From: Brucella haematophila
GTDB taxonomy: Bacteria > Pseudomonadota > Alphaproteobacteria > Rhizobiales > Rhizobiaceae
Direction: 5' to 3'
Length of the DNA: 64,000 bases
Assembly (NCBI RefSeq): GCF_005938105.1
Contig: NZ_VCPE01000014.1
Span: 62,001 to 126,000, forward strand
Shown here piece after piece: positions 1 to 64,000 of this stretch (its first letter is position 1; the number at the start of each line of letters is the position of its first letter). A model generated the notes under the pieces. It ran no database searches. It saw nothing but the letters and a program-made list of their open reading frames with translations, and was not told the origin of the DNA. The position numbers were made by a program, and so were the translations under genes.

Positions 1-531
1 ATTCCCGAAGCCGAACGGCGGCAATGGTTTCTGGAAACCGTCTGCACCGGAGCGTGGAATGTGGAGCAGGATCGCGGGCGCAGCTGGCAGGATGCCGAAG
101 CGCTGCTGATCACCACTCACCCGGAATGGCGCGACCAGATTCTCGCTTTCAGGCAGAACTGGTCCCGCATGGTGCCGCATGCCTATGATGAGAGCGTCGC
201 CATTCTGCGCGGGCTGATCGCTTCGGGGAACGACGTCACCATGCTCACCAATTTCGCTTCCGACACATTCCGCGAGGCGCAGGTGCGGTTTCCATTTCTG
301 ACGGAAAGCCGTGGCGTCACCGTTTCAGGCGACGTCAGGATGCTGAAGCCCGACCGCGAAATCTACGATACGCATGTCGCGGCATTCGACCTCGACCCCG
401 CCTCGACGCTTTTCATCGATGACTCTCTGCATAATGTCGATGGCGCCAAAAACGCGGGCTGGCAGGCCGTGCATTTTACCGGCGCCCCCAAACTCGCTGC
501 CGATCTGAAAACTCTGGGCCTCAGCTTTTAA
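1..531 (+). CDS. HAD-superfamily hydrolase, HAD-IA type (5' end outside window)
   Basis: The reading frame is open from base 1, so the start lies before the window; 176 residues are visible. What can be seen is the second half of a haloacid-dehalogenase fold: a motif II-like segment (TMLTNFASDTF), the motif III lysine in MLKPDREIY, and the acidic motif IV FIDDSLHNVDGAKNAGW. The motif I aspartate nucleophile must lie upstream and is not visible. An internal GTG at 61 could be mistaken for a start, but upstream codons keep the family-like reading. Members of this group are cytosolic phosphatases or dehalogenases; the substrate cannot be told. It converges on ccrM, separated by a shared hairpin. 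Confidence 0.85.
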   Translation: MPEAERRQWFLETVCTGAWNVEQDRGRSWQDAEALLITTHPEWRDQILAFRQNWSRMVPHAYDESVAILRGLIASGNDVTMLTNFASDTFREAQVRFPFLTESRGVTVSGDVRMLKPDREIYDTHVAAFDLDPASTLFIDDSLHNVDGAKNAGWQAVHFTGAPKLAADLKTLGLSF

Positions 532-566
532 AATACGAAAGCGCCCGAAGCTTTCGCTTCGGGCGC
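531..566 (-). terminator. Hairpin terminator between the HAD gene and ccrM
   Basis: A perfect 10-bp stem (GCGCCCGAAG / CTTCGGGCGC, loop CTTTCG) at 541-566 sits between two convergent genes. Read on the minus strand it is followed by TTTCGTATTTT, so it best serves ccrM; it may act in both directions. Confidence 0.7.
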
Positions 567-610
567 TCCATGATCAGACTCTGCTGGAGGCCGTCCGATG
601 ATAATGCTTG

Positions 611-2068
<1,458 letters not shown>

Positions 2069-3856
2069 ATGAATTTCGCAGAACTGCGCCACAATCGTTA
2101 TCTGAGAGTCTTTTTCGTTCCCTTCCGCATGCGCGCCGTTGTGCGCGGCAGCGAAATAGGCCTCGTCATCGCCGGTGTCGTGATCGGCATCATTTCCGGT
2201 TTGGCCGTTGCCGCCATTGGCGGCATATCGCAGTGGATGCATCAGGCGCTTTTCGCGCTCGAACCCGGCGAAAAGCTCAGTTCTGCGGCGCAGCTCTATC
2301 CAAGCGCCTTTATCGCCCCGCTGGCAGGCGGCATTCTCATGGGGGTCGTCATCTGGGTTCTGGCGCGCTGGCGCAAGCGTCCCATCGTCGACCCCATCGA
2401 AGCCAATGCGCTGCACGGCGGACGCCTGTCGTTGACCGACAGTTTTATCCTCGTCGGGCAGAACCTGATTTCCAACGGCTTTGGCGCTTCGGTCGGGCTG
2501 GAAGCGGCCTATACGCAGCTGGCAAGCGGCTTCGCCTCACGCATCGGGCGCGCGCTCAAGCTGCGCCGGGCCGATTTGCGCACGCTGGTCGGTTGCGGTG
2601 CTGCGGCGGCCATTGCCAGCGCGTTCAACGCCCCCCTCACCGGCGCATTTTATGCATTCGAACTGATCATCGGCGTTTACTCCATCGCCACGCTGGCCCC
2701 GGTTGTGGTTGCGGCAATTGTCGGCACATTGGTGACGCAAGCCATTGGCGGCGCGCCTTTCCTGATCGATATCGGCCATATCGACGCCATCACGCCCCGC
2801 GATTATGTGCCCGCTTTGCTGCTCGGCTTCGTCTCGGCAGGCATTGCAATCCTGATCATGCGCGGCGTGACCTTCGTCGAAACAATCACCCGACGCAGCT
2901 TTCTGCCCAATGTTCTCACCCCGGCCATTGGCGGTGCGATCGTCGGGCTGATCGCCTTCTTCTCGCCGCAGGTTCTGGCATCCGGCCACGGCGCGCTGCA
3001 TCTCGACCTCAATGCGAATATCACCATCTCGGCGCTGTTGCTGCTGATCCTGACGAAATCGCTGGCATCGGCGATCTCCATCGGCTCAGGCTTTCGCGGC
3101 GGCCTGTTCTTTGCATCGCTGTTTCTGGGCGCTTTAACCGGCAAGCTTTTCGCAGCCGTGGCAGGCGTGGTGCTACCGACCAGCCTGACGCTTGCGCCGG
3201 AAGTCTATGCCGTGATCGGCATGTCCTCGCTTGCCGTCGCGATTGTCGGCGGCCCTATGACCATGACCTTTCTGGCGCTGGAACTGACCGGCGACTTTCC
3301 GATTTCCATGCTGGTGCTCGGAGCCGTCGTGTCTTCCTCGCTGATGGTCCGCAAGACCTTCGGCTACTCGTTTGCCACCTGGCGCTTCCATCTGCGTGGC
3401 GAAGCCATCCGCTCGGCGCATGATATCGGCTGGATACGCAATCTGACCGTCAGCCGCATGATGCGTCATGATGTGCGCACTGTTCTGATCGACACGGATA
3501 TCGAAACCTTCCGTCACGATTTCCCGCTCGGTTCTACCCAGCGCGTTATCGCGGTGGATGGGCAGGGGCGCTATGTCGGCATGATCCCGGTACCGGAAGT
3601 CTATGCCGACAGTTTCGACAGTTCAGAAAACCACAGCATCAGCGAGCTTTTGAAGTATCAGGATGAATTCCTGTTACCACAGATGAACGCCAAGGAAGCT
3701 GTCGTGCGGTTTGACCGTTCCGAAAGCGAAGCGCTCGCCGTGGTCAACAATGCGCAGGAACGCAAAGTCATGGGGCTGTTGAGTGAAGCCCATACGCTGC
3801 GCCGCTATAGCGAAGAGCTGGACCGCAGACGGCGCGAAGTCTCCGGCGAGGTTTGA
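2069..3856 (+). CDS. ClC-family chloride channel / H+-Cl- antiporter
   Basis: Roughly 595 residues with about ten hydrophobic helices over residues 30-430 and a ~150-residue cytoplasmic tail. ClC hallmarks are present but divergent: the gating-glutamate segment reads GASVGLEAAYTQ where GREGP is usual, and the later filter segment reads GSGFRGGLFFAS instead of GGVFAP. The tail contains a CBS-like region. ClC proteins move chloride, often against protons, across the inner membrane. The start is uncertain: ATG 2069 (MNFAELRHN) is used; a GTG at 2048 is in frame. Transport direction and ion preference cannot be read from sequence because the usual selectivity residues are altered. Confidence 0.88.
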   Translation: MNFAELRHNRYLRVFFVPFRMRAVVRGSEIGLVIAGVVIGIISGLAVAAIGGISQWMHQALFALEPGEKLSSAAQLYPSAFIAPLAGGILMGVVIWVLARWRKRPIVDPIEANALHGGRLSLTDSFILVGQNLISNGFGASVGLEAAYTQLASGFASRIGRALKLRRADLRTLVGCGAAAAIASAFNAPLTGAFYAFELIIGVYSIATLAPVVVAAIVGTLVTQAIGGAPFLIDIGHIDAITPRDYVPALLLGFVSAGIAILIMRGVTFVETITRRSFLPNVLTPAIGGAIVGLIAFFSPQVLASGHGALHLDLNANITISALLLLILTKSLASAISIGSGFRGGLFFASLFLGALTGKLFAAVAGVVLPTSLTLAPEVYAVIGMSSLAVAIVGGPMTMTFLALELTGDFPISMLVLGAVVSSSLMVRKTFGYSFATWRFHLRGEAIRSAHDIGWIRNLTVSRMMRHDVRTVLIDTDIETFRHDFPLGSTQRVIAVDGQGRYVGMIPVPEVYADSFDSSENHSISELLKYQDEFLLPQMNAKEAVVRFDRSESEALAVVNNAQERKVMGLLSEAHTLRRYSEELDRRRREVSGEV

Positions 3857-3951
3857 CGCTCGGGCGATAAAGTTGTAGCTGATCCTTCAATATTCCCGAT
3901 GCGTTCCCGCGAGTGTGAATGCGTCCCCCTCCCGATAAGAAGGCTACCCAC

Positions 3952-4638
3952 ATGGCGGCTCCGTCCCTCATCATTTTCGATTGCGATGGCGTTTTGGTGG
4001 ATTCCGAAATCATCGCTGCGGAAGTCGAATCCGTGCTTCTCACCGAAGCCGGTTTCCAGATTTCCGCCGACGAACTGGCCGAACGTTTCGCCGGTCTCAC
4101 CTGGCAGGATATTCTGCTCACGGTCGAGCGCGAGGCAGGCATAGCGCTTTCCGCATCGCTGATCGACAAATCGGAGAGCATTCTCGACGAGCGCCTCAAA
4201 AATGAGGTGCAGGCTGTCGACGATATCGTGGACGTGGTTTCAGCGCTGAAGCTGCCAAAGTGCATCTGCTCCAACTCGACCAGCGCACGGCTGGAAATGA
4301 TGCTGAAGCGCGTCGAGCTTTATGACCTTTTCGCGCCCAACATCTTTTCGGCCAAGGAAGTCGGCACCAAGAAGACCAAGCCTGCCCCGGATGTGTTCCT
4401 CTATGCCGCCAAGCATTTCGGCGTGGATCCGCGCAATGTGATCGTGATTGAGGATTCCGTGCACGGCATTCAGGGCGCGCGAGCTGCCGGTATGCGCGTC
4501 ATCGGCTTTACGGGCGGAGCGCACACCTATCCCGGCCATGCCGACCGGCTGACCGACGCAGGCGCCGAGACGGTGATTCACCGCCACAAGGACTTGCCCA
4601 GCGTGATCGAAGCCCTTTCGATCTGGACCGACGCCTGA
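3952..4638 (+). CDS. HAD-superfamily sugar-phosphate phosphatase (beta-PGM-like)
   Basis: 228 residues. Motif I FDCDGVLVDSE is at residues 8-18, with D as nucleophile; motif II is ICSNSTSARLE, motif III is KTKPAPDVF, and motif IV IEDSVHGIQGARAAGM. The helical cap between motifs I and II and the order of motifs match the beta-phosphoglucomutase/YieH/phosphoglycolate-phosphatase group, cytosolic enzymes that dephosphorylate small sugar phosphates; YieH-like 6-phosphogluconate phosphatase is the nearest by motif style, but the substrate is a guess. The ATG at 3952 is preferred over 3919 because AGAAGG precedes it at a good distance. Confidence 0.85.
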   Translation: MAAPSLIIFDCDGVLVDSEIIAAEVESVLLTEAGFQISADELAERFAGLTWQDILLTVEREAGIALSASLIDKSESILDERLKNEVQAVDDIVDVVSALKLPKCICSNSTSARLEMMLKRVELYDLFAPNIFSAKEVGTKKTKPAPDVFLYAAKHFGVDPRNVIVIEDSVHGIQGARAAGMRVIGFTGGAHTYPGHADRLTDAGAETVIHRHKDLPSVIEALSIWTDA

Positions 4639-4682
4639 CGCACAGGTGCCGACAAGACCGCCCGGTCTGATCTGATTATCGC

Positions 4683-4706
4683 GATAGCCCGAGCATTCGG
4701 GCTATC
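4683..4706. terminator. Convergent-gene hairpin
   Basis: A perfect 10-bp stem (GATAGCCCGA / TCGGGCTATC, loop GCAT) lies between the ends of the HAD gene and the small minus-strand gene. There is no clear T-run on either side, so termination would be weak or factor-assisted. Confidence 0.5.
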
Positions 4707-4718
4707 GACCCCGCTGCC

Positions 4719-4904
4719 TCAGGCGGCAGAGCGCTTGTTGCGCCCCTTCGGCGGCGCGTTGAGGATGGCGAGCAGCTCTTCGGCTTCGTGCTCATCAAGA
4801 CCGATCAGCAGCCGGGTCCCCATCATGAAGGGTTCACCCGTGGACGTATCGAAGATCGCCCAGGTGTCCGTCGGTTCGAGAATACGTTCAAATTTCTGTT
4901 TCAT
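4719..4904 (-). CDS. Small conserved-looking protein of unknown function (61 aa)
   Basis: 61 residues, acidic middle (IGLDEHEAEELLAILN) and a basic tail (PPKGRNKRSAA), no signal peptide or membrane segment. The middle looks like an amphipathic helix. I do not recognise a family with a known role. Codon use and composition match the neighbours, it has a clean ATG start and it does not overlap another gene, which is why it is listed. No strong ribosome-binding site is visible upstream. Confidence 0.6.
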   Translation of the reverse strand: MKQKFERILEPTDTWAIFDTSTGEPFMMGTRLLIGLDEHEAEELLAILNAPPKGRNKRSAA

Positions 4905-4950
4905 GGGTGCAGACTAGCGCAGACTCGTTGCTTTTCGTTTGAACTTCACT

Positions 4951-4974
4951 GCTAAATTTAATTCGAATTTTAGC
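4951..4974. promoter_or_regulatory. AT-rich imperfect inverted repeat upstream of the 61-aa gene
   Basis: GCTAAAT at 4951-4957 faces ATTTTAGC at 4967-4974 around a central TTCGAA. It lies 47 bp upstream of the minus-strand start codon at 4904, a plausible operator or promoter position. The role is inferred only from symmetry and position. Confidence 0.25.
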
Positions 4975-5108
4975 TAAAGCGTGCTGCACTTTTAGGATAT
5001 GCACAGAATGCGTTTAAGTCCTTGACCGCACGCATGTCTTATTTCATCCAAAACGGACCGATAATCCGTTCAAATTATTGATTTTACAGCGAAATATGCC
5101 TCTACGCT

Positions 5109-6761
5109 CTAGACCGGCGGCTCACTGCCGATGCCGAGGAATGATCCCTTTCGGGTCGTCTTCCGGCGCTTTGCCGGTTTGGCGATCACCAGCGTACGCG
5201 CAATTATTGCGGAAACGGGTTTGCCGAAATGCCAGCCCTGCGCTTTGATCGGCACAGCATCGCCCGCACTTTCCTCGGCAAAATAGGCTGCCTGCGCCTC
5301 GGTTTCCACACCTTCCACGACCACGTCCAGACAATGCTGCTGCGCCATGGCCAGAATTTGCGGGACAATCGAAACCGTGCTGCCATTATCGACCGTGCGG
5401 GTGAATGTCTTGTCGATCTTGATCGCATCCACATTCAACGCACCCAGATAGGCCAGACTGGAATAGCCCGTGCCAAAGTCGTCGATATAGATGCAGTGCC
5501 CCTTCTCACGCAGAAGCTGGATAGCGGCAGAAGCTTTTACGAAATCGACCGCGGTACGCTCGGTCAGCTCCAGACCAATCTGCTGCGGATCAATCGCGGC
5601 CTTCACCAGACGCTTTTCCAACTGGCTCGCGAAGTCCGCATCATGCAAGTCGCGCGCGCTTATATTGATGTTGATGCGCAGACCGGGCTTGGCTCGCAAC
5701 AGATCGCCCATTTCACTGATCACAGCATCAAGCACATAGAGCGTTATTCGGTGAATGAGGCCACTCTTTTCCGCCCGTGTGATGAAGACATCCGGCGGAA
5801 CGAAATCCCCCTTGTGAATCTCCCAGCGTATCAAAGCCTCAAAGCCGACGATCTCGCCACTGACAACATTGACAACCGGCTGGTAGACAACGTCCAGTTC
5901 CTTTCTTGTCAGGGCTTTGGACAGGAGCGTCATCAGCGACCGGTCGCGATTGTTATAGGCCCTCCAGCCAAGGCCCAGACAGCCAGCAACCAGCATGCCG
6001 AGCACGATCGACAGAAATGATCGCAATCGCGCATGCAGGCTCGTGCGGTCGATCTGCGTTTTCAGGGCAATGCAGATCAGCTTGTTCGGCTCGCAGACAT
6101 AGGCCCGGAGCTGGTCCTTGTCTTCCACAAGCTCCGTCATGCGCCCGTCCGAAAGCGGCTCCAGATCGGCCTTGGCCGGATATTCGTAGAAGCGCGCAAA
6201 ATTCTCCCGCGTCGGGTCGCTCATGAACATCGCGAAGGAGTAACCCGGCGTATGCATGAAGTCGAAGGCTGAGGGGCTCAACACAACATTGGAATTGCCC
6301 TTGCCCATGACTGGACCGGAGGTTCCCGGCGTGAAGAGTGGGCGTTCGCCATAGATGTAAGTGCCGTCTGGCAGCAGCAAATCCGCCGTCGAACGGGGCT
6401 CTTGCCGCCCGAGATCGGGCAGCAGCGTGGAACAATTCAACCGGCCATCGACCAGCCGGCCGATATCCTTGATCTGATAGGCCGTGAACAGGAGCCGACG
6501 CAGATAGATGCGCTCCTCCGCCGAGCAAATTGGGTAGGGTGATTGTTCTGCCTGATCAAGCGTGCTGTGCGCCGAGTCGATCAGCCGCCCCGCATAGGAC
6601 AGCAACGCCTCCATATAGGCGTCGACCTGTCGCTCATCGCCCATCTTTCGTAGTTTTTCGCCAACCCAATGCCCTGCCACAGCGCCGCACAGGAGCAGCA
6701 ACAGAAAGATAAGCGGAACTGGATTGAAAAGGCTGCTGCCATTGTTCCGCCTGCGCACCAT
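5109..6761 (-). CDS. CSS-motif/EAL cyclic di-GMP phosphodiesterase, membrane bound
   Basis: 550 residues. An N-terminal membrane helix (NPVPLIFLLLLLCGAV) is followed by a periplasmic CSS-type sensor domain (residues ~40-240, with NCST), a second helix near 245-265 (FLSIVLGMLVAGCLGLGW), then a complete EAL domain at ~280-535. The EAL signature [45 protein letters not shown] and QGWHFGKP are all intact, so hydrolysis of c-di-GMP is expected. CSS-EAL proteins are typically controlled by the redox state of the periplasmic cysteines. With the EAL protein at 11754 it resembles the phosphodiesterase pair bpdA/bpdB known in B. melitensis; that match is from memory of gene order, not proven. Confidence 0.9.
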   Translation of the reverse strand: MVRRRNNGSSLFNPVPLIFLLLLLCGAVAGHWVGEKLRKMGDERQVDAYMEALLSYAGRLIDSAHSTLDQAEQSPYPICSAEERIYLRRLLFTAYQIKDIGRLVDGRLNCSTLLPDLGRQEPRSTADLLLPDGTYIYGERPLFTPGTSGPVMGKGNSNVVLSPSAFDFMHTPGYSFAMFMSDPTRENFARFYEYPAKADLEPLSDGRMTELVEDKDQLRAYVCEPNKLICIALKTQIDRTSLHARLRSFLSIVLGMLVAGCLGLGWRAYNNRDRSLMTLLSKALTRKELDVVYQPVVNVVSGEIVGFEALIRWEIHKGDFVPPDVFITRAEKSGLIHRITLYVLDAVISEMGDLLRAKPGLRININISARDLHDADFASQLEKRLVKAAIDPQQIGLELTERTAVDFVKASAAIQLLREKGHCIYIDDFGTGYSSLAYLGALNVDAIKIDKTFTRTVDNGSTVSIVPQILAMAQQHCLDVVVEGVETEAQAAYFAEESAGDAVPIKAQGWHFGKPVSAIIARTLVIAKPAKRRKTTRKGSFLGIGSEPPV

Positions 6762-7001
6762 CCGCCCTTGAACCCTCGCAAACGATCTGTGGCATAAAAC
6801 CTTGCTGCTTATCCCGCATAAGCAGAGGCATCAAATATAAACGCCGGCCTACAGCATCAATTATAAACATATAAAAACAAAGCAATTATTACACGAAGAA
6901 CGTCTTTTGGAAACGATATTAATTAAGGGGCAGTTTTTTATTCTTTTATTAGTATATGCAAATATAACAGTATCCGAGTTTGGCTATATTAGCAGACGCT
7001 A

Positions 7002-7147
7002 GAGCGGCTCCGGTAAAAGCGGAATCGTGGAACCGCTCTAACTATTTTTTTTACGCATTATCCTACGCATCGAAGCGGGATCGGAAATCAGTCCAGTGAA
7101 CTGATTTCCCCGCGTAGGCGCCACGCACTTTTACTGGAAATGCTCTC
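7002..7147. repeat. REP-like palindromic element, long form, copy 1
   Basis: It begins AGAGCGGCTCCGG, holds an inner hairpin ATCAGTCCAGTGAACTGAT, and ends TTTTACTGGAAATGCTC. The same architecture recurs at 35184-35332 with only scattered differences, and the final module recurs at 7890-8043 and 60755-60919. It is the only recognisable content of the 462-bp gap 6762-7223; the rest of that gap is AT-rich without genes. Confidence 0.8.
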
Positions 7148-7223
7148 AAATAAACAATGCGCGAGATTTCTCCCGCGCATTTAAGCTCTTATCCATACTT
7201 CGCCTTGTCAGGCGCAGCAAAAA

Positions 7224-7784
7224 TTACTTGGCATTCGGGCCTTCATCGAAACCGACGAAAATCTGGATATTCTGCTTGTCCGGCATCGGCAGCGAAATTC
7301 CCTTGTCGTTGAAAACGAACTGGGTGGCGGTATCGCTGTTGGTGATCGTGACAGTCTGCTTGTGCAGCTTGGAATACACCACCTGATCGCCCTGACGCAC
7401 AGCCACGCGGACCGGCATGGTGATGGTGCCGCTCTTATATTGCGGGCCCGGCACAACCTTGCCTGCGGCAGCAACATCAATGGTGATTGTGCCGTCGCCA
7501 TACTGGCACGCACGCGTCACATCGGTCAGCGAAGCCTGATAGATGACCTGCGCCGGATCCTTGTCGCCGCCCTTGGCATAGGTGCTGAAGAAGGCAGTGC
7601 CGTCACGCAGTGTCACCGTGGGGCAATAAGCGCGAAGCTCGGATGCCTTGACCCGCGGCTGATCCGCAGAGGCTGTTGCCCCCGGCTTGTCGCCGCCGCT
7701 GGTCGTGCAGCCAGCGAGTGCCGTGAGCAAAACCGTTGCAAAGACTGGAAACAACGATGAACGATTCTGTGATGCTTTCTGCAT
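7224..7784 (-). CDS. Putative outer-membrane-associated lipoprotein
   Basis: 186 residues. A signal peptide ends in the lipobox LAGC with the acylated Cys at residue 26, followed by a short Gly/Ser/Ala linker and a ~150-residue beta-rich domain containing a pair of cysteines (AYCPTVTL and RACQYG). Lipobox proteins are lipidated after Lgt/LspA processing and anchored to a membrane on the periplasmic side. I recognise the general pattern of a conserved Hyphomicrobiales lipoprotein but no function. The start is supported by AGGGA upstream. It is divergent from thrC, across a repeat-filled gap. Confidence 0.8.
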   Translation of the reverse strand: MQKASQNRSSLFPVFATVLLTALAGCTTSGGDKPGATASADQPRVKASELRAYCPTVTLRDGTAFFSTYAKGGDKDPAQVIYQASLTDVTRACQYGDGTITIDVAAAGKVVPGPQYKSGTITMPVRVAVRQGDQVVYSKLHKQTVTITNSDTATQFVFNDKGISLPMPDKQNIQIFVGFDEGPNAK

Positions 7785-7889
7785 AGACCGGGCTTCCCTG
7801 CACTAATCTGTTTGTTTGAGAGCGCCTCGATTTCATTGAAATCGCCGGACCACCCCAATTTGTTCCGCCGCCACATTTTCCAACCAGCA

Positions 7890-8043
7890 AAGCCGCTGCG
7901 CACCTTTGCTGGAAATGCAAACTCTTCCTCTGTCGCATTGTCCAGACGCAAAACCGCTTCGCACTTTTGCTGGAAATGCAAACTCTTCCTCTGTCGCATT
8001 GTCCAGACGCAAAACCGCTTCGCACTTTTGCTGGAAATGCTCT
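7890..8043. repeat. Tandem 61-bp repeat of the REP-like family
   Basis: The unit containing CCGCTTCGCACTTTTGCTGG and the spacer ACTCTTCCTCTGTCGCATTG recurs with a 61-bp period (7921 and 7982), preceded by a degenerate partial copy, and ends TTTTGCTGGAAATGCTC. The same unit occurs with a 60-bp period at 60827-60919. It occupies the divergent gap 7785-8246 between the lipoprotein gene and thrC; nothing else is recognisable there besides room for two promoters. Confidence 0.85.
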
Positions 8044-8246
8044 ATACCACTGCGCACAAAACAGTGCGCGATGACGTTTTCCCGTTTTTTGCCGCGAAGA
8101 GCAACCCCATCCCCTCCGGGATGTTTTAATTTCTTGCGGCTTTTTTATGGACGCCCTATTGCATTTGCACAGCTTTGAAACGCATCCCAATAAGATGCGC
8201 GTCGAATGAGACTTGCGCAGCCGATCTGGAATGAAGGCCTGACGAA

Positions 8247-9644
8247 ATGAAATATGTAAGCACCCGCGGCGAAGCCCCGGTCCTGGGTTTCAGCGATGCA
8301 TTGCTCGCCGGACTAGCCCGCGATGGCGGCCTCTATCTGCCACAGGAATATCCGCAATTTTCTCCGGAACAAATCCGCAGCCTGCGCGGAAAATCCTATG
8401 TCGATATCGCGCTTGCCGTGCTGACGCCTTTCACCGGCGGCGAAATTCCGCAAGCCGATTTCGAGCGCATGGTGCGCGAGGCCTATGGCAGCTTCCGGCA
8501 TGACGCCGTCTGCCCGCTGGTCCAGACCGGCGCAAATGAATTCGTTCTCGAACTCTTCCACGGCCCGACGCTCGCCTTCAAGGACGTCGCCATGCAGCTT
8601 CTGGCGCGCATGATGGATTATGTTCTGGCCAGCCGTGGCGAACGCGCGACCATTGTCGGCGCGACCTCGGGCGATACTGGCGGCGCGGCAATTGAAGCCT
8701 TTGGCGGTCGCGACAACACCGATATCTTCATCCTGTTCCCGAATGGCCGCGTCTCGCCGGTGCAGCAGCGCCAGATGACCTCGTCGGGCTTTGCCAATGT
8801 TCATGCGCTCTCCATCGAAGGTAATTTCGACGATTGCCAGAACCTCGTGAAGGGCATGTTCAACGACCTCGCCTTCCGCGACGCGCTGTCGCTTTCGGGC
8901 GTCAATTCGATCAACTGGGCGCGGATCATGCCGCAGGTGGTCTATTATTTCACTGCCGCCTTGAGCCTCGGCGCGCCTGATCGTGCGGTTTCCTTCACCG
9001 TTCCGACCGGCAATTTCGGCGATATTTTCGCGGGCTATGTGGCCAAGCGCATGGGTCTGCCCATCGAGCGCCTGATCGTCGCCACCAACGACAACGATAT
9101 TCTTTCGCGCACGCTCGACTCCGGCGCTTATGAAATGCGCGGTGTGGCCCAGACCACCTCGCCGTCGATGGATATCCAGATTTCGTCCAACTTCGAACGT
9201 CTGCTGTTCGAAGTCCATGGCCGCGATGCTGCCGCCGTGCGCGGCCTCATGCAAAGCCTGAAGCAATCCGGCGGCTTCACCATTTCCGAAAAGCCGCTTT
9301 CGGCCATCCGCGCCGAGTTCTCGGCTGGACGCTCGACGGTTGCGGAAACGGCGGAGACCATCAAGTCGGTTCTGGCCGATGACGGCTATCTTCTCGATCC
9401 GCATTCCGCCATCGGCGTGAAAGTGGCTCGCGAAAATGTGTCCGGCGCTGCCCCGATGGTGGCGCTCGCCACCGCGCATCCGGCCAAATTCCCCGACGCC
9501 GTAAAGGCTGCATGTGGTGTCGAACCGCAGCTTCCCGCATGGTTGTCGGATTTGATGCAACGAAAAGAAAGCTTCACAGTTCTTCACAACGACCTGAAAA
9601 TCGTGGAAGAATATGTAAGCCGCCATTCCAGAGCTCACGCCTGA
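8247..9644 (+). CDS. thrC: Threonine synthase
   Basis: 465 residues, the length of the bacterial ThrC group. It converts O-phosphohomoserine to threonine with pyridoxal phosphate in the cytosol. The PLP lysine sits in LAFKDVAMQLL near residue 112, the phosphate-binding loop in ATSGDTGGAA, and the N-terminus MKYVSTRGEAPVLGF is typical. The ATG has AAGG about 10 bases upstream. Its pathway partner homoserine kinase (thrB) is 10 kb away on the other strand, so the two are not one operon. The M16 protease gene follows 102 bp downstream. Confidence 0.96.
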   Translation: MKYVSTRGEAPVLGFSDALLAGLARDGGLYLPQEYPQFSPEQIRSLRGKSYVDIALAVLTPFTGGEIPQADFERMVREAYGSFRHDAVCPLVQTGANEFVLELFHGPTLAFKDVAMQLLARMMDYVLASRGERATIVGATSGDTGGAAIEAFGGRDNTDIFILFPNGRVSPVQQRQMTSSGFANVHALSIEGNFDDCQNLVKGMFNDLAFRDALSLSGVNSINWARIMPQVVYYFTAALSLGAPDRAVSFTVPTGNFGDIFAGYVAKRMGLPIERLIVATNDNDILSRTLDSGAYEMRGVAQTTSPSMDIQISSNFERLLFEVHGRDAAAVRGLMQSLKQSGGFTISEKPLSAIRAEFSAGRSTVAETAETIKSVLADDGYLLDPHSAIGVKVARENVSGAAPMVALATAHPAKFPDAVKAACGVEPQLPAWLSDLMQRKESFTVLHNDLKIVEEYVSRHSRAHA

Positions 9645-9746
9645 GGCTCAGGAAAGGAAATTTGAGCCCGGCCCCGAAGGGTGAAACCTGTTTTCGGGAT
9701 CGGGCCCAGGAAGATCAGAGCGGGGAATGCAGGGAGCAGTTCGCTT

Positions 9747-11039
9747 ATGGGTGTTGAAGTAACGCGTCTTCCCAACGGGTTGACGATAGCCACCGATACC
9801 ATGTCACATGTGGAAAGCGTGGCGCTGGGAATCTGGGTTAAAGCTGGCGCGAGAAACGAAGCCGCCGACCGGCACGGTATAGCTCACTTACTCGAACATA
9901 TGGCCTTCAAGGGCACGGAAAACCGCACTGCCTGGCAAATTGCATCGGATATCGAAGATGTCGGCGGCGAGATCAATGCCGCTACCAGCGTCGAAACCAC
10001 ATCCTATTATGCCCGCGTGATGCGCGATGACATGCCGCTCGCCATCGATATTCTCTCCGACATCCTGACCGCATCGAAGTTCGACGAAGACGAACTTGAG
10101 CGCGAGAAGCAGGTGATCATGCAGGAGATCGGCGCAGCGCATGACACGCCGGACGATATCGTCTTCGACCGTTTCACCGAAACCGCCTATCGTCACCAGC
10201 CCATCGGCCGCGCCATTCTCGGCGAGCCGGACACGGTGATGTCCTTTTCCTCTGCCGACCTGCGCCAATATATGGACGAGCAGTACAGCGCCGACCGCAT
10301 GGTCGTGACGGCTGCCGGCGGCGTGGACCACGATGCTTTCGTCAAGGAAGTTGAAAAGCGTCTCGGCGGCTTCCGCGCCCATAACACGGCGCCGACCCTT
10401 GACCTTGCGACCTATGTCGGCGGCGATTTCCGCGAAAACCGCGAATTGATGGATGCGCAGGTTCTGATCGGCTTTGAAGGCCGTGCCTATCATGTGCGTG
10501 ACTTCTACGCCTCGCAGCTCCTGTCCATGGTACTGGGCGGCGGCATGTCCTCGCGTCTGTTCCAGGAAGTGCGCGAAAAGCGCGGCCTGTGCTATTCGGT
10601 CTATGCGTTCCACTGGGGCTTTTCGGATACGGGCCTGTTCGGCATCCATGCCGCCACGGGTCGCGACGAACTGGTCGAACTGGTTCCGGTCATCATTGAC
10701 GAACTGCACAAGGCAGCGGATTCGATCAGCATCGAAGAAGTCAATCGCGCCCGCGCGCAATATCGCGCCAGCCTTCTCATGTCGCAGGAAAGTGCGGCCA
10801 GCCGCGCAGGCCAGCTTGCCCGCCAGTTCCTGCTTTATGGCCGCCCGGTCGACAATAACGAGCTGATGGAACGTCTTTCCCTGATCACGCCGGAACGCCT
10901 GACGGATCTCGCAGGTCGCCTGTTCCTCGACAACAAGCCGACCATCGCAGGCGTCGGTCCGGTTGGCCGCCTGATGAGCTTTGACGATCTGTCCGATGCG
11001 CTTTCAACCAATGCGCATAAGAGGAAGATAGCTGTTTAA
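9747..11039 (+). CDS. M16-family zinc metalloprotease (processing-peptidase-like)
   Basis: 430 residues. The inverted zinc motif HLLEH is at residues 47-51 and the probable third ligand is E127 in VIMQEIG, the 76-residue spacing typical of M16B enzymes. The fold is two repeated lobes; the second half carries GGGMSSRLFQEVREKRGLCY. Relatives are single-chain, cytosolic or periplasmic peptidases akin to the beta subunit of mitochondrial processing peptidase; no signal peptide is visible here. The ATG at 9747 is chosen over an in-frame ATG at 9681 because AGGGAG lies 10 bases before it and family homology begins there (MGVEVTRLPNGL). Its stop abuts an octamer-repeat element. Confidence 0.93.
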   Translation: MGVEVTRLPNGLTIATDTMSHVESVALGIWVKAGARNEAADRHGIAHLLEHMAFKGTENRTAWQIASDIEDVGGEINAATSVETTSYYARVMRDDMPLAIDILSDILTASKFDEDELEREKQVIMQEIGAAHDTPDDIVFDRFTETAYRHQPIGRAILGEPDTVMSFSSADLRQYMDEQYSADRMVVTAAGGVDHDAFVKEVEKRLGGFRAHNTAPTLDLATYVGGDFRENRELMDAQVLIGFEGRAYHVRDFYASQLLSMVLGGGMSSRLFQEVREKRGLCYSVYAFHWGFSDTGLFGIHAATGRDELVELVPVIIDELHKAADSISIEEVNRARAQYRASLLMSQESAASRAGQLARQFLLYGRPVDNNELMERLSLITPERLTDLAGRLFLDNKPTIAGVGPVGRLMSFDDLSDALSTNAHKRKIAV

Positions 11040-11040
11040 G

Positions 11041-11131
11041 GCAGTAGGGGAATAAGGGAATAGGGGAGTATGTGGCCGTGAAGATTTCGTTTTTCCTATT
11101 CCCCTACTCACCTATTCCCCTACTCCCCTAA
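11041..11131. repeat. Inverted octamer-repeat element 1
   Basis: The left arm has octamers GGGGAATA, AGGGAATA and GGGGAGTA; after a ~24-bp spacer the right arm carries their complements (TATTCCCC, TACTCACC, TATTCCCC, TACTCCCC). The arms can pair into a long hairpin. A related element lies at 16078-16253. Brucella genomes are known for octamer VNTRs (HOOF-Prints, AGGGCAGT); these units have the same length but a different sequence. Confidence 0.85.
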
Positions 11132-11136
11132 CTCCA

Positions 11137-11757
11137 ATGATCGGCCTGTCGTTCCGGCGCAATAATCCGACTATTCTGCGTGGACCGCGCATTTATCTGC
11201 GCGAGCCCATGATGGGCGATTTTGCGGGCTGGTCCAATTTGCGTGAGCAAAGCCGGGCCTTTCTGTCTCCATGGGAGCCGACCTGGCCCGACGACGATCT
11301 GACGAAAAGCGCCTTCCGCTACCGGATGCGGCGTTTTCAGGAAGAAATTTCTGCCGGAACCGGCTATCCTTTCTTCATTTTCCGCAACAGCGACAACCGC
11401 ATTCTCGGCGGTATCACGCTCGGCAATATCCGCCGCGGAGTAGGACAGAACGGCATGATCGGCTATTGGAGCGGCGCTCCTTTCGCGGGCAAAGGCTATA
11501 TGACAGAGGCACTGTCTCTGGTTATCCCCTTTGCATTCGACCAACTGCGGTTGCACAGGGTTGAAGCTGCCTGTATTCCCCATAATGTACGTTCGGTCCG
11601 GCTTCTCGAAAAAGCCGGATTTCAGAGAGAAGGACTGTTGCGCTCCTATCTCAAGATAAATGGCTTCTGGCAGGACCACCTGCTGTTTGCCCTCATAGAA
11701 AGCGACAAACGTATGTTGGATAGCCGCATGATCAATGGCAAGGTTGAACGCTCGTGA
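11137..11757 (+). CDS. GNAT-family N-acetyltransferase (RimJ/RimL-like)
   Basis: 206 residues. The acetyl-CoA pocket is visible around NGMIGYWSGAPFAGKGYMTEAL (about residues 107-128), followed by IPFAFDQLRLHRVEAACIP and the late ARSVRLLEKAGF-like segment NVRSVRLLEKAGF. This arrangement is that of RimJ-like enzymes that acetylate protein N-termini or small amines; the substrate is unknown. The start codon has no Shine-Dalgarno: the octamer element ends six bases before it. The 3' end overlaps the next gene by four bases (GTGA), so the pair is likely co-transcribed and translationally coupled. Confidence 0.88.
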   Translation: MIGLSFRRNNPTILRGPRIYLREPMMGDFAGWSNLREQSRAFLSPWEPTWPDDDLTKSAFRYRMRRFQEEISAGTGYPFFIFRNSDNRILGGITLGNIRRGVGQNGMIGYWSGAPFAGKGYMTEALSLVIPFAFDQLRLHRVEAACIPHNVRSVRLLEKAGFQREGLLRSYLKINGFWQDHLLFALIESDKRMLDSRMINGKVERS

Positions 11758-14651
11758 GGGGTCTTTCTGAAAAGCTTTTCCAGAACGCCGCGCGTTTTCT
11801 CGCGCTGATCGTCCTTCTGGCCTTTTCGACCGTCCATGCGTCTGCCGTCGAACCGATCAAGATATCCAAGGACGACACCGCCCTTGATCTGTCGCGCGCC
11901 GTTGAACTTATCCGCAACAAGGGTGAAAGCGTTCAGGTTTCCACCGCGCCCGGCCCCGATGGCATCGTGCGCCGCATCGAAGTGCAGGCCGACCAGAACA
12001 GCAATGCATCCGGCGACTGGGCTGCTTTCTCCATCGCCAATCCGACCGACCAGCAGATCGACCGCCTGATCGTCGCGCCGCATTTCCGTCTCGTCGGTTC
12101 CGGCATCATCTGGCCTGATCTCGGCTCGCCGCGTATTGCGTCGATCACCCCCAGCGAAGGCTTTGCGCTCGACCGCCAGCCAAGCGCCGACGCGGATGTG
12201 TTCCGCATCACGATCAATCCGGGCAGCGTCGTCACCTTCGTCGCCGAGCTTTCCTCGCATAATCTGCCGCAGCTCTACCTGTGGGAACCGGAAGCCTACA
12301 AGGACACCGTCAATTCCTACACGCTCTATCGCGGCATCCTGCTTGGCATTTCAGGCCTGCTGGCGCTGTTTCTGACCATTCTTTTCGTCGTCAAGGGCAC
12401 CTCGTTGTTCCCCGCCACGGCAGCGCTGGCCTGGGCGGTTCTCGCCTATATCTGCGTCGATTTCGGGTTCTGGAACAAGCTGATGGAAATCACGCCCGGA
12501 AACGAACAGATATGGCGGGCGGGCACAGAGGTGGCGCTGGCCGCGTCGCTGGTGATTTTCCTCTTCGCCTATCTCAACCTCAACCGCTGGCACGACCATT
12601 TCAGCTATGGCGCGGTGACATGGGTTCTGGGCTTGCTGGCGCTTGCTGGCGTTGCGGTTTTTGATCCACCCATCGCTTCGGGCATTGCCCGTATTTCGCT
12701 CGCACTCACCGTCGTTTCCGGCGTCGCAATCATCGGCTATCTCGCGGTGAAGGGATATGACCGGGCGGTCATGCTGATACCCGCCTGGCTTCTCACATTA
12801 ATATGGCTGCTCGGCGCATGGATGGCCGTCACCGGTCGCCTCGATAATGACATTGTCCAACCGGCGCTTGGCGGCGGCCTCGTTCTCATCGTGCTTCTGA
12901 TCGGCTTTACCGTCATGCAGCACGCCTTTGCAGGCGGCGCGCTCCAGCAAGGGCTGCTGTCCGACATGGAACGGCAGGCGCTCGCCGTCATCGGTGCGGG
13001 CGATATCGTCTGGGACTGGGATGTGCCGCGCGACCGCGTGGTCACGACGCCGGACATCGCCAACCAGCTCGGCAATACGGCAAGCAGTTTGCAGGGTCCG
13101 GTGCGCAACTGGCTGCCGGTCATGCATTCCGACGACCGTGATCGTTTCCGCTCGACGCTCGACGCCATTCTGGAAAACCGTCGCGGACGCATCGGCCAGA
13201 TCTTCCGCCTGCGCGCCAATGACGGCCATTACCATTGGTATGCGCTGCGTGCCCGTCCGGTGATCGGTTCGGATGGCGAAGTCGTGCGTTGCGTCGGCAC
13301 GCTGGTCAACGTGACCGAACAGAAGAAAGCCGAAGAGCGTCTGCTGCACGATGCCGTACACGACAATCTGACCGGCCTGCCCAATCGCGAGCTTTTCCTC
13401 GACCGTCTGAGCAATGTGATGAACATGGCGCGCGGCGAGAACAATCTGCACCCGACCGTGTTCATGATCGATATCGACCGCTTCAAGCAGGTCAATGATA
13501 GTCTGGGCATGTCGGCGGGCGACACGATCCTTCTGACCATTTCGCGCCGGCTGGCCCGCCTGATGAAGCCACAGGACACGCTGTCGCGTCTGTCTTCCGA
13601 CCAGTTCGGTTTGCTGCTTGCCTCCGAAAGCGATCCGGGTCGCATCGCAGCCTTTGCGGAAGCGCTGCGTCAGGCCACCCGCGCGCCGATTGCCTATGCC
13701 AAGCGCGAGATCGTTCTGACTGCCTCTGTCGGCCTCATCACCTGGACGAAAACCGCAACCACGGCGGAAGATTTCGTGAAGGATGCGGAACTGGCCATGT
13801 ATCAGGCCAAGCGCTTTGGCGGCGACCGGATTGAGCCGTTCCGCCCGGCTTTCCGCGCCATCGGCAGCGACAAGCTGCAGCTTGAATCCGATCTGCGCCG
13901 CGCACTTGAACGTGATGAAATCAGCATGGCCTACCAGCCAATCGTCAAGCTCGACGAAGGCACCATCGCCGGTTTCGAAGCGCTGATGCGCTGGGAACAT
14001 CCGCGCCGTGGCGCAATCTCTCCGTCGGAATTCATTCCGATTGCCGAGAATTCCGGCCTGATCGTGCAGCTTGGCCTTTTTGCGATACAGCGCGCCGCCG
14101 AAGACCTGTTCGCCTGGCAGGAACAGTTCCCGAAGCTCGACCTGTTCGTCTCGGTCAACCTGTCTTCCACGCAACTGATCCGGCAGGATCTCATCAACGA
14201 TGTCCGCTCCGTGCTGTCGCGTATTCACCTCAATCCGGGCAGCCTGAAGCTGGAACTGACCGAATCCGTCCTCATGGAAAATCCAGAGCAGTCAGCCCAT
14301 GTGCTGGCCCGCCTCAAGACCATGGGGATTGGCCTGTCGCTGGATGATTTCGGCACCGGCTATTCGTCGCTCGCCTATCTGACGCGCTTCCCGTTCGACA
14401 TCATCAAGATCGACCGCTCCTTCGTGAAGGGTGACCAACCACAGAAGACCACTCTGCTGCGTTCCATCGTCAGCATGGCGCATGATCTGGGTCTGGCGGT
14501 GGTGACGGAAGGTGTGGAGAGCGAAAGCGATGCGCTCCAGCTTCGCCAGATGGGCTGCGAATATGTGCAGAGCTTCATGTTCGGCCAGCCGACCAGCCGC
14601 GAAGATGCCACCCGCATGATCAAGGAACAGCTGGAAGCAGCGGCGGCGTGA
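11754..14651 (+). CDS. Membrane sensor with PAS, degenerate GGDEF and EAL domains (c-di-GMP phosphodiesterase)
   Basis: 965 residues, GTG start overlapping the upstream stop. Domains in order: signal peptide (1-~30), periplasmic domain resembling 7TMR-DISM extracellular domains (~35-190), seven or so hydrophobic helices (~195-405), PAS with PAC (~415-525), GGDEF-like (~530-690) and EAL (~700-955). The GGDEF catalytic loop reads SSDQF (residues 614-618), so cyclase activity is unlikely. The EAL part is intact: EALMRWE (E742), [37 protein letters not shown] phosphodiesterase at the inner membrane, perhaps tuned by the degenerate GGDEF, is expected. It may correspond to BpdA of B. melitensis. 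A broken copy of its 3' end lies at 15916-16072. Confidence 0.92.
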   Translation: MRGLSEKLFQNAARFLALIVLLAFSTVHASAVEPIKISKDDTALDLSRAVELIRNKGESVQVSTAPGPDGIVRRIEVQADQNSNASGDWAAFSIANPTDQQIDRLIVAPHFRLVGSGIIWPDLGSPRIASITPSEGFALDRQPSADADVFRITINPGSVVTFVAELSSHNLPQLYLWEPEAYKDTVNSYTLYRGILLGISGLLALFLTILFVVKGTSLFPATAALAWAVLAYICVDFGFWNKLMEITPGNEQIWRAGTEVALAASLVIFLFAYLNLNRWHDHFSYGAVTWVLGLLALAGVAVFDPPIASGIARISLALTVVSGVAIIGYLAVKGYDRAVMLIPAWLLTLIWLLGAWMAVTGRLDNDIVQPALGGGLVLIVLLIGFTVMQHAFAGGALQQGLLSDMERQALAVIGAGDIVWDWDVPRDRVVTTPDIANQLGNTASSLQGPVRNWLPVMHSDDRDRFRSTLDAILENRRGRIGQIFRLRANDGHYHWYALRARPVIGSDGEVVRCVGTLVNVTEQKKAEERLLHDAVHDNLTGLPNRELFLDRLSNVMNMARGENNLHPTVFMIDIDRFKQVNDSLGMSAGDTILLTISRRLARLMKPQDTLSRLSSDQFGLLLASESDPGRIAAFAEALRQATRAPIAYAKREIVLTASVGLITWTKTATTAEDFVKDAELAMYQAKRFGGDRIEPFRPAFRAIGSDKLQLESDLRRALERDEISMAYQPIVKLDEGTIAGFEALMRWEHPRRGAISPSEFIPIAENSGLIVQLGLFAIQRAAEDLFAWQEQFPKLDLFVSVNLSSTQLIRQDLINDVRSVLSRIHLNPGSLKLELTESVLMENPEQSAHVLARLKTMGIGLSLDDFGTGYSSLAYLTRFPFDIIKIDRSFVKGDQPQKTTLLRSIVSMAHDLGLAVVTEGVESESDALQLRQMGCEYVQSFMFGQPTSREDATRMIKEQLEAAAA

Positions 14652-14808
14652 TACGCCTACAAGGCAAATCCACCTTTTGAAGGATCAGATCACGGCCTTC
14701 TTTCGCGGCAATGATCGCGCCCGGATTTGGTATACCCGCGGTTTAAGAAACTGCTTTCTGACGACGACATTTCAGATCAAAGGTCTCGTATAATCTCGAC
14801 ACGAAATT

Positions 14809-15732
14809 TTACTTAAGTTTTACGGTCATAGTTCCATTGATTATACGTATATCGAATCTTTCGGCCACCTCATCTCCGACGATTTGCCTGTCATCAATAT
14901 ACAGGTAACCACCTTCTTGAAAGAAAGCCGCTCCAAATCCTGCAAGCCCAACCATTATCAGCTTTCCTTTGTTCTCGATCGGATTTCGTTGATTATCGGT
15001 CACTCTGAATATAAATTTCACATTAACAGGCGGCCCGCTGGTAAAGTCTATTGGAAACCTATTGTCATAAGCAGATATTTTTAATGACGCATCATATACA
15101 TTGCTATCATAAATCTCTTCTTTATCATCCAGAGACTGGCCTATATAAAACTTAAAAATGGGTGGTTTTTCATTAATCACTACTGTAGAAAATGACATAT
15201 TTGGTGAAGTAATTTCAATTTTTGAATTGTTCATGACAGATATATCTGTATTCAGAAGCTCCATAGTATAACTATCATTTATGTTTCCATAAACATTCAT
15301 TTTCAATTTTGAATTATCTTTTAACCTAATAGATCCACATAAATACAATTTCTGATTTGTATTTATTTCTATATAGCTAATTGATTTTGCTTCAATATCA
15401 CCAGATTCTAAAATAAAAAAACCAATAAATATTTTTAGGATGCCATCATTATGAGTATTTATCCATCCATTAAATTGTTGAAAGTTAGTTTTTGCAACTT
15501 CATCGCCATAACGTAAGCACAGTGTTCCATGTAATATTTCAACTGACGGTTTTTCCCAACTTATGGTACTCATATTTCCTTGCGCAAGAAGATTCAATTC
15601 ACCATCCATATTAACAGTTAATGATCCCTGATCTAATTCGAACGGGAAATCCGAACAATCGACAAATGTCTGACCAGCATATGTATCGTCAAATACATTA
15701 CCACCATACATATCCCATGGGAAATCACTCAT
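14809..15732 (-). CDS. AT-rich orphan protein, beta-rich, unknown function
   Basis: About 307 residues from ATG 15732 (MSDFPWDMYGG), which has GGAG seven bases upstream; an in-frame ATG at 15744 lacks one. I recognise no family. The protein is rich in alternating hydrophobic/polar strands and Asn/Asp/Gly turns (SKLKMNVYGN, NSKIEITSPN, GTMTVKLK), suggesting a beta-helix or beta-sandwich; there is no signal peptide or membrane helix. Base composition is foreign: for example only 12 of 60 bases at 15361-15420 are G or C, while neighbours are GC-rich. It lies inside a disturbed duplication of the EAL 3' end and has its own AT-rich upstream region. Recent horizontal acquisition is likely; an effector, surface or defence role cannot be supported. 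Confidence 0.7.
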   Translation of the reverse strand: MSDFPWDMYGGNVFDDTYAGQTFVDCSDFPFELDQGSLTVNMDGELNLLAQGNMSTISWEKPSVEILHGTLCLRYGDEVAKTNFQQFNGWINTHNDGILKIFIGFFILESGDIEAKSISYIEINTNQKLYLCGSIRLKDNSKLKMNVYGNINDSYTMELLNTDISVMNNSKIEITSPNMSFSTVVINEKPPIFKFYIGQSLDDKEEIYDSNVYDASLKISAYDNRFPIDFTSGPPVNVKFIFRVTDNQRNPIENKGKLIMVGLAGFGAAFFQEGGYLYIDDRQIVGDEVAERFDIRIINGTMTVKLK

Positions 15733-15767
15733 TAAAATCTCCATAATATTGTTTAAATAACATTGAT

Positions 15768-15795
15768 ACTATATTAATAATGTAAATACTTTAAA
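15768..15795 (-). promoter_or_regulatory. Possible sigma70-type promoter of the orphan gene
   Basis: Read on the minus strand, TTTAAA (15790-15795) and TATAGT (15768-15773) are 16 bases apart, about 36 bases before the chosen start codon. The surrounding DNA is very AT-rich, so chance matches are easy. Confidence 0.3.
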
Positions 15796-15857
15796 ACTGG
15801 CACTTTTTGCAGCAATATTCTATCTCACAAGAAGATGATGGGCTGAAGCTGTTGAAG

Positions 15858-15921
15858 CCCAAGCCACTCTTATCGGAGGGGAGAAAATAGAGACCGCCGA
15901 CCCGAGAAAGCGCTCGTCGCT
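15858..15921. pseudogene. Short remnant resembling part of yqgE
   Basis: Bases 15893-15921 match 16748-16776 inside yqgE at 23 of 29 positions without gaps, in the same orientation, and weaker similarity extends left (shared ATCGGA). It runs into the broken EAL copy at a GTC(G/A)CT microhomology. It looks like a decayed remnant of a duplicated yqgE; the short length makes this tentative. Confidence 0.45.
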
Positions 15922-16072
15922 GGATGATTTCGGCACCGGCTATTCGTCGCTCGCCAATCTGGCGCGCTTCCCGTTCGACATCATCAAGATCGACCACTCC
16001 TTCGTGAAGGGTGACCAACCGCGAAGAGGCACCCGCATGATCAAGGAACAGCTGGAAGCAGCGGCGGCGTGA
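15916..16072 (+). pseudogene. Broken copy of the 3' end of the GGDEF/EAL gene
   Basis: Bases 15916-16020 match 14336-14440 almost exactly (same offset of 1580). A 158-bp internal segment (14441-14598) is missing, joined at the similar sequences GACCAACC and GACCAGCC, and the copy then continues to the same TGA with a one-base deletion (GAAGAGGCACC for GAAGATGCCACC). It encodes only a fragment of the EAL active site and cannot be functional. Confidence 0.92.
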
Positions 16073-16077
16073 AGTTA

Positions 16078-16173
16078 GGGGAATAGGGGAATAGGGGAAT
16101 AGGGGAATAGGGGAATAGGGGAATAGGGGAATAGGGGAATAGGGGAATAGGGGAATAGGGGAATAGGGGAATA
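16078..16173. repeat. Twelve perfect tandem copies of GGGGAATA
   Basis: Twelve uninterrupted 8-bp units starting at 16078, 16086 and so on to 16166. Perfect short tandem arrays of this kind change copy number by slippage, so this is a probable VNTR. It begins five bases after the stop of the broken EAL copy and forms the left arm of the second inverted octamer element. Confidence 0.97.
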
Positions 16174-16253
16174 AAAACCGAATCAGATGAGCTGAAGCAA
16201 GTCCTTTTGACCTACTCCCTTACTGCCCTATTCCCCTACTCCCTTACCTCACG
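16174..16253. repeat. Spacer and right arm of inverted octamer element 2
   Basis: After a ~40-bp spacer the complements of the octamers appear at 16210-16249 (TACTCCCT, TACTGCCC, TATTCCCC, TACTCCCT). One unit reads ACTGCCCT, the exact complement of the HOOF-Print octamer AGGGCAGT. The arm overlaps the 3' end of yqgE (stop at 16249). Architecture matches element 1 at 11041-11131. Confidence 0.8.
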
Positions 16254-16851
16254 CATGTCCCGCATCGGAAACCAGCCGCGACATGTCGATGCCCATATGC
16301 ATCATGAGGCGCGAATATTTGCCTTCGATGTCGCTGTCGAAAAGCATGTCGAGCGGCGCATCGCAGCATAGCCAGCCATTGTCGGCCAGCTCGGCTTCAA
16401 GCTGCCCCGGCGCCCAGCCGGAATAACCCAGCGCCATCAAAACCTGCGCCGGACCCTTGCCGCCATAAATAGCGCGCAGAATATCGACCGTTGCGGTCAG
16501 GCAGACCTCTTCAGAAACCGGCATGGTGGAATCGACCATGTAATCGTCGGAATGCAGCACAAAGCCGCGCGTGCGATCCACCGGCCCGCCGTTGCGCACC
16601 ATCATATGCTGTGTGCGCTCGGGCAGTATAATCAGCTCATCCTCGTCAATCACGCCAATCTGGCGCAGAATATCCGGGAACCCGATCGGCTGAAGCTGGT
16701 TGATGATGAAGCCCATCGCGCCCTCATCGGAATGGGCGCAGATATAGACCACCGACCGGGCAAAACGCTCGTCACTCATGCCGGGCATGGCAAGCAGGAA
16801 TTGCCCGTTCAAGAACCCCTGCTCCTGGTTTGGCTTACGCATCGTGGTCAT
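16249..16851 (-). CDS. YqgE/AlgH family protein (UPF0301)
   Basis: 200 residues. Family features: N-terminal [40 protein letters not shown], then the GGPV turn and the segment [19 protein letters not shown] near residue 155, all characteristic of DUF179. It is cytosolic with no known enzymatic residues; relatives have been linked to alginate regulation in Pseudomonas (AlgH), but no biochemical role is established for most. The stop codon lies inside the right arm of the octamer element. A short decayed similarity to this gene lies at 15893-15921. It is divergent from the DsbD-N-like gene. Confidence 0.92.
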
Positions 16852-16983
16852 GTTGATGAAGGTAGCAAGCCTGTAGAAAATAACAATGGGCGTCGCAAAT
16901 TTGTCTTCAAAGGACGCAAAAATATAATTGCTCCCAACAATGTTGGACTTGAAGCAACCATGATTTCATTTCATTTTTAAGTC

Positions 16984-17775
16984 ATGAAAACACGCTTGAA
17001 CATTCTCGCTCTCGGCTTGCTGGCAGCCTCGGCTTTGCCAGCGTACGCTTCGACCTCCGCCTGGACGGAAACCCCCGGCGGGCGTGTGCGCGTCATCATT
17101 GAGGATGGTACGGTTTCGGCTGAAGCCGGGCCTGGGCGCGAGATACGCGGCGCGTTGCAGATCGAGTTGCAGCCGGGATGGAAAACCTACTGGCGCAATC
17201 CGGGCGATGCTGGTGTGCCGCCACAGATCAATCTCGATGGAAACGCCAACGCCCAGATCGATTATCCCGCGCCGGTGCGGTTCGGTGGTGACGACGATGG
17301 CATCGGCTATAAGAAGCCGGTTTCTCTGCCCATCATCTTCAAGCTGCAGCCCAATGACACCCGCCTCAAGGGCCATGCCTTTCTCGGCGTTTGCGAACAT
17401 ATCTGCATTCCCGTGCAGGCAGAGTTCGACTTCCCCGTGAGTGAAAGCGCTGAATCCGCCGAGCCGCAGGCTATTGCTGCGCGCACCATCGTGGAAACAG
17501 CCTTCGGGCGTCTTCCTGCAACCGCTTCTCCCACTTTCGGTGTCAGTGCCGTGAAGCGTGATGAGGAAACCGCAATCTTCACATTGGCCGTGCCGGACCC
17601 GAAAGCGCCTGCCGAGCTTTTTGTCGCCAGCGACAAGCTTCGCCTCTCCGATCCGGTCGCCTCCGATGGCCACAACTTCACTATAAAAGTCAAGGGTGAT
17701 GCGCGGTATGCAACCGTCGACTACACCATCGTGCAGAATGGCAAGGCAGTGTCAGGACAGGTCACACTCGACTGA
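16984..17775 (+). CDS. DsbD N-terminal-domain-like periplasmic thiol protein
   Basis: 263 residues. A signal peptide (MKTRLNILALGLLAASALPAYAS) is followed by an Ig-like beta domain resembling the DsbD alpha domain: GWKTYWRNPGDAG and the cysteine pair in GVCEHICIPVQAEF near residue 140. In DsbD this pair passes electrons to periplasmic substrates; here the transmembrane and thioredoxin domains of DsbD are absent, so the protein must take electrons from another partner or serve a different role such as copper or cytochrome maturation. A small ATG start at 16984 follows the divergent gap with yqgE. Confidence 0.85.
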   Translation: MKTRLNILALGLLAASALPAYASTSAWTETPGGRVRVIIEDGTVSAEAGPGREIRGALQIELQPGWKTYWRNPGDAGVPPQINLDGNANAQIDYPAPVRFGGDDDGIGYKKPVSLPIIFKLQPNDTRLKGHAFLGVCEHICIPVQAEFDFPVSESAESAEPQAIAARTIVETAFGRLPATASPTFGVSAVKRDEETAIFTLAVPDPKAPAELFVASDKLRLSDPVASDGHNFTIKVKGDARYATVDYTIVQNGKAVSGQVTLD

Positions 17776-17875
17776 TCCCGGCGATTTCTGCTTCGCCTGA
17801 AGCGGCTGCCCATCCTCCCCTATTTTGATGGCGACATCAGCGTTTTGAAATTGTCGAGCGCCCCGTTATCGGTTT

Positions 17876-17920
17876 AACTGTCGCGGCTCGCGCTTCGCGG
17901 CGCGGCAACGACAGTTTTAA
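17876..17920 (+). terminator. Hairpin downstream of the DsbD-N-like gene
   Basis: AACTGTCG and CGACAGTT enclose a GC-rich inner stem (CGGCTCGCG / CGCGGCGCGG region) and are followed by TTAAAATC. It could terminate the upstream gene; it could instead be an operator-like palindrome before the peroxiredoxin gene. Confidence 0.45.
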
Positions 17921-17973
17921 AATCAGGCAGCGGACCAGACGGCAATTTGTCCCCTGCCCTCAGGAGAAAACAG

Positions 17974-18459
17974 ATGACGATCAAAGTTGGCGACACGCTT
18001 CCCGCAGCAACCTTCAAGGTCAAGACTGCGGACGGCGTCAAGGAAGTGACGACCGACGAAGTCTTCAAGGGCAAGAAGGTCGTTCTCTTTGCCGTTCCGG
18101 GCGCTTTCACGCCGACCTGCAGCCTCAACCATCTGCCGGGCTATCTCGACAATCGCGATGCCATCCTCGCCAAGGGTGTGGACCAGATCGCCGTGATCGC
18201 CGTCAACGACGCCTTCGTGATGGGCGCATGGGCGCAGAGCACCGGCGGCGAAGGCAAGATCCTCTATCTCGCTGACGGTTCGGCTACCTTCACCAAGGCA
18301 GCAGGCCTTGAACTCGACGCAACCGCCGGCGGTCTTGGCATTCGCTCCAAGCGCTATTCGGCCATTGTCGAAGACGGTGTGGTCAAGACGCTCAATATCG
18401 AAGAACAGGCCGGTCAGGCCGTCACTTCGGCTGCTGCCGGAATTCTCGAACAGCTTTGA
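17974..18459 (+). CDS. Peroxiredoxin, Prx5 type
   Basis: 161 residues. The peroxidatic cysteine is C49 in VPGAFTPTCSLNHLPGYL, and the family segments IAVNDAFVMGAWA and FTKAAGLELDAT follow. Prx5-type enzymes reduce hydrogen peroxide and organic peroxides using glutathione/glutaredoxin or thioredoxin in the cytosol. The ATG at 17974 is chosen because AGGAG precedes it; an upstream in-frame ATG at 17947 is not supported. A strong bidirectional terminator follows. Confidence 0.94.
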   Translation: MTIKVGDTLPAATFKVKTADGVKEVTTDEVFKGKKVVLFAVPGAFTPTCSLNHLPGYLDNRDAILAKGVDQIAVIAVNDAFVMGAWAQSTGGEGKILYLADGSATFTKAAGLELDATAGGLGIRSKRYSAIVEDGVVKTLNIEEQAGQAVTSAAAGILEQL

Positions 18460-18468
18460 TCAAATTCA

Positions 18469-18494
18469 AAAAGGGCGGTGAAAACCGCCCTTTT
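18469..18494. terminator. Bidirectional intrinsic terminator
   Basis: A perfect 11-bp stem AAAAGGGCGGT / ACCGCCCTTTT with a GAAA loop gives a T-run on either strand. It serves the peroxiredoxin gene and the convergent rnhA. Confidence 0.92.
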
Positions 18495-18525
18495 CTCATA
18501 CCCAAAACATCGTTTTACCCGGCGC

Positions 18526-18990
18526 TTATTGCACCTTCAGCGATTTGCGACCGCCATATTTGAACGGCTCCATACCGGCGCGAGCCAACTCGTCGGCCCG
18601 TTCGTTTTCCGGATGACCGGCATGGCCCTTGACCCAATGCCAATTGACCTTGTGCGGCTTGCGCGCCTCATCCAGCAACTGCCATAGCTCGGCATTCTTC
18701 ACCGGCTTCTTGGCTGCCGTTTTCCAGCCATTGCGCTTCCAGCCTTCAATCCAGCCGGAAATACCGTCGCGGACATAGACCGAGTCCGTATAGAGATCGA
18801 CTTCGCAAGGTTCTTTGAGCGCAGATAGCGCAGAAATCGCCGCCATCAACTCCATACGGTTGTTGGTGGTGTCGGCCTCGCCGCCCTTCAGCTCTTTCTC
18901 GTTGCCGTTCCAGCGCAGCACCACGCCCCAGCCGCCGGGGCCGGGATTACCTGAGCAGGCGCCATCGGTGTAAGCCTCGATCTGCTTCAC
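18526..18990 (-). CDS. rnhA: Ribonuclease HI
   Basis: 154 residues, the normal length. It cleaves the RNA strand of RNA-DNA hybrids. The carboxylates D-E-D-D are visible: [16 protein letters not shown] (first Asp), [13 protein letters not shown] (Glu), [12 protein letters not shown] (Asp) and [15 protein letters not shown] (final His and Asp). Its start overlaps the end of thrB by four bases, so it is the last gene of an ispH-thrB-rnhA run. Confidence 0.96.
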
Positions 18991-19967
18991 GCATCCGCTC
19001 CCTGCGGTTCCAGCCCATATTCAGCAGCCGAGACAATCTGGCGATGGAAGCGCATCTTGCGCACATATTCCATCGGGTCTTTCTTCATGACGAAGCTGCC
19101 ATCGGGAACGGTCAGCCAGTCATAAAGCCGCGTCAGCATGAAGCGCATTGCAGCGCCGCGCGAGAGAACAGGCAGCGCATCGGCTTCCGCCGTCGAAAGC
19201 GGACGGATCGACGTGTAACCACGCAAAAGGGCAGCGCCCTTGGTGCGATTGTAGGAAAAGTCCTTTTCGAAGCACCATGCATTCAGGCAGATGGCGACGT
19301 CATAGGCCAGAATATCCGTGCAGGCGAAATAGAAATCGATGAAGCCCGACAGCTTGTCGCCGAGGAAAAACACATTGTCCGGGAACAGATCGGCATGGAT
19401 CACGCCTTGCGGCAGATCGGCAGGCCAGTTCTTTTCCAGAAAATCGAGGTCGGCTTCCGCCTCCTCGACCAGACCCGGCTCGACCGTGTCTGCGCGCTCG
19501 CGCGACAGGTCCCAAAGCGGACGCCAGTCGGACAGCGTAAGCCCGTTGCGGCGGCGCATGGCGAAATCCTCGCCAGCAAGATGCATGCGCGCCAGCCCCT
19601 CACCCACAGCCTCGCAATGGGCGACGGTTGGCTTGCGCATCCACATGCCTTCGAGGAATGTGACAATGGCCGCCGGACGCCCGGCAAGCTCGCCAATCGT
19701 CTCGCCGTCGCTGCGCACCACCGGCTGCGGGCAATCCACGCCATGCCGGGCCAGATGCTGCATCAGGCCCAGAAAGAACGGCAGGTCTTCGCGGTTGGTG
19801 CGCTTTTCATAAAGCGTCAGAATGAAGGAGCCGGATGTCGTGTGCAGGAGATAGTTGGAATTCTCGACACCCTCGGCAATGCCCTTATAGGAAGTCAGCG
19901 TGCCGATATCGTATTGCTGCAGGAATGCGCCAAGTTCGATCTCATTGATATCAGTATAGACGGCCAT
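18987..19967 (-). CDS. thrB: Homoserine kinase, APH-fold type
   Basis: 326 residues. It phosphorylates homoserine, giving the substrate of threonine synthase. This is the ThrB type with an aminoglycoside-phosphotransferase fold (not the GHMP type): the catalytic loop is [14 protein letters not shown] near residue 195 and the metal-binding segment FIDFYFAC follows. N-terminal [20 protein letters not shown] is typical for rhizobia and Brucella. It lies 14 bp after ispH and overlaps rnhA by four bases. Confidence 0.95.
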
Positions 19968-19981
19968 GCCGCTTATTTCCC

Positions 19982-21049
19982 CTATATGACCTTGGGCATT
20001 ATCTTAGGCATGATCTGCGGTGCCAGCTTCGGAATGCCGGCAACCCTGTTCTCGCCATTGACGAATGCCATATCCTGCACCGTCAGTTCCACATCGCGAA
20101 TTTCACGATTCACAAGGAAGTTCTCGGTTTCCACTGCCGTTTCCGCCAGTTCGATGCGCACATCGAAACGGTCGCGGAACGATGCGATGATTTCATCGAC
20201 GATGATTTCCGGTGCGGAGGCACCTGCCGAAAGACCGACAACGGAAATATCGCCGATCTTGTCCCACTCGATATCGGCGGCGCGCTGCACCAGCATGGAC
20301 ATGCGTGCGCCCGCCTTCTCCGCCACTTCGACCAGACGTTTCGAATTGGACGAATTCGGTGCACCGACGATCAGGAACAGGTCGCAGCCCGGTGCTGCCG
20401 CGCGCACCGCATCCTGACGGTTGGTGGTGGCATAGCAGATCGATTCCGCAGCCGGGGCCGAAAGATTGGGGAATCGCGCCTGCAATTCCTCGATAATGCC
20501 TGCCGTATCATCCACCGAGAGCGTCGTCTGCGTGACGAAGCCGAGATTATCCTCATCGGCAAAATGGCAGCTGCGGGCATCCTCGACCGTCTCGATCAGC
20601 GTAACCGCGCCCTCCGGCAACTGGCCCATCGTGCCGATGACTTCCGGATGGCCGGAATGACCGATCAAAATCACATGGCGTCCAAGCCGCTGATGGCGCA
20701 TGGCCTGCTTGTGCACCTTGGAAACCAGCGGGCAGGTCGCATCCAGATAGAAGAGGTTCTTCGATTCCGCATCGGCAGGCACCGATTTCGGCACGCCATG
20801 GGCCGAGAAAACCACTGGCTGATCGCGATGCTCCGCCGGGATTTCATCAAGCTCTTCGACAAAGATTGCGCCGCGCGATTGCAGCCCTTCGACCACATAG
20901 CGGTTATGCACGATCTCATGGCGGACATAGACCGGTGCACCATATTTCTTCAGCGCCAGCACGACGATCTGGATCGCCCGGTCGACACCGGCGCAAAAGC
21001 CGCGCGGACCGCAAAGGCGGATTTCCAGTGGGGGGCGCTGATCGGTCAT
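19982..21049 (-). CDS. ispH: 4-hydroxy-3-methylbut-2-enyl diphosphate reductase
   Basis: 355 residues. The last step of the MEP isoprenoid pathway, making IPP and DMAPP with a [4Fe-4S] cluster. The three cluster cysteines are in [24 protein letters not shown] and [11 protein letters not shown]; the substrate-binding [10 protein letters not shown] histidine segment is present. It is cytosolic. It starts 75 bp after the surf1 stop in the same direction, so it may be read through from the oxidase cluster or have its own promoter in that gap. Confidence 0.96.
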
Positions 21050-21124
21050 GAAGAAGCTCGCGGGTTCGGCGTGACTAAAATCTAAGGTCTGTAGACACGG
21101 AGTTGGGCCGCAACGCGGCGAAAG

Positions 21125-21871
21125 TCAACCCCTACTGGTCTTTCGATAGCGCCATAGCCACGTTCCAACAACCCCTAGCAGCGCCAGTGCGAGACCATAC
21201 CAGGTCACGGCATATTGCAGATGATTGTTGGGAAATTCGATGATCGTCACACCGCCAATGGGCAGGCCGCCCGGATTGGGCTTGTTGTCCGCGTCGATAA
21301 AAAACGGCACGACCTGATTGATATCCGGCAGATCGGCGCTTTCCGCCATTGCCGCCCAGTCCTTCCAGAAGAAGATATTCTTGGCGATATCGTTATTCGG
21401 CAGGAAGAAACCCGGTTTCGCCGACAGCGGATCACGCGCCAGCCCGGTGATGCTCACCGGCCCGTCGAGCTGCCCATCCGCACGGGTGGCCGGATCCTTC
21501 TTCTCATAGGGAACGAAGCCGCGATTGACCAGCACGAAGCGGCCATCTTCCAGCATCAGCGGCGTATAGACATTGTAGCCCGCAGCGCCTTCATAGGTGG
21601 ACAGAAAATGCCGCTCCCCCTGATGCATGAAAGTGCCCGACACCGTAACCGGCAGATATTCGACCGTGCCCTTTTCCTTGTAGAGCTTTTCCATATCCGC
21701 CAGCGACAAGGGCGGTTCCTTGATGCGCTCATTGGTGGAAGCAATCAGCGCCTCCTTCCAGAACAGCCGCTCTACCTGCCAGGTGCCAAGGGCCAGAAGG
21801 ATGATCAGCGCGATGCCGGACGCGATGACAACGCCCCACGGAAAACGGCGGGAAACCTGACGCTCTGTCAT
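21125..21871 (-). CDS. SURF1-family cytochrome oxidase assembly factor
   Basis: 248 residues with one membrane helix at each end (residues ~12-32 and ~220-240) and a periplasmic domain between, the standard SURF1 topology. Visible family segments are LGTWQVERLFWKE and the QYAVTWYGLALALLG end. Surf1 delivers or stabilises heme a in subunit I of aa3 oxidases. Overlap of four bases with the upstream DUF983 gene and its place at the end of the cta cluster agree with this role. Confidence 0.93.
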   Translation of the reverse strand: MTERQVSRRFPWGVVIASGIALIILLALGTWQVERLFWKEALIASTNERIKEPPLSLADMEKLYKEKGTVEYLPVTVSGTFMHQGERHFLSTYEGAAGYNVYTPLMLEDGRFVLVNRGFVPYEKKDPATRADGQLDGPVSITGLARDPLSAKPGFFLPNNDIAKNIFFWKDWAAMAESADLPDINQVVPFFIDADNKPNPGGLPIGGVTIIEFPNNHLQYAVTWYGLALALLGVVGTWLWRYRKTSRG

Positions 21872-22275
21872 TCTTTCGTATCCGGCTGGTTGTCGGCCTT
21901 TGTTTGTATCGTGCCGGGGGCAGCCTTATTACGATATTGCATATTGATCAGAATACCCTTCATCCATCGCATGGCGACAAGGCTGAGGATGATCGCCAGC
22001 GGCACCCACAGGATGAAATGCACCCAGAGCGGCGGGCCGACATTGACTTCCATCCATAGCGCCAGTCCGACAACAATGAAGCCGATAATCAGGATCACGA
22101 AGGCCGCTGGACCGTCGCCGGAATCCGCGAAGGAATAATCCAGCCCGCAGGAATTGCAGCGCGGCGCGACCGTCAGGAAACCATTGAAGAGCTTGCCCTC
22201 GCCGCAACGCGGGCAGCGCCCGGCAATACCGCTTTTGATGGGATCAACCGGCGGATAGAGATTGGCATCAGGCAT
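21868..22275 (-). CDS. DUF983 zinc-ribbon membrane protein
   Basis: About 135 residues from ATG 22275 (MPDANLYPPVDP), preceded by GGAG. Two CxxC pairs (GRCPRCGEG and PRCNSCGLD) form a small zinc ribbon, followed by two membrane helices (AAFVILIIGFIVVGLALWM and HFILWVPLAIILSLVA). DUF983 genes regularly accompany cytochrome c oxidase genes in alphaproteobacteria; a role in oxidase assembly is inferred from that linkage only. Longer frames starting at 22290 or 22314 exist but have no better start signal. Confidence 0.88.
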   Translation of the reverse strand: MPDANLYPPVDPIKSGIAGRCPRCGEGKLFNGFLTVAPRCNSCGLDYSFADSGDGPAAFVILIIGFIVVGLALWMEVNVGPPLWVHFILWVPLAIILSLVAMRWMKGILINMQYRNKAAPGTIQTKADNQPDTKE

Positions 22276-22311
22276 AGCGCGCTCCTTCATTTCAATACTG
22301 CTCCAGACAAG

Positions 22312-22341
22312 CAAAAGGCGGCCATGTTGCCAAGGCCGCCT
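22312..22341 (-). terminator. Intrinsic terminator after ctaE
   Basis: On the minus strand an 8-bp stem AGGCGGCC / GGCCGCCT is followed by TTTTGCTT. It would separate ctaE from DUF983-surf1, at least partly. Confidence 0.7.
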
Positions 22342-22362
22342 CGAAATTCAGATTACGGCCAA

Positions 22363-23241
22363 TTAGCCGCCATGCATCGGCGCGCCCCAGCCACCCCAGA
22401 CATAGATGGCGAAGAACAGGAACAGCCAGACCACGTCAACGAAGTGCCAATACCAGGCAGCAGCTTCGAAACCGAAATGCTGCTTAGGCGTGAAATCGCC
22501 ACCGATTGCGCGGAACAGGCAGACCAGCAAAAAGATCGTGCCCACGATCACGTGGAAACCGTGGAAGCCGGTGGCCATGAAGAAGGTCGCGCCGTAGATC
22601 GAGTCCTTGAACGCGAACGGAGCGTGCATGTATTCATAGGCCTGCACGAACGAGAACAGAATGCCGAGCACCACGGTGATTGCGAGGCCGGTGATCATGC
22701 CCTTGCGGTCGTTATGCAGCAGCGCATGGTGCGACCAGGTCAGGGTCGTGCCCGACAGAAGCAGGATCACGGTGTTGTAGAGCGGCAGGTGAAGCGGATC
22801 GAGAACCTCAATGCCCTTCGGAGGCCAGACACCGCCCGTAAATGTGGCGCGTGCTACCTGATGCACTTCGTTCGGGAAAAGGCTTGCATCGAAAAACGCC
22901 CAGAACCATGCCACGAAGAACATGACTTCCGAGGCGATGAACATGATCATGCCATAGCGCAGATGCAGCGACACGACACGGGTGTGATGACCCTCATGCG
23001 CTTCCTTGATCGTGTCCGACCACCAGCCGAACATGCAATACAGCACGATTGCGAGGCCGATGAAGAAAAGCCACGGCGTTACGAGGTTGTGCCCGAAGAA
23101 TGGCAGCTCACTCGAATTGATGTAACGCATCCAGGCGATGCCGCCGATTGCGAGCACAAAAGCGCCCATCGAGCTCAGGAACGGCCAAGGGCTGGGCGCT
23201 ATAATGTGATAATCGTGGTTCTTCTCGTGTACGTCCGCCAT
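22363..23241 (-). CDS. ctaE: Cytochrome c oxidase subunit III
   Basis: 292 residues, seven membrane helices, N-terminus MADVHEKNHDYHIIAPSPWP. Family landmarks are TWSHHALLHND, the conserved Glu in MFFVAWFWAFFDASLF, and the C-terminal HFVDVVWLFLFFAIYVWGG. Subunit III stabilises the proton-uptake pathway of aa3 oxidase in the inner membrane. GGGGAGAG upstream of the ATG is a strong ribosome-binding site. A 227-bp gap separates it from ctaG; a local promoter is possible. Confidence 0.97.
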   Translation of the reverse strand: MADVHEKNHDYHIIAPSPWPFLSSMGAFVLAIGGIAWMRYINSSELPFFGHNLVTPWLFFIGLAIVLYCMFGWWSDTIKEAHEGHHTRVVSLHLRYGMIMFIASEVMFFVAWFWAFFDASLFPNEVHQVARATFTGGVWPPKGIEVLDPLHLPLYNTVILLLSGTTLTWSHHALLHNDRKGMITGLAITVVLGILFSFVQAYEYMHAPFAFKDSIYGATFFMATGFHGFHVIVGTIFLLVCLFRAIGGDFTPKQHFGFEAAAWYWHFVDVVWLFLFFAIYVWGGWGAPMHGG

Positions 23242-23468
23242 GTCTCTCCCCGTAATCCCCTGAGGGGCTCCTCTCTCGTGCCTGCCTGCTGAAATCCGTC
23301 AAGGGACACACGCAAGCGCGACTATGTTTTGCGTCAGATGGCTCCCTGACCAGATGCCGCATACCGTCAATCATCAAGCGGTTTTATCGACGGTCCGAAT
23401 CCGACAATAAAACCAGTCGTCGTATTTGTCTTTGCGGCATTATGTGCCGCATCGAAACTCGTGTCCCT

Positions 23469-24095
23469 TTATCCCCCGCTGCTCGTCGCAGCTTCGGTCT
23501 TCGTCGCCGGCTTCGCGTCAGCAACCGGCTTCGGCTTTTCGATCGGGAAAAAGGTGTATGAAAGCGTGATGGTCTTCACATCCTTCAGATCGGGATCGTT
23601 GACGATCTCCGGATCGACGAAGAAAACCACCGGCATTTCCATGTCTTCGCCCGGCTTCAGCGTGGTATCCGTGAAGCAGAAGCACTGGACCTTGTTGAAA
23701 TAAGCGCCTGCGCGGCCCGGCGAAACATTGAAGCTCGCCCGGCCAAACGTCGTCTGGTCGAACAGGTTGCGCCCTTCATATTTGATCATGGAGGTTTCGC
23801 CGATACGCACCGTCACTTCGCGCTGCACCGGCTTGAAATCCCAAGGCAGGCCATTGGCCGTATTGGCGTCGAAACGCACCTTGATCGTCCTGTCGAGGAT
23901 CGTATCAGAATATTGTTCGACACGCTGGGTGGTGCCGCCATAACCCGTGACTTGACAGAAGAGCGTGTAAAGCGGAACAGACGCATAGGCTGCGCCGATC
24001 ATGCAAACGAAGAAAGACACGCAGGCAATCGCAATGGTCCGGTTGGAACGCTGCTGCCGCTTGAGCTTTTCGTCTTTATCCTGCTGATCTGCCAT
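23469..24095 (-). CDS. ctaG: Cytochrome c oxidase assembly protein CtaG (Cox11)
   Basis: 208 residues. One N-terminal membrane helix ([21 protein letters not shown]) and a periplasmic beta domain with the copper-binding CFCFTDTTL motif near residue 140; the family segment [16 protein letters not shown] is also present. CtaG/Cox11 inserts CuB into subunit I. The tail is Lys/Ala/Thr-rich. It lies 48 bp after the small ORF at 24144. Confidence 0.96.
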
Positions 24096-24143
24096 GGTCT
24101 CCTCCCAGTTTCCCTCCCGAAACAGCCTAACCCCAACTGTTTG

Positions 24144-24329
24144 TCAGAGCGGCCGTACCAGAACATTGGCACCCAGTTTCGCTATCGTACCGACATAGAC
24201 GAGCAGCACGAACAGCGCCAAGGCAATTGCCAGTCCCCAGGACCGGTTGCGCTGGGCTTTCTTCTGCTGTTCGGTCGGTACGACCAGTTCCAGCTTCTCA
24301 TGAACCGGCTTTTCTACCGTCTTATCCAT
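24144..24329 (-). CDS. Small membrane protein of the oxidase cluster (CtaF/CoxF-like)
   Basis: 61 residues: a charged N-terminal half (EKLELVVPTEQQKKAQRNRS) and one membrane helix (WGLAIALALFVLLVYVGTI). It overlaps the ctaB stop by one base and precedes ctaG, the position where alphaproteobacteria carry a short oxidase-cluster protein. A structural or assembly role in the aa3 oxidase is inferred from position and size only. Confidence 0.8.
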   Translation of the reverse strand: MDKTVEKPVHEKLELVVPTEQQKKAQRNRSWGLAIALALFVLLVYVGTIAKLGANVLVRPL

Positions 24330-25285
24330 TACAACACTCCAAAGGCATGAAGCGCCTTAAACGTCAGTGCCTCAACCAGCATAACCGCGAACAGGCCCGA
24401 CAGATACACCAGCGAAAAGCGAAACAGCTTGCGCGCGGCCACCAGCATGGCGGGCTGCGATGCGGCCATCCACATGCGCCAGGCATAGTAAACAAAGGCT
24501 CCGCCCAGCAGCACCGATACAGCGCCGTAGACCGGGCCTGCAAAACCCATCACCCATGGCAATACGCCCACCGGCGCCATGAGCAGCGTATAGAACATCG
24601 CCTGACGGCGCGTCGAAAGCTCGCCCTTCACATTCGGCATCATCGGAATGCGCGCAGCTTCGTAATCATTGGTCGAGAACAGCGACAGCGCCCAGAAATG
24701 CGGCGGCGTCCATAGGAAAATGATCATGAACAGCACGACGCTGTCCCAGGTGATCTCGCCCGTTGCCGCAGCCCAGCCGATCATGGGCGGGAACGCGCCT
24801 GCCGCACCGCCAATGACGATATTCTGCGGCGTCGAACGCTTGAGCCACATCGTATAGATGACGGCATAGAAGAAGATGGTGAAGGCCAGAAGCGCTGCCG
24901 ACAGCCAGTTGACCATCAGGCCGAGCGTCAGGACCGAGAAGACCGACAACGTCAGGCCGAAAGCCAGAACCTGATTGGGCGCAATCACACCGGCCGGAAT
25001 CGGGCGGTTACGGGTACGCTTCATCACCGCGTCGATATCAGCGTCATACCACATGTTCAGCGCACCGGACGCGCCAGCGCCGACTGCGATGCACAGAATG
25101 CTGATGGCAGCCAGAACAGGGTTCATCGTGCCCGGCGCAAGGACAAGCCCGACCAGGCCCGTGAACACCACAAGGGACATCACGCGCGGCTTCAGCAGAA
25201 CCAGATAGTCCCGCGCCGTTGCCTCCGAGAACGCGGCTGCGTCATTCGGGCCTGAAACGCTTACGTTTTTTTCCACCAGCGACAT
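24329..25285 (-). CDS. ctaB: Protoheme IX farnesyltransferase (heme O synthase)
   Basis: 318 residues with about eight to nine membrane helices. The prenyl-diphosphate binding motif [19 protein letters not shown] (about residues 88-106) and the second acidic loop [14 protein letters not shown] are present. It attaches farnesyl to heme b to make heme O, the precursor of the heme a used by CtaD. The product of the next step, heme A synthase, is not in this window. It is downstream of ctaD across a 242-bp gap. Confidence 0.96.
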
Positions 25286-25489
25286 TAGACTTCAATAACC
25301 TCAAATTCACCGGTCCGACCACCGCATCTTGTTCGATGCAGTTCGACAACCAACACAACCTGTCCCTCCCGGAGAACATTCGTTCCTGCCGGAAATGCCG
25401 TGCAATTGTCGGCAGGCCAAACCTGCCAGTACGGTCATAACGCGATGGGCGGAACAGAATGTCGCCCGCCTTTAGCACAATTTGTTGGA

Positions 25490-25520
25490 AAGGGCGAAGT
25501 CTTTTGCAGACCTCGCCCTT
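25490..25520 (-). terminator. Hairpin after ctaD
   Basis: Immediately beyond the ctaD stop, AAGGGCG-AAGTCT pairs with AGACCT-CGCCCTT around TTTGC. The following T-run is interrupted, so it may only attenuate reading into ctaB. Nothing else is recognisable in the 25286-25527 gap. Confidence 0.55.
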
Positions 25521-25527
25521 CGCACGA

Positions 25528-27204
<1,677 letters not shown>

Positions 27205-27225
27205 TCAACAGTTTGGCGTTCGGGA

Positions 27226-28110
27226 TCAGAGACCCGCCGCAGCCACTTTATTGTTTTCACCACCTTCGACGGCAGCTTGCAGCGCCTTGTTCGCACCGTT
27301 CAGATCCGAACCCGCAGCGGCGAGCCAGGTCTGATACTGGTCTTTCGAGACAACGCGCACGGCGATTGGCATGAACCCGTGATCCTTGCCGCAAAGCTCG
27401 GAGCACTGACCGTAATAGAGGCCTTCTTTTTCAGCCTTGAACCAGATTTCGTTGATACGGCCAGGAACGGCGTCCATCTTTACGCCGAAGGCAGGAATGG
27501 TCCAGGAATGGATCACGTCGGCGGCAGTCACCAGAAGGCGAACGCTTTCACCGACCGGAACAACCACTTCATTGTCGACGGCCAGAAGGCGCGGATAGCG
27601 GGACTTATCCTCTTTGCCCGCAGCGGCGCGATCGCCATCCTTCAACAGAAGGGCATCGAAGCTGACCGGATTGTCGACCTGATATTCATAGCCCCAGTAC
27701 CACTGGTAGCCGGTCGCCTTGATCGTCAGGGACGGGTCTTCCGGCGAATATTGCGCGGTCAGAAGCTGGAACGACGGCACAGCCAGGAACAAAAGAATGA
27801 TCACAGGACCGACGGTCCAGATCACTTCGATCATCGTATTGTGGCTGGTCTTCGACGGTTCCGGATTAACGCTCGCCCGGAAGCGAAGCACAACGATCAC
27901 CAGCAACGCCAGAACCAGCAACGTAACCGGAATAATGAACCAGAGCGTGTAGCGCTCAAACCAATGAATCTGCTCGGCAATACCCGTTGCAGCGTCCTGA
28001 AATCTCCATTCCCATGGACGCGGCTGATCCGCCAAAGCGGCACCGGTCATCCACAGCACTGCAAGAGCACCAACGACGGCGCCCTTCGTTGTGGCAACAA
28101 TCTTATCCAC
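27226..28110 (-). CDS. ctaC: Cytochrome c oxidase subunit II
   Basis: About 294 residues from GTG 28110 (encoding VDKIVATTKGAVVGA), which has AGGGAGAG upstream; an earlier in-frame start at 28170 would break the signal peptide. Two membrane helices (WFIIPVTLLVLALLVIVVL and VIILLFLAVPSFQLL) are followed by the periplasmic CuA domain with HSW, CSELCGKDHGFMP (CuA cysteines). It passes electrons from cytochrome c to heme a. It heads the oxidase cluster and is divergent from the ialB-like gene. Confidence 0.96.
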   Translation of the reverse strand: MDKIVATTKGAVVGALAVLWMTGAALADQPRPWEWRFQDAATGIAEQIHWFERYTLWFIIPVTLLVLALLVIVVLRFRASVNPEPSKTSHNTMIEVIWTVGPVIILLFLAVPSFQLLTAQYSPEDPSLTIKATGYQWYWGYEYQVDNPVSFDALLLKDGDRAAAGKEDKSRYPRLLAVDNEVVVPVGESVRLLVTAADVIHSWTIPAFGVKMDAVPGRINEIWFKAEKEGLYYGQCSELCGKDHGFMPIAVRVVSKDQYQTWLAAAGSDLNGANKALQAAVEGGENNKVAAAGL

Positions 28111-28547
28111 CAGAACTCTCTCCCTTTTCGCCCTTTCAGGCTGGACGCCGGACGCAAATGACGGCCGCATCCCCCGTCGGCGTTCAAATCACACCTTAAC
28201 GCACACCGCAAGGAAGGCGAATATGTTCCTGTGCGGCATTTTTGCGCGCAGCTTTTGCCCGCCGACAGAACCGCTCCCAATTCCGCCCGGATTTCTAACC
28301 GTATGACAGCGCATCCGTAAACCGGCAAAAACTTGGGAAAAACCTACAAATCCCATAATGAAGCCATGATTTGAAAAGAGGTTCTGCCGCACGTGCTACG
28401 TGACAATCGATCCAACAGGCGATATCACCGTTGCGATGACGGCTTTAATTGACGATGACTGATAATCGCGTCTCTGATTGCTTTTCATGGCTGATGCTGC
28501 GCGTTAACGTCCCACTGATTCGATCAGGGATTCGATCTGGAGATTTC
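28111..28547. other. Divergent regulatory gap between ctaC and the ialB-like gene
   Basis: 437 bp without a convincing gene. It must contain promoters for the oxidase cluster (leftward) and the ialB-like gene (rightward). Near its right end are two GANTC sites inside a 12-bp direct repeat (see the separate entry). I see no long palindrome. Confidence 0.6.
28517..28540. promoter_or_regulatory. 12-bp direct repeat with two CcrM sites before the ialB-like gene
   Basis: GATTCGATCAGG at 28517 is followed directly by GATTCGATCTGG at 28529. Each copy holds a GANTC site (28517-28521, 28529-28533), the target of the CcrM encoded in this window. The second copy runs into the ribosome-binding site, seven bases before the start codon. 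Confidence 0.45.
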
Positions 28548-29162
28548 ATGACTGTCCGCATGCTTGCCAACCGCCCGATTCTTCAGCGCCTGATGGCTCT
28601 TGCCGCTGGTGTTAGCCTGTCGCTTGCCGCCGCGACCTTGCCGTCTGCCGCGCAGGACACGCCCGCGCCGTTGCAGACACCGGATCAGGCCCCGGCTGCG
28701 CAGTCGCAGGCCGCCCCGACCAACCCGCAGCAGAGCGGCAAGCTGAAGTCGCAGCACGGCGCATGGGCTGTGCTCTGCGATACGCCTGCCGGCGCCAAGA
28801 CCGAGCAATGCGCGCTGATCCAGAACGTGGTTGCCGCCAAGCGCCCGGAACTTGGCCTTTCGGTCGTGGTTCTGAAGACCGCCGATAACAAGGCGCGCAT
28901 TCTTCGCGTGCTGGCCCCGCTCGGCGTTCTGCTGCCAAACGGCCTCGGTCTCAATGTCGACGGCAAGGATATTGGTCGCGCCTATTTCGTGCGCTGCTTC
29001 GAAGACGGCTGCTATGCAGAAGTCATTCTCGAAGACGAACTTCTGAAGACGCTGCGTTCCGGCAAAGCCGCAACCTTCATCGTCTTCCAGACCCCGGAAG
29101 AAGGCGTCGGCATTCCGGTGGATCTGAAGGGATTTGGTGAAGGCTTCGACGCCCTCCCTTGA
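28548..29162 (+). CDS. Invasion-associated locus B (IalB) family protein
   Basis: 204 residues from ATG 28548, with TGGAG upstream; the frame is open to 28449 but that stretch lacks a signal peptide. A signal peptide (LMALAAGVSLSLAAATLPSAAQ) is followed by a Pro/Gln/Ala-rich linker and the IalB domain, with cysteine pairs in LCDTPAGAKTEQCALIQ and RCFEDGCYAEVIL that probably form disulfides. IalB-type proteins are periplasmic or outer-membrane associated; in Bartonella IalB affects red-cell invasion, but the family is widespread in non-pathogens. Confidence 0.9.
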   Translation: MTVRMLANRPILQRLMALAAGVSLSLAAATLPSAAQDTPAPLQTPDQAPAAQSQAAPTNPQQSGKLKSQHGAWAVLCDTPAGAKTEQCALIQNVVAAKRPELGLSVVVLKTADNKARILRVLAPLGVLLPNGLGLNVDGKDIGRAYFVRCFEDGCYAEVILEDELLKTLRSGKAATFIVFQTPEEGVGIPVDLKGFGEGFDALP

Positions 29163-29169
29163 TTCACGC

Positions 29170-29275
29170 TCTAGTGGCCTGCAAATGGCGTTTTTCTGCG
29201 CTTCCGGTGCTCACGTACCTTTAAGTACGCTTCGCTCAGGTTCTCGAAACCCACCATTTTCGGCTCACTATAGCC
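29170..29275. repeat. Probable dispersed intergenic element (single copy here)
   Basis: The stretch begins GTGGCCTGCAAATGGCG and contains an inverted core CGTAC-CTTTAA-GTACG, ending before CTCACTATAGCC. I recall this sort of element as common in Brucella intergenic DNA, but only one copy is in this window, so repetition cannot be shown here. Confidence 0.4.
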
Positions 29276-29331
29276 TGAATCTCCCAGCCCACCGCTGACT
29301 TGTGGTTGTTCTCAACCGTTTTAAGGCTTAC

Positions 29332-29366
29332 ATCCTGCAGCAGACACATGCTGCGGGATTTGTTTT
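29332..29366 (+). terminator. Hairpin with T-rich tail directly before tldD
   Basis: ATCCTGCAG pairs with CTGCGGGAT (one G-T pair, 10-base loop), followed by TTGTTTT, ending at the tldD start codon. It could terminate transcripts arriving from the ialB-like gene or hide the GCGGGA ribosome-binding site of tldD. Confidence 0.5.
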
Positions 29367-30779
29367 ATGAAAAGCCTGATCGACAGTTTCGATACCGGAC
29401 GTGACGATATCGAACGCCTCGTTGCCGCGAGCCTCAAGGGCAGCGACGACGGCGAACTCTTCATCGAATATCGCGAAGCTGAAGCGCTCGTTTTCGACAA
29501 TGGCCGCCTCAAGACCGGTTCCTTCAATCAGGATCAAGGTTTCGGCCTGCGCTCGGTTGCCGGAGAAGCCATTGGCTACGCCCATGCGGGCGATCTTTCG
29601 ATGGCCGCGCTGAAACGCGCCTCCGATGCGGTTTCTGCAACCATCAAGGGCTATGGCGGCACCTACGCCGCAGCACCTGCGGGAACCAATCGCCACCTCT
29701 ATACCGACGAAAACCCGATTGGCTCTCCGACCTTCGATGCGAAAGTGCAGCTTTTGCAGCAGATCGATGGCTATCTGCGCGCCAAAGACCCGAAGGTCCG
29801 TCAGGTGTCCGTCTCGCTCGCCGGTTCGTGGCAGCAGGTTGAAATCCTGCGCGCTGACGGACATTTCGTGCGCGATATCCGCCCCATGGTGCGTCTTACC
29901 GTATCGGTCGTGGCAGGCAGCGGCGACCGTCAGGAATCCGGCTCGCATACGCTGGGCGGGCGCAAGGGTTTTGGCGAATTCATCACCGTTGAAAGCTGGC
30001 AGCATGCCGCCGACGAAGCTCTGCGGCAGGCGCTGGTCAATCTGGAAGCGATCCCTGCCCCGGCAGGCACATTCGACATTGTTCTCGCCAATGGATGGCC
30101 GGGCGTCATGCTGCATGAAGCGGTCGGCCATGGCCTCGAAGGCGATTTCAACCGCAAGAAAACCTCGGCCTTTGCCGGACTGCTCGGCCAGCAAGTGGCG
30201 TCCAAGGGTGTCACGGTCGTGGATGACGGCACGATTGCCGAGCGTCGCGGTTCGCTGACCATCGACGATGAAGGCACGCCGACCAATCGCACGGTGCTGA
30301 TCGATGACGGCAAGCTGGTCAATTACATGCAGGACCGCCAGAATGCGCGCCTGATGGGCATGGAGGCAACCGGCAACGGACGCCGCGAATCCTATGCCCA
30401 TGCGCCGATGCCGCGCATGACCAACACCTACATGCTCTCGGGCGACAAGACGCCGGAAGAGATCATCGCCTCCATGAAGAAAGGCATTTATGCCGTTTCG
30501 TTCGGCGGCGGACAGGTGGACATCACCTCCGGCAAGTTCGTGTTCGGCTGCACGGAAGCCTATATGATCGAGGACGGCAAGGTTGCCGCGCCGATCAAGG
30601 GCGCCATGCTGATCGGCAATGGTCCCGATGCCATGCAGCGCATTTCGATGATCGGCAACGACATGAAACTCGATACCGGCAGCGGCAATTGCGGCAAGGG
30701 CGGCCAGTGGGTTCCCGTCGGGGTTGGCCAGCCGCATCTGCGCATGGATCAGGTCACTGTGGGCGGCACGGCGGTCTGA
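29367..30779 (+). CDS. tldD: Metalloprotease TldD
   Basis: 470 residues, typical length. The zinc motif HEAVGHGLEGD (HExxxH) lies near residue 252, with the later cysteine segment FVFGCTEAYMIEDGKV that marks TldD rather than its partner TldE. TldD/TldE together degrade unfolded peptides and process modified peptides such as microcin B17; the heterodimer is cytosolic. No tldE is in this window. Placement divergent from the oxidase cluster is usual in rhizobia. Confidence 0.95.
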   Translation: MKSLIDSFDTGRDDIERLVAASLKGSDDGELFIEYREAEALVFDNGRLKTGSFNQDQGFGLRSVAGEAIGYAHAGDLSMAALKRASDAVSATIKGYGGTYAAAPAGTNRHLYTDENPIGSPTFDAKVQLLQQIDGYLRAKDPKVRQVSVSLAGSWQQVEILRADGHFVRDIRPMVRLTVSVVAGSGDRQESGSHTLGGRKGFGEFITVESWQHAADEALRQALVNLEAIPAPAGTFDIVLANGWPGVMLHEAVGHGLEGDFNRKKTSAFAGLLGQQVASKGVTVVDDGTIAERRGSLTIDDEGTPTNRTVLIDDGKLVNYMQDRQNARLMGMEATGNGRRESYAHAPMPRMTNTYMLSGDKTPEEIIASMKKGIYAVSFGGGQVDITSGKFVFGCTEAYMIEDGKVAAPIKGAMLIGNGPDAMQRISMIGNDMKLDTGSGNCGKGGQWVPVGVGQPHLRMDQVTVGGTAV

Positions 30780-30889
30780 TAGATCGCCGTTTCGCAACGA
30801 AAGTTCAGCGCATTTGAAAATCTGCACCGAAGGCGTTTATAAGTATCTCCGAAGGCTTATAGACAATATAGGCTGATCTGGAGATGCAT

Positions 30890-31036
30890 ATGCCTGGTTC
30901 TTCATACGACTGGACGGGAAAGCAGCCCGACAAGCGCAACCGGCAGAAGCGCATGCTCATCATCACGGCGATCACGATGGGAGCGCTCATTCTGCTGTTG
31001 GGGCTTGTGGACGGGCTTTTGATCCTGCTCGGTTAA
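30890..31036 (+). CDS. 48-residue single-span membrane peptide
   Basis: A small gene with GGAG six bases before ATG 30890 (an in-frame ATG at 30884 sits too close). The product has a basic, polar N-terminus (YDWTGKQPDKRNRQKR) and one hydrophobic helix (LIITAITMGALILLLGLVDG). I recognise no family. Its TAA stop overlaps the ATG of the barstar-like gene (TAATG), so the two are probably translated as a coupled pair. Confidence 0.7.
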   Translation: MPGSSYDWTGKQPDKRNRQKRMLIITAITMGALILLLGLVDGLLILLG

Positions 31037-31326
31037 TGGTGCCCGTTTACGAAATCGACTGTGCAGGTGTAACAACGCCGGACGAACTCTGGCGACGCTA
31101 TCTTGCCGTGGTCCCGGCGCAGGATGCGCAATCCTTCGGCTATACGCTCGATTCTTTCTGGGATGCGGTGCAATGGCAGGGGCCGGGCTGGCCCGGCGAA
31201 TGCGAGCTTGTGTTCAAAAACACAGAAGCGTTGAGCGAATTGCGCACGCGCGGAGGCAAGCCTTTTCTGGAAGCCTTCAGGCGGCTGGTGCATGACACCA
31301 GCCGCATTTCGATAAGGCTAGCTTAG
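31036..31326 (+). CDS. Barstar-family (barnase inhibitor-like) protein
   Basis: 96 residues. The barstar fold is suggested by the layout: a beta strand (MVPVYEIDCAG), helix TTPDELWRRYLAVV, the loop YTLDSFWDAVQW that corresponds to the YGNNLDALWD region of barstar, and a C-terminal helix and strand (FLEAFRRLVHD, ISIRLA). Barstar binds and neutralises the secreted ribonuclease barnase. No barnase-type RNase gene is seen nearby, so its natural target is unknown. It follows the membrane peptide with a one-base overlap and ends at a MITE-like insertion. Confidence 0.8.
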   Translation: MVPVYEIDCAGVTTPDELWRRYLAVVPAQDAQSFGYTLDSFWDAVQWQGPGWPGECELVFKNTEALSELRTRGGKPFLEAFRRLVHDTSRISIRLA

Positions 31327-31436
31327 CACTACAGTTGCAAATTCGTCAGGCCGCGGCGAAACGAGTGATTTTCGAGCACCGGAGCACAGGAAATTGCTCG
31401 TTGCAGACCGGCATCACGAAGAATGCGACTGTAGTG
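31327..31436. mobile_element. 110-bp MITE-like element, copy 1
   Basis: Ends CACTACAGTTGC and GCGACTGTAGTG form 12-bp imperfect terminal inverted repeats. TTAG lies directly on both sides (31323-31326, 31437-31440), as expected for a 4-bp target duplication. A 110-bp copy with eight differences is at 59337-59446. It encodes nothing and would need a transposase supplied elsewhere. Confidence 0.9.
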
Positions 31437-31444
31437 TTAGATCG

Positions 31445-32197
31445 TTAGATATTCTGGCCACCCGACACTTCGATGCGCTGGCCGGTGATCCAGCCCGTAC
31501 CGCCCGACAAAATGGCAGCCACTGCACCGCCAATGTCGTCCGGACGACCGACGCGACCCATGGCAGTGGTGCTGGCAATCATCTTGTTGACTTCCGGCAT
31601 GTCGCGTACCAAGCCACCGCCGAAATCCGTTTCGATGGCGCCCGGCGCAATCGCGTTCACCGCAATGCCGCGCGGGCCAAGCTCGCGGGCCAGATAGCGC
31701 GTCAGAACCTCGATCCCACCCTTCATGGTCGCATAGGCCGAATAGCCCGGCAGTGCAAAACGGGCGAGCCCGGTCGAGACGTTGAGGATTTTGCCGCCAT
31801 CCTCGATCAGCGGCAGCAGGGTCTGCGTCAGGAAGAAAACGCCTTTCAGATGCACATTGACCAGACCGTCGAAATCTTCTTCCGTGGTTTCGGCAAATGG
31901 CTTGTGAACGCCATAACCGGCATTGTTCACCAGATAGTCGAAGCGCGTCCGCTGCCATTTATCCTGAAGCGCCTGCCGCAGCTTCTCTGCAAAATCCGCA
32001 AAACTGGCAACCTTCGCCGTATCCAGCGGCAAGGCGATGGCGGTGCCGCCCTCGGCTGCGATTTCGGAAACTGTCTCTTCTGCTGCTTTCGCATTGCTCT
32101 GATAGGTCAGAACGATGCCGACGCCCTGCTTGGCCAGATGAAGTGCTGCGTTGCGGCCAAGCCCCCGGCTACCGCCCGTGATGAGTGCAATCGTCAT
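31445..32197 (-). CDS. Short-chain dehydrogenase/reductase
   Basis: 250 residues of the classical SDR family. The NAD(P)-binding TGGSRGLG is at residues 7-14, NNAG near residue 90, the catalytic Ser in NVSTGLA and the YxxxK active site as YSAYATMK near residue 155. The C-terminus VSGGQNI is normal. SDRs reduce or oxidise carbonyls on many substrates; this one cannot be assigned. It is divergent from the AraC-type regulator, its likely controller, and its stop codon is nine bases from the MITE-like element. Confidence 0.9.
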   Translation of the reverse strand: MTIALITGGSRGLGRNAALHLAKQGVGIVLTYQSNAKAAEETVSEIAAEGGTAIALPLDTAKVASFADFAEKLRQALQDKWQRTRFDYLVNNAGYGVHKPFAETTEEDFDGLVNVHLKGVFFLTQTLLPLIEDGGKILNVSTGLARFALPGYSAYATMKGGIEVLTRYLARELGPRGIAVNAIAPGAIETDFGGGLVRDMPEVNKMIASTTAMGRVGRPDDIGGAVAAILSGGTGWITGQRIEVSGGQNI

Positions 32198-32346
32198 GTC
32201 AGTTTCCTTTCGTTCAACGAACTCTGGTTCCTATATTGGCGCTTTCCCGTTCGCTCGGCCTGCCTCATCCTCCGCGAAACATGCCCAATCCTCCGAAGGC
32301 TCCGATTTCTGTGTCGCCGGAAATAAAGGCTTGCTATGCTTTTGCC

Positions 32347-33228
32347 ATGTCCGAACACGCTTCAAATCTCGCAGCCCGCTGCATCGAAATCGCCCAGGAA
32401 ACTGCGGCGGGGCCTTATCCTGCGCCGACAGGCATCGAAGGCGTGACAGTGGTATGCTCAACGGCCGTATCGGAGATCCGGCCCGATATGTATCAGCCGA
32501 TGATTTGCCTGGTCCTCCAGGGTGCCAAAGAAATATTGCATGGCGAACGCGCCGTTCGCTTCGATGCGGGCATGACGGCGATAGTCTCGCACGAATTGAT
32601 TACAGGCGCGCGAATTGTCGATGCCAGCCCCGATAATCCCTATGTGGCTCTTGCCTGCCGGATTGATCTGGAAATTTTGCGCGCGCTTCAGGGCGAGATT
32701 GAGCCGGATATGATTGCAGCGGCGCGCAGCGAAGCCGTGGCCACCGGCAGGGCCGATGCGGGCGTGACAGATGCCATGACGCGGCTGCTCGATCTGCGCG
32801 ACAAGCCGCTCGAACGCCGCGTTCTCGAACCGATGATCCGCAAGGAACTGCATTTCCGTGTGCTTCTGACCCGTAATGGCGCGATGCTGCGCCAGCTTGC
32901 CCAGCCGGGCAGTCCGGCAAGCCGCATCGCAAAAGCGATCACCCATATCAAGCAGCACTGGAACGACCCGATCCGCACGGAAGAACTGGCGGATATTGCC
33001 GGAATGAGCCCTTCCAGCTTCCACGAGCATTTCAAATCCGTCATGGCCACCACGCCGCTGCAATATCAAAAGGCGCTGCGGCTTCTGGAAGCGCGCCGCC
33101 AGTTGAGCGAGACCGCCGTGCCGGTTTCCTCGGTTGCTTTTGCTGTCGGCTATGAAAGCCCGACGCAGTTCAGCCGCGATTATCGCCGCGCCTACGGCAC
33201 CCCGCCTCGCGAAATGCGGGCGCGATAA
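32347..33228 (+). CDS. AraC-family transcriptional regulator
   Basis: About 293 residues from ATG 32347 (MSEHASNLAAR); an ATG at 32281 is in frame too. The N-terminal ~170 residues match the AraC_N type (PMICLVLQGAKE), and the C-terminal ~100 carry two helix-turn-helix units (RTEELADIAGMSPSSFHEHFK and VSSVAFAVGYESPTQFSRDY). It probably activates the divergent SDR gene in response to a small molecule. It ends four bases from the convergent LysR gene. Confidence 0.9.
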   Translation: MSEHASNLAARCIEIAQETAAGPYPAPTGIEGVTVVCSTAVSEIRPDMYQPMICLVLQGAKEILHGERAVRFDAGMTAIVSHELITGARIVDASPDNPYVALACRIDLEILRALQGEIEPDMIAAARSEAVATGRADAGVTDAMTRLLDLRDKPLERRVLEPMIRKELHFRVLLTRNGAMLRQLAQPGSPASRIAKAITHIKQHWNDPIRTEELADIAGMSPSSFHEHFKSVMATTPLQYQKALRLLEARRQLSETAVPVSSVAFAVGYESPTQFSRDYRRAYGTPPREMRAR

Positions 33229-33232
33229 GGGA

Positions 33233-34147
33233 CTATTTTTCAGGCAAAGCCCGCACATAATCGATAAAGGCACGCAATGGCTTCGGCATGACCCGGCTCG
33301 AAAAATAGAGATGCGGCCCGCCGAAAGCTGGCCACCAGTCGGACAGCACAGGCACCAGTTCGCCACGCTGCTGATAGGGTTCCAGCCAGTTGCGGAAACT
33401 GTAGATCAGGCCATGTCCTGCCACTGCCAGATTGAAAGCGCCCCATACGCCAGTCGTGCCGATGATCAGCCGCCCCGGCGGATCGACCGTGACAATCTCG
33501 CCGTCCTTCTCGAATTCCCAATCGGTTAGTGCGCCGCTGATAAAACGCATGCGGATACAATCATGCTCCAGCACATCGGCTGGATGCTGCGGCATCCCGC
33601 GTTTCTCTATGTAGCTTGGCGCGGCCATCAGCGCACCCCATTGCCGACGCGGCCCGATGGGCACCGCGATCATATCCTGCGCCAGATGCTCGCCATAGCG
33701 GATACCAGCGTCGCAGCCAATGGCAATGAAATCGACGAACCGATCATCCACCATGACCTCGATCTGCACATCCGGATGTTTGGCAAGAAAGCCGTCGATC
33801 AGCGGTGGCAGAATGTCATACATCACTGCGCCGGGCACATTCAGTTTCAGCCTGCCCCGCACCTCGTTCTGCGAACTGGCAGCTTCATCAAGGGCGGCGC
33901 GCGCTTCGGCCATCACCGGGCCAAGCCGTTCCACGAGGGCGCTGCCCGCCTCTGTCAGGTGAACGCTGCGCGTGGTGCGGATCAGCAGCGGTACGCCCAG
34001 CCGCGCCTCCAGTCGCGAGACCGTCTCGCTGACCATGGAGGCCGAAACGCCGAGCCACCGCGCTGCATTGCGAAAGCCGCCGGAACGGGCCACCGCCAGA
34101 AAGACCGATACGTCATCAAGGGGAAGAAGCTGCCTATTGTTCGCCAT
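33233..34147 (-). CDS. LysR-family transcriptional regulator
   Basis: 304 residues from ATG 34147 (MANNRQLLPLDDVSVF); a TTG at 34183 in frame would add twelve residues with no clear benefit. The N-terminal helix-turn-helix (AVARSGGFRNAARWLGVSASMVSETVSRLEARLGVPLLIRTTR) is complete and the substrate-binding domain follows. LysR regulators usually control a divergently transcribed neighbour, here the aldo/keto reductase 79 bp away. Confidence 0.93.
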   Translation of the reverse strand: MANNRQLLPLDDVSVFLAVARSGGFRNAARWLGVSASMVSETVSRLEARLGVPLLIRTTRSVHLTEAGSALVERLGPVMAEARAALDEAASSQNEVRGRLKLNVPGAVMYDILPPLIDGFLAKHPDVQIEVMVDDRFVDFIAIGCDAGIRYGEHLAQDMIAVPIGPRRQWGALMAAPSYIEKRGMPQHPADVLEHDCIRMRFISGALTDWEFEKDGEIVTVDPPGRLIIGTTGVWGAFNLAVAGHGLIYSFRNWLEPYQQRGELVPVLSDWWPAFGGPHLYFSSRVMPKPLRAFIDYVRALPEK

Positions 34148-34225
34148 AGCAAACAAGCTATCCGCTTCAAGCCCGATTATCAATGCTTATGCGATCAGTC
34201 ATAGTTCGGGAAAAGGAGATTTCAG

Positions 34226-35131
34226 ATGAGCAATCATTCTTCCGCCGCCCCTGTGACGGACATTCAAAGCAGCCCGGCAGCCGCAGCCGGTCGCTTCACC
34301 TTTCCCGGCACCTCGATTTCCGTCAACAGGATGGGCTATGGCGCCATGCAGCTTGCCGGGTCGCATGCCTTTGGAGAACCGCGCGACCCCGATGAAGCCC
34401 GCGCCGTGCTGCGTGAAGCCTTGGCGCTCGGCATCGACCATATCGACACCAGCGACTTCTACGGTCCTTATGTAACCAACCGGCTCATTCGCGAGGCGCT
34501 TTACCCCTACCCCGCCGAACTGACGCTGGTGACCAAGATTGGTGCACGGCGCGACGAACAGGGCAACTGGATCTTGCAGCGCGATGCGGATTTCCTGCGC
34601 CGTTCTGTCGAAGACAATCTCGAACGCCTCGGTCTTGACCAGATCGCCATTGTCAATCTGCGGATGGGCGGACCTGCCGATGACGTTGCCACGCCCATGC
34701 GGGCCATGCGGCAGATGCAGGATGAAGGCCTGCTCGGCCATATCGGCATCAGCAATATCGACGCTGCGCAATTGCAGACAGCGCGCGACATTGCCCCGAT
34801 TGTCTGCGTGCAGAACCTCTATAATCTGGTGAACCGGACCGATGAGGCCATGATCGACCATCTGGCTGAAGACGGCATCCCTTACGTCCCCTTCTTCCCG
34901 CTGGGCGGCTTCAACCCGTTGCAGACAGATGAACTGAACAGGGTCGCGGAAGAAATGGGTGAAAGCCCGCAAAGCGTGGCTCTTGCCTGGCTGCTGCAAC
35001 GCAGCCCGAATATTCTGCTGATCCCCGGCACATCGCGCAGAACCCATCTGCGCCAGAATATCGCCGCAGCAGCCTTGACGATCAGCCCCGCACACAAGGC
35101 CCGTCTGGACGCCATAGCCAGCCTCGCCTGA
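34226..35131 (+). CDS. Aldo/keto reductase
   Basis: 301 residues, a TIM-barrel NADPH oxidoreductase. The catalytic tetrad is represented by DHIDTSDFYG (Asp and Tyr), a Lys in LVTKIGARR and the His region of LLGHIGISNI; the cofactor-binding C-terminal segment LIPGTSRRTHLRQN is present. It resembles the general AKR oxidoreductases that reduce pyridoxal or small aldehydes; the substrate is not assignable. Likely regulated by the divergent LysR gene. Confidence 0.92.
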   Translation: MSNHSSAAPVTDIQSSPAAAAGRFTFPGTSISVNRMGYGAMQLAGSHAFGEPRDPDEARAVLREALALGIDHIDTSDFYGPYVTNRLIREALYPYPAELTLVTKIGARRDEQGNWILQRDADFLRRSVEDNLERLGLDQIAIVNLRMGGPADDVATPMRAMRQMQDEGLLGHIGISNIDAAQLQTARDIAPIVCVQNLYNLVNRTDEAMIDHLAEDGIPYVPFFPLGGFNPLQTDELNRVAEEMGESPQSVALAWLLQRSPNILLIPGTSRRTHLRQNIAAAALTISPAHKARLDAIASLA

Positions 35132-35153
35132 TGCAGCCTGCAATCGCATAAAA

Positions 35154-35178
35154 TAAAACCGCCTCAAGGGCGGTTTTA
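35154..35178 (+). terminator. Intrinsic terminator of the aldo/keto reductase gene
   Basis: TAAAACCGCC pairs with GGCGGTTTTA, followed by TTGCT. The A-run upstream also makes it usable on the minus strand. Confidence 0.85.
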
Positions 35179-35183
35179 TTGCT

Positions 35184-35332
35184 AGAGCGGTTCCGGTTAA
35201 AACGGAATCGTGAAGCCGCTCTATCTATTTGTTTTTACGCATTATCCTACGCATCGAAGCAGGATCAGAAATCAGTCCAGTGGACTGATTTCCCTGCGTA
35301 GGCGCTACGCACTTTTGCTGGAAATGCTCTAA
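35184..35332. repeat. REP-like palindromic element, long form, copy 2
   Basis: Same structure as 7002-7147: AGAGCGGTTCCGG start, inner hairpin ATCAGTCCAGTGGACTGAT, end TTTTGCTGGAAATGCTC. It fills the gap between the aldo/keto reductase and gmk. Confidence 0.85.
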
Positions 35333-35341
35333 TGCTCTGAC

Positions 35342-36004
35342 TCAGATGCCTGGCTCTTCTTCGAGCAGTCCGGTCACGAAATCGAAAAGGCCGGGGCGGC
35401 GGTCACGACGCAGGCGCTCGGCCTCGATGATCGACTTGATCGCCGCAAAAGAACGGTCGAGGTCCTCATTGATGACGATATAATCGTATTTCACCCATTT
35501 CTGGATTTCAAAACGGGCGTTCTGCAAGCGCGTCTCGATCACTTCCGGCGTGTCTTCCGCACGGCGGTTGAGGCGCTGCTGCAATTCGCGCATCGTCGGC
35601 GGCAGGATGAAGATCGACACCACATCGGCAGGCATCTTCGCCTGAAGCTGATCAGCCCCCTGCCAGTCGATGTCGAACAGCATGTCCTGCCCGTCAGCCA
35701 GCGCAATCTCGGCGGTTTCGCGCAAGGTGCCGTAGAAATTGCCGTGCACTTCCGCCCATTCGATCAGTTCGTCATTGTCGCGCAGGCGCTCGAACTCGCG
35801 AATAGTCTTGAAGTGATAATGCACCCCTTCGATCTCGCTTGGACGGCGCTGGCGCGTCGTTACGCTGATCGACAGCGAAAGGTCCATCTTCTTGTCTTCC
35901 AGCAACAGCCGGGCAATGGTGGATTTTCCAGCGCCCGACGGCGACGAGATCACCACCATCAAGCCTCTGCGCGCGACGCCATTTTCAACTGAAGAGATGG
36001 CCAT
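35342..36004 (-). CDS. gmk: Guanylate kinase
   Basis: 220 residues. It phosphorylates GMP to GDP in the cytosol. The P-loop [12 protein letters not shown] lies at residues ~20-31, and GMP-binding segments [17 protein letters not shown] and [12 protein letters not shown] follow. The ATG lies six bases after the yicC stop, so the two form an operon, a common arrangement in this order. Confidence 0.97.
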
Positions 36005-36010
36005 GTACTG

Positions 36011-36910
36011 TTACTCCAGATTCTGTACTTGTTCGCGAAACTGATCGACGACCGCCTTCAGTTCCAGCCCGATGGCCGTGATCGACGCCGCGTTCGATTT
36101 GGAACACAGTGTATTCGCTTCACGATTAAATTCCTGTGAAAGAAAATCGAGCTTGCGCCCGACCGGCCCGCCATCGGCGAGCAATTTGTGTGCGGAGGCG
36201 ACATGGGTGTCGAGCCGGTCCAGCTCTTCCTGAATATCCGCCTTGGTCGCAAGAAAGGCCGCTTCCTGATAAAGCCGGGCTTCGTCCAGATCGCGCGGGC
36301 CGTCGAGCAACAGCGCAACCTGCGCGGCCAGCCGCGCCTTGATGGCGTCCGTGCTCCTCGACGGGTCCTGACGCGCCGCTTCCGTCAGACGGCCGATCGT
36401 ATCGACATGGCCGGACAGGATCGTGAAAAGCGCCTTGCCTTCCTGCGCCCGCGCCTCGGCAATGGCTTTCAGCGCGCCTTCGAAGGCTGCCACGATGGCC
36501 GCTTCCAGCCCCGTGCGGGCATCGTCATCTTCCGCGACCTGTGCCTGATCGATCATGCCGCGCAGCGACAGAACACCATCGACGCTCGCAGGCGCCAGAC
36601 CGTGCTTTTCCTGCAATTCCGCGCCAAGTTTCAGCACCTCCGCCAGCATGGCGTGGTTGATGACGAAATTGGCCTGCTCGTCGGCACGCTCGACACTCAG
36701 GCTCGCCTGAAAATTACCGCGGGAGAAATGGCGCGCCAGCATGGACCGCACCGGATGTTCGGCGGCTTCAAGCCCCTGTGGCAGACGCAGACGCAGATCA
36801 AGCCCCTTGCCATTGACCGAGCGCACTTCCCAAACGATGCGCGCCTCGCCATTGGCACCGTCATGCTGCACGGCGTAACGCGCAAATCCGGTCATGCTCT
36901 GGAGCGCCAT
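36011..36910 (-). CDS. YicC-family endoribonuclease-like protein
   Basis: 299 residues from ATG 36910 (MALQSMTGFARY), the standard family start; the frame extends 20 codons upstream without family similarity. Features are the N-terminal MTGFAR, the middle RGMIDQAQ and the C-terminal DFLSQEFNREANTLCSKSN, which is the DUF1732 signature. E. coli YicC is an endoribonuclease that helps degrade a small RNA; a similar role is plausible. It is followed by gmk. Confidence 0.94.
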   Translation of the reverse strand: MALQSMTGFARYAVQHDGANGEARIVWEVRSVNGKGLDLRLRLPQGLEAAEHPVRSMLARHFSRGNFQASLSVERADEQANFVINHAMLAEVLKLGAELQEKHGLAPASVDGVLSLRGMIDQAQVAEDDDARTGLEAAIVAAFEGALKAIAEARAQEGKALFTILSGHVDTIGRLTEAARQDPSRSTDAIKARLAAQVALLLDGPRDLDEARLYQEAAFLATKADIQEELDRLDTHVASAHKLLADGGPVGRKLDFLSQEFNREANTLCSKSNAASITAIGLELKAVVDQFREQVQNLE

Positions 36911-37020
36911 GCGTCCGTTCCCCTCAACTGTGCACAGGGGCGACTGGCCTGCCTGTGCATCGAAACTCACTCAAAGCGCCTCGCCTCACCACGCGAAAAC
37001 ACTGTATTCAATCAAACATA

Positions 37021-37051
37021 CAGAGCCGGCGCTATTCAGCAACCGGCTCTG
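37021..37051 (-). terminator. Hairpin downstream of mltG
   Basis: CAGAGCCGG and CCGGCTCTG form a 9-bp stem with a 13-base loop, located 33 bases beyond the mltG stop. The T-run is weak on the minus strand. Confidence 0.55.
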
Positions 37052-37083
37052 AAAAATTCGCACAGATACGTTTCAGCAGCTTT

Positions 37084-38328
37084 TTACTGCCCCGCACTCT
37101 GGCCGTTGCTCTGATTTGTATTCTGGCCACCAGCGGCACCGCCAGTACTGTTCTGCTGTTCCACATTGCGCCACTTGCGAACATTGGCGTTGTGTTCCTG
37201 CAAAGTCTTCGAGAAGACGTGCCCACCGGTGCCATCCGCCACGAAATACAGATCTTCCGTGTCGAGCGGATTGGCGACCGCCTCAAGTGCCGCCTTGCCC
37301 GGATTGGCAATCGGCGTCGGCGGCAAGCCATTGATGACATAGGTGTTGTAAGGCGTTGGCTTTTCGATATCCGACTTGAAAATCGGACGGTCGGACGGTT
37401 TGCCCGCGCCGCCGAACAGGCCGTAGATGATCGTCGGATCCGATTGCAGGCGCATATTCTTGTTCAGACGATTGACGAAGACCGAAGCAACATGCGGACG
37501 CTCGGATGCGATGCCCGTTTCCTTCTCGACGATGGAAGCCAGCGTTACGAATTGATTGCGATCCTTGACCGGCAGGTCCGGGCCGCGCTTCGCCCAGATA
37601 TCGTCAACCAGCTTCTTTTGCGAAGCAACCATGCGGTCGATGATTTCCGTGCGCGAGGTGCCGCGCGTGAAATGCAGCGTGTCGGTGAACAGCGAACCTT
37701 CCGGCGGAAAATCCTTTGGCATATCGCCCACAAGGATCGGGTCGGCGGAAATGCGGTCGAAAATCTGCTTGACGGTCAGCCCTTCAGGAACCGTCAGCGG
37801 ATACATGATCGACTTGCCGCTGATCAGGATATTCATCACGTCGCGCATGGTTGCGCCAGCCGGAATGGCATATTCACCGGCCTTGAGGTCGTTTTCGTGA
37901 CCATAGGCGCGCATGCCGAACCGGAAAATACGTCCATCGCTGATGATTTCGCGGGCTTCGAGGCTGTTCGTCACTTCGGAAATGCCAGCGCCGCGCTTGA
38001 CCAGAAAAGTGGTGGCGTCTGGCAGCGGCCCCGGACCGTCGAACTGCATCTTGCCGAAATAGAACAGCGCCGATGCGCCGAGCAAAGCCAGCACGACGAG
38101 CGACAGCATGAAATTCATGAACACGACGATCTGGCTGCGCGCATGGCGCGAACGCTTGCGCGGCGGCGGCGTGCCGGGTTCCGGACGCAGGGCTTCGGAC
38201 GCGGATTTGGGAACAAACGGCTTTGCCGCCGCTGTCGTTTCCGACGGCGTTTCAGGCTTTGCAGCCTTCGCTTGCTCTTCGGCAGAGTTGTTTCCGGGTT
38301 GTTCCCCGGGCTTTACCTCTGAATTCAC
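37084..38328 (-). CDS. mltG: Endolytic murein transglycosylase MltG
   Basis: 414 residues. A ~75-residue Pro/Lys/Glu-rich cytoplasmic head with a basic cluster (PPPRKRSRHARS) leads to one membrane helix (FMNFMLSLVVLALLGASALF) and a periplasmic YceG domain containing a LysM-like part and the catalytic Glu in VTLASIVEKETG near residue 275; FVNRLNKNMRLQSDPTIIYG and PYNTYVINGLPPTPIANPG are also characteristic. MltG cuts nascent glycan strands and sets their length. It is downstream of fabF across a 233-bp gap. Confidence 0.96.
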   Translation of the reverse strand: MNSEVKPGEQPGNNSAEEQAKAAKPETPSETTAAAKPFVPKSASEALRPEPGTPPPRKRSRHARSQIVVFMNFMLSLVVLALLGASALFYFGKMQFDGPGPLPDATTFLVKRGAGISEVTNSLEAREIISDGRIFRFGMRAYGHENDLKAGEYAIPAGATMRDVMNILISGKSIMYPLTVPEGLTVKQIFDRISADPILVGDMPKDFPPEGSLFTDTLHFTRGTSRTEIIDRMVASQKKLVDDIWAKRGPDLPVKDRNQFVTLASIVEKETGIASERPHVASVFVNRLNKNMRLQSDPTIIYGLFGGAGKPSDRPIFKSDIEKPTPYNTYVINGLPPTPIANPGKAALEAVANPLDTEDLYFVADGTGGHVFSKTLQEHNANVRKWRNVEQQNSTGGAAGGQNTNQSNGQSAGQ

Positions 38329-38490
38329 TCCATCACCTCGGTCCTGTAGCCTTGACAGACAGCGCCACGACGATGCGTGACTCGTCTGTCCCGAGCGGCT
38401 TTCCGCAGATCATGCCTTCGAAGCACCGAAAGCAGGCTTACCCTAACCGCTGTTGCAGATTTTAAATATCGCTTCCGGTTATATTTTGGC

Positions 38491-38518
38491 AAAAACGCGG
38501 AGAAATCCCCGCGTTTTT
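38491..38518. terminator. Intrinsic terminator after fabF
   Basis: AAAAACGCGG pairs with CCGCGTTTTT around an 8-base loop. It terminates fabF on the minus strand and looks symmetrical enough to act in both directions. Confidence 0.9.
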
Positions 38519-38561
38519 ATTTATTCCTATTAGATTTTGACTTTCCGACTGGAAAAGCCGG

Positions 38562-39827
38562 TCAGGAATAGCGACGCAGCACCAGCGAAGCGTTGGTTCC
38601 GCCGAATCCGAAGGAGTTCGACAGGGCCACGTCGATCTTGCGTTCGCGCGCCTTATGCGGCACCAGATCGATCTTGGTCTGGACCGCCGGATTGTCGAGA
38701 TTGAGCGTCGCAGGCGCAACATTGTCGCGAATGGCCAGCGTCGAGAAAATCGCTTCGGCAGCACCGGCAGCACCCAGAAGATGGCCGATGGACGACTTGG
38801 TCGAGGACATGGAAATCTTCGAAGCCGCATCGCCGACCACGCGCTCGACAGCGCCCAGCTCGATCGTATCAGCCATGGTCGATGTGCCATGGGCGTTGAT
38901 GTAATCGATCTGGTCCGGCGTGATTTCAGCGCGCTTGAGAGCCGCAACCATGCAGCGCTCGGCGCCTTCGCCGCTCTCGGTCGGAGCCGTGATGTGATAG
39001 GCATCGCCCGACAGGCCGTAACCGATCACTTCGGCATAGATCTTCGCGCCACGCGCCAGCGCGTGTTCAAGTTCTTCCAGAACCACAACGCCCGCACCTT
39101 CGCCCATGACGAAGCCGTCGCGGTCGTCGTCATAAGGACGCGACGCGGCGGTCGGGTCATCGTTGCGCTTGGTGGAAAGCGCCTTGCAGGCTGCAAAGCC
39201 CGCCAGCGAAATGCGGCTGACCGGCGATTCCGTACCACCGGCAACCATCACGTCAGCATCGCCGAAAGCGATCAGGCGTGCGGCATCGCCAATGGCGTGC
39301 GTGCCCGTTGCACAAGCGGTGACGACCGAATGGTTCGGGCCGCGCAGATTGTGCTTGATCGACACATGGCCGGAAGCCAGGTTGATCAGACGTCCGGGAA
39401 TGAAGAACGGGGAAATGCGGCGTGGGCCCTTGTCGCGCAGCGTGTAGCCTGCTTCGACGATGCCTTCGATGCCGCCAATGCCGGAACCGATCAGAACGCC
39501 GGTGCGCACCTGATCTTCGTCGCTCTCGGGATGCCAGTTCGCGTCATCCAGCGCCTGATCGGCAGCGCCGACGGCATAGACGATGAACGGATCGACCTTA
39601 CGCTGTTCCTTGGGCTCCATATGGAGGTCGGCATTGAACGTGCCGTTGGTACCGTCGCCTACCGGAATGCGGCAGGCAATCTGGCAGGCCAGATCGTCAA
39701 CCTCGAATTCCGTGATGCGGCGAGCCCCGCTTTCGCCAGCCAGAAGCCGCTTCCAGGACTCTTCCACACCGCTTGCAAGCGGTGACACCAGACCGAGACC
39801 GGTGATGACGACACGCCTCATATCCAC
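38562..39827 (-). CDS. fabF: 3-oxoacyl-[acyl-carrier-protein] synthase II
   Basis: 421 residues. The condensing-enzyme triad is complete: Cys in VTACATGTHAIGDA near residue 170, His in YINAHGTSTMADTIE and His in SSTKSSIGHLLGAAGA. It elongates acyl-ACP with malonyl-ACP. It is downstream of acpP with a 340-bp gap, transcribed in the same direction, the usual acpP-fabF order. Confidence 0.97.
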   Translation of the reverse strand: MDMRRVVITGLGLVSPLASGVEESWKRLLAGESGARRITEFEVDDLACQIACRIPVGDGTNGTFNADLHMEPKEQRKVDPFIVYAVGAADQALDDANWHPESDEDQVRTGVLIGSGIGGIEGIVEAGYTLRDKGPRRISPFFIPGRLINLASGHVSIKHNLRGPNHSVVTACATGTHAIGDAARLIAFGDADVMVAGGTESPVSRISLAGFAACKALSTKRNDDPTAASRPYDDDRDGFVMGEGAGVVVLEELEHALARGAKIYAEVIGYGLSGDAYHITAPTESGEGAERCMVAALKRAEITPDQIDYINAHGTSTMADTIELGAVERVVGDAASKISMSSTKSSIGHLLGAAGAAEAIFSTLAIRDNVAPATLNLDNPAVQTKIDLVPHKARERKIDVALSNSFGFGGTNASLVLRRYS

Positions 39828-40167
39828 CCCTTAAAACTGTTATGTCACGAGCATCAACCCGCAGGCTTTCACCGGCAGATGCAACGTCCGGGCCTGATAT
39901 AAGGGATGATGCTCCAATCGTTAAATCGGAGTCTGCCGCAGGAGCCAGTCGAAACTTGGACGACGCTTGGCATCCCGGCAAATTCACTTGAATGCCGAAA
40001 ACGGCACGCACAGACATCCATAAGACTGTTCTGTGCGTTGTAGCTGCTGGCATTCCCGGACGCGAGCGGCCTCTTTTCAAAGGCGCCGCATCCGGCAATG
40101 TCAGACTATAGCTCAGAATACAGGCAGGGCCGGGATCCGAAGAGCCCAGCCCTCAACTCTGTTCTGA
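39828..40167. other. acpP-fabF intergenic region
   Basis: 340 bp with no convincing gene. Directly after the acpP stop, AGGGCCGGG and CCCAGCCCT (40126-40153) form a hairpin without a T-run, a possible weak terminator or processing site. The remainder should hold a fabF promoter. Confidence 0.5.
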
Positions 40168-40404
40168 TTAGGCAGAAGCCTTGTCGATGAACTTCACGGC
40201 GTCGCCGACCGTGAGGATCGTTTCTGCAGCGTCGTCAGGAATTTCAACGCCGAATTCTTCTTCGAAAGCCATGACCAGCTCGACGGTGTCGAGGCTGTCT
40301 GCGCCGAGATCATCAATGAAGCTTGCGCCTTCCGTGACCTTGTCGGCATCTACGCCCAGATGTTCAACAACGATTTTCTTGACGCGCTCTGCGGTATCGC
40401 TCAT
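40168..40404 (-). CDS. acpP: Acyl carrier protein
   Basis: 78 residues, very acidic. The phosphopantetheine-bearing serine is in [13 protein letters not shown] at about residue 37. AcpP carries growing fatty acyl chains in the cytosol and serves FabD, FabG and FabF encoded around it. A 276-bp gap separates it from fabG, so it likely has its own strong promoter. Confidence 0.98.
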
Positions 40405-40680
40405 GTCGGAACCTCGACCTGTGTGTTTGTTGCTCTGCCTTGGTTAGCGGCATGCAGGATTGTAATCAAGTTATAAGATGCCTGTCAGCTTCAAGCGATG
40501 TCGCCCGGACAGCCATCCTGTGGATATTCCTTTCGGAACAGGATCGCGACATTTCCATTAGAAACACCGCAACTCTCGATGGGCGCATTACCACGCTTCT
40601 TGGGCGAGGCAAAGCGCCTTTTCCTGTCACGCCCCCGCTATTAAGGTATTTTATACCATAATTCAGGGGGGTGAAGGGGA

Positions 40681-41418
40681 TCAGATCATGGCCATGCCGC
40701 CATTGATATGCAGCGTCTGGCCCGTCACGTAACCGGCCTGCTCGCTGGCCAGATAGACCACGGCAGCAGCGATATCGGCGCCCACGCCCATGCGCTTCAT
40801 GGGAATATTGGCCATGATCGCTTCTTTCTGCTTGTCGTTCAGCTTGTCGGTCATGGCCGATTCGATGAAGCCCGGCGCAATGCAATTCACCGTCACATTG
40901 CGGCTTGCGATTTCCTGCGCCAGCGACTTGGAGAAGCCGATAAGGCCCGCCTTCGATGCGCAATAATTCGCCTGACCCGGATTGCCGGTCACGCCAACGA
41001 TGGAGGTGATGTTGATAATGCGGCCATTGCGGCGGCGCATCATCGGATGGGTCAGCTCACGCGTCAGATTGAAGACCGAGGTGAGATTGACGTTCAGAAC
41101 AGCATCCCAGTCTTCGTCGCTCATGCGCACGAATAGACCGTCGCGGGTGATACCGGCATTGTTGACGAGAATATCAACGCCGCCCAGCTCTTCTTCCGCC
41201 TTCTGGCCGAGCGCCTTGACGGCTTCGCGATCCGACAGATTGGCCGGGAAGATGAAAGTACGGTCGCCGAGTTCGGCAGCCAGTTCCTTCAGCTTTTCTT
41301 CGCGCGTGCCATGCAGGCCGACAATAGCGCCCTGTGCATGGAGAGCGCGAGCAATCGCTTCACCCAGACCGCCGGTCGCACCGGTTACGAGAGCCTTGCG
41401 GCCAGTCAGATCAAACAT
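40681..41418 (-). CDS. fabG: 3-oxoacyl-[acyl-carrier-protein] reductase
   Basis: 245 residues, SDR fold: TGATGGLGEAI (cofactor loop, residues 12-22), NNAG near 87, the catalytic Ser in NITSIVG and YCASK as the YxxxK motif near residue 151. It reduces 3-oxoacyl-ACP with NADPH. It follows fabD by 12 bases, so they are co-transcribed. Confidence 0.97.
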   Translation of the reverse strand: MFDLTGRKALVTGATGGLGEAIARALHAQGAIVGLHGTREEKLKELAAELGDRTFIFPANLSDREAVKALGQKAEEELGGVDILVNNAGITRDGLFVRMSDEDWDAVLNVNLTSVFNLTRELTHPMMRRRNGRIINITSIVGVTGNPGQANYCASKAGLIGFSKSLAQEIASRNVTVNCIAPGFIESAMTDKLNDKQKEAIMANIPMKRMGVGADIAAAVVYLASEQAGYVTGQTLHINGGMAMI

Positions 41419-41430
41419 GCGAAATCCCTT

Positions 41431-42375
41431 TTAAGCGTTGAGAGCAGCTATCGCTGCTTCGATTTCTTCAGCCGAACCAACGGCAGCGCCCGACACATCC
41501 TTGGAGATGCGACGCGCCAGACCGGTCAGAACCTTGCCCGAACCTACTTCATAAAGCGAAGTCACGCCATTGGCGGCAAACCATTCCACGGTTTCGCGCC
41601 AGCGCACCTGACCCGTCACCTGTTCGACCAGCAGATCGGCAATTTCGTTGGCGTCCGTCACCGGCGCTGCACGCACATTGGCGATGAGCGGCACAACCGG
41701 ATTGTGCTTTTCGACGCTGGCCAGCGCTTCGCGCATTGCTTCGGCGGCAGGCGCCATCAGGGTCGAATGGAAAGGTGCGGACACCGGCAGCATGATGGCG
41801 CGCTTCGCGCCCTTCTCGGACGCAAGCGAAGCCGCCAGCTCGACCGCAGCCTTGGAACCCGAAATCACCAGCTGGCCGCCGCCATTGTCATTGGCGATCT
41901 GAACAGAACCGGAAGCCTTGGCTTCCGTGCAGATCGCTTCAACGTCGCCATGTTCCAGACCGATGATGGCCGCCATCGCGCCTTCACCAACCGGAACGGC
42001 CTTCTGCATCGCGTTGCCGCGAATGCGCAGGAGACGCGCCGTGTCGGCAAGCGAGAACGTACCAGCAGCACAAAGCGCCGAATATTCGCCCAACGAGTGA
42101 CCGGCCACGTAGGAAACCTTTTCCTTCAGCGAGAAGCCACGCGCTTCCATGACGCGCAGGACGGCCATCGACACGGCCATCAGCGCAGGCTGCGCATTGG
42201 CAGTGAGCGTCAGAACGTCTTCCGGGCCTTCGAACATGGTGGCAGACAGCTTTTCGCCGAGCGCTGCGTCCACTTCGTCAAAGACGGCGCGCGCTTCCGC
42301 GAACTGTTCGGCCAGGGCCTTGCCCATGCCTACCGCCTGGCTGCCCTGTCCGGGAAAGGTAAATGCTACCGCCAT
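41431..42375 (-). CDS. fabD: Malonyl-CoA:ACP transacylase
   Basis: 314 residues. Oxyanion Gln in FPGQGSQAVGMG, nucleophile Ser in AGHSLGEYSAL near residue 92, Arg/His segments VSAPFHSTLMAPAAEAM. It loads malonyl groups onto AcpP. It is the first gene of the fab run and is divergent from rpsF. Confidence 0.97.
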   Translation of the reverse strand: MAVAFTFPGQGSQAVGMGKALAEQFAEARAVFDEVDAALGEKLSATMFEGPEDVLTLTANAQPALMAVSMAVLRVMEARGFSLKEKVSYVAGHSLGEYSALCAAGTFSLADTARLLRIRGNAMQKAVPVGEGAMAAIIGLEHGDVEAICTEAKASGSVQIANDNGGGQLVISGSKAAVELAASLASEKGAKRAIMLPVSAPFHSTLMAPAAEAMREALASVEKHNPVVPLIANVRAAPVTDANEIADLLVEQVTGQVRWRETVEWFAANGVTSLYEVGSGKVLTGLARRISKDVSGAAVGSAEEIEAAIAALNA

Positions 42376-42608
42376 TGATGCCTCATTCTGGTTTTATACA
42401 TATGACGATGTCGAAACCGGTATCCGTTTTCGCCGACATGCCCTGCAATTAATGCACAATTTGGCGCGATGTGCCTTAGCCTTGGGCGAAAAGTCAAGCA
42501 TTTGTCGGTTTTTCGGGGATATCGCGCTTGCAAACAAGGGGAAAAACACGTAATAGCCGCCCGTTCATTGCTCGGCACCAGCTGGGGGCTGAACGGAGGG
42601 CCGTGTCC

Positions 42609-42628
42609 CTAACTAATGATTTAGTTAG
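42609..42628. promoter_or_regulatory. 20-bp perfect inverted repeat between fabD and rpsF
   Basis: CTAACTAA and TTAGTTAG are separated by TGAT. The site lies 157 bp before the rpsF start and 234 bp before fabD. Its symmetry is that of a dimeric-repressor operator. The 409-bp gap 42376-42784 otherwise holds the S6:S18-like leader and presumably both promoters. Confidence 0.45.
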
Positions 42629-42704
42629 AAATACGTTGGAAGTCATAAGCGCTTCGGCCTCCCGTGTCTCCGCTCTCGACCGTCTCAAGTACGCGTCCTT
42701 TCTT

Positions 42705-42752
42705 CACCGGTTTTCCGGCAAAAGAGAAGTCGCAGGGGCTTAGCCGCTGGTG
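42705..42752 (+). ncRNA. Possible S6:S18-binding leader motif of the rpsF mRNA
   Basis: CACCGG at 42705 can pair with CCGCTGGTG at 42744, leaving a CCG-containing bulge, ending about 30 bases before the rpsF start. The published S6:S18 mRNA motif has a CCG bulge next to a stem and lets the S6:S18 complex repress its own operon. The assignment rests on the CCG-stem pattern and position only. Confidence 0.35.
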
Positions 42753-42784
42753 TCGGCGTGATATAACGAAGAAAGGCAAAGCCA

Positions 42785-43240
42785 ATGGCTCTTTATGAAC
42801 ATGTGCTTCTTGCCCGCCAGGACATTTCCCAGCAGCAGGTCGACGCTCTCGTCGAACAGTACAAGGGTGTCCTCGAAGCTAATGGCGGCAAGGTCGGTAA
42901 GGTTGAAGCTTGGGGTCTGCGTCCCCTCACCTACCGTATCAACAAGAACCGTAAGGCGTATTATACGCTTCTGAACATCGACGCTCCGGCTGCTGCCGTT
43001 GCTGAAATGGAACGTCAGATGCGTATCAATGAAGACGTCCTGCGCTTCATGACCATTCGCGTTGAAGAACACGAAGAAGGCCAGTCGGCTATGCTGACCC
43101 GCCGTGACGACCGTCGCGAGCGTGATGGTGATGACCGTCCGCGCCGCCGTGAAGGTGGTTTCGACCGCGGTGATCGTGGCGATCGCGGTGATCGCGGCCC
43201 ACGTCGCCCACGCGACAACGAAGCTGGTGAAGGAGCATAA
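42785..43240 (+). CDS. rpsF: 30S ribosomal protein S6 with a charged C-terminal extension
   Basis: 151 residues; the S6 domain is residues 1-~98 ([15 protein letters not shown] ... [18 protein letters not shown]). The remaining ~50 residues are an Arg/Asp/Gly-rich tail with repeats of GDR, encoded by short near-repeats. Such tails are common in alphaproteobacterial S6. S6 binds S18 on the 30S platform. rpsR follows after two bases. Confidence 0.97.
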
Positions 43241-43242
43241 TC

Positions 43243-43491
43243 ATGGTTGATATCAATCAGATCCCGACCCGCCGTCCTTTCCATCGCCGTCGCAAGACGT
43301 GCCCGTTCTCCGGCGCAAACGCACCGAAGATCGACTACAAGGACATCAAGCTTCTGCAGCGTTACATTTCCGAACGCGGCAAGATCGTTCCTTCCCGTAT
43401 TACGGCTGTCAGCCAGAAGAAGCAGCGTGAACTCGCCAAGGCGATCAAGCGCGCTCGTTTCCTCGGCCTGCTGCCTTACGTTGTGAAGTAA
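43243..43491 (+). CDS. rpsR: 30S ribosomal protein S18
   Basis: 82 residues, basic, with the core [20 protein letters not shown] and the [21 protein letters not shown] helix. It binds 16S rRNA as a heterodimer with S6. Translation is probably coupled to rpsF, two bases upstream. A terminator follows at 43514. Confidence 0.98.
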
Positions 43492-43513
43492 GATCGAGTG
43501 AAGTAAGACATTT

Positions 43514-43553
43514 TCGGGAGGCATTCTCATCAGAGTTTGCCTCCCGATCCCCT
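43514..43553 (+). terminator. Terminator after rpsR
   Basis: TCGGGAGGCA pairs with TGCCTCCCGA (14-base loop), followed by TCCCCTTTTCC. The interrupted T-run suggests partial read-through to the DUF2232 gene. Confidence 0.75.
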
Positions 43554-43667
43554 TTTCCTCCATTGCGATGGGCGCGACGGAGTGTATTAAAAACCCAAGT
43601 TGAGACGCAGCCCTCGTGCCGTCTCTAACTGCAAAACCGGAATAGCCGGAGCAGGACAGCGAGACTG

Positions 43668-44642
43668 ATGAAATTCAATGGAACCATTATTGGTGTCGGC
43701 ATATTGGCGGGGCTTGCCTCGGCATTGATGTCGTCCGGCGTCATTGTCCAGTCGGGCATGGCGATGGTTCTGTATTTCCTGACGCCGCTTCCCATTTTCG
43801 TCGCAGCACTCGGCTGGGGTTCCACCGCCGGTATCGTTGCAGCAGCCGTCGCAACCATCGCAGTCGGCGTTTTTGCCGTTCCGATGGCTGCCCTCCTGAT
43901 GGCGCTGACGAGCTATGTCCCTGCCGCCATCGGCGCATATCTGTCCGGCCTTGCGCGTCCTGCCGAAGAACTGGGCGGACCGAAGGACGTGATGGTCTGG
44001 TATCCGCTGTCGGATATCGTGTTCCGCCTCGCCTTGATGGTGGCGGTCTCCTTCATCGTCATCGGCGCAATTCTCGGCTTCGGCCCGGATATGGCGCGGG
44101 AACTGGCCAATGCGGTTATCGACCGCGTTGCGGAAGCTGACCCACAATTCACCGCCAGCGATGAAATGCGCGACACAATGTCGGCGCTGTTGATGTTCGC
44201 CCTTCCGGCGATCCAGCCCGCCACCTGCCTCGCCATTCTGGTCGGTAATCTCTATCTGGCGCTGCGCCTGACCGCCATGTCGGGCCGTCTGCGCCGTCCG
44301 CGTGACGATTGGCCCGCAACGCTGCGCATGCCGCGCCCGGCGCTGATCGTCTTCGCAATCGCGCTTGCTGTCGCCTTCTTCTCGGGCGCCGCCGGTCTGG
44401 TGGCAACCGTGGTGGTGGGCGCACTCGGCGCAGGCTTCATGATGGCGGGTCTTGCCATCATGCATATGCGCACACGCGGCAAGGTATGGCGCCCGGTGGC
44501 GCTGTGGTTTGCCTATTTTGCGATCATTCTCTTCGCATTCCTGCTCTTCGTCTTCATGGTTGTCGGCCTTTTCGATACGTCGCGTGGCGCGCCGATCTCG
44601 AAAATTCCGGGCAGCGACAAGAGCACCGATAAACAACAGTAA
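43668..44642 (+). CDS. DUF2232 (YybS-like) multi-span membrane protein
   Basis: 324 residues with about eight hydrophobic helices, for example MALTSYVPAAIGAYLSG and LIVFAIALAVAFFSGAAGL. Proteins of this type (YybS-like) sit between rpsR and rplI in many bacteria, which fits this position exactly. Fold comparisons relate them to transporter S components, but no substrate is known. rplI starts 30 bases downstream. Confidence 0.88.
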   Translation: MKFNGTIIGVGILAGLASALMSSGVIVQSGMAMVLYFLTPLPIFVAALGWGSTAGIVAAAVATIAVGVFAVPMAALLMALTSYVPAAIGAYLSGLARPAEELGGPKDVMVWYPLSDIVFRLALMVAVSFIVIGAILGFGPDMARELANAVIDRVAEADPQFTASDEMRDTMSALLMFALPAIQPATCLAILVGNLYLALRLTAMSGRLRRPRDDWPATLRMPRPALIVFAIALAVAFFSGAAGLVATVVVGALGAGFMMAGLAIMHMRTRGKVWRPVALWFAYFAIILFAFLLFVFMVVGLFDTSRGAPISKIPGSDKSTDKQQ

Positions 44643-44672
44643 CCCGAATCAAACACTCGAAAGGAAACTCCA

Positions 44673-45242
44673 ATGGAAGTCATTCTTCTGGAACGCATTG
44701 GCCGCCTCGGCCAGATGGGCGAAACCGTCAAGGTCAAGGACGGCTATGCCCGTAACTTCCTGCTCCCGCAGGGCAAGGCTCTTCGTGCCAACGAAGCCAA
44801 CAAGAAGAAGTTCGAAGGCCAGCGCGCTCAGCTCGAAGCCCAGAACCTGGAACGCAAGAACGAAGCAAGCGCCGTTGCTGAAAAGCTCAGCGGCCAGAGC
44901 TTCATCGTTGTGCGTTCGGCTGGTGAAACCGGTCAGCTCTACGGTTCGGTTTCGACCCGCGACATCGCCGACATCATCACCGCAAACGGCTTCACCCTGC
45001 ACCGCAACCAGGTTGAACTGAACCATCCGATCAAGACGATCGGCCTGCACGAAGTTTCGATTTCGCTGCATCCGGAAGTTCAGGTTGAAGTGACCGTCAA
45101 CATCGCTCGTTCGAACGAAGAAGCTGAACGTCAGGCAAAGGGTGAAGACCTCACCTCGATCGAAGCCATCTACGGCATCGAAGAAGCCCCGCTTTCGGAA
45201 GAAGTCTTCGACGAAGACGAAGAAGCTGAAGACCAGGCTTAA
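44673..45242 (+). CDS. rplI: 50S ribosomal protein L9
   Basis: 189 residues. The N-terminal rRNA-binding domain ([36 protein letters not shown]), the long connecting helix and the C-terminal domain are all present. The last ~35 residues form an acidic extension ([14 protein letters not shown]) common in alphaproteobacteria. AAAGGA before the ATG is a good ribosome-binding site. Confidence 0.98.
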
Positions 45243-45314
45243 TTAGCCACCTATTATCTCCAGAAAGCCTGTTTTCGTAATAGGCATTCCAATGGTGGTA
45301 AACTTTAAATGATC

Positions 45315-45348
45315 ATGCCCGGCGGCCTCCGCCGGGCATTTTCTCTTT
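45315..45348 (+). terminator. Intrinsic terminator of the rplI operon
   Basis: An 11-bp perfect stem ATGCCCGGCGG / CCGCCGGGCAT with a CCT loop is followed by TTTCTCTTT. It occupies the gap 45243-45573; the rest of that gap shows no gene and should contain the cfa promoter. Confidence 0.93.
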
Positions 45349-45573
45349 CCAGAACGGGAAAACTGCCTATTCTTCTCCTTGGTAATGTATTGGAGAGGGT
45401 GCAGACGGAAACGTCCGCGTTGCTTAAGACAGCGTTCCCAAGGCCGGTAGACCTTATGGATCACTGCCTGAAAATCTAATGACAGTGTGGCTCGACAAGA
45501 GGATACACAAGCCGCCTGCCGTGCAACCGCATGGATGCTACGCCTGCCTCATCCATAAAAGGAGATGGGGCCG

Positions 45574-46854
45574 ATGTATGGAATGATGCGTACTGTTCTT
45601 TCGCATATGATTAAAACCGGAGACCTGACGGTCACCGATTCTAGTGGTGCGCGTTCGCAGTATGGCGACAAGACCGGTGTGCCGGTTCATATACACTTCA
45701 AGACGAAGCACGCCGAGCGCGCCGTAGCGCTCGACCCCGAACTGAAACTCGCCGAATGCTTCATGGACGGCGAGATCGATTTTCTGGACGGTGATATTTA
45801 CACGTTGCTCCAGATCGTATTCGAAAATACCGGGCCAACCGCCGCGACTGAGCCTTGGATGAAGGCGCTTGCAAAGCTGCGCATTCTGTTCCGCCGCTTC
45901 CAGCAGATGAACACGATTGCGCGTTCGTCCGACAATATAAAAAGCCATTACGACCTGTCCGGTGAGCTTTACGACCTGTTTCTCGATCCGGACAAGCAGT
46001 ATTCCTGCGCCTATTTCGAAACACCAAATGCAACGCTCGCCGAGGCGCAACTCGCCAAGAAGCGCCATATCGCGGCGAAACTGCTGGTGAAGGAAGGCGA
46101 CAACGTGCTGGATATCGGCTGCGGCTGGGGCGGCATGGGCCTGTATCTCGCCCGCCACCTCAAGGCCAATGTGACCGGCGTGACCTTGTCGGAAGAACAG
46201 CACGGCATCGCCAATCAGCGCGCCCTTGATGAAGGACTTTCGGACCGCGCCAAGTTCGAGCTGACCGACTATCGCAACATTGACGACAAGTTCGACCGTC
46301 TGGTTTCGGTCGGCATGTTCGAGCATGTCGGTGTCGGCCATTTTGCGGAATATTTCCAGCATGTGGCACGGCTGATGAAGCCGGATGGCGTGTTCCTGCT
46401 GCATGCCATCGGGCGTTCCGACGGACCGGGCGCGACCAATCCGTTCATCCGCAAATACATCTTTCCGGGCGGCTATATCCCTGCCCTGTCGGAGGTGCTG
46501 CCGCATATCGAAAAGGCCGGGCTTTATGTCACAGACATCGAAATTCTGCGGCTGCATTATGCGGAAACGCTCAAGGCCTGGCGTGAGGCCTTCATGGCCA
46601 ATCGCGAGCGGGCCAAGGCGCTTTATGACGAACGCTTCTGCCGCATGTGGGAGTTTTATCTCGCCGCATCGGAAAGCGCCTTCCGCTGGCAGAACATGAT
46701 GGTGTTCCACATCCAGATTGCGCACCGGCAGGAATCCGTTCCGCTGACGCGCAACTATATCGAAGCGGAAGAAAAGCGCCTGAAGCGGCTCGACAGTGCA
46801 CCAAAGGGGGCCAATAGCGAGGCCCGCGCCGTCAAGAAAAGCATGAATGCCTGA
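45574..46854 (+). CDS. cfa: Cyclopropane-fatty-acyl-phospholipid synthase family protein
   Basis: About 426 residues from ATG 45574, nine bases after GGAG; an ATG at 45565 directly abuts the GGAG and is less likely. The AdoMet-binding motif VLDIGCGWGGMGLYLA lies near residue 185, with the Cfa signature segments SYDLSG-like HYDLSGELYDLFLDPDKQYSCAYF and the late RRWEF-like RMWEFYLAASESAFR. It adds a methylene bridge to unsaturated lipid chains at the inner membrane, typically in stationary phase. Confidence 0.94.
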   Translation: MYGMMRTVLSHMIKTGDLTVTDSSGARSQYGDKTGVPVHIHFKTKHAERAVALDPELKLAECFMDGEIDFLDGDIYTLLQIVFENTGPTAATEPWMKALAKLRILFRRFQQMNTIARSSDNIKSHYDLSGELYDLFLDPDKQYSCAYFETPNATLAEAQLAKKRHIAAKLLVKEGDNVLDIGCGWGGMGLYLARHLKANVTGVTLSEEQHGIANQRALDEGLSDRAKFELTDYRNIDDKFDRLVSVGMFEHVGVGHFAEYFQHVARLMKPDGVFLLHAIGRSDGPGATNPFIRKYIFPGGYIPALSEVLPHIEKAGLYVTDIEILRLHYAETLKAWREAFMANRERAKALYDERFCRMWEFYLAASESAFRWQNMMVFHIQIAHRQESVPLTRNYIEAEEKRLKRLDSAPKGANSEARAVKKSMNA

Positions 46855-46884
46855 TCCGGCAAGCGCCGGTTCACACGATCAAAG

Positions 46885-46914
46885 AAGGGCTGCCGTCTCC
46901 GGCAGCCCTTTTTT
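46885..46914 (+). terminator. Intrinsic terminator of cfa
   Basis: AAGGGCTGCC pairs with GGCAGCCCTT (loop GTCTCC), followed by an uninterrupted TTTT run. Confidence 0.93.
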
Positions 46915-46921
46915 ACGTTAT

Positions 46922-47023
46922 TCGGCCTTCAGCACGAGTCCGTGTCCTACTCGACCTTCGGCACTAGACTATGTCTTCCTCGGCCTTCGGCACGAGTCTA
47001 TGTTTTAGTCGGCCTTCGGCACT
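46922..47023. repeat. 29-bp imperfect tandem repeat overlapping a gene end
   Basis: Units start at 46922, 46951 and 46980 with a partial fourth at 47009; each starts TCGGCCTTCGGCAC or a close variant. The fourth unit is inside the coding 3' end of the nucleoside-permease-like gene (encoding PKAD), so the extra units look like duplicated gene ends beyond the stop. Confidence 0.88.
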
Positions 47024-48018
47024 CCGGCCTCCCACTTGTCCCAATGGGCGACAATATCATCGACCAGCGGTGAACCAACGAGATAGATGTTCTGCACCGT
47101 CTCGGCGAAACCGCCTGCCGTCTGACCCGGAGCCGGATCTAGGTGCTGCAAGGTGGTTTCATTCGGGTTGCCCTGATCGAAATTCACCGCGCCACGCAGG
47201 CTGGCAATACGATCCGTGCCGAACTGGCGCTTGATGACCAGCGTGATCGCTGCCGCTTCCATTTCAGTCACGAGATAATCATCGGCGCCGTAAAGATGCG
47301 CAATGTACTGCGCCTCTTTCGACAGGCCAGGGCCATGGAAGAACGTATCGCCGGTCATATGCGTGCCGGTCTTCAGGGATGGCTTGGCCTGTGCGGCCTT
47401 GTCGGGATACCGCATGCGATAGTTCTGGGCTTCCTGCGAATCGCGCAGCTCCACCTTCGAGCCAAGGTGCATGGCAGCCGCGACCAGATCGGGATTGAGC
47501 TTAAAGACGCGATAATCCTCATAGCCCTTGCGCGGCATGAAAACCGGCTCGCCGGGTTTGCCTTCTTCCGGGGCCCAGCGATGGCCGAGATCGTAATCGA
47601 CCAGCCAGGTCGCCCAGCTCACATCACCGATGGTGCCGCGTGATGGCGGCGTACCGGCCACGCCCGACAGAATGTAATAGCTCTTCGAGAAATCGAAGGC
47701 CGGATCGAGCAGAATGGCCTGCATACTGGCCGACGAATTGACCTTGCCCATGCCCAGCACCGAACCGCAGACACCGTCATCATTGCAATAGACCGGCTTC
47801 AGCGCGCCTTTCACTTCGATGGGCTTGGCGTCTTTCCAATAGCGCTCATACCACCATTGAAACTCGCCAGCGCGATCGCCGCTGTTCTGCCCGATCTCGA
47901 ACATGGCCGCGATGAAAACCTTGACCTTGATCGGTTCGGCAGCAGCAGCCTGTGCCGTAAACGAAGCGAGATAAGCCAGGCAGGAAAAAAGCCCGGCTGC
48001 GATCAGTCGATGCCGCAT
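47005..48018 (-). CDS. Periplasmic purine nucleoside permease (NUP) family protein
   Basis: 337 residues from ATG 48018 (MRHRLIAAGLFSCLAYL), which starts a clear signal peptide ending in AQAAAAEP and has AAAGG upstream; the frame extends 30 codons further without one. The body is soluble, with no other membrane segment. The segments SYYILSGVAGTPPSRGTIGD and VTEMEAAAITLVIKR resemble purine nucleoside phosphorylase motifs. The family name comes from a yeast uptake phenotype; the sequence suggests a secreted nucleoside-binding or nucleoside-cleaving protein. It is divergent from dnaB. Confidence 0.86.
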   Translation of the reverse strand: MRHRLIAAGLFSCLAYLASFTAQAAAAEPIKVKVFIAAMFEIGQNSGDRAGEFQWWYERYWKDAKPIEVKGALKPVYCNDDGVCGSVLGMGKVNSSASMQAILLDPAFDFSKSYYILSGVAGTPPSRGTIGDVSWATWLVDYDLGHRWAPEEGKPGEPVFMPRKGYEDYRVFKLNPDLVAAAMHLGSKVELRDSQEAQNYRMRYPDKAAQAKPSLKTGTHMTGDTFFHGPGLSKEAQYIAHLYGADDYLVTEMEAAAITLVIKRQFGTDRIASLRGAVNFDQGNPNETTLQHLDPAPGQTAGGFAETVQNIYLVGSPLVDDIVAHWDKWEAGVPKAD

Positions 48019-48281
48019 GAATGAACCTTTGCATGAAGAGCCTGTCGCCGGAATCACGCATGATCCGGGGCAGACGAATTTCGGAGATAAAGGCAGAGTA
48101 ATATCCACCGTTAATCACGGCAACGCCCGTCAAGAACATAGCGTCCATGCGCAGGCGCAAACTGTGAATCAGTGTGAATCATGGTATAGCTTATCCCTTC
48201 CAGCAGGAATCATCCGAAGCCGCGTTGCGTTTGGCATCACATGACGGTTAGCTGGCAGTATCAGGGACAGGATCAAGAATC

Positions 48282-49784
48282 ATGGCGGAAGCGGCGGTAC
48301 GCAAACTCGAGGATGTGCGCGATCAGAAAGACGCACTCTATCGGGAAGCACCACACAATATCGAAGCGGAACAGGCATTGCTGGGCGCAATCCTGATCAA
48401 CAACGACGCCTTTTACCGCATATCGGACTTTCTGAAGCCGACCCATTTCTTCGAACCGCTACACCGCCGTATCTATGAGATCACCACCGATCTCATCCGC
48501 GTCGGCAAGATGGCCAATCCGGTCACCATGAAGACCTTCCTGCCTGACGGCAAGGTGGGCGATCTTTCGATATTCCAATATGTCACGCGCCTTGCCACCG
48601 AGGCCGTGACCATCATCAATGCTGCGGATTATGGCCGCGCGATCTATGATCTGGCGACCCGCCGTGCGCTGATCGGGATCGGCGAGGACATGGTCAATGT
48701 CGCCTATGATGCGCCGGTCGACAACGCGCCACAGGAACAGATCGAGGACGCCGAGCGCCGCCTGTTCGAACTGGCCGAAACCGGCCGTTACGATGGCGGC
48801 TTCCTGCCGTTCAAGGATGCCGTGACCACCGCCGTGGACATGGCCAATGCCGCTTTCATGCGCGATGGCCACCTGTCCGGTGTTTCGACCGGCATTCATA
48901 CGCTGGACGGCAAGATGGGCGGCTTGCAGCCTTCCGACTTGATCATTCTCGCCGGACGTCCGGGCATGGGCAAGACCTCGCTCGCCACCAACATCGCCTT
49001 CAACATCGCCAATTCCTATGAGCCGGACCAGCAGGCCGATGGAACGGTGAAAGCCAAGAATGGCGGCGTCGTCGGCTTTTTCTCGCTCGAAATGTCGGCG
49101 GAACAGCTTGCAACCCGTATCATTTCCGAGCAGACGGAAGTGTCGTCCTCGAAAATCCGCCGTGGCGATATCACCGAGACCGATTTCGAAAAGCTGGTCG
49201 CCTGCTCGCAGGTGATGCAGAAAATCCCGCTTTATATCGACCAGACCGGTGGTATTTCCATCGCGCAGCTTGCCGCCCGCGCCCGTCGTCTCAAGCGCCA
49301 GCGCGGCCTTGATGTTCTGGTGATCGACTACGTTCAGCTGATGACCGGCTCGTCGAAGGCCTCGGCACAGAACCGCGTGCAGGAAATCACCGAAATCACC
49401 ACCGGCCTGAAGGCGCTCGGCAAGGAACTGAACGTTCCGATCATCGCGCTTTCCCAGCTCTCGCGTCAGGTGGAAAGCCGCGACGACAAGCGCCCGCAGC
49501 TCTCCGATCTTCGTGAATCAGGCTCGATCGAGCAGGACGCCGACGTGGTGCTGTTCGTGTTCCGCGAGGAATATTACGTCAAGAACCTTGAGCCGCGCGA
49601 CGAATTCGACCCGAAATACGAAGAATGGAAGCAGCATTTCGAAAAAGTGCGCGGCACTGCCGATGTCATCATCGCCAAGCAGCGTCACGGACCGACCGGA
49701 ACGGTCAAGCTCGCCTTCCAGTCCGAATTCACGCGATTTGCAGATCTGGCCGAGGGTTCCTATCTCCCGGAGCAGTATGAATAG
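48282..49784 (+). CDS. dnaB: Replicative DNA helicase DnaB
   Basis: 500 residues. N-terminal primase-interacting domain (PHNIEAEQALLGAILINNDAF), linker, and RecA-like motor with Walker A GRPGMGKTSLA near residue 227, Walker B VLVIDYVQLM, and the SQLSRQVE / DLRESGSIEQDAD segments. The hexamer unwinds DNA at the fork. No intein is present. radA follows 27 bases downstream. Confidence 0.98.
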   Translation: MAEAAVRKLEDVRDQKDALYREAPHNIEAEQALLGAILINNDAFYRISDFLKPTHFFEPLHRRIYEITTDLIRVGKMANPVTMKTFLPDGKVGDLSIFQYVTRLATEAVTIINAADYGRAIYDLATRRALIGIGEDMVNVAYDAPVDNAPQEQIEDAERRLFELAETGRYDGGFLPFKDAVTTAVDMANAAFMRDGHLSGVSTGIHTLDGKMGGLQPSDLIILAGRPGMGKTSLATNIAFNIANSYEPDQQADGTVKAKNGGVVGFFSLEMSAEQLATRIISEQTEVSSSKIRRGDITETDFEKLVACSQVMQKIPLYIDQTGGISIAQLAARARRLKRQRGLDVLVIDYVQLMTGSSKASAQNRVQEITEITTGLKALGKELNVPIIALSQLSRQVESRDDKRPQLSDLRESGSIEQDADVVLFVFREEYYVKNLEPRDEFDPKYEEWKQHFEKVRGTADVIIAKQRHGPTGTVKLAFQSEFTRFADLAEGSYLPEQYE

Positions 49785-49811
49785 TATTTCTTCGAAAAAG
49801 GCGCGTCTCTG

Positions 49812-51203
49812 ATGGCCAAGGCGCGCATTCAGTTCATCTGCCAGAATTGCGGCACAGTGCATACGCGCTGGGCGGGCAAGTGCGATTCCTGTGGCGAGTG
49901 GAACACGCTCGTCGAGGAAGGCACCAATAGCGGCATCGGTTCCGGTCCAGGCGCCATGTTGTCGAAGCGCAAGGGTCGCGCCGTGGCGCTGACCTCGCTT
50001 TCCGGCGATATAGAAGATGCCCCGCGCATCATTTCCGGCATCAGCGAACTCGACCGGGTAACCGGCGGCGGTTTCGTGCGTGGGTCTGCACTGCTGATCG
50101 GCGGCGATCCCGGCATCGGCAAATCCACGCTTCTGACGCAGGCCGCAGCAGCCCTTGCCAATCGCGGCCACCGCATCGTCTATGTTTCGGGCGAAGAAGC
50201 CGTCGCGCAGATCCGCCTGCGTGCGCAGCGTCTCGGCGTCGCCACGTCGCCGGTGGAACTTGCCGCCGAAACCAATGTCGAAGACATCATCGCCACCATC
50301 TCCGATGGCAAACGCCCTGATCTGGTGATTATCGATTCGATCCAGACCTTGTGGACCGATATGGCGGATTCGGCCCCCGGCACGGTTACGCAGGTGCGTT
50401 CCTCGGCGCAGGCGATGATCCGTTATGCCAAGCAGACAGGCGCTGCGGTGGTGCTGGTCGGCCATGTCACCAAGGACGGCCAGATTGCCGGCCCGCGCGT
50501 GGTCGAGCATATGGTCGATGGCGTTCTCTATTTCGAAGGCGAAGGCGGGCATCATTACCGCATCCTGCGCACGGTGAAGAACCGCTTCGGCCCCACCGAT
50601 GAAATCGGCGTTTTCGAAATGTCCGATGGCGGCTTGCGCGAAGTGTCCAATCCGTCCGAGCTTTTTCTCGGCGAACGCAACGAAAAAGCGCCCGGAGCTG
50701 CGGTTTTCGCCGGTATGGAAGGCACGCGCCCGGTTCTGGTGGAAATTCAGGCCCTTGTTGCCCCCTCCTCTCTCGGCACGCCGCGCCGTGCCGTCGTGGG
50801 CTGGGATGGCGGGCGTCTCGCCATGATCCTCGCCGTGCTGGAATCGCATTGCGGGGTGCGTTTCGGCCAGCATGACGTCTATCTGAATGTTGCGGGCGGC
50901 TATCGGATCAGCGAACCGGCGGCCGATATTGCCGTTGCATCGGCGCTTGTTTCCTCGATGGCCGGTATTGCCCTTCCGCCAGATTGTGTTTATTTCGGCG
51001 AAATCAGCCTTTCCGGTGCTGTTCGTGCGGTGACGCATGCAGTACAGAGATTGAAGGAAGCAGAGAAACTCGGCTTCCGGCAGGCGGAAGTGCCAAGCGG
51101 TAGCGGCGAACTCTGGAAAGATCGCAGCTTCCGTCTTATGGAAACAGCCGCCCTGCCCGACCTCGTTGCACGCATTGCCGCGGCGGGTGCCGGAAAGAAG
51201 TAG
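49812..51203 (+). CDS. radA: DNA repair protein RadA (Sms)
   Basis: 463 residues. Four-cysteine zinc finger (CQNCGTVHTRWAGKCDSCGEW, 21 residues spanning 10-30), RecA-like ATPase with GGDPGIGKSTLL near residue 97, the RadA-specific KNRFG (VKNRFGPTDE) and a C-terminal Lon-like domain. RadA drives branch migration during recombination. Placed between dnaB and cvpA; no alr gene intervenes, although rhizobial relatives often have one there. Confidence 0.97.
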   Translation: MAKARIQFICQNCGTVHTRWAGKCDSCGEWNTLVEEGTNSGIGSGPGAMLSKRKGRAVALTSLSGDIEDAPRIISGISELDRVTGGGFVRGSALLIGGDPGIGKSTLLTQAAAALANRGHRIVYVSGEEAVAQIRLRAQRLGVATSPVELAAETNVEDIIATISDGKRPDLVIIDSIQTLWTDMADSAPGTVTQVRSSAQAMIRYAKQTGAAVVLVGHVTKDGQIAGPRVVEHMVDGVLYFEGEGGHHYRILRTVKNRFGPTDEIGVFEMSDGGLREVSNPSELFLGERNEKAPGAAVFAGMEGTRPVLVEIQALVAPSSLGTPRRAVVGWDGGRLAMILAVLESHCGVRFGQHDVYLNVAGGYRISEPAADIAVASALVSSMAGIALPPDCVYFGEISLSGAVRAVTHAVQRLKEAEKLGFRQAEVPSGSGELWKDRSFRLMETAALPDLVARIAAAGAGKK

Positions 51204-51316
51204 AAATCGGGAATGTGAAGCTGGAAGATTCTGTCAACCTTCCAGTGGTAAGCTTCCGCGTCTTTGACTGCCCTGCGCACCGGAACGCTTGCGCGAAAAA
51301 CTAAGGACAGGCCAGA

Positions 51317-51892
51317 ATGCCCATAACCATGCTTGATGGAATTCTACTCGGGATAACGCTGGTATCAGCGGTTCTGGCGATGGTGCGCGGTTTTTCCCGC
51401 GAAGTACTGTCGCTCGTATCCTGGGCTGCGGCAGCAGCTGCCGCTTTCCTATTCTATAAGCCGGTGCTGCCCTACATAAAGCCCTATATCAACAACGAAA
51501 CCCTTGCGATGATCGCCGCCATGGCTGCGGTTTTCCTCGTGGTGCTGATCATCGTTTCGCTGATCACCATGAAGATCGCGGATTTCATCATCGACAGCCG
51601 CATCGGCGCGCTCGATCGCACGCTGGGCTTCCTGTTCGGCGCGGCACGCGGTGTTCTGCTGATGGTCGTCGCCATGCTGTTCTTCAACTGGGCGGTGCCG
51701 GATAACCAGCCTGCCTGGATCACCAATGCGAAATCGAAGCCGATGCTCGATTCCTTCGGCGAACAGCTGCGCAATCTTCTGCCTGCCGACCCGGAATCGA
51801 TGGTCGACAAGTTCAAGCCGCAGCGCAATGCACCAGCCACTGGCGAACAGGAAGAAGCGCCTGTTCCGGATGACGCGCCAGCGCAGCAATAA
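51317..51892 (+). CDS. cvpA: CvpA family membrane protein
   Basis: 191 residues, four membrane helices (for example GILLGITLVSAVLAMVRGFS and GFLFGAARGVLLMVVAMLFF) and a Pro/Glu/Ala-rich tail. CvpA was named for colicin V production and generally sits before purF, as here; its function is undefined but is linked to envelope stress and septation. The RSREVLSLVSW-like segment FSREVLSLVSW is the family mark. Confidence 0.95.
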   Translation: MPITMLDGILLGITLVSAVLAMVRGFSREVLSLVSWAAAAAAAFLFYKPVLPYIKPYINNETLAMIAAMAAVFLVVLIIVSLITMKIADFIIDSRIGALDRTLGFLFGAARGVLLMVVAMLFFNWAVPDNQPAWITNAKSKPMLDSFGEQLRNLLPADPESMVDKFKPQRNAPATGEQEEAPVPDDAPAQQ

Positions 51893-51914
51893 TCAGCACC
51901 TGATTTAAAAAATT

Positions 51915-51946
51915 GAAACCGGCTCGTGCCGGTTTCATCTGTTTTT
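51915..51946 (+). terminator. Terminator between cvpA and purF
   Basis: A 9-bp perfect stem GAAACCGGC / GCCGGTTTC with loop TCGT, followed by ATCTGTTTTT. Confidence 0.88.
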
Positions 51947-52069
51947 GGCCCCAATAAAGGCCTATATGATCGGCTTAACTGACGCGGGTTCAAGGGATCG
52001 CTTTCAAAACAGCGTCCTTTCATGTAAATGTTGTTTTTAACAACCCGCAATCGAAAGGTCTTGCGGACA

Positions 52070-53560
52070 ATGTTCCAACAATCGCATGATGAGACTTCCT
52101 TTATGCTGGATGACGACACCCTGCATGAAGAGTGTGGTGTATTCGGCATTTTGGGTCATGAGGACGCCGCAGCGCTGACAGCGCTGGGTCTGCACGCCCT
52201 TCAGCATCGCGGGCAGGAAGCCGCCGGTATCGTCTCGTACCACAATCGCCGCTTCCATTCCGAACGCCATATGGGCCTCGTCGGGGACCATTTCACCGAC
52301 GCCGCCACGCTGAACCGCCTGCCCGGCGACCGCGCCATCGGCCATGTGCGCTATTCCACGACCGGCGAAACGATCCTGCGCAATGTGCAGCCGCTTTTCG
52401 CAGAACTGGAAGTCGGCGGCATTGCGATTGCCCATAACGGCAATTTCACCAACGGCATCTCGCTGCGCAAACAGCTCATCGCCTCAGGCGCGATCTTCCA
52501 GGCGACTTCCGACACGGAAGTCGTTTTGCATATGATCGCCCGTTCGCGTTTTGCCTCGTCTTCCGACCGTTTCGTGGATGCGATCCGTCAGGTCGAAGGC
52601 GGCTACGCCATGCTGGCACTGACCCGCACCAAGCTGATCGCCGCGCGCGATAGCATCGGCATTCGTCCGCTCGTCATGGGCGAACTGGATGGCAAGCCGA
52701 TCTTCTGCTCGGAAACCTGCGCCCTCGACATCATCGGCGCGAAATACATTCGCGACGTTGAAAATGGCGAAGTGATCGTCTGCGAAATCCAGCAGGACGG
52801 CTCGATCACCACCCAGTCCATCAAGGCGGAAAACCCGCAGCCGGAACGTCTGTGCCTGTTCGAATATGTCTATTTCGCCCGCCCGGATTCTGTCGTCGGC
52901 GGACGCAGCGTCTATGTCGCGCGCAAGAATATGGGTATCGAACTGGCTGGTGAGGCCGGTGTCGAAGCCGATGTCATTGTGCCGGTGCCCGATGGCGGCA
53001 CGCCTGCGGCGCTCGGCTTTGCGCAGGCAAGCGGCATTCCTTTCGAATATGGCATCATCCGCAACCATTATGTCGGGCGCACCTTCATCGAGCCGACCCA
53101 GCAGATTCGCGCCTTGGGCGTGAAGCTGAAGCATTCGGCCAATCGTGCCATGATCGAAGGCAAACGTGTTGTGCTGGTGGATGATTCCATCGTGCGCGGC
53201 ACCACCTCGGTCAAGATCGTGCAGATGATGCGCGATGCGGGCGCGAAGGAAGTGCATATACGGGTGGCAAGCCCGATGATCTATCATCCGGATTTCTACG
53301 GCATCGACACGCCGCACGCCGACAAGCTTCTCGCCAACCAGCATGAAGATCTGGAATCCATGTGCCGTTACATCGGCGCGGATTCGCTGGCCTTCCTGTC
53401 TATCGACGGTCTCTACAAGGCTGTCGGCGGCAAGCCGCGTGATCCGAACGCGCCTGCCTTCACGGATCACTATTTCACGGGTGATTACCCGACCCGCCTT
53501 CTCGATCAGGAAGGCGAAAGCAACATCCACACGCTGTCGCTGCTGGCCAGCAACGGCTAA
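52070..53560 (+). CDS. purF: Amidophosphoribosyltransferase
   Basis: About 496 residues from ATG 52070; starts at 52028 or 52103 are also in frame. It makes phosphoribosylamine, the first purine step. The catalytic N-terminal cysteine is exposed by cleavage before CGVFGILGHED; family segments LQHRGQEAAGIVS, HNGNFTNG, and the PRPP loop VVLVDDSIVRGTTS are present. The four cysteines for an [4Fe-4S] cluster-like site are not obvious by eye. The cvpA-purF order is conserved. Confidence 0.96.
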   Translation: MFQQSHDETSFMLDDDTLHEECGVFGILGHEDAAALTALGLHALQHRGQEAAGIVSYHNRRFHSERHMGLVGDHFTDAATLNRLPGDRAIGHVRYSTTGETILRNVQPLFAELEVGGIAIAHNGNFTNGISLRKQLIASGAIFQATSDTEVVLHMIARSRFASSSDRFVDAIRQVEGGYAMLALTRTKLIAARDSIGIRPLVMGELDGKPIFCSETCALDIIGAKYIRDVENGEVIVCEIQQDGSITTQSIKAENPQPERLCLFEYVYFARPDSVVGGRSVYVARKNMGIELAGEAGVEADVIVPVPDGGTPAALGFAQASGIPFEYGIIRNHYVGRTFIEPTQQIRALGVKLKHSANRAMIEGKRVVLVDDSIVRGTTSVKIVQMMRDAGAKEVHIRVASPMIYHPDFYGIDTPHADKLLANQHEDLESMCRYIGADSLAFLSIDGLYKAVGGKPRDPNAPAFTDHYFTGDYPTRLLDQEGESNIHTLSLLASNG

Positions 53561-53629
53561 CGCACATTCGCGAACTGGGCGGCCTGCGGGCCGCTCCAAT
53601 CCTTCACATAAAAAGTCATTGGGGACGGA

Positions 53630-54370
53630 ATGACAATCGACCTTACGGGCCGGCTGGCCTTGGTAACGGGCGCATCGCGCGGCATCGGGTATTTTCTTTC
53701 ACTGGAACTGGCAAAACGCGGCGCGCATGTGATCGCTGTGGCGCGTACTGTCGGCGGTCTTGAAGAGCTGGACGACGATATTCGCAAGCTCGGCGGCAAC
53801 GCGACATTGGTGCCGCTCGACATCACCGATATGGAAGCCATCGACCGCCTTGGCGGCTCGATCCACGAGCGCTGGGGTAAGCTTGATATCATGGTCGCCA
53901 ATGCGGGCGTGCTGGGCACCATCTCGCCGATCGGCCATGTAGAAGCAAAGACCTTCGAAAAGGTCATGAATGTCAACGTGACAAGCGTTTGGCGTCTGAT
54001 CCGCTCGACAGACCCGCTGCTGCGCCTTTCCGATGCCGGACGCGCCATTCTGCTCTCGTCCGGCGTTGCGCATAGCTGCCGCGCCTTCTGGGGGCCTTAC
54101 GCCGCCTCCAAGGCGGCAGTCGAGGTCATGGCCCGCAGCTGGGCTGAAGAAACCAAGCAGATGGCCCTGAATATCAACTCGGTCAATCCCGGCGCAACCC
54201 GCACCGCCATGCGCGCGCAGGCCATGCCCGGCGAAGACCCGGACACCCTGCCGACACCGCAGGAAGTGGCCGAAAAGATCGTCAAGCTTGCCGATCCGGC
54301 GCTCGACGTCACGGGCAAGCTGTTTGACGTGCGTCAGGACCGTTTCCTCGACTATCATATGCCGGATTGA
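53630..54370 (+). CDS. Short-chain dehydrogenase/reductase
   Basis: 246 residues of the classical SDR family. TGASRGIGYFLSLELAKRG (cofactor loop), ANAG near residue 90, the catalytic Ser in LLSSGVAHSC and YAASK as YxxxK near residue 160. The C-terminal DRFLDYHMPD is not typical of FabG, so a different substrate is likely. A terminator follows. Confidence 0.9.
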   Translation: MTIDLTGRLALVTGASRGIGYFLSLELAKRGAHVIAVARTVGGLEELDDDIRKLGGNATLVPLDITDMEAIDRLGGSIHERWGKLDIMVANAGVLGTISPIGHVEAKTFEKVMNVNVTSVWRLIRSTDPLLRLSDAGRAILLSSGVAHSCRAFWGPYAASKAAVEVMARSWAEETKQMALNINSVNPGATRTAMRAQAMPGEDPDTLPTPQEVAEKIVKLADPALDVTGKLFDVRQDRFLDYHMPD

Positions 54371-54449
54371 AAATCTGATCCAGAATAGTTATGTTTGGAT
54401 TGGCGGCTGAAGCTGTAACTCCAGCCGCCGTGTACTTAGAAGATATTTA

Positions 54450-54488
54450 CCCGCACATATGCTTGCCAGCCTGTGCGGGTTTTCTTTA
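54450..54488 (+). terminator. Intrinsic terminator after the SDR gene
   Basis: CCCGCACA pairs with TGTGCGGG across a 14-base loop, followed by TTTTCTTT. It starts the 311-bp gap 54371-54681. Confidence 0.85.
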
Positions 54489-54489
54489 T

Positions 54490-54660
54490 CCTAAGCGTGA
54501 ACCTGATGGGTATTAGCCACATAGTTCACCTCCAAAAGGAGAGCAAAGCCCTTGCCTGGGTCGGGGTGGCTCATCCTCCCCGACGCGCCCGCTGGCTTGG
54601 CGCTTGCTGCTTTTGCCCCCATCCCGAATTGATGAACCAATTTTCAGTTGGTGAATAGCT
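54490..54660 (+). ncRNA. Structured intergenic stretch, possible small RNA
   Basis: Between the SDR terminator and the ATPase gene lie several short perfect hairpins: GTGAAC/GTTCAC (54497-54529), GTCGGGG/CCCCGAC (54560-54584) and ACCAA/TTGGT (54636-54652), the last followed after a gap by TTTTTT near 54660. No coding frame fits. It could be a small RNA or a leader of the ATPase gene; this is inferred from structure alone. Confidence 0.3.
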
Positions 54661-54681
54661 TTTTTACTTGAGGATTACCAA

Positions 54682-55239
54682 ATGACTGACGCCACCACGC
54701 GCTTCATCGTCATCAGCGGTGGCCCCGGATCGGGCAAAAGCACGCTGATCGATGCGCTCGAACAACGAGGTTTTGCGCGTACCATGGAAGCCGGGCGCGC
54801 CATCATTCAGGATCAGGTTGCCATAGGCGGCACGGCCTTACCCTGGGACGACCGCGCGCTGTTTGCCGAACTGATGTTGTCGTGGGAAATGCGGTCACAT
54901 CGCTCGGCACAGCGCCACTCTGGGCCGGTCTTCTTTGATCGCGGTGTGCCGGATGTGATCGGCTATCTTTCGCTCTGCGGCTTGCCCGTGCCTTCGCATA
55001 TGGAAGCGGCTGCGCAGCAGATTCGTTATAACAAAACGGTGTTTCTCGCCCCGCCATGGCCGGAGATTTTCGGGCAGGATGCCGAGCGCAAGCAGGATTT
55101 CGAAGAGGCCGTGCGAACATTCACAGCGATGGAAACAACCTATCGCCGGTTCGGATATGAAATCGCGCTCCTGCCGAAAGTTTCGGTCGAGGAGCGCGTT
55201 GAGTTCATTCTGACAAAAATGCCGTCAGTTGTCTTCTGA
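54682..55239 (+). CDS. AAA_28-type ATP-binding protein
   Basis: 185 residues. Walker A GGPGSGKSTLIDAL at residues ~14-27, a Walker-B-like VFFDRGVPDVIGYL near residue 90 and a NMP-kinase-like fold. Members of this group are proposed ATPases or kinases for small substrates, with no firm function. The 3' end overlaps the 3' end of the convergent pssA by 15 bases. Confidence 0.82.
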   Translation: MTDATTRFIVISGGPGSGKSTLIDALEQRGFARTMEAGRAIIQDQVAIGGTALPWDDRALFAELMLSWEMRSHRSAQRHSGPVFFDRGVPDVIGYLSLCGLPVPSHMEAAAQQIRYNKTVFLAPPWPEIFGQDAERKQDFEEAVRTFTAMETTYRRFGYEIALLPKVSVEERVEFILTKMPSVVF

Positions 55240-56088
55240 CGCAGACGGCTTTTCTTCTTCGCTATCGGTCGTCGGTTCTTCCGCGGCTTTACGATCCGCA
55301 GCCTCGCGGCGGTTCCATGCGGCAAGACTGAACGGCAGGAAAGCCAGATAGGCCAGAGCCGTCAGGCTCAGCGTCTGCCATGTGAAGCTCATCAGGAACG
55401 CCACATAGACGACCACGCAAAGGATCAGCGGCATGACGATATCGCGGCGCACAAGACTGCCCGCCGATTTGCCGTTATAGACCGGCAGGCGGCTGACCAG
55501 CAGGAACGCGATGGCCACGGTATAAATGGCAACGCCGAAGGCCAGCCCGCGCGAAGGCGTCAGGCCGAGGAAACCGAGATAAACCGGCAACAGCACCAGC
55601 ATGGCGCCAGCGGGCGCAGGCACGCCGATGAAATAGTTGCTCTGCCAGGCAGGCCGGTTCGGGTCTTCCAGCATCACATTGAAACGCGCCAGACGAAGGC
55701 AACAGGCAATCGCATAGAGAAGACCGGCAATCCAGCCGAAGGAACGCGCCTGATCCAGCATGAATGCATAAAGCACCAATGCGGGTGCAACGCCGAAATT
55801 GACGATGTCGGCAAGTGAATCCATCTGCTCGCCGAATTTCGACGAGCCTTTCATCATGCGCGCGACACGACCGTCGATACCGTCGAGGAATGCTGCGACG
55901 AGCACCATGGCGACGGCCAGCTCAAACCGGTTTTCGAAGGCAAGACGAATGCCGGTCAGACCGGCACAGATGGCCAGAACCGTGATGAGGTTCGGAACAA
56001 CGATCCGCAGCGGTATCTGCGACAGCTTTGGGCCGCGGGATGAATCCACGCGGCCATTGGGCTCAAAAGGCGGAAAGGGTGTTCCCAT
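55225..56088 (-). CDS. pssA: Phosphatidylserine synthase
   Basis: 287 residues. The CDP-alcohol phosphotransferase motif D-G-x2-A-R-x8-G-x3-D-x3-D is visible in DGIDGRVARMMKGSSKFGEQ and the following MDSLAD (near residue 88). About eight membrane helices follow; the C-terminal tail is charged (EEPTTDSEEEKPSASEDN). It joins CDP-diacylglycerol with serine at the inner membrane. It starts four bases after psd. Confidence 0.94.
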   Translation of the reverse strand: MGTPFPPFEPNGRVDSSRGPKLSQIPLRIVVPNLITVLAICAGLTGIRLAFENRFELAVAMVLVAAFLDGIDGRVARMMKGSSKFGEQMDSLADIVNFGVAPALVLYAFMLDQARSFGWIAGLLYAIACCLRLARFNVMLEDPNRPAWQSNYFIGVPAPAGAMLVLLPVYLGFLGLTPSRGLAFGVAIYTVAIAFLLVSRLPVYNGKSAGSLVRRDIVMPLILCVVVYVAFLMSFTWQTLSLTALAYLAFLPFSLAAWNRREAADRKAAEEPTTDSEEEKPSASEDN

Positions 56089-56091
56089 GTT

Positions 56092-56790
56092 CTATGCAAT
56101 CCGGACAACGGGTTCGCTGCGGTTGCTGCCGTAATCGGCAAGCACCGTTTCACCGGCAACAGCCGTCTGACCCACGGCAACGCGAACCGTCGCATCGGCA
56201 GGCAGATAAACGTCAACGCGGGAACCGAAGCGGATAAGGCCGAAACGCTCGCCAACCGACAGATCGTCATCCTGGCTCGACCAGCACACGATGCGGCGCG
56301 CTACCAGACCGGCGATCTGCACCACGCCGACTTTGCCATGCGGGCTTTCGATCAGAACACTGTTGCGTTCATTTTCGGTGCTCGCCTTGTCCAGTTCCGC
56401 ATTGAGGAACTTGCCCGGACGATGCTGGACCTTGACGATCTGACCACGAACCGGCGAGCGGTTGATGTGCACGGAAAAGACATTCATGAACACGGAAACG
56501 CGCATCAGCGGCTCAAAGCCCAGATCAAGCTCCGCAGGCGGAATGGCCGGACCGACGAAAGAAACCTTGCCGTCAGCCGGGCTGATGACGAGATCGTCGT
56601 CCATCGGCGTCACGCGTTCGGGATCGCGGTAGAAATAGATGCACCAGACTGTGAGCACCATGCCGATCCAGAACAGCGGGTTCCACAACCAGCCAAGGAT
56701 CAGCGAAACCACGAAGAAGCCCGCTATGAACGGATAGCCTTCCCGGTGAATCGGCACGAAAGTGTTGCGGATAGTGTCAGTCAGGCTCAT
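56092..56790 (-). CDS. psd: Phosphatidylserine decarboxylase, short (type III/A) form
   Basis: 232 residues from ATG 56790 ([11 protein letters not shown]), with AGGA upstream; the frame extends 14 codons further without support. The self-cleavage Gly-Ser that yields the pyruvoyl group is in [11 protein letters not shown] near residue 190; VNRSP-like HINRSPVRG is also present. It makes phosphatidylethanolamine from phosphatidylserine. pssA follows in the same operon. Confidence 0.95.
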
Positions 56791-56811
56791 CGCTTGTTCC
56801 TCGTATTTAGA

Positions 56812-56920
56812 GCGCATCCGATCTGGCTTCACCAGACCGGCACTCTAAATCGTTGCTCGGGCCGCATTTATGCGACGCCAAATGTTCCCATTTGGCTGCA
56901 CAACGCTTTAGCCGTATGTA
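56812..56920. repeat. Palindromic intergenic element upstream of psd
   Basis: Begins AGAGCGCATCCGATCTGG, folding against CCAGACCGGCACTCT, followed by a second perfect stem GCCAAATG / CATTTGGC (56879-56898). It resembles the AGAGC-starting intergenic elements of this order in style but differs from the REP-like family at 7002 and 35184, and only one copy is seen here. Confidence 0.45.
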
Positions 56921-56984
56921 GCGCATGACTCCCGGAATCTCAAAATGCATTTCGCAATTTATGCACGACTGTCAGGTGCCGTGA

Positions 56985-58871
56985 TCACTCCGCCGCAGGG
57001 GTTCCGCGCACAACCACGCCCATATCGTCGCTCTCGCGAACCTGACGCAGGCGCTCTTCGGCTTCGTCGGCCTCACGCTGGCGATCCCACATCGAGGCAT
57101 AAAGCCCCTTGTGCTTCAGAAGCTGACGATGCGTGCCGCGCTCGGCGATCAAACCGTCCTTGAGCACGATGATTTCATCCGCACCGATGACTGTCGAAAG
57201 ACGGTGCGCTATAACCAGTGTCGTGCGGCCGCGGCTGACAATATCCAGCGCCGACTGGATTTCCTGCTCAGTCGCCGTGTCCAGCGCCGAGGTCGCTTCA
57301 TCGAGGATCAGGATCGGCGGTGCTTTCAGGATCGTGCGTGCGATCGCGACGCGCTGCTTTTCACCGCCTGAAAGCTTCAGCCCGCGCTCACCGACCATAG
57401 CCTTGTAGCCATCCGGCAGATGCTGGATGAAACGGGAAATCTGCGCCATTTCAGCCGCCTTCTCCACCTCTTCCTCGGTCGCATCGGTGCGGCCATAGCG
57501 AATATTATAGGCGATGGTGTCGTTGAACAGCACCGTATCCTGCGGAACCATGCCGATGACCTTGCGCAGGCTTTCCTGCGTCACGTCACGCACGTCCTGC
57601 CCGTCAATGGTCACCGAGCCCGACTGGATATCGTAGAAGCGGAACAGCAGCCGCGAAATCGTGGACTTGCCCGCGCCCGAAGGCCCGACAATCGCCACCG
57701 TCTTGCCTGCCGGAACCTCGAAGCTGATGCCCTTGAGGATCGGACGGTTGGAATCATAGGCAAAGTGCACGTCGTCAAAGCGGATTGCGCCCTTGTCGAC
57801 CTGCAGCGGCTTGGCGCCCGGCTTGTCGCTCACTTCCTGCTTCACGTCGAGCAGGTCGAACATCTGTTCGATATCAGTCAGCCCCTGACGGATTTCGCGA
57901 TAGATGAAACCGATGAAGTTGAGCGGAATGGAAAGCTGCATCAACAGCGCATTGATGAACACGAAGTCGCCGATGGATTGCGTTCCGGCGCGCACTTCCA
58001 GTGCCGACATGACCATGACAATCGCCATGCCCACGCCGAAGATCACCGCCTGACCGAAGTTCAGCCAGCCGAGCGAGGTCCAGGTCTGGGTCGCAGCCTT
58101 TTCATAACGCGCCATCGAAGCATCGAAGCGCTTGGCTTCCATCGTCTCATTGCCGAAATACTTCACCGTTTCGAAGTTCAGCAGGGAGTCGATAGCCTTG
58201 GTATTGGCGTCCGTATCGGAATCGTTCATCTCGCGGCGGATGTTGATGCGCCAGTCGCTCGCCTTGATCGTGAACCACGTATAGAACCACACCGTCGCCG
58301 CCACGACCACCAGATAGGAAATGCCGTAGGAGACCGCGAAAATCACCGCCGTCATTGCAAATTCCAGAATGGTCGGCAGCGTGTTGAGAATGGTGAAGCG
58401 GACGATGGTTTCGATGCCCTTCGTGCCGCGCTCGATCACGCGTGACAGACCGCCCGTGCGCCGCTCAAGATGAAAGCGCAGCGAAAGCTGGTGCATATGC
58501 ACGAATGTGCGATAGGCAAGCTGGCGCACCGCATATTGGCCGACACTGGCGAACAAGGCGTCGCGCAGCTGGTTGAGACCGGCCTGCACGATCCTCGATC
58601 CGTTATAGGCCACCACGAGCATGACCGCACCGGTCAGGAAAAGCGGCACATAGCCCGGCGCATGCAACTGTCCGTTCAGCGCATTCGTCGCCCATTTGAA
58701 GAAATAGGGCACGAGAATGAGAACGATCTTCGAAATGACCAGATAGAACGTTGCCCATACCACACGCATGCGCAGGTCCGGCCTGTCCTCGGGCCACATA
58801 TAGGGCCAGAGATTGCGCAGTGTCTTGAATGTTTCGCCGGATTCGGCAGAAACCGTTTTAGAGGAGCTCAT
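56985..58871 (-). CDS. Atm1/HMT1-type ABC exporter (fused permease-ATPase)
   Basis: 628 residues. A six-helix exporter domain (residues ~40-340) precedes the nucleotide-binding domain with Walker [16 protein letters not shown] near residue 410, the ABC signature LSGGEKQRVAIAR, Walker B ILILDEATSALD and the H-loop IAHRLST. The N-terminal FKTLRNLWPYMWP and RRTGGLSRVIERGTKG segments are the Atm1 hallmark; bacterial Atm1 proteins export glutathione-metal or glutathione-sulfur conjugates. It lies 21 bases after an ArsR regulator gene, so metal or thiol-responsive control is likely. Confidence 0.94.
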   Translation of the reverse strand: MSSSKTVSAESGETFKTLRNLWPYMWPEDRPDLRMRVVWATFYLVISKIVLILVPYFFKWATNALNGQLHAPGYVPLFLTGAVMLVVAYNGSRIVQAGLNQLRDALFASVGQYAVRQLAYRTFVHMHQLSLRFHLERRTGGLSRVIERGTKGIETIVRFTILNTLPTILEFAMTAVIFAVSYGISYLVVVAATVWFYTWFTIKASDWRINIRREMNDSDTDANTKAIDSLLNFETVKYFGNETMEAKRFDASMARYEKAATQTWTSLGWLNFGQAVIFGVGMAIVMVMSALEVRAGTQSIGDFVFINALLMQLSIPLNFIGFIYREIRQGLTDIEQMFDLLDVKQEVSDKPGAKPLQVDKGAIRFDDVHFAYDSNRPILKGISFEVPAGKTVAIVGPSGAGKSTISRLLFRFYDIQSGSVTIDGQDVRDVTQESLRKVIGMVPQDTVLFNDTIAYNIRYGRTDATEEEVEKAAEMAQISRFIQHLPDGYKAMVGERGLKLSGGEKQRVAIARTILKAPPILILDEATSALDTATEQEIQSALDIVSRGRTTLVIAHRLSTVIGADEIIVLKDGLIAERGTHRQLLKHKGLYASMWDRQREADEAEERLRQVRESDDMGVVVRGTPAAE

Positions 58872-58892
58872 CAGGCGTTCTTTCGGGTCAGA

Positions 58893-59231
58893 TCATAACG
58901 TGCAACAACCACCGGCGAATGCGGCAAGGTGGGTGCGAATGGCATTGATTTGCTGCCAGTTGACGCTGTAGCGCGAGGACTGGCGTTCGGGTCGATAGTC
59001 GATCAGCCTTGCGGTCACGAGAACCTTCAAATGCTGGGAAACGGTGGATTGGGCGAGATCAAGCCTGCCGACAATATCCTTGCAGCAGCAGGCGTCCTCA
59101 AGGATCAGTTGCCGTAAAATGGCGATACGCACCGGGTGACCCAGCGCGGCATAAATCCGCGCGGCATCCTCGTCGCCTTTCGCCATCGAGCCAAGATCGG
59201 CTGCGGCCTGATCATTCAGGGAAATCTTCAT
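58893..59231 (-). CDS. ArsR-family regulator with a Cys-Cys-Cys motif
   Basis: 112 residues. Winged helix-turn-helix with the recognition segment [21 protein letters not shown]48-C50 in DACCCKDIV occupy the position of the ArsR ELCVCDL metal site, and C109-C110 near the C-terminus could complete it. A repressor released by a soft metal or thiol-reactive signal is expected. A 23-bp palindrome overlaps its start codon, leaving no room for a Shine-Dalgarno, so a leaderless mRNA or an internal start (M16) is possible. It is co-directional with and 21 bases before the Atm1-like exporter. Confidence 0.9.
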
Positions 59232-59252
59232 CGTATATCGACGATATACGAT
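59230..59252. promoter_or_regulatory. 23-bp perfect palindrome at the arsR start codon (operator)
   Basis: ATCGTATATCG, a central A, and the exact reverse complement CGATATACGAT. Position over the start codon of an ArsR-type gene and perfect dyad symmetry make autoregulation by that protein the best explanation. Confidence 0.8.
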
Positions 59253-59336
59253 TATGCCTTAAAGCACAAGATTTCGCGGCGTCTTTTCCAAAAAACGCCG
59301 CGAAAGTAAAAACAAGCTATCGTGATTATTGAGTAG

Positions 59337-59446
59337 CACTACAATTGCAAATTCGTCAGGCCGTGGCGAAACGAGTGATTTTCGAGCGCAGGAGCATAGG
59401 AAATTGCTCGTTGCAGACCGGCATCACAAAGAACGCAACTGTAGTG
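59337..59446. mobile_element. 110-bp MITE-like element, copy 2
   Basis: Same length as copy 1 (31327-31436) with eight substitutions. Terminal repeats are CACTACAATTGC and GCAACTGTAGTG. GTAG lies on both sides (59333-59336, 59447-59450). It sits between the arsR promoter and the end of the LysM gene. Confidence 0.92.
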
Positions 59447-59474
59447 GTAGAGCGGAACCTGATCAGTTCTGCGG

Positions 59475-60731
59475 TTACTGTGTCTGGCGCTGCACTTCCT
59501 CGTCGCCCAGAGGCTCCTTCGGCATGTGGAACACCTGCCCCGGCCAGATAAGGTCAGGGTTTTTGATCTGCTCACGATTGGCAAGATAGATGGTCGTGTA
59601 GCGGGTGCCCTTGCCATAGGCGCGCTTGGAAATCGTCCACAGATTGTCGCCACGGCGGATGATCACCGAACCATCAACCTTCTGCAGCGCGGCCTTGTCC
59701 TCTGCGCCTGCCTCTGCCGTACCGCCGCTTGCGGGAGCGACTGCCGAAATATTGGCGCCAGCCTCGCGACGGAACGGCACGCGCGCCGTTGCGATGACAC
59801 GGTTTGCATTGTCGAGAAGATCGGCGCGAATGATGTAATCGGCCACGGCAAGCGGCTGTTTGCTCTGCACGAGGAAACGGCCTTCCGGCGTAACAGTGCT
59901 GGAGCCGATCAAAATATCATTGGCATGGACGATCACGCGGTTTCCGCCCTTGGCATTGCCCGCCACGAAGATGGCGTCGCCTTCGATTTCCACAGCCTCG
60001 ATCGCAATCGGCAGTTCTTCGGCAGGCTTGGCCTGCGAGGCCCCGCCGTCGCTCGGCGCTGTTGCAGCACCCGTCGCATTGTCTGTCGGTTGCGCCGGTG
60101 CAGTTTCGGGCTTGGTGATCAGACGACTTGCTTCGCCCGGTTCTTCAACCAGCGCCAGAACCTGTCCGCCTTTTGAATCCGGCACGGAGACGATGGCCGT
60201 CTGGGCAGACGTGGCAACCTTGTCCTGCCCCGAGGCGCGCAGCACGAGCTGATGATCGCCCGGCTTCAGCGGCTGGTCCAGCACCACGACGAAATCGCCA
60301 TTGACGCCTGCCTTGGCTTTGCCCACGACACTCGCACCAGCCACGACTTCCACATCCGAATTCGGCATGGCCTTGCCGGCAATCACCACGGAACCATCCG
60401 GCTCTACGCGCAAGAGGTCGAAGATCGGCGTCTGGTGCTGCTGTTCCGGCTCAGCGGCGGCCTGATCGGCGGGGGCCGTCGGCTTGTCAGCCTTTGGCGC
60501 AGCCTCGGCAGATTGCGCGGGCTTTGGTGCCTCTGGCGTCGATGCTGATGGTGTCTCTGTCTGAGGCGCTTGCGGCTGAGCAGCCTGCTGTGCGCCGCCG
60601 GAAGCGGCGGGCGCGGAAACACCAGCCTTGGGTGTTTCCGGCTCTGTCTTCTTTGCATTCCAGTAAAGGCCAAGCCCGACAATCACGGCCAGCAGGCCAG
60701 CGCCGAGCAATCCAAAGCTATTCTTCTGCAT
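59475..60731 (-). CDS. LysM-domain membrane-anchored protein with Ig-like region
   Basis: 418 residues. One N-terminal membrane helix (FGLLGAGLLAVIVGLGLYW), a ~75-residue Pro/Ala/Gln-rich linker, two beta-rich Ig-like stretches (~105-350) and a C-terminal LysM domain (VIIRRGDNLWTISKRAYGKG ... PDLIWPGQVFHMP). The LysM binds peptidoglycan, so the protein probably bridges the inner membrane and the wall. Function is otherwise unknown. It is flanked by the MITE-like copy at its 3' side and a REP-like repeat at its 5' side. Confidence 0.88.
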   Translation of the reverse strand: MQKNSFGLLGAGLLAVIVGLGLYWNAKKTEPETPKAGVSAPAASGGAQQAAQPQAPQTETPSASTPEAPKPAQSAEAAPKADKPTAPADQAAAEPEQQHQTPIFDLLRVEPDGSVVIAGKAMPNSDVEVVAGASVVGKAKAGVNGDFVVVLDQPLKPGDHQLVLRASGQDKVATSAQTAIVSVPDSKGGQVLALVEEPGEASRLITKPETAPAQPTDNATGAATAPSDGGASQAKPAEELPIAIEAVEIEGDAIFVAGNAKGGNRVIVHANDILIGSSTVTPEGRFLVQSKQPLAVADYIIRADLLDNANRVIATARVPFRREAGANISAVAPASGGTAEAGAEDKAALQKVDGSVIIRRGDNLWTISKRAYGKGTRYTTIYLANREQIKNPDLIWPGQVFHMPKEPLGDEEVQRQTQ

Positions 60732-60754
60732 TTCGTTCCGAGACCCACGCCAGA

Positions 60755-60919
60755 GATTAGCGCGTTTCCAGTTAAAACGAAGACGTTGAAACCGCGCTAT
60801 CTATTTTTCTGCGCATTTCCGAACGCAAAACCGCTTCGCACTTTTGCTGGAAATGCAAACTCTTCCTCTGTCGCATTACCCAACGCAAAACCGCTTCGCA
60901 CTTTTGCTGGAAATGCTCA
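60755..60919. repeat. REP-like element with 60-bp tandem units
   Basis: Begins with a degenerate head (CGTTTCCAGTTAAAACG), then two units with a 60-bp period carrying CCGCTTCGCACTTTTGCTGG at 60831 and 60891, ending TTTTGCTGGAAATGCTC. The same unit occurs at 7890-8043. It is the content of the 274-bp gap 60732-61005 beside AT-rich DNA. Confidence 0.85.
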
Positions 60920-61005
60920 TTAGAATGGGTTTATAGCTTTTGGCTTCCCCCCACAACAAATCTGCACTGAATTAGCAAAAGGTACGAGGTTTTTTCTTAG
61001 CTTGC

Positions 61006-61377
61006 TTATTGTTCTGCACAGCTTGTGGGCTTTTCCTGTTCCGGGTCGTCCATGAGGTTGTAAAGACTGGCCTCCTGGCCCTTTGTCCACCAGATATAAA
61101 CGCCGCCCGCATATTTCGCGCCGGAACCGGACAACACATTGGAAGCGATGACGGTTTCATCGTCCAGCTCAAGCTCTGCAAGCGAAATGTCACCGGCATT
61201 GTAATAGGTTACGGACACGTCCTTTTCGCCGCATTTATAGAGGACGGAATTGGTCGTCACCGCCGTATCGTCCGGCAATTTGATGGTGATTTCAGCGGCC
61301 GACGCCGCCGATGCGGTCAGGGACAGCGCAAAAAGCGCAACGGACAGTTTTACTGAAGACAACATTTTCAAATTCAC
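61006..61377 (-). CDS. C-type lysozyme inhibitor, periplasmic PliC/MliC family
   Basis: 123 residues: signal peptide (VALFALSLTASAASAAE, no lipobox, so PliC rather than membrane-bound MliC), then an eight-strand barrel. The family pattern is visible: YKCGEKDVSVTYYNAGD, LSGSGAKYAGGVYIWWTKGQ with the SGxxY loop that inserts into the lysozyme active site, and a closing C in KPTSC. It protects the cell wall from host or bacteriophage lysozyme. A PliC from Brucella abortus is known. AAxTTTG upstream sequence is AT-rich, consistent with its own promoter. Confidence 0.88.
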   Translation of the reverse strand: MNLKMLSSVKLSVALFALSLTASAASAAEITIKLPDDTAVTTNSVLYKCGEKDVSVTYYNAGDISLAELELDDETVIASNVLSGSGAKYAGGVYIWWTKGQEASLYNLMDDPEQEKPTSCAEQ

Positions 61378-61504
61378 TCCAATTTGATTTGCAAAATAAG
61401 ACTTAGATTACAGGCCCTGAATGTACAGGACATGAACGGATTTTACGGCACTGCGGCGTGACGCCCGACTTGACGCTCACGCATCAAAAGCCCAAAAAAG
61501 CACT

Positions 61505-62107
61505 ATGTCTGAGATTCGATCCATTTGCGTTTATTGCGGCTCTTCCATGGGCCAGAACCCCATCTATCGCGAAGCTGGCCTTGCCCTTGGCCGCTCCATC
61601 GCCGAGCATGGCCTGCGCCTTGTCTATGGCGGCGGCACAAGAGGCATCATGGGTGCGGTGTCGCAGGGCGTGATGGAAGCTGGTGGCGAAGTCACCGGCA
61701 TCATCCCGACCTTCCTGCTCGACAAGGAAGCGAGCCTCGAAAAGGCGGAACAGCTGACAGAGTTGGTCGTCGTCGGCGATATGCACGAGCGCAAGCACCT
61801 GATGTTCCAGAAGTCGGATGCGTTCGTCACCCTGCCAGGCGGCATCGGCACCGTCGAGGAAATCGTGGAGATGATGACCTGGGCGCAGCTCGGCAAGCAT
61901 CGCAAGCCAATGGTTTTCGCCAATATCAACAATTTCTGGCAGCCCATGCTGTCGCTGCTCGACCATATGCGCGCGGAAGGTTTTCTTCATACCGCCCATC
62001 AGGTGCAGCCGCTGGTGATCGACAAAGCGGAAGACATTGTGCCCGCCATCCTCGCCGCCAATGGTAAGCCGCGCGAAGGTGATCCGGAAATCATCGAGAA
62101 GATGTAA
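61505..62107 (+). CDS. LOG-family nucleotide phosphoribohydrolase
   Basis: 200 residues. The family signature PGGIGTVEEIVEM near residue 117 and the N-terminal CVYCGSSMGQNPIY and GGGTRGIMGAVSQG are present. LOG proteins release free bases from cytokinin riboside monophosphates or, in many bacteria, from purine/pyrimidine nucleotides. Cytosolic. A strong terminator follows. Confidence 0.92.
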   Translation: MSEIRSICVYCGSSMGQNPIYREAGLALGRSIAEHGLRLVYGGGTRGIMGAVSQGVMEAGGEVTGIIPTFLLDKEASLEKAEQLTELVVVGDMHERKHLMFQKSDAFVTLPGGIGTVEEIVEMMTWAQLGKHRKPMVFANINNFWQPMLSLLDHMRAEGFLHTAHQVQPLVIDKAEDIVPAILAANGKPREGDPEIIEKM

Positions 62108-62150
62108 GCCCTGCCCTCGCGAGAGCAGCTTTCTTGTTCGTTACGCATTG

Positions 62151-62187
62151 AACCATCTGTACCGCCGTACAGGTGGTTTTTTGTTGT
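62151..62187 (+). terminator. Intrinsic terminator of the LOG gene
   Basis: AACCATCTGTAC pairs with GTACAGGTGGTT (one wobble), followed by TTTTGTTGTTT. Confidence 0.93.
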
Positions 62188-62255
62188 TTGCGCGCCGTTG
62201 TCTCTCCACCGCTGCCCTTGCGATAAGCGGCTGGCCATGCCACATTGAAAAACGT

Positions 62256-62313
62256 TCAACCATATGGTTGACTATTATCCTGAATGACGTATATTCAACC
62301 TTACGGGTGAATA
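62256..62313 (+). promoter_or_regulatory. Two TTCAACC-type palindromes before the ArsR-SRPBCC pair
   Basis: TCAACCATATGGTTGA (62256-62271) is a perfect 16-bp palindrome. A second, imperfect one joins TATTCAACC (62292-62300) to GGGTGAATA (62305-62313), ending at the start codon. Repeated half-sites TTCAACC in two copies suit cooperative autorepression. Confidence 0.65.
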
Positions 62314-62649
62314 ATGAACGATGATGCTCTGTCACATATTCTCAAAGCCGTCGGAGACGTTACGCGACGGCATATCTTGACGCTCCTCGTACAGGAGGGC
62401 GCTTCAAGAGTGACTGCGCTCGCCGCTCATTTCGACATGTCGCTCAACTCTGTCTCCAAGCACATCAAGGTGCTTGAGGAGGCAGGGTTGGTCACCCGCA
62501 AGACTTTGGGCCGCGAGCATTTCATTGCCGCCGAACTGGAACCGGTACGGGAAGTGGAGAACTGGTTCGCGGAACTGAAGTCTGTCTGGGAACTGCGCCT
62601 GACGGCGCTGGAGGATGTACTCGTTTCAAAGGAACAGGAAAATGAGTGA
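62314..62649 (+). CDS. ArsR-family helix-turn-helix regulator
   Basis: 111 residues. The winged helix is clear: AVGDVTRRHILTLLVQEGASRVTALAAHFDMSLNSVSKHIKVLEEAGLVTRK. It lacks the metal-binding cysteines, placing it with the SdpR-like regulators that pair with an AHSA1/SRPBCC gene. It overlaps the next gene by eight bases and is preceded by two palindromes. Confidence 0.92.
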   Translation: MNDDALSHILKAVGDVTRRHILTLLVQEGASRVTALAAHFDMSLNSVSKHIKVLEEAGLVTRKTLGREHFIAAELEPVREVENWFAELKSVWELRLTALEDVLVSKEQENE

Positions 62650-63070
62650 GCTTGAACTGACAGTCAATCGCAGGATCGCCGCTCCACGGGAGAAGGTTTT
62701 CAACGCATGGCTCTCGCCGGTGACGCTGGCGAAATTCATGCGCGCATCAAGCGACAGCACCGGTCCGTCCGATGTCAGCACGGATGCGGTGAAAGGCGGC
62801 CGCTTTTCCATTTTGATGCATATGGTCGATCGCGACGTGCCGCATTCGGGCACCTATCTGGAAATCGATCCGCATTCGCGTTTGGCGTTCACGTGGAATT
62901 CGCCGCATTCGCTGGATGACAGCGTGGTAACGATCGACCTGAAGGAAGTGGACCCGAACACCACGGACATCACGCTGAAACAGGTCAAATTCCGCAGCCC
63001 CGAAGCACGCGACGGACACATCAAGGGCTGGAGCGTCATTCTGACGAATTTCGACGGACTGGCCAACTGA
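62642..63070 (+). CDS. SRPBCC (AHSA1-like) domain protein
   Basis: 142 residues from ATG 62642 (MSELELTVNRRI). The START-like fold is suggested by RRIAAPREKVFNAWLSPVTLAKF, GGRFSILMHMVDRDVPHSGTYLEIDPHSRLAFTW and the closing GWSVILTNFDGLAN. These proteins bind a hydrophobic ligand and are usually co-transcribed with an ArsR regulator, as here; the ligand is unknown. Confidence 0.88.
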   Translation: MSELELTVNRRIAAPREKVFNAWLSPVTLAKFMRASSDSTGPSDVSTDAVKGGRFSILMHMVDRDVPHSGTYLEIDPHSRLAFTWNSPHSLDDSVVTIDLKEVDPNTTDITLKQVKFRSPEARDGHIKGWSVILTNFDGLAN

Positions 63071-63087
63071 CCCTGCCGATAGAAATA

Positions 63088-63116
63088 AAAATGCCGGGCG
63101 CTTTGCCCGGCATTTT
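63088..63116. terminator. Bidirectional terminator
   Basis: A 12-bp stem AAAATGCCGGGC / GCCCGGCATTTT ends the ArsR-SRPBCC operon and, on the other strand, the DsbB-like gene. Confidence 0.93.
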
Positions 63117-63132
63117 GTTCGTGCGGATAGCA

Positions 63133-63675
63133 TCACGACAATAGCAGATACCCTGTCGGATCTGCTGGGCAGATACCACCACCACATTGCAGCAACGTGG
63201 AAACGCCATTCGCGACCGTGAGAACCATGAACAATGCGATCGGCAGATAGACTGCAGTTTTCATTGTGAGAGCTGGCTGCACCTCACCAAACTGACGATC
63301 AAACAGCAGCATGATCGCCGCGCCGGTGATCATGAGCGCGGATATGATGAAGCCCCAAGTATAAAAATGCAGATCGAGGAAAGCGTTGCCATAGGCTCCC
63401 GTACCGGGAACGATATGCAAAAGAATATGCCGGGCTGCGACCGATCCACTGATTGCAGCGCCCAGGATAATCAATCCGTAATGGCTGGGGCGCATGCCGG
63501 TCCTGAGATTGAGAGCGAGACCAAACCCGGCCGCGATGATACCGGCGCGCTGCAAGATGCAAAGCGGGCATGGAATATTCCCTTGGACGATCTGATCAGC
63601 AAACGCGAACAAGAGCGTGAAACAAACGGCTGACAACCCAATAATATTGAGCCAGATCGAATATTTTCTGGTCAT
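63133..63675 (-). CDS. DsbB-like disulfide-bond-forming membrane protein, five-helix variant
   Basis: 180 residues from ATG 63675 (MTRKYSIWLNII), with ACGGAAA upstream; the frame continues 53 codons upstream but that DNA belongs to the small neighbour gene. The quinone-side redox pair is C36/C39 in NIPCPLCILQRAG. The second periplasmic loop (PGTGAYGNAFLDLHFYTWGF) lacks the usual cysteines; instead C164 and C169 sit after an apparent fifth helix (CGGGICPADP). DsbB reoxidises DsbA using quinone. It is downstream of and probably co-transcribed with the DUF5993-like gene. Confidence 0.87.
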   Translation of the reverse strand: MTRKYSIWLNIIGLSAVCFTLLFAFADQIVQGNIPCPLCILQRAGIIAAGFGLALNLRTGMRPSHYGLIILGAAISGSVAARHILLHIVPGTGAYGNAFLDLHFYTWGFIISALMITGAAIMLLFDRQFGEVQPALTMKTAVYLPIALFMVLTVANGVSTLLQCGGGICPADPTGYLLLS

Positions 63676-63685
63676 TTTTTCCGTA

Positions 63686-63838
63686 TCACAATGCAATATT
63701 GATTGAATCCGTGGCATGCAGGCTGAACAAAGCCAAAATGCAGACGACACCACTGCCCCAGAATACGAGCGCGATGGTCCGCCTTCTAAACCAGGTCGCA
63801 ACCAGGCCAACAAAGAAGAGAAAAAAGGACACACTCAT
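63686..63838 (-). CDS. 50-residue DUF5993-like membrane protein
   Basis: Translated from 63838 to 63686 in a frame different from the DsbB-like gene. The product is a two-helix membrane protein (SFFLFFVGLVATWF and IALVFWGSGVVCILALFSL) split by a basic turn RRR, ending HATDSINIAL, which is the HxxDxLxL-type end of the DUF5993 proteins I recall beside DsbB-like genes. An ATG at 63841 would add one Met. It ends ten bases before the DsbB-like start. The remaining 160 bp to the window end show no gene. Confidence 0.72.
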   Translation of the reverse strand: MSVSFFLFFVGLVATWFRRRTIALVFWGSGVVCILALFSLHATDSINIAL

Positions 63839-64000
63839 CATCGCAATATTCAGTTCTCAAAAAGTCGTAGGAAAGGAATACGCATAGATTCGCATTCCAC
63901 GGGAAGACTGTAGAACTAATGCAAATTCGGTGTATTGTGAAAATCGCAGAATAGAGGTCGCATAAAGCAGCTCCTAAAAATTACTGATTACATTCTTGAG

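What the first reader, a model, noticed from the sequence alone, without database searches (positions are those of the whole stretch)
14652..16072. Decayed tandem duplication with a foreign gene lodged inside
The 3' end of the GGDEF/EAL gene is present twice (14336-14651 intact, 15916-16072 broken) and a remnant similar to yqgE (15893-15921, 23 of 29 matching 16748-16776) lies just before the broken copy. The order EAL-end / [AT-rich insert] / yqgE remnant / EAL-end / octamers / yqgE is what a tandem duplication of 'EAL end-octamers-yqgE' would give after the first yqgE decayed and an AT-rich gene entered. The gene itself (14809-15732) has no family I recognise and base composition far from its neighbours.
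Basis: partly seen in the sequence, partly recalled or inferred. Interest (0 to 1): 0.75.

Follow-up and report, generated by a model that had tools for sequence, protein, structure and literature searches.

The report
Orphan gene islet beside yqgE
A foreign, AT-rich gene of unknown family sits between two ordinary bacterial genes beside broken copies of its neighbours; one related species has a very different version of the same gene at exactly the same spot, so the spot looks like a small insertion hotspot rather than the result of one tidy duplication.

Summary
The 3' end of the GGDEF/EAL gene is present twice: intact at 14336-14651, and shortened by 159 bases at 15916-16072. The orphan gene X (14809-15732, minus strand, 307 aa, 33% GC) matches no family in Pfam, PHROGs, NCBIfam or PADLOC above cut-off and no PDB sequence.

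In the genus, 32 of 33 other genomes with a measurable interval have a short, empty spacer. The exception is Ochrobactrum teleogrylli. It carries X at the same site and orientation, without the duplication. The X proteins share 112 of 298 aligned residues; the flanks are about 90-93% identical in DNA over kilobases. Both X genes have GC3 0.27, against 0.75 in the EAL gene.

The remnants look unequally old (3 of 148 substitutions against 19 of 85), which a single duplication does not explain unless gene conversion refreshed the EAL copy. I favour a hotspot insertion of X with an already decaying yqgE piece, joined at a 6-base microhomology. Function is unproven; a low-confidence model is all-beta and solenoid-like.

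The parts
11754..14651 (+). intact GGDEF/EAL gene (7TMR-DISM_7TM, PAS, GGDEF, EAL), left flank; its end 14336-14651 is copy 1 of the repeat
   Evidence: Pfam EAL 1.2e-70, GGDEF 1.1e-36; repeat
14652..14808 (.). spacer between EAL stop and the 3' end of X; no octamers; no clear relation to EAL, yqgE or the O. teleogrylli islet; matches only the own genome among 100 searched
14809..15732 (-). orphan gene X, 307 aa, 33% GC; one homologue found, in O. teleogrylli LCB8 at the same site
15733..15836 (.). AT-rich upstream region of X with GGAG before the start; promoter-like match at 15768-15795, number of such matches in the region no better than chance
15837..15921 (-). decayed yqgE fragment (counterpart of 16684-16776), substitutions spread over the codon positions 6:5:8
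15916..16072 (+). truncated copy 2 of the EAL-gene end, 159 bases shorter; shares the alleles of copy 1 except 3 private substitutions in 148 ungapped sites; 15916-15921 (GTCGCT) belongs to both remnants
16076..16249 (.). octamer array (AGGGGAAT, 12 direct strict octamers) plus inverted partial array, predicted to form a long hairpin between the convergent genes
16249..16851 (-). intact yqgE (AlgH-like, DUF179), right flank
   Evidence: Pfam 1.1e-46; found in 34 of 35 genus genomes

Best explanation
The spacer between the convergent GGDEF/EAL gene and yqgE is a minor insertion hotspot, and gene X is a horizontally acquired AT-rich accessory gene lodged there. Shown: X is foreign in composition; a strongly diverged homologue sits at the same site and orientation in O. 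teleogrylli; 32 of 33 other genomes have an empty site; the yqgE and EAL remnants differ in divergence and meet at a 6-base overlap. Inferred: X arrived in this lineage on DNA that already carried a decaying piece of yqgE. That DNA recombined through the EAL gene on one side and joined at the GTCGCT/GTCACT microhomology on the other (homology on one side, illegitimate joining on the other). The old EAL end, octamers and yqgE were thereby displaced rather than replaced. Donor and recipient must have had nearly the same EAL end, that is, one species; otherwise the two EAL ends were homogenised later by gene conversion. X most likely makes a soluble, all-beta, solenoid-like protein with an accessory role in dealings with phages or competitors; this functional step is a guess.
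For: Homologue at the same site without duplication. 32 of 33 other genus genomes empty, intervals of 6-233 bases. X proteins 112 of 298 aligned residues identical, third positions different in 171 of 298 codons, both GC3 0.27, EAL gene GC3 0.75; flanks 92.8% (left) and 90.2% (right) identical in DNA to O. teleogrylli over 5.7 and 6.7 kb. Remnant divergence 3 of 148 against 19 of 85. Eight third-position differences in the yqgE remnant, seven of them alleles present in other sequences of the genus, fit a source other than this genome's present yqgE. Displacement by homology-facilitated illegitimate recombination is proposed for T6SS immunity-gene arrays (PMC5361080, passages seen) and reported for E. 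coli conjugation (PMC3240628, start of abstract in listing).
Against: EAL copies 1 and 2 agree at all 148 compared sites except three private changes in copy 2, and share the allele T14432 seen in none of five other species. A donor from another lineage should have differed, so the model needs a conspecific donor or gene conversion. The remnants are short (85 and 148 sites). The only ORF of 80 aa or more inside the islet is X and the islet matched no plasmid, so nothing found explains why the same site was used twice; target-site duplications were not looked for beyond the repeat scan. Two occurrences are few for the word hotspot. Function rests on one two-sequence model with mean pLDDT 43.5; the second model, led by the homologue, was worse at 31.3.
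Confidence: 0.5

Rival explanations
1. One reading: a tandem duplication of EAL end-octamers-yqgE arose in this lineage, then X replaced the first octamer spacer and most of the first yqgE, and the EAL copy later lost 159 bases.
For: Direct orientation and order; microhomology at the junction; copy 2 shares all lineage alleles of copy 1 apart from three private changes.
Against: The two remnants should be equally old but differ at 2% and 22% of sites. X sits at the same place in O. teleogrylli without any duplication; the flanks of that islet scored no better than shuffles against the EAL end, and in one of eight tests weakly against yqgE (4 of 200 shuffles as good). It needs gene conversion of the EAL copy to survive.
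Confidence: 0.25
2. X was present at this site in the ancestor of the clade, diverged fast in place, and was lost cleanly in the sister species.
For: Same site, same orientation, open in both; nucleotide differences fall least on second codon positions, 145:111:171.
Against: Three nearer relatives (G030, G016, G024) have the octamer spacer and no X. Both X genes kept GC3 0.27 although third positions are strongly diverged, so divergence probably took place in an AT-rich background; selection for AT was not tested.
Confidence: 0.17
3. The duplication is an assembly artefact.
For: Repetitive octamers next to it and a draft assembly of 55 contigs.
Against: The second copy has its own substitutions and a 159-base loss, and the yqgE fragment is heavily changed; a misassembly would be expected to give identical copies. 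O. teleogrylli carries an X at the site independently.
Confidence: 0.03

Closest known systems
Chromosomal hotspots of horizontal gene transfer between core genes (PMC5635113; title and start of abstract seen in listing)
   Same: accessory DNA at one interval between conserved genes, empty in most relatives examined, no mobility gene seen in the insert
   Different: only one small gene family seen here, two occurrences, and left-over pieces of the flanking genes
Displacement by homology-facilitated illegitimate recombination, as proposed for V. cholerae T6SS effector-immunity arrays (PMC5361080, passages seen)
   Same: new DNA set between a homologous anchor and the older local sequence, which is pushed aside and kept in part
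   Different: no effector, immunity or secretion gene recognised; the displaced parts are ends of core genes; no strain series to show the steps
Brucella HOOF-print octamer repeats, AGGGCAGT (PMC7589603, one passage seen)
   Same: octamer arrays at this spacer: AGGGCAGT-type in several sister species, AGGGGAAT here
   Different: they belong to the ordinary spacer (13 of 32 empty spacers have strict octamers), not to X
Parallel beta-helix / beta-solenoid folds (pectate lyases, TPS domains, tailspikes)
   Different: no sequence relation to any PDB chain; no Sec signal or membrane stretch by a simple hydropathy scan

Membership tests
Hotspot of horizontal transfer | conserved flanking genes with empty interval in most relatives | tested here: met
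   32 of 33 other genus genomes with interval 6-233 bases
Hotspot of horizontal transfer | repeated, different insertions at the same interval | tested here: inconclusive
   two insertions, homologous but 38% identical; only one genome per species available
Single tandem duplication followed by decay | both remnants equally old | tested here: inconclusive
   3 of 148 against 19 of 85 speaks against it, but gene conversion of the EAL copy is not excluded
Homology-facilitated illegitimate insertion | microhomology at one end | tested here: met
   GTCGCT shared by both alignments, 5 of 6 bases in native yqgE; a tandem duplication would show the same
Homology-facilitated illegitimate insertion | donor tract detectable at the homologous end | tested here: inconclusive
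   the EAL end is marginally nearest to O. teleogrylli (96.8%, against 96.2% G030 and 94.3% G016), unlike the rest of the flanks, but there is no clear switch and both EAL copies share alleles
Parallel beta-helix proteins | solenoid of beta strands | tested here: inconclusive
   mean pLDDT 43.5 and 31.3; generic beta-helix matches
Known defence, phage or curated protein families | profile match above cut-off | tested here: not met
   no match in PADLOC, PHROGs or NCBIfam up to E 1; Pfam only Gp30.7 at E 0.11, below cut-off

The most novel reading that the evidence does not exclude
The EAL-yqgE spacer is a dedicated exchange site for a fast-diversifying family of AT-rich orphan genes, known so far from two genomes, in which alleles as different as 38% identity are swapped behind nearly identical flanks, as expected for a protein facing phages or competitors.
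Probability: 0.25. Interest if true: 0.55.

Novelty: new member of a known kind. Interest (0 to 1): 0.35.

Why it matters
It shows how a single foreign gene can settle between two core genes without any recognised mobility gene, leaving pieces of apparently different age as a record. It also defines a small protein family without further relatives in the libraries and collections searched here. If more strains show different X alleles at this site, the locus would be a compact natural system for studying allele exchange at a hotspot.

Tried and rejected
Relatives of X: none in plasmids or phages by tblastn. A 70-residue C-terminal piece gave one plasmid match at E 10 (AIM24 family protein, 30% of the query), taken as chance. 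No plasmid match by distant blastn of 14640-15930. No relative in four viral contig scans. Genome contigs: of 83 stretches that matched a pattern, 1 encodes a relative, O. teleogrylli; the two patterns used there came from the N-terminus only, so more distant relatives could be missed. The genome search, own genome included each time: 2 of 100 relatives, 2 of 394 in the family, 1 of 397 in the order, 1 of 398 in the phylum, 2 of 385 in the class. The second class hit is a 19-bit match inside a 722-aa ORF that I recognise from memory as malate synthase G, rejected. In the genus at E up to 10, nine weak places at E 0.17-1.02 besides the two X genes. Two were read: the one on G021 contig 1 overlaps a 264-aa ORF that looks like a membrane protein, and the G024 one lies in a 449-aa ORF that I recognise from memory as enolase; five more in other genomes match nearly the same profile positions (about 276-317) and were not read. 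All taken as chance. These samples overlap and hold one genome per species.

A diverged functional yqgE as the only source of the remnant: not favoured, because 11 of its changes occur in none of the 30 aligned genus sequences and substitutions are spread over the codon positions. The remnant keeps an allele present in 5 of 30 sequences (alignment index 90), so it probably comes from within the genus; which five was not checked.

Mosaic donor tract in the EAL gene: no clear switch. The flank 14652-14808 scored against yqgE and its upstream with 13 of 200 shuffles as good, not taken as a relation. Hydrophobic periodicity for a solenoid: weak, best z 2.0 and 2.2. Terminator-like sites in 14600-16300: none by the simple scan. 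Viral fold search: 0 matches at E 0.001 or better, 152 at E up to 10. The second structure job did not improve the model. A family that VIA-align did not list is not excluded.

Full report
What is there. Between the stop of the GGDEF/EAL gene (11754-14651, +) and yqgE (16249-16851, -) lie, in order: a 157-base spacer, orphan gene X (14809-15732, -), an AT-rich upstream stretch, a yqgE fragment (15837-15921), a shortened second copy of the EAL-gene end (15916-16072), and the octamer array with its inverted partner (16076-16249). The yqgE fragment is about three times longer than reported: 66 of 85 aligned bases identical, gaps of 1 and 7, score 78 against at most 32 in 1000 mononucleotide shuffles. 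It also matched yqgE of four other genus genomes in a search of 100.

Comparison with relatives. The window's genome has 5.5 Mb and belongs to a genus with 35 held genomes. Through its named match that genus includes Ochrobactrum teleogrylli, which NCBI places in the Brucella/Ochrobactrum group. yqgE was found in 34 of 35 genomes; G013, rated 72% complete, gave none. Of the 33 other than the window's own, 32 have 6-233 bases between the EAL gene and yqgE and one, G021, has 1314. Strict octamers occur in 13 of the 32 short spacers, including those of the three nearest relatives G030, G016 and G024, and in none of the G021 interval. G006 has yqgE in two pieces. It carries X (319 aa) in the same orientation, directly between EAL and yqgE, with no second EAL end. 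Its flanks match the window at 92.8% and 90.2% over 5.7 and 6.7 kb, whereas the two X proteins share 112 of 298 aligned residues. G030, G016 and G024, nearer to the window than G021 over these flanks, have no X.

X is a real gene. Both homologues are open, begin after a GGAG-type site, and differ least at second codon positions (145:111:171). GC3 is 0.27 in both, against 0.75 in the EAL gene. After so much third-position change inside a GC-rich host the composition should have drifted towards the host, so I infer that the divergence happened in an AT-rich setting and that the two X genes arrived separately or from a shared AT-rich pool. Silencing or selection for AT could also keep GC3 low; that was not tested.

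Age of the remnants. Over 148 ungapped sites the second EAL end differs from the first at 3, all private and at codon positions 1, 1 and 2; at the other variable sites it has the allele of the first, including one (T14432) absent from five compared species. This leaves out the gapped stretch 16021-16029. The yqgE fragment differs at 19 of 85 sites, codon positions 6:5:8: 11 differences occur in none of 30 aligned genus sequences, the other 8 are alleles seen elsewhere in the genus. Fisher tests: p = 6e-7 for all differences, p = 0.001 for the private ones. One duplication event would make both remnants equally old. Either the yqgE piece came earlier or from another lineage, or the EAL copy was refreshed by gene conversion. 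The junction of the two pieces lies in six bases that fit both (GTCGCT; native yqgE GTCACT). The 159-base shortening of the EAL copy lies at near-identical eight-base repeats (GACCAACC / GACCAGCC), as slippage would give.

Mechanism. I judge most likely an insertion anchored by homology in the EAL gene and closed by illegitimate joining, which pushed the older EAL end, octamers and yqgE aside. This type of event is described for other bacteria (PMC3240628, start of abstract; PMC5361080, passages). The agreement of the two EAL ends means that donor and recipient were of one species, or that conversion occurred later. The EAL end is marginally nearest to O. teleogrylli (96.8%, against 96.2% for G030), a hint of a donor tract but no more. 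X is the only ORF of 80 aa or more in the islet, and the islet has no plasmid match. The 161 bases around 14650-14810 match only the own genome among 100, and the flanks of the two islets are hardly more alike than shuffles (72 of 500 and 30 of 500 as good). In one of eight tests the upstream flank in G021 scored against yqgE with 4 of 200 shuffles as good, too weak to call a remnant.

Verdict. The feature is real. It is a small hotspot insertion of a known kind, with an orphan family as the interesting part.

Noticed in passing
window 11036-11131: A second octamer array with inverted part lies between an ORF ending at 11039 (it looks like an M16-type peptidase, from memory) and the next ORF, starting at 11137; the exact double octamer AGGGGAATAGGGGAAT occurs at six places in the genome.
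   Followed up: partly
L026, L027, L028, EAL-yqgE spacer: Three species (G034, G019, G026) carry mutually similar spacers of about 132-144 bases with an inverted repeat and no octamers.
   Followed up: no
window 16984-17775: The gene next to yqgE is less conserved than its surroundings: identity per 500 bases falls to 81% with G021 and to about 71% with G028.
   Followed up: no
L048 (G006): yqgE is split into two overlapping pieces in this genome, which is rated only 69% complete; it may be a frameshift or an assembly error.
   Followed up: no
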